DNA from: Paraphysoderma sedebokerense
Taxonomy: Eukaryota; Blastocladiomycota; Physodermatomycetes; Physodermatales; Physodermataceae
Direction: 5' to 3'
NCBI GenBank assembly: GCA_025602915.1
Contig: JAHLJZ010000077.1
Span: 1-64,000 of the forward strand
Length of the DNA stretch: 64,000 nt
Each line of letters begins with the position of its first letter. The first letter of the stretch is position 1. Below the pieces are notes generated by a model. It was not told the origin of the DNA. It saw nothing but the letters and a program-made list of their open reading frames with translations, and searched no databases. Below, one piece after another: positions 1-64,000 of the stretch. Both the position numbers and the translations under genes were made by a program.

Positions 1-568
1 CACCTCTTAACCCATATTTTGTATGTTTCAATAATGTGATCATACATTGACCGATAGCCGAAGTTGTAATTGTCATTTTTGGAAATCTCAAACCTGATGA
101 TCTCCTTGATTCTTTCCCGATCATAATCGGGCCTCCGTGACAGACCCCAATCTTTCAATTTCCTATGGAAGGACCTCGGACTAATACAAAAATGAATATT
201 CATATCACCTACGCCACAACTGGGATAACATACCGTATATTTATGCCATAATATCGCTTTATCATTTCAATTATGCTGTCGTACTTCAAATGTGGCCGCC
301 AAAAGAACGATTCTATTATTGGTTTTAATATGTTGTCCGGCGCTGCCGCAAGAATTCAGTCAGTACGAAAAGTGCATCCTTACTGTGACCAATCCTTACG
401 TAACGGTTTGTATTGGTTTGGTTGCTTCTCGTTGTCGATATCCTCTTCGGAAGGACGGATCTTTGCTAACTCTTCTTCCATCTCGTGCATCACAACATCA
501 TCCGCCCCATACAAACTTTCTTCATCAGAATATGAGTCTTCCCGGGACTTAACTGATATATCACTCAT
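1..568 (-). mobile_element. Transposon-derived integrase-like gene, partial (cut by left edge)
   Basis: On the minus strand a coding region starts with an acidic segment (begins MSDISVKSRED) at 568 and continues, across two apparent short introns, into a helix-turn-helix-like region with RSFHRKLKDWGLSRRP followed by NFGYRSMYDHI. That pattern (xxLxRRLxxWGLxRR ... GYRxMxxxL) is what I associate with the N-terminal part of integrase-domain proteins of fungal and metazoan transposons; the catalytic core would lie beyond base 1. I cannot tell whether it is an active element, a relic or a domesticated host gene, and family assignment is from memory of the motif only. No terminal repeats are visible inside the window. 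Confidence 0.45.
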
Positions 569-786
569 CGTGATTTAGTGGTGTGCAAGTGTCGTAGTAT
601 TTTCGAAGTTTGTTTGGATTGTTCAAGCGCGAATGCCGATGTGAAAAAAATTAGCTGGCAGTTCTCGGCTTCCGTAGATGCGACCCGCCAGGGCCTACCT
701 TCAATCTTTACTTTCTGTATTTCTGCTGAAACACCCCTGCCTCTTGTACTTAAAGCATACACTACATTATGAATTAGAATTATTAA

Positions 787-2229
787 ATGGCACGGCTGAA
801 GATATCATCCACATTTCCCCCTCCGAAGAAGTATGTCCCACTGACAATCCTCGCTTGTCTCACGAGTATTGTCATGGTCACTGTCGTCGTTGTTACAACG
901 ATAACTCTACTTCCACGAACAGATGCTACTCTCCTTCCTATGACCACTTCCGCCAAGAATATGAGTAGTTATGCGTTTCGAAATATAAGTTCAACTACTG
1001 ATGTCACTATTGCGCCGTCATCGCCAAAAATTTCAAAATTTCTGGTTGTGTTCTTCCCCGGTTCGTGTCAAGATTTATTCTTAACTCTCAATGTCAGCCG
1101 TTTTCAGTCTAACGATTTCATTTCTCAAAAACTTTAAATAGGTACAACAGCCGCACCAAGAGACTATACAACTTTTCTAACTTATCTAGCGACAACGAAT
1201 CATCATCGGGTGATCGGTTTACCGTATAACAATAATGTTTCAGCTTTTGTGTATTGTCGGAATTCTGCGTCGACATCAGGTTGTTATGAAGCTATGAGGG
1301 ACAATCAAATCTTTGGAACGATATCAAACCAGTTGGATGAGTTAGTACAGAGAGGATATAGGGTTACTGATTCACAGCTTGTGGTTGCTAATAGACTAAA
1401 GAATGTGTTGATAGAGTTACACGAGAAATATCCACAGGATCGATGGTCGGATTTTATTCAAGTTAGTTCATCCGAGACTGATGTTAGATGGGACAGAGTT
1501 TTGGCCATGGGTCACAGTCAAGGAGCAGCAATCGCAGGTAATTATGGCACCCTGGATTAGGGATATTGTGGAAGATTTATAAGGGATAGTGGGACTAATT
1601 CACACTTTGGTCTCCGTTACAGCATATTTGGGCACACACAGGCGAATAGCTGGTGTTCGATTGTTCGCTGGTCCTAGCGATGTATATTCTGACGGTATTC
1701 CTGCTGCTTACTTGTCATCGTCATCGACAACAACGAAAAGTTTATGGTATGTTCACACTTTTCCCTTTAACATTTAATTATCCTTAACCCTAATAACGAT
1801 ACGGCCAACAGGAGAACCTTTAGAAGTCGTTATGATTTATTCTGCAATGCTGTTGCATCTATCACATCTGCTTTAGGTTACCACGATTATGGTGCTCCCC
1901 TCGATATTGCTCCTCCACCAGCGACTGAGCTAAACCATTATACCAACGATTTTTGTAGCAACTCATGTTTTAATACCATCCCCAAAGAAAATATGCCGAT
2001 GACGACACACTCCAATTTTATTCAGGATGTATGGTTGAACGGTACCGGCGGGATTAAGCAATGGTGTTTCGATTACAAATTACTTTGGGAGGAGTTCGGT
2101 AAGGTAGAAGAATGCGATCAAGTTAACTGTAGTGGTGAATTTTATTGCAACCCTGCGCTCGGTTGCATCAAGAAAGACAAAATTTATCGCAATGAAACTA
2201 GTGGAGGATGTCAGTGTCGAAGGCCGTAA
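787..2229 (+). CDS. Membrane-anchored alpha/beta-hydrolase, tandem copy 1
   Basis: Exons 787-1060, 1142-1537, 1623-1746, 1812-2229; frame is kept across all three introns and gives 403 residues. A short basic N-terminus precedes one hydrophobic segment (about residues 18-42), so it should be a type II membrane protein or signal-anchored secreted protein. The fold is suggested by a beta-strand FLVVFFPG followed downstream by the nucleophile elbow GHSQG, with Ser217 as predicted catalytic serine. The C-terminal third is rich in cysteine (CSNSC, CDQVNC, CNPALGC, CQCRRP), expected to form disulfides outside the cytosol. It resembles the BPSS1187-like esterase group within alpha/beta hydrolases; substrate unknown. 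Two paralogues follow with the same intron positions and phases. Start chosen as the first ATG before the hydrophobic anchor. Confidence 0.85.
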
Positions 2230-3250
2230 TGGCAAGTACCAACTTCACCTACCATCTGATACTGATGTTGAAGTCGTTATGTCTTCAAATACTCCGTGAC
2301 AGCCAATGAAAGGTTCGATTTACGAATAAGTGCGGTCAATGTGAAAACACTATCATAGAACAATATAAACCAAACACACGAGTGGTGTATCATCTCTGTG
2401 ACTCTATCGTGCACAAGGAGACATTGTGGTGTCCCAAGTATTTAGTGTTCACTTGGTCAGCGTAGATGTAGCATAAACACTGTTGTTCAATACCCAATCT
2501 ACAGGGTAGCATATAAGATTGCAACAAGTGATTATAAGATCTCCTCATCTTATTTAGGTTTTCCGCTTATTGAGTCAGGTACCACCTGAAATTCCGAATC
2601 CCCATCTACAGATATCCCTTCCGGATATTGTCAGCTATCAGGTTACGTGGCTGTCGTCACAAACTACGGTATCCGTACCGTATTGAAGTACATACTACCG
2701 CACGACCTGACATTTCTGCCGGAGATCCCTAATAAATATCAGTACAATTTGTGCATGTTAATGGAAATGATTGGACAACATCCTATCACATATCTGATTC
2801 TCGTGTGAATTTGTCATATAGGTATATTCAATAAGCTTATAAATGGCTGCGAGATGAATAAAAAAATTTGTTTGTAGATCAATTCAATAATCCAATTTTT
2901 CAGAAAGAAATAAACGCGAGTCCAGACGTTTCTGGATGGTGTCACCAGTTGCGCCAAATCCTTGGACAGGACTGCTTTGCGTACTTGAAATTCGCGAGCA
3001 TGAAGCTCAGCTAGAAGCACTGAGGCCGCTTAGGCAACAGAATAAATATTTCATCCATTCGGACGGATTCCATATTTTTGTCTGCTGGAATAAAAATAGT
3101 GCAAAATGAATGTCGAGTTCGAGAATTCCACCAACCAGGGGGTTGATTGTCTTTGGACCACACAGGGCCATTGCTATGTTATTCCAAACTTCCGCTTTAT
3201 TTTTCGGAGCATTGAAGGAAACCCATATCATTATTAAATTCAAAATAGAC
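2230..3250. other. Intergenic spacer between hydrolase copies 1 and 2
   Basis: About 1 kb with no convincing coding region. Short open frames on the minus strand (2814-3357) have no recognisable domain. Copy 2 could in principle start at 3110 in frame, but the 47 extra residues have no match in copies 1 and 3. Confidence 0.6.
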
Positions 3251-4748
3251 ATGGAGTCTCTGAAAAATTCATGCATGTTCCAGTCGAAGAGAAAGTTTGT
3301 TAAACTGGCGGTCCTTACTTGCGCCATCTCTTTTGTCGCGGCATGCGTCGTTGTCACGGCAGTAACATTAGTACCTCCACCGAATTCTCTCTCGCAACCG
3401 CCACTTCGACGAACCGGACCGCAATTGGGACAAAAGCCTAGAAACGCTCCCCTTGTCCCGGAATCATTGAATAATTATATTTTACGAGACATCAATTCGA
3501 CCGAAGACGTTGTTTTTGTCCCGTCAACCCCTCAATTCTCCAAGTTTCTAGTCGTGTTCTTTGCAGGTATTTGCGTGGTTTCCGATATTCTACCCTCGTT
3601 GTTGACATATTTCGTTCTACTCCTTGTCCTTCTTTTTACTGCGCATAGGAACGGCAGCTTTACCGGCAGATTATAAAACAGTTTTAAGTCATCTTGCTAC
3701 AGCGAACAATCATCGGGTTATCGGTTTGCCATACAACAACGGCGTTTCCGCGTTCGTGTATTGTCGAGATTTAAGTTCAACATCTGGTTGCTATGGAACT
3801 GTGAAGGAGAATCAAGTCTTCGGCAAAACTTCAGATAATCTGGCAAATATAGTGCAAAAAGGATATAGATCAACTGATCCTGACCTCGCCGTTGTCAACA
3901 GATTAAAGAAAGTTTTGGTCGAGTTGCAGGAGAAGTATCCTCAGGATAAATGGTCAGATTTTCTTCACGCTAATTCAGACAGCAATGAAATCGGTATTGC
4001 CTGGGGAAAAGTCTTGGCAATGGGTCACAGTCAAGGCGCGGCGATTGCAGGTATTTATTATCTTTAGCAATGAAACTATAAATGATTGTAAAAGTTCAAG
4101 TTAAACTGACGAATTCTTCGTACACCCCTATTAAGCCTACTTGGGCTCACAACTTCGTGTCGCTGGCGTCCGACAATTTGCAGGTCCCAGCGATGTGTAT
4201 TCAGATGGCGTTGTAGCCGCTTACCTTACGAACCCGTCGGCAACAGCCAAGAGCCTATGGTAAATTCGGCCATGCTTTTACGTTGTTTCATCATTTATAG
4301 ACATCTCTCTCTAAACACGAATTGACGCATATATAGGAGAACTTTCCGAAATCGTTATGATATGTTTTGCGACGCTGTAACCTCTATTACAACCGCCTTA
4401 AATTATCAGGATTACGGCTCTTCAATAGATATTGCATTACCGTTATCAAGTGAGCTAAAGCATAACACAAACAATTTTTGCAGTAACTCATGTTTAGATA
4501 CCGTTCCAAAGGAACGCATGCCGATGACAGCGCATTCTAATTTCATTCAAGATATTTGGTTGAACGGTGAAAATCGAACATGGTGTTTCGATTATAAATT
4601 GCTGTGGGAGGAATTTGGCAAGGTGGAAGAATGTGATCAGATTAATTGTGTTGGTGACTTTTACTGCAACCCTGTTCTCGGATGCATCAAAAAGGAAACG
4701 ATATATCGGAATGAGACTCTTGAAGGATGCAGATGCCAAAAGTTATGA
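3251..4748 (+). CDS. Membrane-anchored alpha/beta-hydrolase, tandem copy 2
   Basis: Exons 3251-3566, 3649-4050, 4136-4259, 4337-4748 give 417 residues. Same build as the neighbours: basic start, one hydrophobic segment (about residues 19-37), FLVVFFAG strand, GHSQG nucleophile elbow near the end of exon 2, and a cysteine-rich C-terminus (CSNSC, CDQINC, CNPVLGC, CRCQKL). It differs by a longer proline/asparagine-rich stalk after the membrane segment. Intron positions and phases match copies 1 and 3 exactly, which is strong evidence for tandem duplication of a complete four-exon gene. Predicted to be an extracytoplasmic serine hydrolase; substrate unknown. Confidence 0.85.
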
Positions 4749-5294
4749 TCGTGTGATTGCCAACCTTTGCCAACTCCTCTGTAACAATTCTGTGATATAT
4801 CCTCTTGTTGTTGATCTGTCTGAGGATCTGTGAATACTTAAACCGTATGACAATCGGGCCATTGGTGTTTACGGATATTTGCGGCAAATATGTATACCCG
4901 AGATACTCCCGAGCTATTGTGTAAGAGTATTGTGCCACTTAAATGTGCAAAAAAGTTGAGAAAAACTCGAAAAAAAAATCCGTTCAGGGATTGATCCCTG
5001 AGGTGACCAGTTATGCTTAGCACAGACGTGATTGTGCTTAAGTTGGCGAGCGTGGCCTCTGCTCATATGGTGGCATAGGTGGCATACAAAAAAGCGGCTT
5101 GAAGACTGCGAAATTTTAAAGGAAAACGTTTCCGGCCAGACATCTTTGACCAAACGACAGTATTTGTCTAGGATTCTACCAACTGACTGCCAGCAATTGT
5201 CAATTAGAACCCGTTCGGGCCACTTTTATTTTTACTCGATGGCACACTCTTGCGCTTATAAGGCATAACCTACACTATTAATGGGATTAAATAG
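4749..5294. other. Intergenic spacer between hydrolase copies 2 and 3
   Basis: 546 bp without a supported gene. Several overlapping open frames on both strands are low-complexity or antisense and show no family resemblance. Confidence 0.6.
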
Positions 5295-6718
5295 ATGGAG
5301 TGGTACAAGGTTTTATCAGTTTGGCAGTCCAAGAGGAGGAAACTGGCAATCCTCGGATGTATAATCCTCATCGTCATCGTCTCTGCGGCTCTCGTCACCA
5401 CGCTAGTCATCCTTCCAATGAACCGCCCAGTTGAAGAAGATTCCTTCAGTTATACCTCAAGAGATATCAGTTTCTCTTCGGATGTTGCTCTTGCCCCGTC
5501 GTCCTCAAAATTGTCAAAATTTCTAGTTTTATTCTTTCCGGGTTTGTATTCTCCTTAGCAGTACCCCAGTCTTCGTTGTCAGCGAATTGAATTGACTTCG
5601 TTTCTCTATCCTAAATAAAAATAGGGACAAGAGGCGGTCCAAAAAACTATAGCACATTTCTTACACATCTAACAAAAATTCATAACCATCGAGTCATCAG
5701 CTTGTCGTACAATAATAACGTCTCGGGATTCGTTTATTGTCGAAACTCATCATCAACGTCTGGTTGTTACGAGGCTATGCGAGAGAATCAAATTTTCGGG
5801 AAAACCTCAGATAATTTGGGGTTACTAGTGCAAAGAGGATTTAAAGCTACCGATCAACAACTTGTGGTTGTCGATAGATTGAAAAGAGTTCTGGCCGAGC
5901 TGAACGAGAAATATCCTCAAGATCGTTGGTCAGATTTTATTCAGATTAACTCATCAAATAATGAGAAGGACGTTAAATGGGAGAAAGTTTTAGCAATGGG
6001 CCACAGTCAAGGTGCAGCAATTGCAGGTGTGTAAGTTTGCAATGAATTGTAGTCAGATCGAATCGTTCTCAACATGAGTCTGATCACTGATTTCATCTTT
6101 CATCGACAGCTTTTTTGGGATCACAATTACAAATCGCTGGAGTAAGACAGTTTGCTGGTCCCAGCGATGTGTATTCCGATGGAGTTACTGCCGGTTATAT
6201 TACCATGCCGTCAGCGACAACAAAAAGTCTATGGTAACACTTCGATATATTCTTTTCATGACTTTGGTTCCAACATCCCTAATTGAAATTTATCCGATAG
6301 GAGAACTTTTAGAAGTCGATATGATGTTTTCTGCGGCGCCGTCTCTACAATCACCACAGCTTTAGGTTATCAGAATTATGGTTCTCCAGTCGACATAGAG
6401 CCACCCCCTGCAACAAAGCTGAACCATTATACGAATGACTTTTGTAGCAACTCCTGCTTCAATACAATCCCGAAAGATAGTGTACCGATGACCACACATT
6501 CTAATTTTATTCAAGATTCCTTGTTGAATAGCAATGGTGGGAACAGAAAATGGTGTTTCGATTACAAATTACTTTGGGAGGAATTTGGAAAGGTAGAAGA
6601 ATGCGATCAAGTTAATTGCGTCGGTAATTTCTACTGCAATCCTGCACTTGGCTGCATAAAAAAGGAGATTATTTATCGTAATGAGACTAGTGAAGGATGC
6701 CAATGTCGAAAGCCGTAA
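5295..6718 (+). CDS. Membrane-anchored alpha/beta-hydrolase, tandem copy 3
   Basis: Exons 5295-5541, 5625-6026, 6110-6233, 6301-6718 give 396 residues. N-terminal hydrophobic anchor (about residues 17-40, ILGCIILIVIVSAALVTTLV), FLVLFFPG strand, nucleophile motif GHSQG, and conserved cysteine-rich end (CSNSC, CDQVNC, CNPALGC, CQCRKP). It is closer to copy 1 than to copy 2 in the C-terminal exon. Likely a surface or secreted esterase-like enzyme. The histidine and acid of the triad cannot be placed with certainty; the conserved THSNFIQD segment in the last exon is one candidate. Confidence 0.85.
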
Positions 6719-7215
6719 TGGCATTAATATTGATTGACAGTCTTAAAGGTTGAAGTCGTTAAGTCGAAGAAATATCTAATAGGTTGTAATTTATTGTAGC
6801 GTAACGGAATGGACAAGGAGAGAACTTACCTTGAAGATTAATCGAATACCCATATATATGTACATACTGTAACACAAATTATGCACTTTTCTTACTTGTC
6901 AGTACATCGCTCTCATAATTTTCCAGAAGACACGATATTTTTCGGGCTAACGTCGCACTATTCGGTTAATGGTCCGCTTTCATAACCCACATATTTCTAT
7001 AGAATTAAATAGTATACCCGAGATATACCCAAGAGCATTAATTACAATGCTTTGTTGCGGCATTAGTTGAAATGGTCTTTAGTTGGCAATATTGTCGCTG
7101 AACCTGAGATCTGGTCCAGGTAACTTGAGCCACACTCCAAAAAATTCCAGGTTCCGTCGATGCGACACCGCTCTGCTACCGGCGACAGAAAACTCTTTAA
7201 TCTATTAAACCAACA
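6719..7215. other. Intergenic region upstream of MAP1
   Basis: About 500 bp separating the hydrolase array from MAP1. It presumably holds the 3' end of hydrolase copy 3 and the MAP1 promoter. No further gene or repeat seen. Confidence 0.6.
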
Positions 7216-8885
7216 ATGACAGCAGAAAACATCGTACATCAATGTCAGACACCGAATTGTTCAAAGCCCTCAACTCTTCTCTGCCCTACTTGCATTAAAT
7301 TGGATTTACCAAAGGCCACCGCCTACTTTTGCTCGCAAGATTGTTTCAAGAAAACTTGGTCAACTCATAAACTACTACATGCTTTCTCTTCGAAAAGTAT
7401 AAACCTTTTCATCAATTAATGCGGATAATCTTGATGAGAATATTGGAATTGACAGAGTCTTTTTCGGCGACATTTAGGTCAAACTTACGATCCATTCGCT
7501 AAAAATTTTAGTTACACTGGACCCTTACGGGCATGCTATCCTTTAACCCCTAAACGAACAGTTCCTCGTCACATAAAGCGACCAGACTATGCAGATGATC
7601 CAAATGGTATGAGTGCCAATCTCAAGGGAATTTTTTTGGCAGAGGCGGGTGTTAACCTATCTTAATCCCGCTAGGTATTCCGCATTCCGAAATGGCCGTA
7701 TACAGGTCAACAAAAATTGAAGTTATGGAAGAAAACGATATTGAAGCTATTCGAACTGCTTGCAAGGTATAATATTATCTGCTGATAATTTTTACCGGTG
7801 GCAATTGCTGATTTGCTCATGCTTCCCCCTTGACTTTTTTCTAGCTCGGACGAGAAGTGTTGGATGTTGCGGCCAAAGCGATAAAACCTGGTATAACGAC
7901 GGACGAAATCGATAGAATCGTACATGAAGCTTGCATTGAGCGAAACTGTTATCCTTCGCCCTTAAATTATCATAATTTTCCGAAAAGTTGCTGTACATCG
8001 GTCAATGAAGGTGAGTTCTCAATGAAACGCAGATTTATTATGATGAAAATCATTAATCTAACGAAAATTTCTCCAGTTATTTGTCACGGCATTCCTGATC
8101 GCTATGTTCTCAAAGATTCGGATATAATCAATATTGATATTTCAGTGTATCACAAAGGCTATCACGCAGATTTGAACGAAACCTTTTTCGTCGGACGATC
8201 ATCATACTACACTTCACCTGACTCAAATGTGCCCTCGACATCGTACAAACTTATTAATACTACCCGTGAATGTTTGAAGGCCGCAATTGAGATGGTGAAA
8301 CCTGGAGTGTTTTATCGAGATTTGGGTAACGCCATTGAAAAGGTTGCGAAAAGTAATGGATTCAGTGTTGTTAAAACATATTGTGGCCATGGAATTCATA
8401 AACTGTTTCATTGTGCCCCAAATGTGCCTCATTATGCTAGTATGTCTTTTCTGTTTTTTTTATCTCCTTAGCCAGTATCTAAACATTTCATTCTTACATA
8501 CTCATAGAAAACAAAGCCGTCGGTGTGATGAAACCTGGCCATATCTTTACAATTGAACCTATGATTTCCGAAGGTACTGCCTTCGTTTTAAATACTTATT
8601 CGTTCTCGGTCTTTCCACCTTCACTGAGAGACTTCACTCTCCGTTTTTCTTCCACTCACTTTGATAATCTAATTTTTACAAATGTCGGTTAAACTAATAG
8701 GTACATGGCGTGACGTAACATGGCCTGATAATTGGACCGCTACCACAGCAGATGGAAAACGATCAGCTCAATTCGAACATACGCTACTAGTTACTGACAC
8801 CGGTTGCGAGATATTAACAAAAGGATTTGATCGTGACACCGTTATGGATGGGCTTGTGGAACCGAATTGGGATGAGCGGAAGTAA
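7216..8885 (+). CDS. MAP1: Methionine aminopeptidase type 1
   Basis: Seven exons: 7216-7396, 7478-7606, 7675-7766, 7845-8010, 8077-8439, 8508-8573, 8701-8885; 393 residues, usual for the eukaryotic enzyme. It removes the initiator methionine from nascent proteins at the ribosome. The N-terminus carries the C6H2 zinc finger (CQTPNC, CPTC, CSQDCF, then a His pair). The catalytic pita-bread domain shows HGIPD, the metal aspartates in [19 protein letters not shown], the metal histidine in [18 protein letters not shown], and the two metal glutamates in FTIEPMI and FEHTLLVT. All five metal ligands are present, so it should be active. A damaged duplicate of exon 4 lies about 200 bp downstream. Confidence 0.97.
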
Positions 8886-9061
8886 TTTTACTATAGTTCC
8901 CTGTTGTATGATCGGAAATTCATTCATTAAATGCCTCTTAAGAACTCATAATGTGAGATAATTAAGACACTATTGTTCGATAGGTTGGGTTAACTTCTGA
9001 TGCATGGGCCAATTCTGTTACATTGATTATGCATTGAGTGAAGGTCACAGACATACGAAGT

Positions 9062-9227
9062 TGTCGGATGTTGCGGCCAAAGCGATAAAACCTGGTATGA
9101 CGACGGAATCGAAGTCGAAGCTTGAGTCCGTGGAGCTCGAGTCCGTGGAGCTCGCGTCGTGGAGCACAGGTTCCGCTTGCGTTGAACGTGATAGTTATCC
9201 TTCGCCCTTGAATTATCATGATTTTAG
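9062..9227 (+). pseudogene. Partial duplicate of MAP1 exon 4 with a foreign insert
   Basis: Bases 9062-9118 and 9175-9227 match MAP1 exon 4 (about 7858-7982): the peptides [10 protein letters not shown] and YPSPLNYH recur. Between them the original stretch coding [11 protein letters not shown] is replaced by about 55 bp of a repetitive sequence that is the inverse complement of part of the small gene at 10127-10447. There is no start, no catalytic domain and no other MAP1 exon nearby, so it is a gene fragment. It ends in AG followed by GTAAG, an accidental donor-like site. Confidence 0.85.
9129..9174 (+). repeat. Inverted repeat, left arm (15-bp minisatellite units)
   Basis: Three near-copies of GTGGAGCTCGMGTCC followed by GTGGAGCACAGG. 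Its reverse complement matches 10258-10304 with only a few differences, so the two form a 46-bp inverted repeat about 1.1 kb apart. Confidence 0.85.
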
Positions 9228-10126
9228 GTAAGATGTTTCTCCCAAGGCTTCTTGGCCTCGCTTAGGATAACGAGATTGTTGAGATATGGTCCGAATATAT
9301 TGGAATTTGTAGCGAACTTGGTGAACAGAAATTAACGGTTACACGATATGTCATAGAATGTATGGGAGTGGAAACTGACGGAGACATGCACTTATAGTTG
9401 TATTATCTAAGGGTTGAATGTTGCGAGAAGAAAAGGGAGGTGTTTCGGAAAAGTGGATTGAATAGATCAAGTGATTCAATCAAGCCTGTGGTGGAAAGCA
9501 GTGTCCAGTGTCTACTTTTCGTTACGTCGCTAGTCGTCGCTGGTTGCCGCTAGTTACAATCCGGATTGCCTCACTTTGCTGTAACCTATCAGCTCGTAGA
9601 GTTTGTTTCTTGCTTCGATATCCGTGTTGTAAGATGTACAGAACTCTTTGTTCTTACAGGAAGTTCTTACAAGAGCAACTGACGCCGTATTTTATGTCAA
9701 TATTATTATTGTCCCGTAAAAATCCCGTCAAAATCGTCGAACTTGTTTGTTGAGCTTGTTGATACTGTTGCAGACTTGCAGTGACGAGTCGTCGTCGGTA
9801 ACGTCAAAAATCTCAAGATTACAGCCAAATGGCAATACCCGTTCATGAGCAAAAAAATCAATTTCGCAAAAAACTATGTCACTGAAACATAAATGACGTC
9901 ACACCGGACTATACAGAATAAAATAAAAGCAATAACGACAATCCGTAACCGCAACGAAACACAGTATGACATCTACTACCAACAATAGGGACTACTACAG
10001 TACAAAAGACGTTGATTTCGACAAAGATCATGTTGTCTTTGAGTGTTTTCAAAAACCTTCGGTATGAGACTCTCCTTCTATATCGTCTTCGGTCTGTTCT
10101 GACAATTTTTTTTTTGATAGACTCCA

Positions 10127-10447
10127 ATGGAAGGCAAATTACATTGTCGCATTTGCCCCAATCATTTAAGCGGCAACGAACTCAAATTTCGCAATGGAAA
10201 ATATTACATACGAAACCTAAGGGATCATGTAATAGGTAATCATCCTGAGAGGTTCCCGGAAACCTGTGCTCCACGGACGCGAGCTCCACCGACTCGAGCT
10301 CCACCAACTCCTCAGGCAGCTCATGCTCCAGTCTCAACTGAAGATGATCTTATCCGTTCTATAGAAGAAAGGAAGAGGAAATTAGAAATCGAAATCGAAG
10401 AGTTGAACAATACCATTTTAGTTATCAGAAGGGTGCGAAGGGAGTAA
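10127..10447 (+). CDS. Small zinc-finger-like protein (BED-like), hypothetical
   Basis: A 106-residue open frame. The first half has CRIC followed after a spacer by HVIGNH, a C-x2-C...H-x4-H arrangement like BED or other transposon-associated zinc fingers. The middle carries RAPPT repeats encoded by a 15-bp minisatellite, and the end is a basic/acidic helix likely to form a coiled coil (SIEERKRKLEIEIEELNNTI). A splice acceptor-like TTTTTTTGATAG ends at 10120, so an upstream exon may exist. It could be a remnant of a DNA transposon or a young lineage-specific gene. Its last 57 bases belong to a 100-bp tandem duplication. Confidence 0.5.
   Translation: MEGKLHCRICPNHLSGNELKFRNGKYYIRNLRDHVIGNHPERFPETCAPRTRAPPTRAPPTPQAAHAPVSTEDDLIRSIEERKRKLEIEIEELNNTILVIRRVRRE
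10258..10304 (-). repeat. Inverted repeat, right arm (RAPPT-coding minisatellite)
   Basis: Partner of 9129-9174 in opposite orientation. Here it is in frame inside the small gene and codes for repeated Arg-Ala-Pro-Pro-Thr units. Confidence 0.85.
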
Positions 10448-10590
10448 TACAACTGTAAATATTCTGAATACATCTCTTCAATGAATAAGCGAAATCGAAG
10501 ACTTGAATAATACCGTTTTAGTTATCAGAAGGGTGTGAAGGGAGTAGAGCAACTGTAAATATTCTGAATAAATCTCTTCATTGAATTTTA
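10391..10590 (+). repeat. 100-bp tandem direct duplication
   Basis: Bases 10391-10490 and 10491-10590 are near-identical: GAAATCGAAG, TTTTAGTTATCAGAAGGGTG and AACTGTAAATATTCTGAATA recur at exactly 100-bp spacing. The duplication covers the 3' coding end and trailer of the small gene. The second unit has a canonical AATAAA (10567-10572) where the first has AATACA. Confidence 0.9.
10567..10572 (+). terminator. Candidate polyadenylation signal AATAAA
   Basis: AATAAA in the second unit of the tandem duplication, about 120 bases after the stop of the small gene. The first unit carries AATACA. Confidence 0.4.
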
Positions 10591-11014
10591 ACGGTTGTCT
10601 CAATCGATACATCCCGATCATGTCCTCCAGTAACTCTAATCTTTATTTCCTTCGTCTCAAAAACTTCAATTTTATATTAGAAAAATAATGCGCAGGTTTT
10701 TTTGGTGACATGGCATCTTTTATCCTGTTCATTCACTCATTCTGTAAACAAAGGTTTTACCTCACTGCGTAATAAAGTGGCGCTTGGTTCATCATCGCGA
10801 AATTCGAGCCTCTGTAGAATTACGAAGTCGTCGATTGTGCTTTTACATTGTTCCAATACTTCTTATTCCTTTTAAGAATAAGTTTTGGTGGTGTCCAGAT
10901 AGTAGTAGTAGTAGTGATTGACGTCATCGTTGTTGTTGTGAGAGACATTCAATTATATTTTTGAAAAATAATGTGTAGGTTTTTTTCGTGACATCGAAAG
11001 GTAAAGGCTCATAC

Positions 11015-11254
11015 TTAGGAATCGTGATCGTCTTCGCTGTCTTCGTTATCTGCTTCTTCATCTTGCTCTTGCACTTGCTCTTCAATAGTGGCATCCTCCT
11101 GTCCTTCATTTTCCTCCTCTAATTGTTCTTCAATTATAGCATCTTCAATATTCTTATCTTCTTTTTCCTCCTCTTCGAAAATATTATCTTTATTCTGTTC
11201 GAGTCTTTCCGTCTGTATCGCTTTGTCGGTCGTCCGAATCTTCGTCTTCATCAT
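11015..11254 (-). CDS. Acidic low-complexity open frame, doubtful
   Basis: 79 codons, more than a third Glu or Asp, ending DEEADNEDSEDDHDS. There is no recognisable domain and no clear upstream exon. The plus strand is correspondingly rich in TTC/CTT, so this could be the C-terminal acidic tail of a decayed gene or a chance frame in skewed DNA. Confidence 0.2.
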   Translation of the reverse strand: MMKTKIRTTDKAIQTERLEQNKDNIFEEEEKEDKNIEDAIIEEQLEEENEGQEDATIEEQVQEQDEEADNEDSEDDHDS

Positions 11255-11769
11255 CGTGGAATGACCGCTTGGCTTCGGTACTTTCTCCGAATAACATCTA
11301 GTCCAAATTATCTCGCACTGGATTTAATTTGCAACCATTGTGGTGATGACTTAGCTGGAATATATTATATTACCAGAGGACTGGCAAGCTTGTTCCCCGA
11401 TTATTTTCCATTCAACTCAAAGAACATATTTAAAAATTGAATATATTATACTAATTACTTCAAAAAATTTACATAGACATCACACCAGTTAAGGATGTAC
11501 AAAAATCCAAATACTTAACAATATTCATATACTCAGAATTCATGAGGTATCATGCTAACGCTATAATCATATAATTTTATCCAAAACTCAAATGTGTTCC
11601 TCAACAATGACTATCAAAAATAGAACTGTCAAACCTAATCAAATGGTTTGATTAAATGAAGTAGGATAAGGTTTTGAAACATTGCCATGAATTGTGGTCA
11701 GCAGAACTCTACAGGAAAGACACGCCAGTTAATTTCTTCAACCAACTAGTTCTGAAAGCAACCCACAAA

Positions 11770-13202
11770 TCAGCACTTACTCCAGTGATTACCGCAATTT
11801 AAACATTCTACAAATGTCGTCATAGGTTCGTCTGAAAGAAAGTATAAAATGGGTTAGGAGAACTATAATGTCAGAGAACCCAAATTGCCATGATTACATA
11901 CCAGCCGATCTAGTCTGCATTTGATAGTAACTCGTTTTCCTCTGCTTACATTTGCCGCATTTAAATTGATCCGTTGTAGCTTTGTGATTTCCGGCACCTT
12001 GCGCATCCATCATATTTTGCTTTTCCATTTTGGCCATTTCATTCTTTAACTCTTTACTTGCTAAATCTCGCGACGTCATGGTCACCAATTTCGACGGCAA
12101 TATTTCACCCGCCAGAACTTTATGTTTGAGAGTCGGATTCCGGCGATCTTTTAAGTTCGAAAAGTACATGCGTAACTGCGACTTGTAGGATGCATCAACT
12201 GTGTTGGAGGATTGTTTGTAGAGACATGACTCTATCTCAATGGCGAGGGATTTTACATGGTTCGAGTCTGGGAGCATGAAAATGGACGGTTAATCAGAAA
12301 TAGTTGAGCCAGACAAAATGACAAAACAAGTGCATAAGATATAGCTCTTTATACCTGCTTCAGTGTCAGACGCTAGAGCAGTGTACATCATCTCGACACA
12401 TTTTTCTCTGACTTTATCCCCAAGGCCGGGTAGCCTAATATTATCCGTGGAAGGGTTCCTTTCTAGTGGTTGAGAGGAGGTTGTTGATTCCGGTGTTCCC
12501 GCTTCTGACTGTCCGTCCTGGCTAGATTTATCACTTCCTACACTGACTGCTCTCTTCAATGACTTTGCCGGTTTTGAACCTTCCGTCGACTGGGATGATT
12601 TAGAACCTTGCGAACTCGATTTCGATTGAATACCAACATCGGATTTCCATTTCGCTAGTAAGGTCCTTGCATTTTCAGCTACTTCTTTTGACTCGTGCTT
12701 TTTGAGTTTCGAGACAAACAATCCAATTTCAGTTTTCTATCATAAAGAAAAAGGCCAGATCGGATGCGATATAACGTCAGAATGGGTTAGATAATGTCAA
12801 GGGACCGAACACCTTGAGTGATACAGATAAAGAATTGGGTGATTCCATACTTTTAACAACTCCGTAGTTGCTCGGACTTTATCCAATCTTGCCATGATAT
12901 CCAATGTTGCCTGATTTTGTGGCAATGGGTTCGACGCAAAACATATATGAACAAAATCAACATAACGGTTAGTTTGATAATTCAACGGAAAGGGTATATG
13001 CCATTATCGATCGATGCGGACACGAATAGGGCATCTACATCGGAAATATACCAATAGTGGGCAAGACAATTGTGAATTTTGCCTCATCGATGAAAAGAAA
13101 GCAATCAGATGTTCTACATACCGAAACATTTCCTTCCTTGACTGTCTTCTCAAGTTTCTTTTTCAATTCAAATACGGCAGTTTCGTTCTTATTTGAAGTC
13201 AT
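11770..13202 (-). CDS. DST1: Transcription elongation factor TFIIS
   Basis: Five exons on the minus strand: 13202-13122, 12910-12851, 12736-12355, 12267-11902, 11831-11770; 316 residues, typical length. TFIIS rescues backtracked RNA polymerase II by stimulating transcript cleavage. The N-terminal LW domain is split over exons 1-3 (RATTELLK|KTEIGLFVSKL). A Ser-rich linker follows (about residues 90-140), then the central Pol II-binding domain (about 140-265), and the C-terminal zinc ribbon with C-x2-C pairs in FKCGKC and ECLNCG. The catalytic acidic pair is present in RSADEP. The gene is divergent from TIM23, with 186 bp between start codons. Confidence 0.95.
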
Positions 13203-13388
13203 GATTCAATATCGGATCTCTCGATTTTCGGTTTTGAGAAGGAATTCTTCCATTTCCCTTCGCAAGAGGTCAAGTCGGTTGCCATGAGCAATAGTCACGT
13301 GGAAAAATCGCAATCGTGCTTTCTCCACAGTTGTTACGTAGAGGGGAAATCAAATTCTTACGAACTGAAATAATAATACGCAACTATC
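13203..13388. promoter_or_regulatory. Divergent promoter region, TFIIS / TIM23
   Basis: The 186 bp between the two start codons must carry both 5' leaders and core promoters. No clear TATA box is visible. Confidence 0.6.
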
Positions 13389-14207
13389 ATGTCGACACAA
13401 ACAGATTATGATATTCCCGTCACCGCCACAGAGTCGCCCGCAGACTTAGACAGTCCCTCAGTCACCTCTATTCTTAACAACTATAATTTCGAATCCGGCC
13501 GAATTCAACCAATTCCAAACCTCGAATCGGTGGATTACATTTTCACCGAAGACAGTCCTTTTACCCGTGCTAGTGGAGGATTTGTGCCGTCGAGAGGCTG
13601 GACTGATGATTTATGTTATGGAACCGGAACAGTGTATCTGACTGGGCTCTCTGCCGGTGGTGCCTATGGTTTGTACTTGGGGTGGAAGACACCACTGGAG
13701 ATAAAGAGTACCAGGTTGAGAGTCAACGCCATGCTGAATGCATGTACGACGAAAGGGCCATTTGCTGGTAATTCTGTGGGTATAATTGGTACGTTTTATT
13801 CAGGAAGTTGCTGTTTCTTTCATGAAATTCAACTTTGTCCGAGACCGAACGAATTAACGAATGTTCTAAATGTTTCTTTGATTTTTCCCTATAGCTATGA
13901 TGTACAATTCTTTTAATGCTGGAATTCGCAATATGAGGGGCGGAAAAGATGACCCCATAAATTCTGTTGCCGCTGCCACGACGGCAGGTCTTTTATTTAA
14001 ATCAACAGGTAACCTTTGGACTTGCTCTCACCTGATAACGTAAACTTAGATAGCTAAACTTTGATTTTCACAGCGGGTGTGAAGCATGCAGCGATTGCAG
14101 GTGCTATATGTGGTGTGTCAGCGATTCTTTGGCAGGCGGGAAAACAGTTCAAAGATAGAATTCCAATTTTGAGGACCATAGTGTCGAGAAACTATTCTAG
14201 TTATTAG
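13389..14207 (+). CDS. TIM23: Mitochondrial import inner membrane translocase Tim23
   Basis: Exons 13389-13788, 13895-14008, 14074-14207 encode 215 residues, the normal size. Tim23 is the channel subunit that moves presequence proteins across the inner mitochondrial membrane. A hydrophilic intermembrane-space N-terminus (about residues 1-85) is followed by the Tim17/22/23 domain with glycine-rich membrane segments: YLTGLSAGGAYGLYLGW, GNSVGIIAMMYNSFNAG, the loop R-N-M-R-G-G-K-D-D, AATTAGLLFKS, and a last AIAGAICGVSAILW. The segment RGWTDDLCYGTGTVYLTGL suits Tim23 rather than Tim17 or Tim22. Polyadenylation signal AATAAA at 14245-14250. Confidence 0.93.
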
Positions 14208-14244
14208 ATTATGGGATCCATCCATCTTTGGAATGTATTCACTA

Positions 14245-14250
14245 AATAAA
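14245..14250 (+). terminator. Polyadenylation signal of TIM23
   Basis: AATAAA 38 bases after the TIM23 stop codon, a usual distance for a fungal 3' end. Confidence 0.5.
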
Positions 14251-14797
14251 ATGTAAACTCTGAGTATTGCATGTCATCAATTTCGATTTTCATCCGAGTC
14301 GTCTACGGTTTTTATATGACATGCCCTAGGTTAACACGAGGGCTTGATCGAGTTGAAATTAAGGAACACATTGTAGATAACGGAAGATGCCGAAAGTCTG
14401 GCAAGTGAGGGAATTGCACATCTGTATGTTTGGATTTTAGGGTCCGTCTGTTGTAATTGTTGTTGCAACTATTCATGTCTTCGGTTGCTTTTGCGTCATT
14501 TTAACATGACATCATTTTCTGATCAAACTTTCCGTTATTTCTACTTCATCTTCGTCCGCATACTAGGCTCGCTTTAAATTCATTGTTACGTATATTATAC
14601 CTCAAGTGAATATGATGTCAATTGAGATTTCCAAGTATGCACGAGTGTAAATTCATTTTGAAAATAATGAACTTGAATTCAAAATTCATTTTTATCGTTC
14701 AATTTATTAACGGTAATAACATAAAATTGTTAAGGATTCATTCGGTTGAGGACTGGAGGAAAATAGTAAATTAGATTTACCGAAAGAAAAAAAAAAA

Positions 14798-14869
14798 TAG
14801 CGTCGAGTCGTTTCGATCGACTGACCTTAGGGTTATGAGCCCTACGAACTTCCACTGTTCCACGACGCT
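14798..14869 (-). tRNA. Initiator tRNA-Met (CAT), copy 1
   Basis: A 72-nt intronless cloverleaf on the minus strand: acceptor stem AGCGTCG/CGACGCT with A1:U72, D stem GAAC/GTTC, anticodon stem TAGGG/CCCTA around CTCATAA (anticodon CAT), T arm AGTCG-ATCGAAA-CGACT. The A1:U72 pair, the three G:C pairs closing the anticodon stem, and a T loop starting with A instead of TT are hallmarks of eukaryotic initiator tRNA rather than elongator Met. A run of T directly after the 3' end on the minus strand is the Pol III terminator. Confidence 0.97.
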
Positions 14870-15326
14870 GTTGGCGTTAGACGCTTAAAATTTCCTCATA
14901 ATCTAAAGTTAACTTAAGGGGAGCTGGTATATCAATTTTGCAACATACAAGAACTTTTTAAAGAAGAGAAAGAAATAGTTTAACTTACTCTATTTATGAA
15001 ACTTTGTAGAGTAACATTTACTAGAAGCTTAGCTTGGCCATTTCATGACGGTCCGATTGATTTCTGGCGTTGAGGCATTTCGCCTTGTTAAAGTGCAGTC
15101 CGAGGCGAATTGTGTGTTGTTTGGTTGTCTTTTATATCAACTAAAAAATCAAGTAGTCCTTTTCATATTCCGTTATCCGGCCCTCCCAATTTGATTAGTC
15201 GTTCATTCAGTCGGATAGATACTTTTCTGTATAATATCTGTCGGACTGGCATCTCCTCACTTCCAAATCCACCATGAACACTGAACTCTACAATCCGAGT
15301 CAACCCAAACTTATAATCTCATAATC

Positions 15327-18300
15327 ATGCACTCGTTATCTACATTCACAATCAACACAGCAACTACATTGCTGTCCCCTCCAACACTGACACTTTTATC
15401 TGTTTTCATCGTTCAATCATTTTGCCTTCCGTCCGGCACGTCAATCAATCCACGTCCAATTCCAACCACGACAGTACATTCCTCGATATTACCCGTTCCT
15501 CCGGACAACGATAATGCAGAATCAACATTATCAAAGAATAAAGAAGACGGAACGGAACATTCGACGTCAACTTATATTGGTGTGGTGACTGCTTTATTGG
15601 GGAACATTTGCATTTCTTGTGCCCTGAACATCCAAAAGTACGTGCACAACAAGTTAATCGGCAGGAGCGAGAACGAGGAAGAAAGAGTACTACTAGATTC
15701 TGATTCTCAAGATCAAGAAGGAAGCGAAACATCTAGTTGGAATGGTTACGGAAACGAGAATGGAAACGGTAATGGGGCAGTCAACTACGCCCATGATAAA
15801 TTGGTCGGGAATACGTTTCGCAGTTCTGTTACCGGTGTTCCTGAGGCTCTACAGAGTCTAGAAACACAGGGAAATAAGCGGAACGAGTATTTATCTTCAA
15901 ATCGATCCCGAGGGTTGCTGGAAAATCAACGTTCACCTTCCCCGAGTTCGCTGGATCCTTATGACGACGGCCAACTTTCGGGAGATGGAGAGAGTGACGA
16001 GGAAGAAGAAGTGGCTAAGCAACAAGAGAATACTAATTATATGAAAGAACCTAAGTGGTGGTTTGGTTTTATTTTAATGATTTGTGGTATGTTGTGATAG
16101 AGTCCGGAATCCATGAACTTCCTCTTTTGGAAATCTTTTAGAATCTCCAAGGACGATATGAATATGAGCTAATTTATTTCTACCATATATTTTAAATTTG
16201 TGTTCTACTACATACAGGTGAATTCGGAAACTTTTTGGCTTATGGTTTTGCCCCCGCATCAGGTAATCCTGTCAATTGTCATTTCTCTCTTGAACATTCT
16301 CCGTCATCTCAGGTCTCAATTTAACATTTCCCTCTTGTTATTTAGTTGTTGCGCCATTGGGAACGATTGCTTTAGCAGCGAATGCCATTATTGCTCCATG
16401 TGCATTGGGAGAGACGTTTCGGAAGCGTGATTTATTCGGTATCATTCTAGCCATCTTTGGGACAGTAACAATTGTGCTGTCTGCCAAGCAGAAAGAAACT
16501 CAGGTAAATTGCTTTAATTTCGGTTTAAACCCAGAAATGCATAGATAGCTAATCCACATCTATCTCAGTTTGACCCAGATGCACTCGTCGAAGCGCTACT
16601 TCAACCTCAGTTTCTGATATACTTTTTGTTCACCGTCGCTGCGATTATCGCAATGATGTCATTATCAGATACAATCGGTAAACGGATAATATTAGTAGAC
16701 ATATCATTAGTCGCACTATTTGGTATTTATTCATCATATTTATGTTCTCCGCTGAATCTGGTAGGACCTGTATTAACTTCGTCCCACAACGTTTGATAGG
16801 AGGGTATACTGTGCTTGCCACAAAAGGAATATCGTCGTTGTTGGGTCTGACGTTTGTAAAGATGTTTACATACGGGATCACGTATTTGATGGTTTTTGTC
16901 ATGATTTCCACTGGTGTGATGCAAATAAGGTAAGTGACACGCGCGTTTGATTGATATCGGTTCATAAATTGAATGCAAAATTATTACAGGTACCTTAATC
17001 GGGCACTATCGCGGTTTGATTCTACGGTATGTATGCCTTGACTGAGATTTAGTTTTTGTCAACTGTGTCGTGATCTAATTGTTGCATTAACTTTGTAGGC
17101 CGTCATTCCAACTCAGTTCGTTTTGTTCACTATTTGCGCTATCGTTGGAAGCGCCTTGTTGTACAATGATTTTGATGATGTGTCGCCAACTCTGATGATA
17201 ACTTTTATCGCTGGATGTTGCTTGACATTTCTTGGGGTCTTTTTAATTACATCAAATCGTGAAAAATCAAAGCATCCCATTGGCAGTTACGCACCCTCTA
17301 GCATTCCGGCTTCCACATCTGGGTCACCTCGAAAACCTAGATCGATTGATTCGAGTAGACCTGGGAGCCAAAGTTTTGACTACGACGGTGTATTGTACGA
17401 TTATCCACACACGGGCGAAAATTTCGGTGTGAATATTACCACCCCATTATTGACACAATCACCTTCCCAATCACGATTTCCGTTCTCTCATCACCAGCGT
17501 CATTCAATATCCCGCACCAACCCTCCATCTCCCATTTTTGCAACACCGTATTTGTCTTCATCTTTCTCGCGCTCTCCGTCTCAATCTACCTCGCAAACTG
17601 CTTCACCTTCAAAACAAAATCATAAATATACCAACCGCCTCCAAACTTACCCGATGCCTACTGCACAGTCGCATTCCATCATCTCAAAAATATCAAGTGC
17701 ATCGATGGAAGGGATATCTCAAATTTTATCAGGGGTAGGAGTTCGACATTCACACAGCTTACAATTGAGTCAGGTAATGGAAAACTACGGAGCCAGTCCA
17801 GCCGGTCTATCGAGAGATTTCAATCGAAACATGGATCGAGACGGCGAAAGAAGAACGGGAAAAGAAAAAGGGAGGGGGAAATCATGTAGTCCGCCACGGA
17901 GGCCTGAATTTGCCGGACAGGCAGAGGAGCAGTATTATGCCACCTCTCATCCTAATTTTGTGGGTTTTCGGCATCAAGAAGAAGTTTACCTCGGCCGGCA
18001 CCGAAATGAAGATCGATATCGAGATCGGACAAAGAAATCGGCTGACTGGGGCAGCATGAAATACCCAAGTCCGGCCCAAAAGGCTTCCTACCAGAATTCT
18101 CCGCCTCGTTCAGGCTCTAGTATAAATCAAAGTCGACATGAGAGTACCGAGAGTGTAGGTGGAAGAGGAAGTGGGCGAGTGAGTTCCTTTCCTTCTCTGT
18201 ACAACCATGGGAAACGTCATCACTCTTATCCTGATGGGGGGACTCCCACTAAACGATCTCACGGGATTCAGAGTCATGGTGGTGAATGTAAGCTTCGAAA

Positions 18301-18545
18301 ATTCCCGGTTTTTGTCCATTTGACTTGTTTCATTACTGTATTCTGACTTTTATTTTTCACAATTGTCAGCAAATCAAGAACATGAAGAGACGTTCAATAT
18401 CAGTATGAATCTCACGACCGATCCGACAGATATTCTAGATCATGTCCATGATTCAGAACTCAGAAATGTCTTGTCGAGTACTGATGTGTGGTGTGAGGAT
18501 GATCGAGACAGTGAAGGCAGCAGTCGTGATGAAGATGAAACCTAA
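15327..18545 (+). CDS. NIPA-family magnesium transporter with long hydrophilic tail
   Basis: Eight exons: 15327-16086, 16218-16262, 16346-16503, 16569-16722, 16800-16929, 16990-17026, 17099-18287, 18370-18545; 882 residues. NIPA proteins are nine-helix Mg2+ transporters of the plasma membrane or endosomes. The signature is clear: TYIGVVTALLGNICISCALN (first core helix), then GEFGNFLAYGFAPASVVAPLGT and ETFRKRDLFG. The core is about 330 residues in the family. Here an N-terminal hydrophobic leader, a ~130-residue charged insert between helix 1 and 2, and a ~430-residue Ser/Arg/His-rich C-terminal tail are added, as in some filamentous fungi. The tail suggests phosphoregulation, an inference. 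Confidence 0.9.
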
Positions 18546-19131
18546 TGTCGTTGGTGGAGTTGATTGTACATATTCCTTGACCTCTCTCTGGCAGAGGTAG
18601 ATACCAATAGATTGACTCGTGTAGGAAGGGAGTGGTGGAATTGAGCAATATGATATAATGTATGACTAGAAGGCGAGACATGTACGATAGCAATTCAGAG
18701 TGTAGTGTCTGAAGAGCGAAGTAAAGTAAAAACCCGTGGTGGAATGTGGATCCGCGATGCTGGGTGCGGCAGTGGCTGCGGCCAACGAGGGAGCGGCAGG
18801 GTGATCCTTTGTGTGGATAATCGGGAAAGAGACAAACTTTGCCGTTCCCTCTCTCTCATTCCCTCATTCTCATTCTCATCTAAGATATAAGGGAGTGTCT
18901 GTGTGTATTTGTGTGCGCTCTATCCCTCCCTCTAGCACCCATCTCCGCTCGCTTTCCCCACCGTCGCTCCGCTGCCCTGGATTCGTCTCGCCGCTCTTGT
19001 GCGTTGACTCGGTAGCGTTCGCTCCTCCAACTCTCCAGCCACCCTGTTTTTTCCCCTTCCCACGTCCTCAAAAATCACCCTGTATCTTCCACTCTTGCTG
19101 ATCGACATTGTTGTTTCCTCGCTAAAACAAA
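18546..19131. other. Intergenic region and pyrimidine-rich leader of SIN3
   Basis: The 3' flank of the transporter, then from about 18830 to 19100 strongly C/T-rich DNA directly upstream of the SIN3 start, as expected for a fungal core promoter and leader. Open frames here are compositional. Confidence 0.6.
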
Positions 19132-22100
19132 ATGTATCCGCATAGTCAGCATCACAATCAGCATCAGTCACATCCTTCGCAAGGAATGTACTCGCAAAAT
19201 CAACAACCAGGCGCTCCTCCGGGTGGTCCTCCACGTCAACCTGCGCTTCCTCCTATACATACATTACATCCTTCTCACTCCGGTCCTGTGCCTCAAGGAT
19301 CGCAAAATTCATCTTCCAATATGCACAATCAACCACCTCTCACACCTTCTGATTCCGCATCTCAACAACCGTTCAGACCTCACATGTCATCAAGTCAATC
19401 ACACCCTGTACCACAACAACTGCCAACCTCAAGCTCACACTCGCATCAATCTTCATCGACACCTCCAGATGCACCCTCTCAGAGATCACACACTGCGTCC
19501 CATCATATGGGAAATCCCACTCAAGGTCATACTTCGAGACCACCCCCAAGCATGAATCAACACAGTTACGATCAAGGTCCCCCTTCCCATCCATCTCAAA
19601 TGCAGCAGGCTCCTCCAATGCACCCAGGAGCGCCTCCACCTGCACCGCCACCACCAGGAGGATATTTTGGAGGTGGATTCAGACCTCTGAATGTGAGAGA
19701 TGCCCTGAGTTATTTGGACCAAGTCAAACTTCAATTTTATGATCGCCCTTACGTGTATAACAAGTTTTTGGATATAATGAAAGATTTCAAGTCCCAAAGG
19801 TTTGTTGAATTTATTGATATTTACGCCGCCATTTTTCGACTACGACAGTATGGATTTGTTGGATGAAATTTGATTACTTGGCGACTTTTGAGCTTTTGCT
19901 CTGTTCTACGTTGATTTATTGCTGCAGGGATGATAGTATGACATATTGTACTTAACTCCGCAATCATTTTTAATTTTTTTCACAGTATCGATACACCCGG
20001 AGTCATTGATCGTGTATCAACGTTATTCAAAGGACATCCAGCCCTTATCACTGGGTTCAACACTTTTTTGCCCCCAGGATATCGTATCGAATGTGGTCCG
20101 AATCCCAATGATCCTATTCGTGTAATCACGCCCTCAAGTATGCACCCACCTGGCCATGGACCTCCAGGGGATTATCCTCCTGGTGGATTTCCCCCCGTTG
20201 GGACATTCGGACCGCAAAATCAACACCAACCTCCCTTCCCTGGCTACGGTCCAAACCATCCACCACCTCCCGCACAGTCACAACCCCCGCAACAGCCTCC
20301 GTCTCAACAACCGCAGCAGCCGCAGACTCAGCAGCCACAGCCGCAAAATCAATCATCGGGTTCACAGGCAGCTGCGCCTAAGAAGCAACCAGTAGAATTC
20401 AATCATGCCATTAGCTATGTCAATAAAATCAAGGTAAGCCTTGCCATTTGCGGAATTAGGGCGACTACAGTATATTAGGAAGAGTTAATAATAGTCTTTG
20501 CCCTTTTAGACGAGATACTCCGCAGAACCAGAGGTATACAAGCAGTTCTTGGAAATTTTGCAAACTTATCAGAAAGAACAAAAGCCAATAAATGAAGTTC
20601 GTATACCACCTTCTTTTCTGCATTTGTTTTCATGGATCTCTAATACTGTTGAAATTCAAACAATAGGTTTACAGTCAGGTTACAGTTTTGTTTAAAGGCG
20701 CACCTGATTTGCTGGATGAGTTCAAACAATTTTTACCGGATCCTGCATTGAACGGACCTCAGCACCCCGGTTTGTTCGCTGTCGGTGGTCAAGCTGCCGG
20801 TAGGTTAATGAATCCTGTCACTTTGGGTACCATGCCTAGCGGGATGGCTGGTATGTGAATTCCTGCTCCGTTTTGCTCTATCTGGTTTTTTACTGAGTGA
20901 TCTCATTGTAGTCCCACAACAAGGGCCTGGTGCACGATTACCGCCGGTTGGAAACTTTGCTCCGCCTCCATCACATATGGATCGTGACGCTTCGGGTAAT
21001 AAGCGAGGTCCCACTCCGATTGAATCAGCATTAAACAAAAAGAGAAAGATCGAGAAAGGACCACCGGTAAGTAATGATGGCTTTACTTTTTGCTTTTCTG
21101 AATTAGTTTTGAACCATTCTATCTTTTAGGGAAAAACAAAACCGGCCAAGGATGCGTATGCTCTCCATTATGCAGCTGCGCCAGTAAGAGAATTTAGTTC
21201 AGAAGAATTTGAGTTCTTTGACAAAGTTAAACGAGTTCTGCGTCACGGCAACGTTTATCAAGAGTTCCTCAAAATTCTCAATCTCTATTCGAACGATATC
21301 ATTGATCAGCAAGTACTTGTTGATCGAGTTGAAGTGTTTCTAGGCGGTCTCGCTCCCGATTTGTTCGAAAACTTTAAGAAATTAATTGATTACAAAGAAC
21401 CCGCCGATGATGAAATACTCGTCCACAACATACCTGCTCCAGCTGCCGAGCCATCACCTCGAGATTATGTCCAGCTCGGTATCGGTCGCGTGAACTCGGC
21501 GAAATGGCAAAGTGCTGGATTCTCGTATCGCCGAATCCCTGCTAGTTCAGCAAAGACCAAATGCTCTGGCAGAGATGCATTGGCAGATGAAGTGTTGAAT
21601 GATGATTGGGTGTCTCATCCAACGTGGAATTCAGAAGTCGAAGGATTCGTAGTATCAAAGAAAACAGTTCACGAAGATGCATTGTTTAAGGTGGAGGAAG
21701 AGAGATATGAATATGACTTATTTATACAGGCAAACACAAGTGTTATTGCTCTGTTAGAGCCGATTGCTCAAAAGATTAGTCAGATGACACCCCAAGAGCA
21801 AAAATCGTTCAAGCTAGAACCCGGTCTTGGAGGTTTGCTTTTCTCTAATCTAACATTGATGAGGAAGATCAGTTGATTGATAAATTGATTTAGGTACCTC
21901 CAAAACTGTCTACATAAGGGTCTTGAAGAAAGTGTATGATGAGGCGAGTGCCAAAGAGATTGTTGAATACCTCCATGAGAATCCAGCGAAAGCAGTACCT
22001 ACAGTTTTAGCTAGATTAAAGCAGAAAGATATTGAGTGGAAAAAGGCTCAGGTAGGTGTCAAGGGTGAAGAAAGGCCTACATTTGTTGTTTACTAATGCG

Positions 22101-24233
22101 CTTCTTCGCTCTTTTGTCTCTCATTTTTCATTCTATTAGACCGAATGGAACAAAATATGGAGAGAGCTGGACTCTAAGAATTTTTACAAAGCTCTCGACG
22201 TCCAATCTACATTCTTCAAATCATACGACAAAAAAGCATTGCATTCGAAGCAGCTCATCGCCGAAATAAGTACAGCCCTTGATGAGCAGACTATCAAAAC
22301 GGAGATTACCGGAACCCCGAGTCAGGCGCGACATCAATTCGAGTATATATTCCCTGACAAATCAGTGTTTAACGACACCATCAAAATCATTAAAACATGG
22401 GTTGCTAAAGCAAATGTTGGAGACGGCGAAAAGGAAAAAGTTGAAGGATTTCTGGAAGATTTCGTTCGAATCATGTTTCAAATTGAGCCTGAACCTTCAG
22501 ATACCCCACAATCGTCTAACTCTGTGTCATCGTCCAAATCGAATTCGTCGGTTACATCTCCCGCAGTGGCTGGTGCGACTAAAGACCAAATGGATGTAGA
22601 CCAGCCGACAAAGAGCGCAAAAGAGTTGGCCGCCGAATTAGGTATTAAACCTACGATTGTTCGCAAACGAGACAGAAAAACTTCGACGACGAGCATAATG
22701 AGTGGAACAGGTTCCCATTCGCGGAAGTCTTTCTATATGTATTGTAATAATTACTTTTACGTGTTCTTTAGACTGATTCAGGTTTGTTCTGTTCCTTCCT
22801 ATTTTGCTCTCCTGTCTATTTACTGACTCATCTCCTCTCGACGTCGAAATCATGCGTTACTAGATGGTTTATCATCGCTTAGAAATAATGAAACATAAAG
22901 CGCAAGAATTACTTCTAACGGGAATAAATCCCGACAGATTCAATATCGTTGCCTCCACTCTCGGGCTTCAGCATACGAAGATAGCCGGGAAAGGTAAGAA
23001 TACTTGATGACCGTTTCGAAACACGCGCAATTTCACCCACCTCCTTGTCTAACCACTCACTTGATCCATCTTTTCCATGGCAGACAAAGTTCCCACAAAC
23101 GCAGCCCAGTTCTATCCGTACCTGTTAGAGATGATTGCCAAATTGTTCGCAGGCGAATTGGAACAGCACCCATTTGAAGAATACTGTAGAGCCATGTTTG
23201 GTCCGCATGGGTATACCATCTACACTATTGATAAAGTTGTTGGTGCCGTTATTCGACAGGTACAATCTCTCCCATTTTTTTCTTCTTGTTTGACTTTGGG
23301 TAGGTTGACTTATTAACTTACCTGTTTGGCCTCGCAGATTCAAGTTATCAATGCAGACGCAAAGTCACTTCAGATTCTCCGACTTTTTGAACAGGACCGA
23401 CAAATGGAGAAGACAAATTATAGGAGAGAGACAGTATACAGGATGGCCGTGGAAAACTTGTTGGATAGCAATGAGAATACTTATCGCATTGAATTCGTGA
23501 GTGACCACTTCCTGTCGAGCTTTCGTCGTACTCATTGCTAAGTCTACTATTTCTACAACAGCTTCTTCAGCCGCGGATTTTAACCATCGAGCTATGTACA
23601 AAGGACAAGTACTGGGCGGATTCCGAAGTCACGTCAGAACAAAAATGGAGTTGGTACATTGATCATTTCGTTGTACTTGATAACACTGAAGGAATTGATA
23701 TGAAAGATCTGGAAAATCGGCTACCAATGCTTAAACGGTATCGTCTTTTAATTTTGTTGATGAATTATGTCTTAACGTTGGCCCTAACGTCACTCTTTCT
23801 CGGTTGCAGAAACTTACCTCCCAAGAATGCGGCACCGCCATCGGGAGAAAAGACAGTTTGTCATAGTAACCTCGAGCTCAAGATTTGCATCAATACGTAC
23901 AAAATCTTTTTCTGTGAAAACACTGAAGATTTCTTTTATCGCCGCCGCTCGTCGTCGTCGTCAAAAGACAGCACATCGTCCTCAAAGACGGCTGCGCTCG
24001 ATCTATCAAAGAAAATAAGGAGAGCGAAATGGCAAAAATATCATGAATCAAGTGATGGTTGGAAGAAGGGATATTTATCGGACTATTCTTATCTAGATAA
24101 GGATGATGTGAATGGGAAGTCGTCAGCTGGAAATGATTCAGATTCGGAGAATGAAGACGTTCAACCACTTGGGAATGAAATTGCGAAAAAACTAGATGAC
24201 GAATTTCAACGTTTATTGCGAGGGGAACTGTAA
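19132..24233 (+). CDS. SIN3: SIN3 transcriptional corepressor
   Basis: Thirteen exons (19132-19799, 19986-20433, 20510-20596, 20667-20850, 20912-21066, 21130-21832, 21894-22051, 22140-22781, 22864-22993, 23084-23259, 23338-23496, 23562-23737, 23810-24233) give 1369 residues. SIN3 is the scaffold of the Rpd3/Sin3 histone deacetylase complex. A Pro/Gln/His-rich N-terminus precedes PAH1 (from about residue 183, [14 protein letters not shown]), PAH2 (about 358, [11 protein letters not shown]) and PAH3 (about 535, [12 protein letters not shown]). The HDAC-interaction domain follows (about 625-760; [24 protein letters not shown]). The C-terminal Sin3 domain includes NYFYVFFRL. All landmark domains are intact. 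Confidence 0.96.
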
Positions 24234-24873
24234 AGTAATTATTTCATTCGGTGAGGATTTGTGGTGGGTTGTCATGGAATGTTACCACACAGATTTGAGT
24301 GGGAAATCAGACAGTTGAATTCAACAATGGTCATCGTTCAACATATTCATCATTTTCATTCTCACTTGACATCATTCATTCATTTTTTTTTTCTTCGGAT
24401 CACACTCGAACAATTATATGCATTTCGACTCAAGTAAAACTCCTATTCCGTGATGGTCGGAACGAAGTCATAATAATATTTTATCAATCTTTTTTTTTCT
24501 ATCTTTCTCTCTTTATCATTCGGTAGAAGATTGGTGGAGTCAATGAATTGAAAGAACAGAGTGCTTGTTTTGTATTAATCGTGTGGAAGACATGGAACTG
24601 TGTTTTTAAATAAAAAGAACTTTTTTGGGGAACTGCTTATAAATGAATCAACTTTTAAGTCAAACTATATCCGAGGAAGAGAAGAGGCAAAAAGGGACGA
24701 GCGAGGCAAGATTCGAAACGGGCGCTTTCTGTTCTCTTGGAAGAATGAGTCACGTGTCGGGCAAAACAGAAAATGTTGAACGACTCAACTAAAGTCATCC
24801 ATCCGTATTATCAGCTCAAAAAGACAGGACATTCCTCGGCAACCCATCTAATACTACCTGATACTACGCACAA
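24234..24873. other. Intergenic region SIN3-BRF1
   Basis: 640 bp of AT-rich DNA with T-runs. A possible SIN3 polyadenylation signal AATAAA lies at 24609-24614. No gene seen. Confidence 0.6.
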
Positions 24874-27657
24874 ATGTCGGCCTGCCAACACTGCGGTGGG
24901 ACAGAGATTGAGTATGACTCTGCACAGGGAAATTCGTTTTGTGTGGCCTGTGGTGCTGTAAGTTAATTTTTCTTTGGTTCTGATTCGTTGGTCTTGCCTC
25001 TCCATGTCAAATTGCATTTGAGGAGTGCAATACTGAAGTGGAGGTAGAGATAGAGACAAACAGTGGTTATTGGATTGTAGAATTATCGCTTACCTGATGA
25101 CTTGACTAACGATATCCTGTATTTCTGGCTTCTTGGCTGGGTTTTCTGCCTTCTTCGTTGTCATCGTCATTTTTGGTCGGTGACTGAACTGAAATGATCT
25201 CTTCGACAATCGATTTGGTCTCCGATTGCTAATTATATGACAAAAAACAAAACATTATACTTCCGGCTCGGATATGTTATTAGGTTTTGGAAGAAAATAC
25301 GATTGTAGCCGAAGTAACGTTTTTGGATGCCGCTAATGGCGCTGCAGTTGCTTCCGGTGGTTTTGTCAGTGAAGAAACTCAAGGTTTGTTCAACCATTAT
25401 TATCGCTTTCTATAGCGAGCGGGAGATTGTTGAAAGTGGATTAAAAAAGTATAAAATTAAAGAGAAACGATGAATTGGTGTTAACTGTGGTTCGACTTTC
25501 GTGCCTGTATTGTAGGTAGAACTGCAAAAGCCGGAGCGTACGGAAAATTTGGACGAACGAGCTCTAGAGAGCAAACTGTGGCCAATGGTTTGTATTTAAA
25601 TGAATCAATAACATTTATTTTGTTCACTGTATAACATACTCAATTTTCGATTTTACTCTCTGATTTTAAAATCTAGCACGTCGAATCATTCAGCGCATGG
25701 CTCACGCCCTCAAATTGAACGAACATCATGTAGAAGCTGCTCAGCGCTACTATAATCTCGCTTTAATTAATAATTTCGTCAAAGGTCGCAAATCTGTCAA
25801 CGTCGCTGCCGCATGCCTCTACATTGTCTGTCGACAACAAAAGACTTCTCATATGCTCATTGACTTTTCGGATGTCCTCTCCACCTCAGTTTTCGCTCTT
25901 GGTAATACGTTCCTCAAACTGGTAAAAGAACTGAATTTAAAACTGCCAATGATCGATCCTAGTTTATACATTTCACGGTTCGCTGCTATGCTCGAGTTTG
26001 GAAATAAAACCCACGTCGTCGCCAACGATGCTTTGCGATTGGTGCAGCGAATGAGTAGAGATTGGATTCATACCGGTAGACGACCTGCTGGTATATGTGG
26101 TGCCTGTTTGCTCATTGCGGCAAGAATGCACAATTTTAAAAGGACGATAAAAGAGGTCATTCATGTGGTGAAGATGGCAGAGATTACGATTAGAAAACGG
26201 TATGTTCATGACACAAGTCTTTAGTCAGTCTACATCGTCTTTCCCGCTAAGGTAATGACATTTGATATTCTTAGGTTGCTTGAGTTCAAAGAGACACCGT
26301 CTGCTACTTTATCCATTGAAGATTTCCAAACCGTCTGGCTTGAATCTACTCATGACCCGCCCGCATTCAAGAGAAATCGACAAAAAGAAATTTTGGACAA
26401 AATGGCAAACGGCGAAGACATAAAAGACCTGAAAGATGAGTTGCTGGCGTTGGAGGAAGAAGAAGACGAGGACGAAGATGAAGAGCCATCATCAACAAAT
26501 GAAAAAGGTCAAAGCCCCGATACCCGAAAGCGCAAGCGACCGGAGTCGAAAGGTGATGCCGATCCCATTGAAGTTGTTCCAGGAGATGCAGAAGAGGACA
26601 ATGAAATGGTCCCAAACAGCCGGACCGAAGAGCAGCTGGAGAAGCAAGTGGTCTCGTTATTAGAGAATCAAGAACTGCAAGCTGTAGAGAAAGAGTTGTT
26701 CCAAAACAAATCTGGTATGTCGGCCGCTCTAAACCATAGTGGCATTGCTTGCATATTGAGTTGTTTTCTGCCTTGGCGATTATAGTCTCCGTTTCTCGAT
26801 CGAAATTTAATCCGACCATCACACCCGAAGATCAGCGGTTATCTGATTTGGATGACGACGATGAGTTATCAAATGTTATCTTGACAAGTGAAGAAGCCGA
26901 ATTGAAGAGTAAAATTTGGCACGAATTGAATCGCGATTACTTGTTGGAACAGCAGTGTTTGTATTTATTGCTGATATATAACCTCCAAAGTTTTCCCTTC
27001 TAACCACAAACTTTTATTTCTCTTCAATTTTAATTTATTATAGTTAAGGCCCAGCAGCCCGCCAAGAAACCCGGTAAACCCAGGGCGAAAAAGCAGAAAA
27101 CGTCACAACCCGCTCAACCGGCTGCATCCGCTGCCGAAGCCGTCAAGCAATCTCTAGCAAGAAAGTTATCAAAGAAGATCAATTACTCTGCTCTTGAGAA
27201 AATCTTCGACCCTACTCCTGACAGCCCAAATCTTGGTCATAGAAGGGAACGCAGTAGTACGCCTGCCTTTGATAGACGATACAGGGAAAGTAGTGTTTCG
27301 AGTTACGCAGGTTCGATGAGTGGACGAGCTGGGAGTGTTGGCCTCTCGACAACAGGAAGTACCAAACGTTTAGGCGGTGTTAGTAGTTTATTCACGAATA
27401 GTCGATCGCGAGGAAGTACGCCTGATGTTTCTGTCTCAACTCAGCGCAGTACTCAACCGATCTCGGTTGACAAAGGCGAAGAATTGATGGTAGAGGACGA
27501 AGAAGAGGAAAATGTTGCTACCGAGCAGACAGGAGAAACCGATTTCAAGAAGCTGATGAGTGGTTTCAGAAAACAGTTGTATCAAGGAAACGATGATGAC
27601 GGAGAAGAGCTGGTGCATGACTTGGAAGATCATGATGGTGACGAATACTACGACTAG
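24874..27657 (+). CDS. BRF1: TFIIIB subunit BRF1
   Basis: Seven exons: 24874-24957, 25284-25383, 25516-25587, 25677-26199, 26275-26714, 26786-26956, 27044-27657; 667 residues. BRF1 recruits TBP and RNA polymerase III to tRNA and 5S genes. The N-terminal zinc ribbon uses Cys4, Cys7, Cys23, Cys26. Two cyclin-like repeats cover about residues 90-275 (RVQRMSRDW-type helices, RRPAGICGACLLIAARMH). After an acidic linker come the Brf1-specific homology segments: DLDDDDELSNVILTSEEAELKSKIWHELNRDYL and later KKINYSALEKIF. The acidic tail is usual. The first intron is long (326 nt) for this window. The product would transcribe the two tRNA genes found here, among others. Confidence 0.94.
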
Positions 27658-27820
27658 ACTTCACTCAGAAATGACTTCTATATTCATAACTCACATTCAT
27701 TGAACTCTACTGTAATTAATTATCTTTCTTTTGGTAGTATAGCTAGTAGGATGTGTTATAGAGATTCTCATTTTCTTTTATTCTGAAACAATTTGCTATA
27801 AAGTTTGTATATAGACCCTG

Positions 27821-27826
27821 AATAAA
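27821..27826 (+). terminator. Candidate polyadenylation signal of BRF1
   Basis: AATAAA about 165 bases after the BRF1 stop, in the 294-bp convergent spacer shared with the glutamate dehydrogenase gene. Confidence 0.4.
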
Positions 27827-27951
27827 TAGTACTAGCTTGTCAAGCAATCGATCAATCATCACAGTTTGATAGCTGCATCGCCTCGGGACCAGATACACGA
27901 AAGATGGACATCACAAAATGAGTGGTCAAAGTTTAAAAGTCTGAGTTATAT

Positions 27952-30900
27952 TCACGAATTCCTCATTCCCAAATTATCCAGAGCAACGCGAGCTCCCCCT
28001 TTTTCTAGAACTACAATCACTTGCTTTTTGACGTCTTCGTCCATTCCACTAATGCCTTGTACAACAGACACCAAAACTTTCATTTTTTCTGCTTCCTGCA
28101 GATACCTTACCGCCAACATTCCGATTCGTATTTGTGATTCATTGTGTGATGTCGAACCAATATGATTCGACGATTGTAATTCAAATTCATGTTTCCGATT
28201 GATGATTCCAAATAGCATACCCTCGCGGTACACTACTGTTGATGCAATCGAAGATGCAAGGATACCTTTCATATAAGCCAATGGGATGTTACGTATGCGA
28301 GTGTCAAAATTCGGTAAGGAATGTAACGTCTTCGGGACATAATTGATCAACAATGTGTTGAGGAATTTTTGAAGCGGTGTCGTCGGTACGGAAGTGAGCG
28401 TAGTTGGTGACAGTGACTCCAAGTATCTTTCGACAGAGTCTGCGACTTGAATGATCGTTTTTGAGATTTGAATAGATATTTCAGGCAGAATAATGTTGGG
28501 ATCCGGATGAGACGCGGCGTCCCGGAACAATAGTTCTGCTTCGACTTTTGCGAGATGTCGCAAGCGGTCTACTCAATTGACAGTATTAGTGAACCTAAAC
28601 GAATCGTTCTAATTCATTTGAAAATCACTGACCCAAGACATCCTGGACATAACTTTCTTTCAATTGTAAGAAACTTATCTCATCCGCTAACATTCCAGCC
28701 AAAATTTCGAACGAGGAACAGATCACGCCACATTTGTTAGCCGATGAATCTTTCACGATCACAACTCCAGCTTTTGAAAGATTAAATCGAGCATTCGGGG
28801 ACAAAAATATGTTGGCTCCTTCAACAATAAGTTTGGATTTCGGTCGGCCGTCTTGATCGATGTAGTGTTTCCAATTATTGTCATTGATTGTGTATGGTCG
28901 CCTGAGAACCAAAATCAACACATGTTAACTACGTTAATATAAAACGACATGATTGCGTTAAAAATTTGAGCATACCCTCCCGCTGGAATAAACACATCAG
29001 AAGTGACCCTAAAATGCATAGTATTCCTCATTTTTGCCCCATCGGCTGCTGAAACAGACATAACTACACCATGCTTACTCAATTTTTCTAACGATTGATA
29101 AGTCATTAGACGATGAAGAACAACTTGAAAATATATAATTCACGATGCTACCTTTTTGGAATTCAATGATAGGAAGACTTTCTTCTACAAGTCTCAAGAG
29201 TTCAGAGTGATCCAGCCCCTCTGGATCTTCGGCAACCCCACTTCCATCCGCGATAGCGACTATTGATGCGTTTGGGCCGTACTCTCGATGCAAGATTTTG
29301 ATTTCATTACCAGCAACGTCGCCGTCAGGACCACCTAGTATGACATGTGAGAGAAGACAAGAGAGACAAAGATAGGTAAATGGGAGCAAGTACCTGTGAG
29401 CTTCACGGTAAACCGTTGTTTCTTTGGGTCGAATCCTAATCTTCTCAATGCAACGTCCAAGAACACGGTGACACCTTCACTGTATAGTAAAGAAGTATTA
29501 GATATAATAATAATCTCAGTTAAGTCAAATTTATAATGAACCTTGTCACCCCATACTGCTTGTGGTTAATTCCCGCGCCCGGTTTCGAACTCATAAACGT
29601 AGAAGGGAAAGGGTGGCCCCTTTCTTCAGCTCTTTTACAGATCCATTCAATAAGAGAATTGGAAACGTTCTCGTCTGGCCCAAGATACAGTAGTTCTTCT
29701 TTCCCGTAGTAATCAGCCATACTGGCTGCATTTTTCGTAACAGTCAGATCGAGCAAACCATCAGTGAAGGATTTGAAGGCACCCACGGGGATGGTATGTG
29801 GTTGAAGCAATATTACTCCCTTTGATCCGCCCTCTGGGATGTCTTTGTTCTTTGAGATAAACGTTAGTTACAAGAATTGTAAAAAAAGAAAGAGCGCGGC
29901 ATGAAGTTACCTTCAGTTGTTGGGCCGACGCAAGTCCAAATCCTTCGGCGATTAAACCTCTATTGGCCACCATATATTGTTCCTGACCGCCTGGCGTAAT
30001 AATCCTGACCCCACCTCTAGCGATATCTCTGAATCGAGTGTGAAATCCGATAAAACCTCTTCCAAAACCGAAAAATACACCAAAAGGTAAATTGATATTG
30101 ATGCTTTTAACTTTGTCGTTGAATAGTTGTGGATCGAGGCGAAGGAGTAAAGCTAGGCGATCAGGGAAGTGAAGATTTGTTTTCAGGGTGTACATTACGA
30201 CAGAGAGTAGAAAGTGGAAAAACAGTTTTGTATCCTCCATATCAGCAGTTTCGTCAATGAGTCTGGTGATATCCGCGTAAGCTTGGTGCAGATGTTCAAT
30301 TCGTGTTTCGAGCGCATTTTCTGGAATTGGAGCGAATCTAGAATGCGTGTCAGATAGAGGAACCGTAGAAATAAAGTGTTTGAATAATCTTACTTTTCGA
30401 GGAATATTCCAGTGATGGCTTTGGTAATCGTAGAATATTGTGCCACAAATTGAAACATATGGTGCATAGTATAAACCAACGGCTTATTTTCAGTTAAAAT
30501 ACAATGCAATAGCTGCAATGCACAAACATAAATCAAAAAAAAATTAAAATCAGTATGGAAGAACAAGCAGGCGCCAATAGGTTTCCATCGAGAAATCTTA
30601 CCTGAGTAAAAGCTACGACAATTTCAGCTTCAATCAAACTGTAATCTCGGTGTTTATCTGCAAATATCAATACAGATTCATCAAGCCAATTAATTCTGCA
30701 TTTCTTGAATGTTAAATCATATCACAAGTGTGTCGTGGGTTAAATGAGCTCGCAAACCTTGCCAAATCTTCGCGTACGCGTTTACCGAATGGATTATCTG
30801 ACGATACATCAATTTTATCGTCCTCACTTCGTATATAACAAGTTAAAATCAAAACATTTTGATCGTGTCGCGTATCCCCATTTTTCATGTTTTTGGCGGC

Positions 30901-32337
30901 TACTCCATTTTCAGGTAGCCGTATCCGGTTAAGTTTCGCTTTAATAATATCAACGCCCAACCTCCTGAGATGTTTTACAATTCGGGAAAACAAATCACGA
31001 TATTCAACTGGTTTCGCTACGTATATCAGACATGCTTGGCTGCTGATGTTGCAACTGTTTCCCCAATCGGTAGGTGCCTGACCAGGTGTACAGGAATCGA
31101 TTTCGGCGGGTTCGTCAATGATTCTAACGGTACTACCGTTTGTCAAGCTTCTGGAAGTACACATAATATAGTGATGATAGATCAGATTAGACGATGTCGA
31201 AAGAACATATGCGGCGTCACATCTACTCAAAAACTGAAGTAAATGAGATTTTTCATCTTTTACAATCGAGTTCGAAGGCGAAACGAATTGAAGGTATTGT
31301 AAAATTTCTGCCATTTTCGTCTGTTCTTCGACTGATTCCCCAGTAAACTTTACGCCCAACTTCAGGTCGGAGTTGAGATGATCGTGTTGGTCAGTTCCGT
31401 CGAAATGGAAAACGTCCAATATAAATGTGTTATCTTGTGAAGTATAGATATTAGCTTCACGGAGTGGTTTATCCTTTGGTAACGACTCTACCACTTCAGA
31501 AAGCAATCCCAAATAATTCGCCGATTTGATGTAGGTGTATATTGTCTTATCCTGAAAAAAATAATCAAGACGTTAACTCTACACGTCCTCTCCCTTTGAA
31601 ACGGCATAAAGCTCTTTTAAATGTACATACCTTATTCACCAATGACAAATCTTGTTTCCCTCCTGTCAACCGTAACGCAATTAAAGCGCGAATATGACTC
31701 AACCTAGTTTCTTCATCAATTTCCCTAAAATAGGCTTTAGGCATATTTCTCAAAAACCAAGACACAGTCTGCATTGACACCATTTCATGAGTTGAATTCA
31801 GTTCTCTTATCAGGACTTGAGCGCCAGGTGTGTCATGAATAGCTTCCGCATGAACGGACATGTCACCGGAACTTACACCGCGGTTGGCTAAAACCAGATA
31901 TGAAAATCGCCCCAATATAGAAACCGAATAATAATCGAAATCAATTCAAAAAGCCCGCATAGATCAAGCAAAATAGTCAAAAAAAATAACAACAAACCAA
32001 CAATAATATGTAATGTAGTCCCCAACACTCCAACCCAAACATTTTTAGCTTCCACCCAATCAAATTCACAATTCAACTCAACCTGTTCCTTTTCCTCATC
32101 TAAATACCGTAACTTCAATTCCCCATTTCCCAATTCTTTAGTATCTCCAAAAATCACGTCACAGATGGTAGAACATAACTCGTTAAACGACGTATCGAAA
32201 TGGATTCGAGTTCGTGAAGTACGGTTGGTGGAAGGGTGGTGTATTGAAATGGGGATATCGGTGGGTGTAGTCGTGAATGATTGTTTTCGTTTTTGTGGTC
32301 GGTTTGTTTCTTGAGGTGGGGATTGTGTGGTACCCAT
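27952..32337 (-). CDS. GDH2: NAD-specific glutamate dehydrogenase with N-terminal PB1-like domain
   Basis: Twelve exons on the minus strand: 32337-31998, 31887-31631, 31551-30726, 30657-30602, 30512-30394, 30337-29911, 29849-29542, 29479-29394, 29334-29152, 29123-28976, 28901-28633, 28568-27952; 1211 residues, in frame throughout. The enzyme oxidises glutamate to 2-oxoglutarate and ammonium. The catalytic half shows GFHTRFRDIARGGVR, SKPGAGINHKQYGVTSEGV, KLTGGPDGDVAGNEI (nucleotide binding) and LIVEGANIFLSPNAR. The N-terminal half matches the regulatory region of large GDHs (SWFLRNMPKAYFR). Exon 1 is unusual: residues about 35-112 look like a PB1 domain with an OPCA-like stretch YLDEEKEQVELNCEFDW. 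If exon 1 is not joined, the enzyme would lack an obvious start, since the only early Met is MSVHAEAIHD. Confidence 0.88.
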
Positions 32338-33399
32338 TTCTTGTTCTTTATTGTTCTTCGTTACTTCGTTGTTTGTCGTGAATGAAATATATGGCGATAA
32401 AAGTGGCTATAACCTTGGTTTTATAGCACACAAAAGAAGTAGAAACGGAGAAAAAACTCTACTAAATTTAAAAATTTCAAGTTTCACGATTCCACGAATG
32501 CAAACACAAGAGGATAACTATGAAGTAATGATAAAATAAACTCCTTATCTACCAATATATAATTTACGAAAAAAGTATCCTAGAAAATAGAATCTAGACT
32601 AAAAGTAACTCAAAAACCAAAAGTCAAAACAAAATTACTATCGTCCAACTCCCAAGTTCAACAAATGCTCGTCAAAAGATAAACTGATAAGATAACGACA
32701 ATCAATTAAACTTACCCAATCGAAACTCGCGTTTCACCGTGTTTATCGGCCTATTGAGATTTAAACTTTTTTATCTTACCCCATTCCATTCCTTTCGGCA
32801 CCGTTCAACGTTATCTAATCTTTTCCTTTTAAATCTAACTACTCGTCTTTAAAACTACTTGAACTTTAGTCTTGACTCTTGATAACCTTTGCGACTTATA
32901 AAATGAAACCAAACTGACTTTTCAAAAATTTTACAAAAAAGGCTAGTGGTAAAGTGGTATCATTCGAGTTTATCAAATACCTTATTGTGCTCTAGTCATT
33001 TCATCAAATATATGTATTTATTTATACCCCAATATTTACCAACACCATACAACCAACTCTAACGCCACACCCAACCGTATCGTACCATTTACCTGTTATA
33101 TCTTTTCACCATTTAAACCAACACCCAAATAACCCAAACCTCATAAAAAATAATCAATCCACAAAAAATCAACGAGGGATAATGAACATGCGAATTACGC
33201 AAATAAAAGATGCTGTAAATTTGTAACTGAAATAAAGGAAATTAAAATAGAATGTACAAAATTCAAAATACATTGTCCAATGTCCATATTCTTAAAAAAA
33301 TAAAAAAATCCTACCCAAAAAAAAAACCAACCAACCAAAACAAATATAGTTCTATCATACATTCCAACCATCACCATGTTCCACCGTTTCCCTGATTTT
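32338..33399. other. Intergenic region between GDH and ABC transporter
   Basis: About 1.06 kb, AT-rich, containing the GDH promoter and the 3' end of the ABC transporter (both minus strand). Short open frames are not conserved-looking. Confidence 0.6.
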
Positions 33400-36300
33400 T
33401 TATCGTCTTTCTCTGACAAACACTTGTAAACAAACAAAACTAGCCACCAAAAACACCGTAAACATGACACTCAGTTTGACTACATCCGTCCAATACGATT
33501 GAGCGTTGAATCCGAATGTAGACAGAATCACCGCGGCGGGAACCTACGAATGTCAAACCGTTGGTGAGTTAACTTCTTAACTTCTGAATTTTAAAAATTC
33601 AGGATAGAAGAGAAGGTGATAGAGGAAAGGATGAAGGATGAAAGATGGTAACATACGTCAATCACGAGACCGTATTTGGTTTCGGCTAGCTGTAAATCTT
33701 TGAGTTCATTGACGACGAGAGCTTCCAATGCGTAGTTGAAGAACGATAAATGTTTTAACCAGCGTAGGTACTCTGGTATCCGATCTACATAAAACCAAAA
33801 AAATGAAAAACGAAAAAAAGGGGGGTGGGGGGTAGAGGAGGCAAGCAACATATTAAAATTCAAGAACAAAAATGAAGAAGGTAAACTGCAAAAGGCCATT
33901 CATCAACAAACCTTTATTCAACAACAACCCCCCAAAAAGCATACTAAACAACATCACCAAAATACTAAGTAAATTAGCGACACTCAAATCTTCAATGACT
34001 ATCCCCGTGAACAAACAAATACTAGCAGCCGTTAAATTGAACATAACCAAAACCAACAAGAATTTTAAAAAGATAGTGGTAACGGGGACTAAGCCGACCA
34101 TATGGTAGATGATCACGCCCATCAAGAATGGGGGGACAACTCGGAGGGGGATGACGTCGAATATGACCTAGCGCGGAAACGTCAAATTTATAAAATTAGT
34201 TGTTATATCTTGGAAGAAGAAAAATCAAAGAATAGAGAAACTTACTTTTGACAAGAAATACGTGAATGGAGCATAATAATGATTCGCTCGTTCTCTCATA
34301 AACAATATCCTCTCGGCCGCAAAAACCTAATCCCAAATTCAAAACAAAAATCAAAATTAGTTACCACTCAATCCATAAGATACTTGAACCAATAACTCAA
34401 AAAAAAAAAAAGATACAAACATGCAACGAGGTCAAACAACTAAACCCGAACAACGCACAAATAAAAAAGAAACAACCCATGCGGTTCTGGAATCCGGCAA
34501 TATCATTCGACACCCTCCAATACAAGAACCCACACAACACTAAATAAAAATCAACATACAACAAGTTAGAAGTCACAATCTCATCAAACGTGGACACGGG
34601 AAGAGAGTGAGAAAGAGAACGTACGAGCAACACAAATAGACAAACTGTAATGCATTAACAAGAGATACGGATTTCGATATAGATTTTTGAACGCCCGATC
34701 TGATAATATTCTGAACTGAGTAAACCATGAAGCTCGTTTAAATCCATACACGGTTGACGATTCCGACGGGTTTGATAAAGCAGAGGACGAAAAACTGTTA
34801 AACGTTGAAAATCAAAAGGTAAGGTTAATTTGATCACTCCATGGAAGGCCACAAAACAGAGGGAAACGAACCGATCCCATTCGCCACAGTATCGTTTTAT
34901 TTCGGCGTCTAGCGTTTTGTATGTCTCACTATGACAATACTCGTCCACCAACATTTGTAAATGAGGCGTCGATGCCGCGTTTATGGCTTCGACACTTCCA
35001 CTTTGATTTGTATTATTTCCAGAAAACGGTATATCGAGGGATAAATTCTTTGTATGTTTACCGCCTGATCCTGAGGCTGAACCGGATCCGGATCCAGAAG
35101 GGAAATATATTTTTCGTTCGGTGTCTACACCGCCGCCTAGACTTTGAGAGTTTCGTTTTCGTCGTGTTTGAGTGGCGATGAGACTGTGATTGGAAACAAT
35201 ACTGGCTCTCATTTTTCGGGTGAAGAGTCGTTGCTCTTGTAAGGATTTGATAGATGTGGGGTTGAGCGGTGATCGAGGAGTTTTCTGAGATGGTGATGGA
35301 AATTGAGACCCCATGGGAGACGGATCGGTGGTGACGGGGGTGGAGACCAAAGGAGAAGATTCACTGGATGAGGATTCTTCCTGGTGCGGCCTAGACGAAT
35401 CGAGGTCATGGTCATGGTCATCGTCGTTGTCAAAGTCACCTACGTCCGCTCGTTCAGCGTACATGGTTAAATCGATGAGGTAATCTGCGATATTGAATCC
35501 GACGGGACACTCGAATCCTAATTTGGCGAAATGGTCTACAGCTGTTTGAGCGGGACCACTGTACACCATTTTACCACGAGAAAGTAACACTAAATGGTCG
35601 AACAAAGCATAAATATTGGAACGGGGTTGATGAATTGTGAAAACGACGGTTCGGTTGTAATTGCGGGCGAGGTTGACCAGACACTCCACGACGTTATAAG
35701 CATTGTAGGAATCCAAACCACTCGTCGGTTCATCCAGGAAAATAATGGATGGTGAAGTCACAAGTTCACATGCTATAGAGACTCTTCGTTTTTCTCCACC
35801 AGATATACCGCGAGAACCTGGAATGAATAGCACAGATATTGTGATTAATACCGGCATACCGCATAACGCAACAGAGTTGTCAGAGTTTACCTGGAGACCC
35901 AATCCGGCTATTAGCGATTCTCAAGATTCCCAATTCCATCATCGTATCCCTCACTCTAGTACGTTTAGCTTCAAAACTCATATCCCTCGGCAACCTCAGT
36001 AAAGCACTATACATAATCGTTTCTTCAACAGTTAACGTTCCCATCAATGTGTCTTCTTGATCCACAAATCCAATGATACGTTTAAATTCGTTGTCGGCCA
36101 GTGCTTTCCCGTTCACGTAGATTTCTCCAGAAACGGTACCCGTTTTGTTACGGCGGGCGAGGATATCGAGAAAAGTGGATTTACCGGCACCTAAACGAGT
36201 AGGGATCAGTAAATTACTAAACATTACTCAGTACCAAACAAGTTTGGAGGAATAAAATTACCAGAAGCACCTATTTCCGTGAGAATAAAATAATATTTAG

Positions 36301-38234
36301 TTAGTAGAAACCCATTTATTGCCCCGTAAAGGGACATCATTCAACAACATATACACAATATGAGCCAATAACTCACCCATGATAGCCATCACTTCACCGG
36401 GTTTCACGGCTCCCTGAATACCGTACAGAATCTCTTTATTACCGATTTGGTAGGTGATATCTCGAAACATCAAGGAAGCGGGAACGTGATCATCCATCAA
36501 TTTGTCCATTTCGTCATCTGCGTTGAGTTGATTATAGAGTTGAGATCTTTTTCGTCTGGCGAAAGCGTAAACAGCTGGGACATCGCGAAACCGGGGTGGT
36601 AGGGAGTAAGAGAACAGAAGAGGAATATGAGAATGTTTTAAGGAAGGTGGACATTACCTCCAAAAGTGACAAGCATCAAGGTAAGTACACTGACGCTAAT
36701 GATAATGACGGCGGGTGCGCCACTTGGAGGTGGCGGTCTCTGCTCATACAAGAGTCAGGTTAATAATAATTCTCGAATTAAAAATGATATTGATCAAGAT
36801 GCCAAAAAATCAGAGCCAGACAACGAACCGTGAACCCCGGAACTTGACTGATGTGTAGACATTCGCCGCTTTTACAATCCAAACTGATAAAGTCATCACC
36901 AAAGACTTGGTTGATCAAATCATTCATTCCGGGTTCCCGAAATTTACAGTTCGAGTCATATTTGCAATTGAATGTACCGGGTCCCCTAATTTCTTGTTCG
37001 AGAAATTCAGTGATATCGATACTGTTTTCTTTACCGCACAACAGCTCGCCTGGCACACAGCGACACGAGACGCTTTGACATTGATATGTTGGAATGGAAG
37101 GGTCGGGATTGGAGACTAATTGAGGGCGTAGAGGTGATGTGTTTTAAAACAAGATTCACGTTTGGTCAAATACGGGTTTTGAAGATACATTTTGGGGATA
37201 ATCAAAAAAGAAAAGGAGTAAACTTACGTTCTTTTATATTACATCCGGAGAGACCGCAGTAAAATGATTCAACCCCGCCGACCCAGACTGTAAATGAATA
37301 AGTAAGGAACGAGAAATGAAAAGAGAATGAAATTGTCAAGTGAGCCAATCGGTCCCATATAGACATAGGCAAAGGCATCCTAGTAAAGGCTACATACACT
37401 GAAAACTGCAGGAAGCTTCTGTTCTGTTGCAATTAAAAGTGACTTCTGGTGTATTGTTGGGTCCCAAGAGTTCCAACATTGAATTGATTTTGGGATTCGT
37501 GACTTTACATATTTCGAAATTTTCGCTGACGGCGACTGGATTTTTGTAACAAGTTCCGTTTTGTCCAGTAGGGACCATACTGTCGCAGACAGAGTCTTGG
37601 GTGCACACTAGCAGAGGATCGCATTAGAAAGCCGGGAGATTTAAGGGAATAACGTGCGTGCGTGTTCGCGGGTAGGGATGCGTCAGTGGGAATAAGGGGA
37701 AAAGTTTAATATATTTGGTCATGGAAAATGTTTTGCTCATCGCAATTGGATATGTTGTTGAAGATTGTAGGAATTATAGTGCATACCGTTACAGTTGATC
37801 CCAGCCCAGCCCTCTTTACATTGACAGGAGGGACCTTCTCGAATTGGACGATTGACACCATCGGGTAGAGCGCCGCACACTAGAGATGGATGGAGATGAG
37901 CGATCCGGTTTTGATGAATCGAGAAGGATTGTATGAAGGGGTTTTAAAAAGAGGATATATTCAATTTACCAGGTTTAGAGCAATCGGGGCCGCCAAAGCC
38001 GGGAGGGCAGTCGCAGAGGCCTGTAAAGTTATTGCATGAGCCAAAGTTGAGGCAGGAGTAGCGTGGGAGGAGGCAGTTGAAGCAGTCGCAGTCTGGGTTG
38101 GCGAGCTGTTGATGGAGGTGTTGCTGGTGGAGTAGGTTGAGGAAGGGGTTGTTGTTGGCAGTGGATGAGGTAGTAGAGTTGGTGGTGGAGGATGAAGAGG
38201 AGGGGTGAGTGGAGAGGGAGTGGGGCGAGGGCAT
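33400..38234 (-). CDS. ADP1: ABCG half-transporter with EGF-like ectodomain (Adp1-like)
   Basis: Sixteen exons (38234-37970, 37879-37787, 37607-37398, 37287-37228, 37115-36829, 36739-36658, 36574-36377, 36270-36262, 36190-35891, 35817-34872, 34794-34625, 34539-34421, 34326-34246, 34167-33912, 33784-33657, 33543-33400) give 1115 residues, close to yeast Adp1. Order: cysteine-rich EGF-like region ([32 protein letters not shown]), one membrane helix ([16 protein letters not shown]), ABC domain with Walker A GASGAGKST, signature ISGGEKRR and Walker [14 protein letters not shown], a ~200-residue Ser-rich linker, then six membrane helices ([29 protein letters not shown]). Walker A is split by a 9-nt micro-exon. 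No signal peptide is seen at the chosen ATG; an upstream exon may supply it. Substrate unknown. Confidence 0.93.
36262..36270 (-). other. 9-nt micro-exon in the Walker A motif
   Basis: Minus strand reads AAATAG|GTGCTTCTG|GTAATTTT. The nine bases supply Gly-Ala-Ser of GASGAGKST between exons ending at 36377 and starting at 36190. Without it the P-loop would lose three residues while the frame stays open. Confidence 0.85.
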
Positions 38235-38547
38235 CCCGTTGTGGACAGTGTACAGACAGTAGAGTGGGTATAGAGTGTGTATAAGATAGAGTAGAGCGGA
38301 ATGGATAGTTATTCTGACAGAGAGGGCATCTTGGCATCTTCACTCTGCAGTCACTGTTCAAGGTGCGTACGGAATGGAATGAGGGCATCCACGTGACTTC
38401 CATTCCCTCTTCTCTTGCTCTACTCTACTCTGATTCTCTCTCTGGTTCTTATTCCAATCTACTATACTGTACTGTTACACTCTCTCTTCCCAACCGCATC
38501 TCTCTTCCCGACCACCCATCTCTGTTTTAAAACAATCTTACACCAAC
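38235..38547. other. Spacer between ABC transporter and G-patch gene
   Basis: 313 bp, C/T-rich on the plus strand. On the minus strand an open frame without ATG continues upstream of 38234 and is hydrophobic ([18 protein letters not shown]), a possible part of a missing signal-peptide exon. Confidence 0.45.
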
Positions 38548-39882
38548 TCAATGCACATCACGCGACTCGCCTGGACAACTCTCTGCCATCTCTGCTGCCG
38601 AAGCATATGTACATCCGCAGTACAGACAATACAAATGCTCTCTCCTCAGATACTCCAACACAACCCCCAGTTGCTGTGGTGCCTACAACCAGTGCGGTAG
38701 AACAACACAAAATCAGCAATCGAGTCAACAACCTACTCATCCAATAGGAATAAAAACTCACCTGCAGTGCCTCAAATCGCTCAGATTCCGTAGGTTCCGC
38801 AACATTGGATAACTCTTTGCCTTCACCTACCTCTTCTCCCATCGCTATTCGCTTCCGCCTCTGTGTCTCTGAATCGTTTTCCGCCTGTCCCGTCTCTGTC
38901 CCGTCCCTCTCGCTTTCCTCATCGCCGCGTTTCCGTTTGCTCCCGGTTTCCAAAGACTCAATAGCACCCTGACTCTGATCAAACACACCTTCTCCCACAG
39001 TCACTGAAGATTCGTACAAGGCTTCTAATGGCCTCACCATTTGTGGCGGCGGTGCACGAGTATCGATATCTTCCGGATAAGCCACCGTCTCTATCTCGTC
39101 CGGTTGACGTTGAAGTGGCCACAGATATTGATGTGATGTGATCCCCTAATATTCAAATAAAAATAAAAATTTCTGTCGGTTGACAACTGCAAATATATGA
39201 TAACAAATGGCAGAAAAAAAGACCTCAACAAACCTTTATGCTGTCAAGATGATGTATACTCTTCCTCCCAGAACGGACATCGTATTCAATCCTGCATCAA
39301 TAAACGTTTAAATCAGCACTTTTACATCACTGAATCAAATCAAGGACTATAAATAAATTACTGTTTAAGAGCCTCTTTACTCCTCACAATTTCAACAAAC
39401 TGATCTTGCGTAACTTGCATCGTTTTCTGTTTCCCTTCCTCTACGGCTTTCAGTCGTCTCTCGATTTCTTCTTCTTTACTCAACGCTCCCAACCCAAGGT
39501 TCCTCTCTCTCACAACAACTTTTATCGGCTCAGCAATCCCTTCACCTTGTTTCCCCAACCCTTTCCCACTTTGGAAATTAAACCCCATCTTCTGCAACAA
39601 CTTGGCACCAACGTTATCGCTCGGAATAGGTCTACTCAACGACGCTTGAATCTCTGCTTTTTCGTCCTTCTTTTTAGGTTGTTTCTTGGCAGAATCGAGT
39701 TGCTTTCGAAGTCGTTTGTAACTATAGGACTGACTTTTGATCGACTCGGACGGATCAGGAAGGGAGAGAAACTTGTCGGATAAGTAATCGTCTTCCTCGT
39801 CCTCGTCGTTGTCGGCGGCCCGAGGAGATTGGGTGGAAGTAGAGGCTGCTTGTTTCGAATTGAATACGGACCGTTTCGACAT
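38548..39882 (-). CDS. GPATCH11: G-patch domain protein, GPATCH11-like
   Basis: Exons 39882-39362, 39291-39234, 39145-38762, 38682-38548; 365 residues. The N-terminus has the family's DDYLSDKFL motif, followed by a G-patch (about residues 95-140: GAKLLQKMGFNFQSGKGLGK) and a charged coiled-coil segment. The C-terminus matches the DUF4187 domain with VLEYLRREHLYCLYCGC, CPGESRDVH just before the stop. G-patch proteins usually activate DEAH helicases in RNA processing; GPATCH11 is poorly characterised. Between the domains lies a poorly conserved acidic stretch with KRKRGDEE (possible nuclear signal). The gene is divergent from the MAPKKK. Confidence 0.88.
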
Positions 39883-40536
39883 TATGCTCTACATTAATAT
39901 AGTACCAATTGCGTTGTTTCAAAATCGAGAGAAAAAGTTTTGATATAGATTTTGAATGAGGGCACTGAGTGAGGTGGCTGAATGCGTTTGGAAATTGTTC
40001 AGAATTTGAATGATACGCTCGGACAAAAGTAATTTAAAAAGAGACCAAAGCTATGTCTCATGAAGCACATATAAACTTTCCGTCTTGTAAAGCACTTGCG
40101 CTTACCATCCCCGACAGCTTTTCATGAATTGTAGCCAGCTCCATTATCTTGAAGGCTTGCTGCTGATCCGTGTCCAGCGATTAAGAGCGGTGGTTAAAAG
40201 TGATATAGAAACCACTTTGTTAATGATGCACCATCCACATTCCTCTTGCATGATGAATACATAAGCAGCTATTGATCTAGAATTACAACTAAAAAGAAAG
40301 AAATCAAAGTTCATCCGAGTTTTAAATATATTTTCTAATAACGAGTCAGTTTACCGACGCAGCGGAACCCGCTTTGTTCGCTCTTTCTCTCTCGTCATCA
40401 ACATCTGAAATAAACCATCGATTCCTTCATCTCTACTCGAAGTACACCATCAAAAACCCACAGCATTTCCTCATCCTATTCACCGTCATCTCAATCCGAA
40501 TCTGCGTCCACGGTTATCGAATTTCCCAGCACCCAA
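39883..40536. promoter_or_regulatory. Divergent intergenic region, GPATCH11 / MAPKKK
   Basis: 654 bp between the start codons. The last 150 bases before the MAPKKK start are pyrimidine-rich leader-like DNA. No other gene is supported. Confidence 0.5.
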
Positions 40537-43449
40537 ATGACGTCGCCTCCACTCACCGTTGACTTTGTCAGGCGGTGGGATACCACCAAAGTTCAGGATT
40601 GGTTAAAAGAAAACAAGTTGTCAAAGTATACCAAAGTATTCAAAGGTAAATTTTATCTCCTGAATCCCAAAACCTAACCGTTGTATATGGAATGAGACAA
40701 TCGATGAATGAAAACCGTCTACCAGTCTTTAAAGTTTGTTTCATGTGTCTAAAATCTTATTTACATTGCACTCTATCTCTAGAAAACGACATCACCGGCG
40801 AAATTCTTCTCGAATTAAACCACAAATTTTTGAAAGAACTCAACATCTCTTCAGTCGGTGACCGAGTCCGAGTATTAGTAGCCATTAAAAACCTTCGAAC
40901 TTCATTATTCCTCTCATCTTCCACTTCCTCAACTCACTCTCTCCCCAGCCAAACTCCAGTTTCCCCACACTCACCACTGTTTAGTCCAACCAGGCAAAAA
41001 GGTTCAGTGACACCCGAAAATGGAATGTTGTCTTCGCATAACAATTCAAAAGAAAGTTTGGCTCCTCCTACGCCTGGGAAAGATTGGAAATTTTCATTGT
41101 CGAGGGGATTATTTGGAATGGTGGAAGCTACACCGGTAAATACGACAGAGAATAAAGAAAATAGTAGTAGCTTGGAAAGTAGTCAATCCAGTATGAAGGT
41201 GATTATCTCATCATCAGCATTCACTTTCAATAAGGTTTGGATCTAAATAGCATTTATCTTTCGTGCAATTAGAGATCTGAATCGGGTATCATGGCTATGG
41301 ATTTCGTTAAACAACATTGTCTCAAAGTAACGGGGGAAGATGACCAAACTCGTATCGTCAATATACAACATTTCACAGACGCAAAGAGCGTGATCGAAAA
41401 GATTTTACAGAAATTTAATATACAAGATGACCCAGACGTGTATTGTATATTTGTGACTAGCTCTCAACAAGGCGCTGGTGAGTTTTCTTTTTCTTTTCCA
41501 TTCTTCAAACATTCATAAACTCACCGTTATGATTTCAAGCCCACGCCCTCACGGATGAAGAATTGATAGCAATATGTCGGGACAGTGAACGAGTGGAACG
41601 AGAAAAATTGATTCTACGGAAAAAGCATCTACCATTTACGTCACAATCTGGGAGTCATAAAGGTCGTCAAAAGGTAGCCAAATTGGAAAACTTTTTCGGA
41701 GAACGAGTACCTGAACCACCACCACCTAAAACGAGAAACACGACACAAACGAAACTGAAGAATTTCTTTGGCGAGCGACCTCCCTCTGAATTGATTAGTT
41801 CCAATTTAGCAGAATTCTTCCCTAAAAACAAAATCGAGAAATGGGAGCAACGTAAATCACGGTCCATTCGTAAACGAAACGCCAATTCCATGATTTCATC
41901 GGTCTCAACCAACGTCTCCGAATCCTCAGAAGCAGATTTCTCAGCCGACTATTTCAACTCTTTACAACTCTCGTCCAGCAAAAATCAATCTCAATCTCCA
42001 TCCGCCACTTCCACAATCTCACAATCACCATCTTCCACACTCCAAAGACGAAAACCGTTACCACCATCTGAACCTATCCCCGCACCTATCGCGCCTCCAC
42101 CCACGTTCCTTCCCCCCGAACCACCCACTGTAACCGTTCAGAATTCAAGTACGAAACCAAAACCGAATATCGCGCCGCTCAAAATCGTTAGTCCGGCGGG
42201 TGAATCTTCTTCGTCGTCGTCGAACGCGTCGCATTTGTTGTCAGCCAAAACGACCGGATCGAGCACTAACTTGCGAAGTCCATCAGAAACAGATTTCGCA
42301 AATCAAAGTGGAAGTGGTTCCGAACCACAAAGTCCGACGTCACCGGCCAGTAAGTTGATTTCTATTTAATCCTTGCCTCATCAATTAAGTTGTACCTGAC
42401 CCAATTTTCTTGAAAATTTTTACTGCTACTGTAGATCCAGGTATCGTCAAATGGATGAAAGGTGTCATGATTGGTCAAGGTTCATTCGGGTCCGTATTTC
42501 TGGGTATGAATGCGCTCAGTGGGGAATTGATGGCGGTGAAACAAGTTGAATTGGCCGCGGAGAATGATAATCCCGGACAAGAACGGAAAAAGATGATGGT
42601 TGAAGCTCTACAACGGGAAATTTCGTTACTCAAGGATCTTGATCATCCGAATATTGTGCGATATTTAGGTACATATGTTGAATTCGTGATGTTCTGGTTA
42701 CCCATGTCGCCATTTTATCACTTATTAACTCGCTTGTAACACGTTTCAACAATTTTTCACAGGCTCTCAGATAGACGAAACGTATCTCAATATTTTCCTC
42801 GAATACGTTCCCGGTGGATCGGTTGCCTCACAATTAGTCACATGGGGACCCTACGAACCTGCGTTGATTAAAAAGTATTTGAAACAAGTGTTACTGGGTT
42901 TAAATTATTTACATGAGCGGGAAATTATTCATAGAGATATTAAAGGTGCTAATATATTGGTGGATAATAAGGGGAGTTTGAAAATTAGTGATTTCGGGAT
43001 ATCAAAGAAAGTTGAAAATGGTATGAATTTTTTTAGCAGACTATTATTTTGAATACTACCATTCCACAACTTGTTGTCACTCACTCTATTGTTTTTCTTT
43101 TTACCTTTACCCAGAAATCATGTCCCTCGGTCCTTCACAATCTCAAGGTCTCCAAGGCAGCGTCTACTGGATGGCCCCCGAAGTCGTCAAACAAATGCGA
43201 TACACTCGTAAATCCGATATCTGGTCTCTCGGTTGTCTCGTTCTAGAAATGTACACCGCTACTCATCCTTGGCCTAATTGTGGTCAGGTGGAAGCGATTT
43301 TTAAAATTGGGAGTTACTGTGTACCCGAGATACCACAAAATATTGGAGACGATGCTAAAGAGTTTTTGGATAAAACGTTTCAGTTGGAGTATTTAGATAG
43401 ACCTAGTGCGGAGGCGTTGTTGATGCATCCGTTTTTGACGGGGGTGTGA
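40537..43449 (+). CDS. STE11: Ste11-type MAP kinase kinase kinase
   Basis: Seven exons: 40537-40645, 40783-41198, 41273-41477, 41540-42349, 42435-42668, 42763-43020, 43115-43449; 788 residues. Upstream kinase of mating/filamentation and stress MAPK cascades. A SAM domain (about residues 12-80; [21 protein letters not shown]) is followed by a Ras-association-like region (about 180-245). Next comes the Ste11/Byr2 conserved segment with [20 protein letters not shown], here preceded by a second NFFGER. A Ser/Pro-rich linker leads to the kinase domain (about 520-785): [34 protein letters not shown]. All catalytic residues are present. It faces the receptor array tail to tail. Confidence 0.95.
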
Positions 43450-43763
43450 AGTTAAGAGTGGGTCTCGTTGTTTTTACAGAGAATAACACATCGTGATGTG
43501 AGAATAATAGTTTATATAATTTGTTTAATTATTTTATATATTCGTCACTGTAAATTACAGTCGTCAAGTAAATAAGTACCACCATTATGTCATAAATTCA
43601 TTCCCTTCTTAATCTACTCTACTCCATCCGAAAAATGTTAGGCCACATAATTAGAAAATCCAACAATTCAAAATCAGAATATTCACAGCTTGAAAATGAT
43701 ATATCTAAAATAGCTAGATACAAATTAATCAACTTCCTAATAATTAAAAATACACACAACGAT
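43450..43763. other. Convergent spacer, MAPKKK / receptor A
   Basis: 314 bp, AT-rich, shared 3' flanks. An open frame at 43635-43835 overlaps the last receptor exon antisense and is not supported. Confidence 0.6.
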
Positions 43764-45275
43764 TTAAACATCCATGGTCCCGTCGATGCCAATTCCAAAC
43801 TTCTGAGTCACATGATTTTTTATCGCTTCAATTAAAGCTTTATCCGTTAAAAAAACGATCGCGTCGAGGGCACCCTATTTAAAATTGAAAATGGAAGGAA
43901 CGGGAATTGAGTTAACGTGGGAATGAAAGAAAAAGATGGAACTGGGTAGAATCATGTTTACTTGTGCAGAGAAAATAAAGTATTCGGTGATATAAACTGG
44001 GAATCTGTATTCACCAGTAGCGATTGCATAAGTCTAGAAACATTAAAAAAATAGTTAATAATAGTACCCAGCAATTTCCAAGGTTTCATTAAAATATTGG
44101 TGAACTCGTGCAAACTTACTTCAACGATAATCATGGTTCCTTGACAAAGTAACAACGTAAGAGGGTACAATACCAATCTACTTGCTACTCTCCCGGTATC
44201 AATTTTTTGGACACCACCCATTCCTGTAGTCTGTGTGACACCCAAACCACCAGAAACAGTTAAAGAAGGTGAAGTATTAGATTTAGTTGCCTCGCTGGAT
44301 TTTTTAGATCCGGAACCATCATTTGAGGATTTAAAATTGATGAGGTTATTGGTTGTAATGAGTTTACGAAGGACGGCGAATACAGTGAAACAGGAAGATA
44401 ACCAGGTTAATGCAATCCAACCGTATAGACAAGTCCATTGGAGAATGAGTGCCGTTGAAGGGTTTAATTCAAAGTTAAACCAACATAAATTTTCCGCTGT
44501 AGTTTAAGAATGAAAAAGAAAATTAAAGAGATTTGTTAATGGATTTTTTAAAAAATGTAAAAGGTTGTTTGGATGATAGGGTACAAAGTACAAACCGGTT
44601 GACCAACTGTATCCTTTAAAACCGATTGGTATAGCTGCAATGATCGTCGAAATAGCCATCACAGTGATTGAATGTTTTCGAATATTCAACCCTTCACTCG
44701 TCGCACTGTTCGATAAAAATACCATTTGTAAATGCTGATGGTAAAAATACAAGTCAATAACCACTTCGACTTTAAGTAAAATTGATCAACTTATTGTCCT
44801 GTGATGTTTTAGGAGACATTTACCAGATTAATGCCTAACACAAACCCCATTACACAAAGGGACGTGAATGCGTATCCCCACATTAAAAAATCACAAACAG
44901 AGGAATTCGACGGCGGACCGGGACTAAACGAAAGTGTTTCGGACATGAAATGACAAAACGCATCTGACAAGCAGATAAGAACGCTAATTTGAATTAACAG
45001 TAATCCGAGTTAGTTGGTACTGGTAAAGTCGACCAATGCTGTAATATAAACTTAAAGACCGAATAATGTGGTAGAATGATTAAATAATACTGTTACCTAA
45101 GTACTGTTACTTTTCTTTTTGAGAACGCTGCATCAATTTTACGTCCGTATAAAAATATTATGCAGGCTATGAAACAAAGGAATATAGAGATAGTATTGCC
45201 GGTGTGAAAAATCTTTTTTAGAACACTGACTTCGGTTTCGTCGAGCGTGATATCGTCGATGTTTGTGCCAGACAT
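43764..45275 (-). CDS. Seven-transmembrane receptor A (array copy 1, intact)
   Basis: Six exons on the minus strand: 45275-45097, 44983-44824, 44734-44596, 44496-44120, 44033-43962, 43874-43764; 345 residues. Seven hydrophobic helices in GPCR spacing: TM1 TISIFLCFIACIIFLYG, TM2 VLICLSDAFCHFM, TM3 CDFLMWGYAFTSLCVMGFVLG, TM4 ITVMAISTIIAAIPIGF, TM5 CLYGWIALTWLSSCFTVFAVL, TM6 ASRLVLYPLTLLLCQGTMIIVEV, TM7 YFIFSAQGALDAIVFLT. A long Ser/Gly-rich third cytoplasmic loop separates TM5 and TM6. It resembles cAMP-receptor-like/Gpr1-type fungal GPCRs, but ligand and class are uncertain. Exon lengths match copy D almost exactly. Confidence 0.85.
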
Positions 45276-46355
45276 TGTAATATTGGCTCAGTATTTAGGT
45301 AACGTAGTCTAAGATATGTGCGTCACGGATAGTTTGAAGAAGAAATTACTTGTGAGACCGGAACTGGAGACCGTAGGTAGGACCTAGAGGCAGTTGGAGC
45401 CAGAGGCTGCCAGAGGCCCGCAGAGGCAAAAAATTTGGAAATTCTGGGACAATGATAAATGTCATCCATATGTCTCTTTTGTGTTTGGCTGTCAACTGTG
45501 CTTTGTTCATGAACGAACTCCAGTAAAACGGATACCAGTCAAGTACATCACGACATGAAGACTCTGTCTCGGCCCTCGGAGTTCGGAGTTCGGACTGCCG
45601 ACCGTCGTCACTCGTCAGTACTCTCAGTACTCAGTAGTGCTTCGCATTCTTCAGAAAAGAAAAGGGGTGGAGCTGCCGAGCTATGAGGAGCACTTCATTT
45701 GTATGAGAGCCAAAGGCGGTGTAGACAGCATGACCAGACCCTGCCATACCTAGCTGTACTCACGGTCTATCGGCGACGTTGGCACTGTCCGCAGACCTAG
45801 CACTACTCTTTAGAATTAGGAGGAACAAATTCCACACGAGCATTGCGTGTTTCGTTATTCGCGTCTCCACTACGAACAAGAGTTTAGAGAACTCGCACCA
45901 GTATGTTCAAAAGAAATATCCGATGATTTCGACCCCACCAACACGCATTTGATGAGACTCATCCGTTTGTGTTTTTGTCGTAAATTGATCAACTTGCCAG
46001 CCTGCCTTTTGTCTCTCAACTTCAGTAACCAATCCATTTGATATTTCAACCACCTTACCTCCTTCAGCGACTTTTCCTTCACTTTAACTAGAAAACAAAT
46101 GGAAGTTTGGAGAAGAATTCATGAGACAAACATTAAACGTAGTTATTCCCTTGTATTGACTTATTTATTTCGTTAGTATCGCACTCGTCATATCACCCAA
46201 CACGCGGATATGCATGTATCCTGTCTGGACTTCTCACATCATAAGTATGTATTCTTTAAGAACTTTAACCTTCTGGCAATTACTTAAATATTAGATTGAA
46301 GTAATACGATTTATTTCAAACGCCAATTTTGAACCCATGAATGAAAAATACATAC
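45276..46355. other. Spacer between receptor A and pseudogene B
   Basis: About 1.08 kb. The missing exons 4-6 of copy B were searched for here and not found. A locally GC-rich, short-repeat segment (45345-45430, repeats of CAGAGGC) and a CAGTACTCTCAGTACTCAGTA run near 45615 are the only structure seen. Confidence 0.55.
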
Positions 46356-47001
46356 CGTCTGACCAACCATATCCGTCAAATGCTAATGGTATAAAAGATA
46401 TTATTGCGGAAAGTGTCAAGGTGATAATAATGTGTTTCTGGATATTTAACCCTTCACTTGTGGCGCTGTTGGACAGAAAAACCATATATAGGTGCTTTAA
46501 AATAAATAAAAACATTGTTAGTTATTCTTCCCAGCAATCAACATAGAGAGTGCAACAGTCGTTTCGTTGCCCGTAATAGGACTTTGAATCTACGATAATA
46601 ACAAGATACTGTATTACCAAGTTTACCCCGACAACAAATCCCATAGTAATTAGACAGCTGAATGTGTAACTCCACATTAAGGAGCCACAAACAGCACCGC
46701 TAGAAGGCCTCTCGGGGCTGACATTAAGAGTTGTAGAAAGTATATGGTGAAAAATCAGTTAGGCAAACAAGAAAACTAAGAATAGTCTTTGTCAATGGCA
46801 TCAATTGGATTTTTACTTTTAGAATTTACCTGAGTACAATCATTATTTCTTAATGAATGCGGCGTCAACCTTTTTTCCATAGACAAAAACCGAGCATGCT
46901 GTGAAGCAAAGTATTATCGATATAATATTGACGACTTGATCAACGCTGTCTAAAATCCGGACTTCAATTTCATCGAGAGTTATATCTTCAATATCATTCA
47001 T
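46356..47001 (-). pseudogene. Receptor B (array copy 2), truncated pseudogene
   Basis: Only exons 1-3 remain: 47001-46830, 46775-46618, 46494-46356. Exon 1 (MNDIEDITLDEIEV start) runs into a stop after a one-base loss near its end. Exon 2 is two bases shorter than in the intact copies, so the TM2-TM3 frame is broken. Exon 3 (HLYMVFLSNSATSEGLNI) is still full length at 139 nt. Exons 4-6 are absent. The intact splice sites indicate that decay is recent. Confidence 0.85.
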
Positions 47002-47431
47002 TATGCCGAATTGTATTTAGCGAAAAAAATATCGACGGTTTACTCCTTAATTTCGATAACGCGAGAAAGTCGATAACCTAGGCTTCTGGATGCAACTTTT
47101 CGAAAAATAAGAACGATCATTGCTGGTTCATATTTTAATTCCGCTAACCTAATGTAGTGTGGCACAAATTCTTCAGTGCTATAATGCATAACATGCCTCG
47201 TCAGTCAGTGCCTTCTGCAAATTGACATGAAAAAGTCGACTTACAGGGGTAGACAATTGGAAGTATTTGGGACACTTTTTGCTTTCAGAATAACTTTTAA
47301 ACTGATGATGTTGATGTCAGCTCAAATAACCATATATTAATAGAAGAATTAGTAATGCATTGTATCTGAATTCTGGAATATTTGATAGTTATATATTCTT
47401 CTGGAAACTGATAAAGTAACCCATAAGTTAC
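47002..47431. other. Spacer between pseudogenes B and C
   Basis: 430 bp of AT-rich DNA containing the former upstream region of copy B. Nothing else seen. Confidence 0.6.
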
Positions 47432-48823
47432 CTATGCTTTATTGCTGCTCTGTAATTTCTGGGCTATGAGTATTTTAAAGCTTTGAATAAGACTGCGATC
47501 TGATAGAAAAACTAATGCATTCAAGAATCCCTACTCATCAATCGATATGTCAATTGGATTTATCCAAATAATGATTTAATTTATTAAAAACCAAATGCAT
47601 CGTCACTTATAGGCGATAATAACGTACCTGGCCTCCTAGAAAGATATATTCAATCAAGTATGGAATGAATCTGTATTTACCAGTGATTAAGGATTCGGAC
47701 TACAGATGGAACACGTCAACAAGGCAGAGGCTGACAATTGTCAGATTTTAGAAACGGCGACTTACATCGAGGATAATCAGTATCCCTTGGCAAAGCAATA
47801 AAAATATTAATCTACTAGCAACTTTAGCTGTATCAATTTTTTTGACGGCTAAAATTGGCCATGAAGTCAAGATACTTTCAGTAGTCGGTTGTGTAGATAA
47901 ATCCATTTTGGTGGTTGCTGAACTACATCTAGTTGGGCTGTTCCTAATAATTATTATTGACTTTTCTCGATTGGCCGTTACTAACTTCCGTAGAACAGCA
48001 ACAACTGTAAAGCACGAGTAGAGCCATATCAGTGTAGTCCACCCATACAGGCAACCCCATTGGAGAACCAGGCCAGCAGTTGGTTCTGACTGAAGGCTGA
48101 ACCAGCAAATTTATTCAGCTGTACATTTACAGACAATAGGTCAATGAAAGTTTGTGAAGAATAGTTTCGTATTTACGAACCATCTGACCAACCGTACCCT
48201 TGAATGCCAAAGGTATGGAGCTGCAGTGGCGGAAATTGTTACAGCAGCAATTCTGTGTCTTCGGACATTTAACCCTTCACTTGATGCGGAGCCTGATAGA
48301 AAAATCATTTGCAAGTGCTTTACATTAATAGAATTGTAGTTAGCTGCCTCATTAGTTATTTCGGTTGTTATTCTCTATATTTCTGACGGAATTACTTTTA
48401 TAGATGTAAAAGATGGTTTACCAAGTTCACCCCGGCAATCATTCCCATCGACATTAAGCAGCTTAATGTGTACCCCCACATAAGAGATTCGCACACGAAG
48501 TCACTCAGTGGTTCTTCCGGAATGAGATTAAGAGACATAGACAATACGTGGAATAGTAAATCAGAGGAACATATGATAAAACTGAGAGAAATGGTTATGA
48601 CTCTATGATTCTTCCAAAAACCCAAAACATTACAACAATTTTAAATCTTAAAAGTTATTTTATTTCTTGAATATGGGGCATCAAGTTTTCGCCCGTATAA
48701 AAATACAATGCATGCTACGAAGCAGGCCAATATTGATGTGATATTAGCAGTTTGGTCGACACTATCCAAGATTGCGATAGCAATTTCGTCAAGAGCGAAA
48801 TCGTTGGAATTTGTTTCTGTCAT
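47432..48823 (-). pseudogene. Receptor C (array copy 3), decaying full-length pseudogene
   Basis: All six exons are recognisable: 48823-48647, 48581-48422, 48317-48181, 48118-47766, 47699-47628, 47530-47432. Lesions: exon 1 is two bases short and its donor reads AT instead of GT; exon 3 is two bases short; exon 4 has an in-frame TAA in its first codons. Exons 2, 5 and 6 are still open (exon 6 begins GFLNALVFLSDRS, like copy D). The first exon retains a good start and TM1. The gene cannot make a seven-helix receptor unless transcripts are processed in an unexpected way. Confidence 0.85.
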
Positions 48824-50085
48824 TATCCAAATTTGTCTTGAGTATTGAGATAGTTAAAAAATTTGAAAGAGAGGAAATAAAGAATTTTAAAGAGCGGAAA
48901 GTTATATCATATATGCGCATGGGATAAAATTTTGACCGCATAGACTATTTGCATCATGAATGTCGATGGCACAATTGCGAGCTGGCCCAGTGTTAAAGAG
49001 ATAATCTGTGTGCTGAGAAATGATTTGTAAAATGACCTGGGCTAGGTCTGGGGCAAAGAATTAACTTTGCGGAATCGCGCAGAGAGCGACGATGTCTCCA
49101 TCAGTTTAAAACTTCAACAACATTCCCACACACATTGTTTCATAAGTATATCATTCTTGGGCCAGTCGTGTCTCCAGTAACGCCCACTCGCCCAGGCCTC
49201 TGACCTGATAGAGAATTACTAATTCACTGGCGTGTAAGAACTAGTGTAGCACCACTTTACAACTCTTGCACTCCTCCCCATGCCACGCAAAATGGCAAGT
49301 CAATTATAGGTAGATTCTATGTAGCCAATCGCATTTATAGTGGATGGGAACAAATCCCCAACAGCTCATGAGTTTTACCTCGATGGTTGATTCAGGAAAT
49401 TCCCCGTTTAACAAAGGAGCTGATATTATTTCATTGAAAAAGGGTGGTGTCCTAGAAGTTGCCATTCACCACTGAATCGCGGACCCTGATGAGTCATGGG
49501 CAATTTTACTTTAGCATATTGTGCTGATCTGTATCCAAAGTTACGTGCTTCAAACTGATGACGGATATGTCATCGCCCATACCATCCTATTTTCAAATTT
49601 GATTGAACAAAAAAAAATATCCAAATGCTTAATCAAAACAATTGATACTTTGGGAAGCGTTATAAGAATCCCTAAATGATAATTCGGTCTATATCGGCTC
49701 AAACCCGTTTCGCTTGCTATTCATTCATAATTAATAAAGATTAGGTGTGCACATATAATGATGGAGTATCAGGTTCACTCGTCATCCGAAGTATCAATCT
49801 TTAATTTCTGCTTCTGTTAGTCTATTTGTCTTGGTTAACTGATGTACCTGCCTCCGACATTCGCGAACCTTCATTCAAGCCGAAAAATGCTCCCAGAAGA
49901 TGACGGTTTAGACTTTATTGGCCTAGTATTCGGCGAAACATATTCTGCCTGAAGGGTCGTTCGTTTGTGGCCAACTGCAAATGAATTTTATTTATGGGCA
50001 ATTATCGGATACATTTGCGGTACCATATAAATTGAGAGTAGACAACCATGTTTCTAACAGCAATAATTAAATCCGTAGTCTTCTT
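48824..50085. other. Spacer upstream of receptor C
   Basis: 1.26 kb. Around 49264-49305 a C-rich block (CTCCTCCCCATGCCACGCAA) resembles the block at 51936-51978 upstream of receptor D, indicating that the duplicated unit included the 5' flank. No other gene is supported. Confidence 0.6.
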
Positions 50086-51553
50086 TTACGAGGGGCTAAT
50101 ATTTACACTACTCTTTTTACTGGGCCAACGTTGCAGCAATAACTCTTTAAACCATTGCATAATATTTCTGTCGGTTAAAAAGACAAGTCCATCGAAGAAG
50201 CCCTGTTCAAGAAAAGACAAGAATTTATTTAGTGCTAGTCACTTGGACCTTGAATTCAATTTTCACTTCTATTTGGTCAACAGTTTCTACGAAAAGTAGT
50301 TCGCGTACCTGGCCCGATAGAAAAATATATTCAATGACGTACGGAAGAAATCGGTATTCACCGGTAATAGTTGCGGTTGTCTGAATATCAAACAAAAATT
50401 AACAATATTAGCAAAACATTGTTCGTATACATAGGTTGATAAGGTGAAACATAGGACACTTACCTCGACGATTATCATTGTGCCTTGGCAAAGCAGAAGG
50501 ATAATTGGATACAAAATCAATCTACTGGCAACTTTAGCTGTATCAATCTTTTTACCCCCAGCCTTGGAGGATCTAGAGGAGTTGTTAGATACAGAGGGCT
50601 GTGGTTGTGATAAACCATCGGTTGCAGTTCTCGAGTTATCTTTGATGGAGCTACTTTTGAATGTTGACAATTGAAAGAACTTTTCTCGATTGGCTGCTAC
50701 CAATTTCTTTAAAACAGCAAACACAGTGAAAAATGAAGAGAGCAATGTGAGTGAAATCCAACCGTACAAGCATGTCCATTGAAGAACTAGCGCAGTAGTT
50801 GGATTTAATTCAAAGTTAAACCAGCAGAGTTGCTCAGCTGCGTGGACGAAGTGGAGCGGTTCACGAAAAGGGTGTCAATACAGAAAATATGAAAAGAGCT
50901 GAGTTCATGACTAACCGTTTGACCAACTGTATCCTTTAAACGCCAAGGGTATGAAAGCTAAAATTGAGGACAGAGCCAGTACTGCTGCCGTGTGTTTCCG
51001 AATGTTCAATCCATCACTTGCTGCGTTGCTAGATAGGAAAACCATTTGCAAATGCTTAGAATAATATATGTCAGCATTTATGTCGGGAACATTATATATA
51101 GTTTAAGTTCATGATAGTCATATATACCAAGTTTACACCAACGACAAAGCCCATTGATGTAAGACAGCTGAAGGTATATCCCCACATTAGAAATTCACAA
51201 ACTGAGTCGCTAGATGGTTTTTCTGGGCTGATACCAAGTGAAATTGATAGTATATGGTAAATGCAATCGGAGAGACACACAAGAAAACTGAGAAGCGCGA
51301 TTTTCAGTCAGTCGGACGTGCAGAGAAATGGTAGACTCGTTTGATGTACTGTATGCTAACGTATATCTCTATACCTTAGGACAGTCATTTTTCTTTTAGT
51401 AAATGCGGCATCAACTTTTCGTGCATACAAAAATACTACGCATGCTACGAAACTAAGCAATATAGCCATGATGTTGATACTTTGGTTAATTTTTCGCAGA
51501 ATGCCAACCTCGGTTTCGTCGAGGGTGATATCATCAATGTGCGTTTCAGACAT
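50086..51553 (-). CDS. Seven-transmembrane receptor D (array copy 4, intact)
   Basis: Six exons: 51553-51375, 51287-51128, 51054-50916, 50837-50464, 50380-50309, 50202-50086; 346 residues. Five exon lengths equal or nearly equal those of receptor A (179, 160, 139, 374, 72). N-terminus MSETHIDDITLDETEV, TM1 INIMAILLSFVACVVFLYA, TM3 CEFLMWGYTFSCLTSMGFVVG, TM5 CLYGWISLTLLSSFFTVFAVL, TM6 ASRLILYPIILLLCQGTMIIVEV, TM7 EYIFLSGQGFFDGLVFLT. An upstream in-frame extension exists to 52006 but contains no domain, so the start matching the paralogue was chosen. Fungal GPCR, ligand unknown. Confidence 0.85.
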
Positions 51554-52497
51554 TCTCAGTTGCCTGCTTTGTTGGATGTGGTTAGTGGTAGAGTAATTAG
51601 TGCTAGTCGAAGACACGAAAAAAGAAAGGGGTTTTGATTGACCGAAAGAAAAGGCGGGGGAGCCGAGATTTAAATCTTGATATTTCAACACATTACTAAA
51701 GGCTAGATGGATTTGAGTCTCGAATAACTGAAGTCTGGAGCCACATATGTTCGCGAACTCTCGCGACTCGATCTTCTTGGTCTTCGTGCCAATACTATTT
51801 CTGAGGATCGACTCAATCGGTGCAATCATTTCCGTCTTCTTGAGGCGCTGACGTGACTGGAGAAACTTCCAGGAACATTTGCGTGTAGTGTCTATATCGA
51901 GGAAGCTCATGAATGTAAAATAATTAATGTAGAATTCCTGCGATCCTCCCCGGCCCACGCAAGATGGCCAGGCAATCCCGATCGAACTTCGGAATTGGAA
52001 CGTCAACCTTTGAGATCGAGGTGGTTCGTCGAGCCCGGATGAAAAAAAAACTTCATCCGGTTCAGAAGAGGAGGCGATATTGCTTCAGTTACCATAATCG
52101 CCGAATATCGAACCGTCATAAACAATTGCAAGTTCAACACAATCGCATCTACGATTTCTGTGTCTGTAGTAACGTGATGGCAATTGCGCATTCGTAGGAA
52201 TAGTAATACCTCCCTTGTTTTATTGAATACATTTGAATTCGATTTTCGAAGAGCGGAAATGGAAATCAGACCATTGTGTTAATACTGTGGAAGTGCTATA
52301 CGAAGGAGCCCTTTTCATCAAATTACAGACTAGTCCGATTCATATATGAAGATATGTGTAGAAAGTAAAATTTATAATATGAAGTGGTAGTCTTACTCAT
52401 GACTCGAGTTATCTATCCCCACTTCTGACTTTTTCTCGATTCGCGGGGCTTGCTTCCGAAGCGACTTTTCGTTCAAGTCAAAAAATCTAGTGAGACG
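51554..52497. promoter_or_regulatory. Divergent intergenic region, receptor D / IND1
   Basis: 944 bp between start codons. It contains the C-rich block at 51936-51978 shared with the flank of receptor C. Long open frames here (minus 51554-52006) are upstream extensions of the receptor without recognisable sequence. Confidence 0.5.
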
Positions 52498-53949
52498 ATG
52501 ACCGTATTGAATATGCAATCTTTTGGCAAATCCATTTCCGCTTATTCGTATTTATCCAAGCGTTTTTTCTCCATAAATGTTCGATTGCAGCATCAAAATC
52601 CATTGGTAGTGTCTTAGTCTCTTTTCCAACGCCATGGGTTCCAGTTGCAAATCCAATTATAACGCATTTTCATATATATCTAATCAAATTTGCACACTGA
52701 TCGATAGGGATTACCTCAAAAAGGACCGCCAGGAATCGCACATCGAATGGCGAAGGGATTGCCAGTTAAAAAGCCGATAGACGGAGTAAAACATATCATC
52801 GCAGTGGCATCCGGGAAAGGCGGTGTGGGGAAAAGTACCGTCGCAGGTATGAAGTACTTTGTTACATAAGAGCATCTGTTGGTTGTTATCTTGTTTTCAT
52901 AAATCCATTGTTGATCCTCATTTCTCTTATTATCTTTCGTTGTTTACCCTGGTTCCTGCCGTGGCCCAGTCAATTTGGCAGTCTCTTTATCAAATCTTCA
53001 ACAAAAGGTAGGACTACTGGATGCAGATTTATTTGGTCCGTCGATACCTAGAATGACGAACCTAAGCGGCGAACCTGAATTGACTTCCCGTAGGTATCTC
53101 TTGCCTTGACTACGGCTGAGATTGGGAAATAACCTTTCCACCTCACCTAATAAGAGAACAAACTACGACCACTTCAGAATTACGGAATCAAATGCATGTC
53201 TATGGGTTTTATGGTTCAAGAAGATAACCCGGTAGTGTGGCGAGGCTTAATGGTCATGAAAGCCTTAGAACAGCTGATAAGAGATGTCGATTGGGGTGAA
53301 TTGGATATCTTGGTAATTGATATGCCCCCAGGAACGGGTGATACTCAGTTAACTATTTCACAGCAAGTGCCTTTGGATGGTATGGTGCAGATTACAACTA
53401 TGACTGTTGATATGTCGTTTTAATTTGCATTTGAAGCTAAGACTGACCTCATGTCTAGGCGCCGTTATCGTATCGACACCTCAAGACATTGCACTGATTG
53501 ACGTTAAAAAAGGAGTGAATATGTTCCGAAAAGTCGATGTACCGGTAAGTGCGAAAGTTTATCTTTGTTACTCCGTTTCAAAGAATTGAAATTCACTAAA
53601 TGTATTATGGTCTGATCCGCTTAATTAGATATTTGGAGTAGTGGAAAATATGGCTTACCACCTTTGTCCCAATTGTTCTCACAAGTCACATATATTCGGA
53701 AATCACTCAAATCTTGTCAAGTCTCTCTCGACGTTACAAGATAACATCGAAGAAGGAAGCAATAATCAAGGTACATCTAACAGTAAAAATGGAGTGCAAG
53801 TCATTGGGCAAATACCATTAAATGAGGATATTTGCGCTCTTAGTGACGCTGGGACGCCAATTGTGGTGATGAAAAGAGGGAGTGAAATTGAAAAGGAATA
53901 TAGAACTATTGCTGAAAAAGTGTTAGGTCTCTTGAGCAACAAAAAATGA
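52498..53949 (+). CDS. IND1: Mitochondrial Fe-S P-loop protein Ind1/NUBPL
   Basis: Six exons: 52498-52605, 52708-52846, 52970-53089, 53155-53379, 53459-53544, 53629-53949; 332 residues. Ind1 delivers Fe-S clusters for assembly of respiratory complex I. Exon 1 is an arginine/serine-containing presequence ([12 protein letters not shown]). The deviant Walker A is complete (GKGGVGKST), followed by [13 protein letters not shown], the family segment [30 protein letters not shown], and the metal-binding C-x2-C in HLCPNC. Presence of Ind1 implies a lineage with complex I. A short insert with Asn/Ser precedes [12 protein letters not shown]. The intron between exons 3 and 4 was placed to keep the conserved frame. 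Confidence 0.94.
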
Positions 53950-54543
53950 ACTCATCTGTCCCGACAAATGAGCAATAGGTATAACAAACAGCTAGTTAAG
54001 GATTTTTCGATCAACTTTCTAGTCAAATCGTAACCTCTCAGCGGCGAATGTGGTAGCCGTGGTTGATTTATGTAGCTGTAACGTAATGTTATAAATTTTA
54101 TTTAATACATGTGGAGTGGGCGATACTTACAACGATAAGCTTATCTCGTGTTTGAAGTCTTAATTTCCTCCTGTTCCGGAGTCCCGACTAGACCTTTTGT
54201 CAGAATGGATTGACTCATACTATGCTGCTTGGAATAAGTGATACCAGCTCTGTGCAGATGAAAATTGAGTCCGTCCTATCCTTGTCCACTTTTTATGGAA
54301 AAATGTTCTGAATAGAATGGACGACTGTGCTCCTGAGTCTCAGTGCTGAGATAAACAGGTCCCCACACGAGTCCAAATGTTCTCCTTGCTCCTCAATACA
54401 AAGAATGTTCTAGCGATATCGTCATTTTCCCTCTGAACCAATATATACATATCAAGCTATGCTGCAAGAGCAACATACACTGCCAAATTGACTCGGCTTT
54501 GTCCTTAATACCCCTCTTTAACTTTACTCGCTGGTTAAAGTAG
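53950..54543. other. Intergenic region downstream of IND1
   Basis: 594 bp with no gene; presumed IND1 3' end and promoter of the next gene, whose ATG is directly preceded by an in-frame TAG. Confidence 0.6.
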
Positions 54544-57058
54544 ATGAAAAATCCTCCGTCGAAACCCCCGTTTTCCGCTTCTAATTCTCGGACATCGAAA
54601 AACTCCGTTTCTACATCTAGGTATAGTCAAACTGGCACCGGAAAAGCACGGCATGGAAGTGCTGGAAGTGGCCATAAGGATATATCAAGTAGTAAAAATT
54701 TATCACAACCCAAGAATTTAAAGTCTTCGATGTCGAATTTGCATTCGACTTCAAAATCGCTATCCAATCCGTCCCATCGAAGTAGTAGTCCTGGACTGAC
54801 ATCAAAGGATGATGCAGATTCTGATTTTATTCGGGTGCAGTCTAATCCCACACTCTCCAAATCACCTCAATCACAACTAGCCGGATCCCCCCTCCGACGG
54901 AAGTCATCATCAACGACCAATTCTTTTGGCTCTGAGCCTACCTCTTCAGTTTTGAATAAAACATTCACATCATCATCTGATACCCTTAAAGAGGATGACG
55001 AGAATCTTTCATCATCGTCAGAAGTATATCCAGGGTTGCAATTTGGGGACGACAACGTAGAAAATGAAAATAATATACGGATATTAAATAGGAAAATATT
55101 GGACTTGGAGATTTCGAACAAAGCGTTGTCTGCCTTAAGTCACGATTTGGAAACGACAGTGAAAAACCAGAATGAATATATTCAACAATTGCAAGATTAT
55201 ATTCAAAGTTTTATGAACTCGAAAGACGATGAGACAGCTGAAGTCAATTTAGACATGGACGGACAGGAAGGTGAGACTTTTAGAGTTGAGGAAGATGATG
55301 TCAATAAGGAGGAACGCCATACGGAAGATGTAAGTAGAAGTTAGTGCAGTTGCGTTCTTTGATTATGAATACCCTCGATTAGGTTTTTAGTTGGCGCATC
55401 TACTGAAGCTAATTCGCTTAATTTTGGCTGCTTGATTTTTTTAGGGGATAGATGATAAAGCGGTCAAAGACCACGATTTGATGTTGAGGAGGATGTGTGA
55501 GAAAACACATGTATTAGTTTATCAAGCCCGCAAGGCGTTGAATCTTGAGATTGTCGACCTGGATGTAAATATAGGTAAACCGTTGTGTGATTTCATTAAG
55601 TATTTTGATGGCGAGAACTGACCGTCATAATTTCTCTCAATTATTATGCCAGACGATACCTCGATGAATAGTGCACCGGAAACTACGTGCGAAGCTGGGG
55701 TTACAAAGAAGCCGCCGACACAAACCGAATCTGGCATCATAAGCGGATCCATTTTTGATCAATCATCGCCGTCATCGCAACTACTTCAATCCTCGGAATT
55801 GACGCTTAAAGCCCAGTCGCCTGTATCTGATGATATAATCTCCTCAAGTACTATGGGAAATCAGATCCCTGGCTCATCCGATCCAACACTTGGTAATCCG
55901 AATGGACCGTCGTCGTCAATAAACTGCAAACCAATATCGCAAAGTAGAGTTATACCGACAGCAGCAGACTCCTATTCATTTGTGTCATCTGAAACTGTCG
56001 AATTGTTCAAGTCGCTGTTATGCTATACCCATTTACTCGAACACTATGTTAATCACGGTTCAAATACGGTGGGTGCCGTTCATTCTAGATCATCGTCCCA
56101 TTTTCAACCCGTCGATACTATGCAGTCAGATTCAGCAATACCCCCTCCTTCGCTCACCGAAGCGCCCTCCTACCAATCCCAACTCCTTGTGCCTTCCAAT
56201 CCCGCAGTTCCAATAATATCATCCGAACCATCATCTGCATCAACCACACCGTCGTCTTTACCTACAAGACCAAAAGCAACACCAATTATTATTGCTACTT
56301 CTCCTTCGTCGTCAAACAAGCAAATCTTTGGCAGGAAAGGACTGGGAGTGGCACTATCTATCAAAGAAGAGCAGATAAAGCAGAAGCGAAATCAGATATC
56401 AAGAATCTTAACGGCGCTTAAAGACATAACGTACGAGATATGCAGACATACGGGAATGCAGCCACACCAAATTGAAGAGCTTAAAGAAACATTTTCGCTA
56501 TCTGATCCCTTTGCCCTCGACTTGGAACTTGCATTAGAGTTGCGAACTCGACGATCCAGTTCTAGTCTGTCTTCTACATATTCTCTTTCTTCAGTGGGTC
56601 CTATCCCGCATTCAAAAGCAAACAAAGAAACTTGTTCGGATATTTCGGACAATATATCTCTGCTATCCAAGTTAACCGTCGTCTCTGATCCTGTCACGAA
56701 AACAGTCACAGATACTGTCCTGGGAGGGTTTGCCATACATAGAAGCACTTTGAAGAGTTATACTTCAAGTATGTCATCTTTGAAGGGAAATGGCGGAGCC
56801 GGCGAAACAGTCAATAGTAAATCAACAATATCTGAAGTGGTGACAATGAGGAAAGTTCGAAGTTCTTTAAATGTTCAGAGTTTGGGCAATAGCCTACAGA
56901 CTATCGAAACTCGCAATCAAGCGCTTCAGCAAAACCAAGTAATTCTAGAAAAACTGAATACAAACGATCGACCGTATGTAGATTCGAAGGCTGCTTTTGG
57001 TGAAAGAGGAAGTAATGACTTTGACGGTGGTCCGAGAGTGAAAGTTCACCCCAGCTAA
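54544..57058 (+). CDS. Serine-rich coiled-coil protein 1, unknown function
   Basis: Exons 54544-55329, 55445-55574, 55653-57058; 773 residues. Not recognised. The first 160 residues are Ser/Lys-rich and likely disordered. A heptad-like segment about residues 174-222 (RILNRKILDLEISNKAL... TTVKNQNEYIQQLQDYI) predicts a coiled coil, followed by a short conserved-looking exon 2 (HDLMLRRMCEKTHVLVYQARKAL). The long third exon is Ser/Pro-rich with a charged patch near residue 510 (IKEEQIKQKRNQISRI). Cytoskeletal or polarity-scaffold roles would fit such a build, but this is speculation. A second gene of similar character follows in the same direction. Confidence 0.75.
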
Positions 57059-57612
57059 CAGCTCTTATGCGGTTGATACCATGGAAATGGAATTCCTCTT
57101 ATGAATACAATAGATATAATAAATTTAATATAATGTCATATATGAGACGAAGAAAGCTTTGTAAACGACTGCATCCGGTCATTCGGACTGCTTATTCTGC
57201 GCCGACAACCAGTGGGGAAGCCGTACGGTAGTAACTACGAAGCCTGAAATTCTTCCAAATTTGTAGCGTAGATATATGACTTGGAAAAGCAACTGAATTA
57301 TCATATATCGAAACTAATTGCCCTCAACGCCTCACCCGAAAGCATAAAGTCACCCTTCGCTCACCGTCTCGAAGTCCAACCAGATTTACGCGAGCTGCGA
57401 TCAGCTCTGATGCCTCTTTTCACTCACTTTCATTCTCTGAGCCAAACTATGACATATTACAGCTGCAGAGCGTTTTAATAACCGAACTACTAACATTCAC
57501 TGCATCTAAATTGGGTGTACTTTTCTGCATTGATTTTCTCCGCATTTTCTGCCTGTTGCTTGTTGCTGCCAATCATTGTGCTACTTCAATTGTCGTTCTC
57601 TCTGGTTACACC
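57059..57612. other. Spacer between the two coiled-coil genes, with open frames
   Basis: The first 150 bp look like a 3' flank. From about 57274 an open frame without ATG leads in frame into the next gene's start at 57613, and another frame (57272-57478) is also open and looks helical. Bases 57520-57610 are C/T-rich, leader-like. Confidence 0.5.
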
Positions 57613-59848
57613 ATGACTGCTACAAATGGCACTCTGACTCCATTGGACCTCAATTTTCCACTTCCTCTTTCCCCGTCATCCCCATCTGCTGCATTATCGA
57701 CTCTGAACATAAATCACACTCCAACTTCTGCGAATCATAGTAAACGAAACAATCTAACCATCCATTCTTCACAGCTTTCAAAAAATTTCGAAAAAGAACA
57801 TTTGCTTTCGAATTCAATTAAGTCGGCTATATTAGAATACGGAAGGTCAATCAAGGAAGCGGAATATAAAGGTGAGAGAAGCAATGGAAATCTAAAAGTG
57901 TTGGGTAGAAGTGATGTAGTGATGGTGACTAGGGACGGAATGTCCGTGTCAGCAGAAAAGAGTAAAAGATTGGAGGTAAGAACGTTAATATTGATAGGAA
58001 TAATTCTTTTTTTATGATTAAGGGAGAAATTGTTTTTATTTACATGCAATCCTCTGACATGTGTCTTTGAATTAATGAGGATAGGAATCTCTTAAACGTG
58101 GGTTCGCCAGTGACTATAAAGAACCGTACAAGCCATTAGGTACTTCCCCTGATCAAAATATATCTGCCATCTGATCTGCGTCGTTGTAGTTGACTTAACC
58201 CACTTAGGCCATCCAATCCTCGATTCGAACGAATTAATCCTTCAATCCTTCAACATTGCGCACTCTGAACAAACACCGGATACTCAAAATTCTCTGATAT
58301 CTGATAGTCAGCACACTTCTGTAAAATCTGTCAAGGGAATAAGATCTGGCGGTAATAAATTCCCCAAGATGGATTATTCGGGCAACTCGAGATCGAATTC
58401 AACTGTGGTTCTCTCAGACCCCACACCACCCAACAAAGCTGAAACAACACCAGAAAAGGAAATAAACAGAAATTTAAATCCTGATGATGGATTTGAATTG
58501 ATACGATCTCGACTCAACTTATCCAAGATGAAGTTGCACGCCGTTAAATATGGCGCGTCGTTTTGGGAAGTTGATGAGAGAACAGAGAAAGAAAAAGGGA
58601 AAACTGAAGTACCAAACCCTCCAAAGAAAAGCGCGGAACGTAATGAGATGAAGAATGATGGTGCAAAGTGGAATAACACAAGAGGAATTGACCTCACTAT
58701 GTGTGCTAAAGAAGTGGAGATATCGAAAGGAACGAAATCTGGTTAGTACATCCTTCACCTAATGCTAATCTATAGCTCATTGATACATAGAACTCAGGAA
58801 CTGTTGCTAATTCTTGGGAGATTTGATTGTAGGTAGAAACATTAAGAGCAATACAGAATATGCGGCTGCCGATGCTGAACCGGGTAAGATGCCTTCAGTG
58901 TCCTCGGGCCGAATTCCTGACTATATGACTTATATATGTTTGTGTTTCTTTCATAAAGAAACCTTAAGTGTCACAAAATCTGCAATGATCCTTTCGCGAC
59001 CACCAAGCTCGGCAGATGATAAGAAATCATTAGAAAAGTCGCTCAATATAAATGCAATCTCTATTCCTGATTCAAATGAATTGGTAAGTTATACTGTCTT
59101 CCTCTTTTGTGGATAATCACCGTGCTTGCCATTTGGCACAGAATATTTCTCAGCTTTCTATCTATAGATTATGACAGCGCGGACTACATTCGTCGAGTCT
59201 AAGCAAAAACTAGCTGAAGAACTGCAAGAAAATATGAAAAAGATTGACCGCACGCGGCAATCAATCTGCCAACGAAAGTATAAAGCGTTTAAAATTGAAT
59301 CGGTGAAATCATTATATTTGACCTGATGCGTTGCCCAGCTGATTTAAAGTTTACATTCTAATTCATTTGGTATTTGAACATAGAATGGGATCTGTCGCAA
59401 CGATCTGAATTTAATGAGACAAAGGGCGCAAGAAGTTTATCTTGCAGAGAAAACTGAATTATTAGGATTACATCCCTGGTACAATGATTTGTTGCACAAA
59501 GTTGTCTACTGCAGCGGAGCCAAGACTGCCATGTCAAAATGTGAAGCTAAATTATTGAAATGCATAAAAAGGTGCCTTTCCGTTCTTCTGCTTTGCGTTT
59601 CCTACTTTAAACATATGCCACATCAAACTCACTCCAATCAAAACCACAAACATCATGTCTATAGCATAATATTAGACGATTTAGAAATTACGAAACCGCA
59701 GGTAGTTAGGATGATGAAATTGGTGCCACCAGGAGAATTCATGAAGGAAGATATTCAAAAGATATTCCGCTTTGTCAAGATAAACGTAGGCTTGTCAGAT
59801 GTAGATTATTTAGAGGCGATTAAGCAGAGTCATGAGCAGAAAGAATGA
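57613..59848 (+). CDS. Coiled-coil protein 2, unknown function
   Basis: Seven exons: 57613-57975, 58085-58139, 58208-58741, 58833-59083, 59168-59302, 59384-59571, 59665-59848; 569 residues. Not recognised. Ser/Asn-rich N-terminal half, then a predicted helix/coiled coil around residues 402-445 (KQKLAEELQENMKKIDRTRQS), and a C-terminal globular-looking part with HPWYNDLLHKVVYCSGAKTAMSKCEAKLLKCI and PPGEFMKEDIQKIFRFVKINVGL. The start is the first ATG after a pyrimidine-rich leader; an upstream open frame means the N-terminus could be longer. It may also be the 3' part of the preceding gene, joined by an intron I could not place convincingly. Confidence 0.65.
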
Positions 59849-60656
59849 CATAAATAGTCTAATAATTATTGGTGTTGGAACGGGTGAATTGGAGTGAAAA
59901 ATTAAATATTCAATTCCCTTGTTTGGGCGAGTTCGTTCCACCTCCCTTCCGTCGGCAACATCGTCTCATCACACAAATACATCTGCACCCTCGTTGACGT
60001 TGCATCCTTCCCTCATCCTTCTGCATTCCGTCTTCCTGAACATATCTCCACATCCTCCTGTCGTCGTCACCCTCCCTCGGCCACGACACACATCCTTTTC
60101 CGCCCTTTCCTGCTTTGTGTACTCATCTTGCCTGGAGACGCTCGCGTGAAAATCGTCATTCAATCGGTACTTGTCTTTGCATCTCTGTGCTATTTAGCTA
60201 TATGCCATTCGTTACTATCAGTAAATGAAAACCAAATCTATGCACCTGACTTTGGTTGCGGATTCCGATAGTTATTCTGGACTGGATGTGAAACATGGGA
60301 AACAATTCTGGAATGATAGAGAAAGCATTCAAATTGTGTTGCTTGTTAAGTAAACTGACATATATTGCTTTTTGCTCTTCATCACATTTTATTGCCTCCT
60401 TAATATAAATATTCCCATCGTTTCTTTTCGTTCAAAAATCGATCACCTAAACAACACGTCACCCTTGTCCCTCGACTTGTAACCAACATTCAAAACCGTC
60501 ATCAAAATTTTTTCTGCTATCTCTCGATATCATTTTTCAGATTAATCACATATCTCCAATATCTATACGATTAACTTGAAACTATCTCACAACCGTACTC
60601 CCGCATTTGTGTCTTGCTCGACTACCCTGATTTTTTAACCTTTAAAATAACGAAAA
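59849..60656. other. Intergenic region upstream of PP2A
   Basis: About 800 bp. Two pyrimidine-rich tracts (about 59930-60130 and 60400-60640) precede the PP2A start. No gene supported; open frames here are compositional. Confidence 0.6.
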
Positions 60657-61976
<1,320 letters not shown>

Positions 61977-63141
61977 TTCCTACTCTTTACCTCCCAAAAA
62001 TCATTCTGCCTCCTTCAACTCCGTGACTCTTACATTTAAAAAGTCTGCACTGTTTAAGTTCAATGTTAATAATTTCGCCATTTCTCGTCATTCAATTTAT
62101 CCTCTTTTTCAACTTGAAATCTGCAAATCATGATTGTTTTTTGGTTTACCTTTTCGAAATACCCTATTTGATTGTAATCATAAAAATGGAACAGCTTTGG
62201 GCACGGGAGTTATCGGTTTATACGGATGAGTTGGTATGATATATAATTTGGTGGTGAATGAAGACACGAAGATGATTATTTAGGTCAAATGTAGGGGTCT
62301 CTGCTTTAATGGTGTTGGAATCTGTTTGTTCAATGGGTTATACTTTTCAAATTATGTCGGTCTTTTGCGATCTAGATATTCTTTATGGTTATTCTTTATG
62401 GTTATTCTTTATATCTCTGCTGTGTAATCTTGTTTCTTCTTGTACTTATTATTTGTATGCTGTTTTGGATGAACGGCATCGGACAGCTCGGCCAAGCCAC
62501 CTTTGATTCTATATGCGAAGCTCGTGGGCTTCATTGTAGTAGGGATAATAAAAATGACTGATTAATGTTGTATTCTAAAGTTGCCACAACTCACGCTGTA
62601 ATTGATTATCGGTCTTCGACAATTTTCCTCGGAACGCTATTGAGCGGCAAAGAATAGATACATTCAATAATTTGTAGCCATAACTTGCAAGAAATCGATC
62701 AATCTGATCCGTTGCTGAACTCGGTAACTGTGTTTTCCGACATGGTGCACAAGGCAAGGGTGACAGGTGACTCTGAGGAGGGACGTTAACTAAGCGTCGT
62801 GGAACAGTGGAAGTTCGTAGGGCTCATAACCCTAAGGTCAGTCGATCGAAACGACTCGACGCTAAGGAGTAAATCTCGGAAAATACCAAAGTTATTCAAA
62901 TTTAAGTTTTGGCAACACAGACCTCAGCTGAGAGATAATAATTTTTATTTGGAACTTGTTGTAAACTAATAGATAGGAAGTTGATACACATAGCTTTCAA
63001 CAAAGAAAGGTCTGGACTTAACATTTTAACAATATCTCCTGCCAACGGTAAGACATCTACAACCGTAAACCTCTTTAACGAATAAGAATAAGACAAACAT
63101 AAATATACTATGTCAAATATGAAATTTATTGCAATAAATTA
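61977..63141. other. Intergenic region carrying the second initiator tRNA
   Basis: Long spacer (about 1.16 kb) with PP2A 3' flank, the tRNA at 62793-62864 and the 3' flank of the CAP-domain gene. Open frames at 62309-62506 and 62575-62757 are not supported. Confidence 0.6.
62793..62864 (+). tRNA. Initiator tRNA-Met (CAT), copy 2
   Basis: Identical over all 72 bases to the gene at 14798-14869 but on the opposite strand. Same initiator hallmarks: A1:U72, GGG/CCC at the base of the anticodon stem, T loop ATCGAAA. Unlike copy 1 there is no T-run directly after the 3' end; the first run of four T lies at 62907-62910, about 43 bases downstream. Confidence 0.97.
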
Positions 63142-64000
63142 TTACATCATCATCATGCTGACGAAAACACCAACGAATGCAAAAATAGAAGTGGAAGTCA
63201 TGTGGGCAGTGAAAGCGGAAGATTGAAGAGCAGCGTTAGCTTCCAAATTTCCAGATTCGGCCGGCGAATCAACCTTTCCACTGGCGTTGCCATCGGTTTG
63301 ATTGAGACCTTCCATAGGTACACCGTAGTAAGATCCAGGTTGAGGAGTAGGGGTGGTACCATAAGCGGCAGTGGTAGAGGGTTCATTGTAAGCAGGAACA
63401 GTGGCAGTTGGGTAAGAGGTAGGGGAAGCAGAAGTAGACGGACTGTAAGTCGAACTCGGTGCGGGTTTCGGAGCTGGAAGATTTTTCTGTTCAGGTTTGG
63501 CAGGTCGAGGGTAGTTTGGCTGTGGTGGTGGAACGTATCCTTTGGAAACATAGGGACTTCGACCAGCGACATTTCCGTGAGGACTGAATAAGAAAAATTG
63601 AAGTTAGTTTATGCATTTAACTTTTTCCGAACAATGAGACAGCCACGTACTAGTAATTGCATGCTAAGTAAGTACCACATCGACTTCTCGCAATGCCACA
63701 ACCGACAGAGGTGCTTTCACCCCATACCATTTGAGAGTAATGATTGAAACTCCCTTTGTAACCTTCATTGATCCACAATTCAACAAGCCCTGCAGTTCCG
63801 TAACTAGTACCGCCGCCCATTGATAAATTTTCACCATATCTCTTGTCGGGCCCGTCATGCTCCAACTTGCATTTTTGAGCTAAATGATTCGCGCGGCTTT
63901 GGCCATATGCGGCAATAGAGTTGTCCCATTTAAGAGGGCCGACGTTGACCGATCTGCGGAGATTGTTGTGGAGAGTGACGATTGTGTTGATATCAGCTTG
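63142..64000 (-). CDS. CAP-domain (SCP/PR-1-like) protein, probably GPI-anchored; 5' end cut by window
   Basis: Minus strand, exon 64000-63651 (enters from the right edge) and last exon 63583-63142. The CAP domain is recognised from LKWDNSIAAYGQSRANHLA, GENLSMG, HYSQMVWGESTSVGCG and LACNYYPHGNVAG, the family's CAP1/CAP2 signatures, with the active-site-like His and Glu retained. CAP proteins are secreted and bind sterols or act at the cell surface. A Pro/Ser/Thr-rich stalk follows, and the C-terminus is a hydrophobic tail (STSIFAFVGVFVSMMMM) after a small-residue region, as in GPI-anchored proteins. The signal peptide and first part lie outside the window. Confidence 0.88.

Follow-up and report, generated by a model that had tools for sequence, protein, structure and literature searches.

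Four related genes for predicted seven-helix receptors lie in tandem, all on the minus strand, at positions 43764-51553 of a 64,000-nucleotide stretch of contig JAHLJZ010000077.1 (the window) from Paraphysoderma sedebokerense, an aquatic parasite that kills algae and ruins commercial algal cultures. This span was confirmed to run exactly from the stop codon of the first copy, A (45275-43764), through the start codon of the last, D (51553-50086). Gene models and blastn agree with the original prediction that the four copies share one orientation and that the outer two, A and D, are intact while the inner two, B and C, are decaying. The exons of the spliced models of A (P0002/BKA69DRAFT_837894) and D (P0001/BKA69DRAFT_1127777), with the parts of the predicted topology that they encode, are as follows.

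45097..45275, minus strand: A exon 1 (start codon; N-terminus, TM1, ICL1)
44824..44983, minus strand: A exon 2 (TM2-TM3, Cys of TM3)
44596..44734, minus strand: A exon 3 (ICL2, TM4)
44120..44496, minus strand: A exon 4 (ECL2 Cys-Trp, TM5, ICL3, TM6)
43962..44033, minus strand: A exon 5 (ECL3, start of TM7)
43764..43874, minus strand: A exon 6 (end of TM7, helix 8, tail, stop)
51375..51553, minus strand: D exon 1 (start codon; N-terminus, TM1, ICL1)
51128..51287, minus strand: D exon 2 (TM2-TM3)
50916..51054, minus strand: D exon 3 (ICL2, TM4)
50464..50837, minus strand: D exon 4 (ECL2, TM5, ICL3, TM6)
50309..50380, minus strand: D exon 5
50086..50202, minus strand: D exon 6

The proposed six-exon architecture with near-identical exon lengths holds for A and D, at 179/160/139/377/72/111 nt (345 aa) and 179/160/139/374/72/117 nt (346 aa), respectively; the intron phases (2,0,1,0,0) are the same in both, and all ten introns, of 73-113 nt, are bounded by GT...AG. 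The spliced proteins are 100% identical to P0002 (NCBI BKA69DRAFT_837894) and P0001 (NCBI BKA69DRAFT_1127777), annotated as 'hypothetical proteins' of this member of the Blastocladiomycota, and to each other they are 59% identical (200/339 aligned residues). By blastn, exons 1-5 of D matched their array counterparts with E values of 2.7e-7 to 4.6e-24, the top match of each exon being at 7.3e-10 or better; exon 5 matched C and not A, and the sole match of exon 6 (E 3.5e-4) was to C45, a fifth copy of the array type on another contig. This likeness is not due to chance, since 600 codon-shuffled D exons gave no match at E<=1e-3.

The claim that these genes encode 7TM receptors was supported by structure prediction, in which the product of D was modelled as a seven-helix bundle matching solved GPCRs. 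Confidence in this AF2 model (pLDDT 68) is moderate because four sequences made up the alignment and the five models spanned 45-68; an earlier run, the alignment of which included an NCBI model retaining introns, gave a pLDDT of 38.6. The best 50 Foldseek matches of the D model were all GPCR structures, and the fold matches to classes F, A, B2 and B1 lay within about 2 Z units of each other. Hydropathy and a charge count predict that the N-terminus is outside and the K/R-rich loops inside. By predicted fold, then, A and D are GPCRs, probably with seven helices, a short acidic extracellular N-terminus, a Ser-rich ICL3 and a disulfide joining TM3 to ECL2. Galpha genes are present in the genome of this fungus.

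Three intact but more distant relatives were identified on contigs C119, C13 and C37, in which between three and all five of the A/D intron positions recur; that of C119 is represented by a transcript-like protein (P0003), the sole such case in the family. The C37 gene (BKA69DRAFT_1125765, P0005), labelled 7tm_1 in the protein collection, is 29% identical to D and has all five A/D introns at the same places, as well as the TM3-ECL2 Cys pair, RLxxYP in TM6 and QGFF in TM7; unlike A and D, it has one additional intron and a long ICL3, and passes PF00001. The N-terminal motif DDITLDETEV, originally described as conserved across the array, is present in A and D but altered in B and eroded in C, and it is absent from the three distant relatives. 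Protein-collection searches, in which 5733, 7993 and 7993 word-sharing candidates were scored, listed no relative assigned to any other named species. This is weak evidence that the family, seen here solely in P. sedebokerense, is absent elsewhere, because the third search missed P0003 and P0004, both found by the second, and C13 was recovered by none. No paper combining Paraphysoderma with GPCR was found in the open-access library searched.

To which class of GPCR the family may belong was examined with profiles and with diagnostic residues. The profile search that had been proposed, run against Pfam, placed neither A nor D in any family: A had no match and D only chance matches under the cut-off. 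Matches under the cut-off to DUF3923, PgaD, WH_Egal, TBX2-3_TAD, Reticulon, ZSWIM4-8_C and Fun_ATP-synt_8 were set aside. Profile-based GPCR counts can overlook receptors in this fungus, as shown by A and D, which lie outside every Pfam family and bear the annotation 'hypothetical'.

A possible, if minority, reading is that the family represents a divergent branch of the rhodopsin-family (7tm_1) receptors, which are numerous in this fungus. With the rhodopsin-family GPCRs of zoosporic fungi (class 15, PF00001), A and D share the fold, the TM2 Asp and both Cys, and C37 barely exceeds the PF00001 cut-off (31.8 bits vs 30.5). However, A, D, C13 and C119 do not match PF00001, D/ERY is lacking from TM3, and TM7 carries QG at the NP site in all five members (A, D, C119, C13 and C37); moreover, hhalign scored the family at 20 against six rhodopsin-type proteins of the same genome, where reversed controls reached 18.

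Features of the Adhesion family are also apparent. Among the traits given for that family in PMC3251606 are Cys in ECL1/2, Pro in TM4 and Gly in TM7, and the corresponding residues of D (C90, C164, P149 and G309) are invariant in all five members. W95 of D, at the outer end of TM3, is likewise invariant and would be a candidate for the Adhesion TM3 Trp. The TM5 Pro has no conserved equivalent, as P172 of D, the only Pro there, sits where the helix begins and is not conserved in C13. Human ADGRG3/GPR97 was the best PDB sequence match, at a non-significant E of 0.036 with profile A1 and 0.36 with profile A3, and a single-sequence search of PDB gave none. This match to an Adhesion/secretin receptor is strongest over ECL2-TM5, and the TM4 Pro and TM7 Gly are shared, whereas Pfam 7tm_2 matched neither A, D nor the relatives scanned, and an N-terminal domain is lacking. 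The fold match to Frizzled/Smoothened (class F) exceeds the top class A rows by only about 1, at 10% identity; the Fz Cys-rich domain is absent, with 12-34 residues ahead of TM1 in the five members and no Pfam match. It is doubtful that A, D, C119, C13, C37 and the C7/C177 pair form a GPCR class of their own, restricted to Paraphysoderma or the Blastocladiomycota and mixing cAMP, Adhesion and Rhodopsin features, which might serve host or mate sensing by the motile stage, with A and D routing one ligand to two intracellular responses.

The original guess of a cAMP-receptor-like class was not supported, save by a weak collinear profile match. PF05462 (Dicty_CAR) gave no match to A or D at E<=1, and in a scan of the genome matched on contigs C4, C94 and C33 only (4 rows). 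In class 5, NxY in TM3 replaces D/ERY, and R/K in ICL1, Asp in TM2 and Cys in ECL1 and ECL2 are traits shared with rhodopsins, as these are set out in PMC3251606. TM3 of the five members ends in NLHL, NLHL, TMHL, ALHL and AAHL, with no NxY; K53 and R54 (ICL1), D67 (TM2), C90 and C164 of D are invariant in all five, and the Tyr residues Y97 (4/5) and Y184 (5/5) would be candidates for those of class 5 TM3 and TM5. That A and D are true class 5 receptors that have drifted past the Pfam model is improbable. In its favor, hhalign with shallow alignments matched the family collinearly over TM1-ECL2 with the Dicty_CAR-type genes of this genome, scoring 25.9 (A, D, C119 and C13) and 32.7 (with C37 included); the rhodopsin-type genes of the genome scored about 20, and the four reversed controls 13.8-18.0. 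The ECL2 Cys-Trp and the TM7 QGFxxxxVF of the array family also resemble the cAMP-receptor class. Against it, the hhalign probabilities were only 4-21%, the array scored 27.0 over 11 columns against its own reversed profile, C37 alone scored lower with the CAR set (16.2) than with the rhodopsin set (20.0), and the CAR side consisted of two partial gene models. That A and D are instead seven-helix transporters, enzymes or channels is very unlikely, although the family is without a characterised relative and the rhodopsin-family activation motifs D/ERY and NPxxY are missing.

The remains of B and C were delineated by sequence comparison, with tblastn and blastn for B exon 3, blastn for C exon 5, and alignment with C45 and D for C exon 6.

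46830..47001, minus strand: B exon 1, broken frame
46618..46775, minus strand: B exon 2, broken frame
46356..46494, minus strand: B exon 3, open
48647..48823, minus strand: C exon 1, expected donor site without GT
48422..48581, minus strand: C exon 2, open
48181..48317, minus strand: C exon 3, broken frame
47766..48118, minus strand: C exon 4, early stop
47628..47699, minus strand: C exon 5, open
47439..47530, minus strand: C exon 6 relic (last part of TM7, helix 8), lower boundary placed by eye

Exons 1-3 of B remain recognisable (172/158/139 nt) and neither blastn nor tblastn detected a trace of exons 4-6 up to the start of A; the loss originally described is real, but the damage was understated, the frames of exons 1 and 2 also being broken. 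The frame break, stop and lost donor reported for C were located in exons 3, 4 and 1, respectively; its exons 1-5 are recognisable by tblastn/blastn, and exon 6, unmatched by blastn with the D exons, is visible solely when read alongside C45 and D. Repeat elements in place of the missing B exons (45290-46300) or between C and D (48860-50080) were rejected, each region occurring once in the genome by a tool that skips very common words. With disabling lesions in otherwise recognisable genes, B and C are best read as pseudogenes belonging to the A/D family. The additional copy C45, also broken and closest to C, is consistent with birth-and-death evolution as first proposed. Raw indel counts against D were left out of this assessment because they are numerous in intact A as well, where they fall in the variable ICL3 and tail. 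That B and C are whole, their apparent breaks being artefacts of sequencing or of mis-assembled alleles, or the result of unusual splicing, is scarcely credible: the assembly does contain identical or near-identical pairs (C4/C94, C54/C103, C7/C177), possibly uncollapsed haplotypes, but B lacks three exons, C carries three lesions, their sister C45 is likewise broken, A and D on the same contig are without lesions, tblastn of the genome found no second haplotype of the array, and pN/pS is higher for C-C45 (0.49; 0.38-0.65) than for A-D (0.30; 0.24-0.35).

The A-D value, obtained in the dN/dS check called for by the original prediction, reflects purifying selection. A and D have diverged almost to saturation at synonymous sites, and hence the duplication is, on this sequence measure, old; a recent duplication was rejected. 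We consider it probable (roughly 0.82) that the array consists of old tandem GPCR genes of this algal parasite, A and D being intact receptors and B and C pseudogenes, with a helix bundle that would be switched by ligand and signal to a G protein. Most likely, a small soluble ligand would enter and switch the bundle through the conserved extracellular face, with ICL2, ICL3 and helix 8 passing the signal to one of the heterotrimeric G proteins of the fungus.

As a case of gene-family evolution the array is ordinary; its value lies in a small, well-defined orphan receptor subfamily. To our knowledge, very few receptors of flagellated fungi have a known ligand. Flagellated fungi retain receptor types that are missing from most fungi, as described in PMC3251606 and PMC12842992. 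Divergence of loops and tails between A and D had been taken as a sign of altered ligand or coupling specificity, and of these the former is not favored. Identity is highest in the predicted extracellular regions (36/43) and lowest in ICL3 and the tail (20/67), which suggests that coupling or regulation, rather than ligand, has diverged and that the sensing face was kept. The contrast between extracellular and TM regions, drawn on 43 residues with helix boundaries from the D model (Fisher p 0.005, uncorrected), was not seen for D against C119, C13 or C37. A and D probably bind the same or very similar ligands and, as their differences sit in ICL3 and the tail, may differ in G-protein choice or shut-off; these intact neighbours offer a testable split between a like outside and a different inside.

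The window lies on a 111,821-base contig in the 27.3-Mb assembly of Paraphysoderma sedebokerense, described as a blastocladialean parasite of microalgae, and carries four tandem copies, A to D, of a 7TM receptor gene. The outer two had been predicted to be intact six-exon genes, and so they are: their intron phases are identical and their exon lengths nearly so, and their models are identical to two NCBI hypothetical proteins of this species. The array and its flanks comprise:

40650-43449, plus strand: SAM-domain and protein kinase frames, ending 315 bases from the end of copy A
45275-43764, minus strand: copy A
51553-50086, minus strand: copy D
53154-53946, plus strand: NUBPL-type P-loop ATPase (PF10609), on the flank opposite the SAM/kinase frames

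Judged by their arrangement, we take the SAM/kinase frames to be probably one STE11/BYR2-like MAPKKK gene.

The original prediction of two decaying inner copies was borne out. B retains exons 1-3, of which exons 1 and 2 also bear frame breaks, and a search of the array revealed no recognisable exons 4-6. C keeps all six exons (exon 6 recognised by reading only), with the exon 1 donor lost, a frame break in exon 3 and a stop in exon 4. With D as query, the whole genome yielded 25 rows at E<=0.01, of which 16 fall in the array, five on contig C45, three on C13 and one on C119. The C45 copy is broken too: its exons 1 and 4 contain stops, acceptors have been lost and there are frame breaks; in the tree it is the sister of C (support 100), the A-B grouping having a support of only 60. 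Three of the five close copies (B, C and C45) are therefore pseudogenes. There is nothing unusual in a tandem array of receptor genes that includes inactivated copies; the novelty lies in the receptor subfamily, the absence of a Pfam match and the inside/outside contrast described below.

Over 289 shared codons, the proportion of sites that differ between A and D is 73% for synonymous sites and 22% for nonsynonymous ones; when all 339 aligned codons are compared, the synonymous distance reaches saturation. Judged by these comparisons, A and D separated long ago and evolve under purifying selection. For C and C45, dS is 0.53 and dN 0.22, with a pN/pS of 0.49 (0.38-0.65) compared to 0.30 (0.24-0.35) for A and D. 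Such values fit copies that were at first under constraint and later escaped it, and the C-C45 ratio alone gives no date for the loss of function.

Intact relatives were found on C119 (377 aa), C13 (444 aa) and C37 (421 residues modelled, the first 421 of NCBI BKA69DRAFT_1125765). C119 and C37 have all five A/D introns in identical positions, plus two and one extra introns, respectively; C13 keeps three of the five. The C119 model and a collection protein, P0003 (source contigs <=1437 bases), disagree at 5 of 377 residues; P0003 supports the splicing as modelled and may be the transcript of another strain, whereas the NCBI model for C119:48185-49843, BKA69DRAFT_117833 (P0004), retains introns. 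A near-identical pair on C7 and C177 is more distantly related. Genome searches covered P. sedebokerense alone among the Blastocladiomycota, and protein-collection searches were word-limited.

Receptor class was assessed with the motif lists of PMC3251606 for Rhodopsin, cAMP and Adhesion receptors. The family has the TM2 Asp and two Cys of these lists; as listed there, the Rhodopsin motifs D/ERY and NP, the cAMP-receptor motif NxY and the conserved TM5 Pro of Adhesion receptors are absent from it. Pfam gave no match for A, chance matches below cut-off for D, none above cut-off for C13 and C119, and a 7tm_1 match barely over cut-off for C37. The top match in a PDB sequence search, GPR97, was not significant. 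With hhalign, the family leaned slightly, far from significance, to the fungus's own cAMP-receptor-type genes, and C37 alone leaned to neither side. The earlier guess of a cAMP-receptor-like class has this slight lean in its favour, but the missing NxY and the lack of Pfam matches above cut-off for A and D speak against it, and it is one candidate class among several. Dicty_CAR-type receptors over the Pfam cut-off occur elsewhere in the genome (C4, C94 and C33). In PMC12842992, 17 fungal GPCR classes are defined via known receptors and Pfam domains, and the Adhesion class is given as absent from fungi; PMC3251606 reports it in fungi, Allomyces included. The main text of PMC12842992 makes no mention of Paraphysoderma, and the open-access library searched contained no paper joining this name with GPCR.

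In contrast to gene structure, decay and selection, the fold is predicted, and topology was assigned from a structure prediction of D (pLDDT 68). GPCRs with an N-terminus of 12-25 residues and no ectodomain bind their ligand in the bundle or at ECL2, and G proteins are contacted by ICL2, ICL3 and helix 8. By analogy, A and D would bind ligand in the bundle or at ECL2 and engage a G protein through ICL2, ICL3 and helix 8; Galpha matches are present on C58, C37, C43 (two) and C40 and, as an identical pair, on C54 and C103. On the predicted extracellular side, 36/43 residues are identical between A and D, compared with 132/215 in the predicted helices, 11/14 in ICL1 plus ICL2 and 20/67 in ICL3 plus tail. 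The surplus of the outer side over the helices (p 0.005, uncorrected) is absent from the comparisons of D with C119, C13 and C37. Divergence of ligand or of coupling specificity had originally been raised, and these values do not indicate the former: because the outer side is alike and ICL3 and tail are unlike, our reading is that A and D may recognise the same putative ligand, with the difference between them lying in coupling or regulation.

Across the genome, 54 PF00001 (7tm_1) rows were recorded, 39 of them individually over the curated cut-off, although separate rows may be different exons of a single gene, or copies of one locus from two haplotypes. They lie on C9, C24, C35, C53, C90, C18, C16, C39 and C95, many of them close to others on the same contig, and in the six single-frame proteins examined TM3 carries an ERY-like motif and TM7 carries NP. 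For a fungus this is a large expansion of rhodopsin-type receptors, and it seems of greater note than the array itself. Matches on C4/C94, C54/C103 and C7/C177 came in identical or near-identical pairs, which suggests uncollapsed haplotypes or recent duplications.
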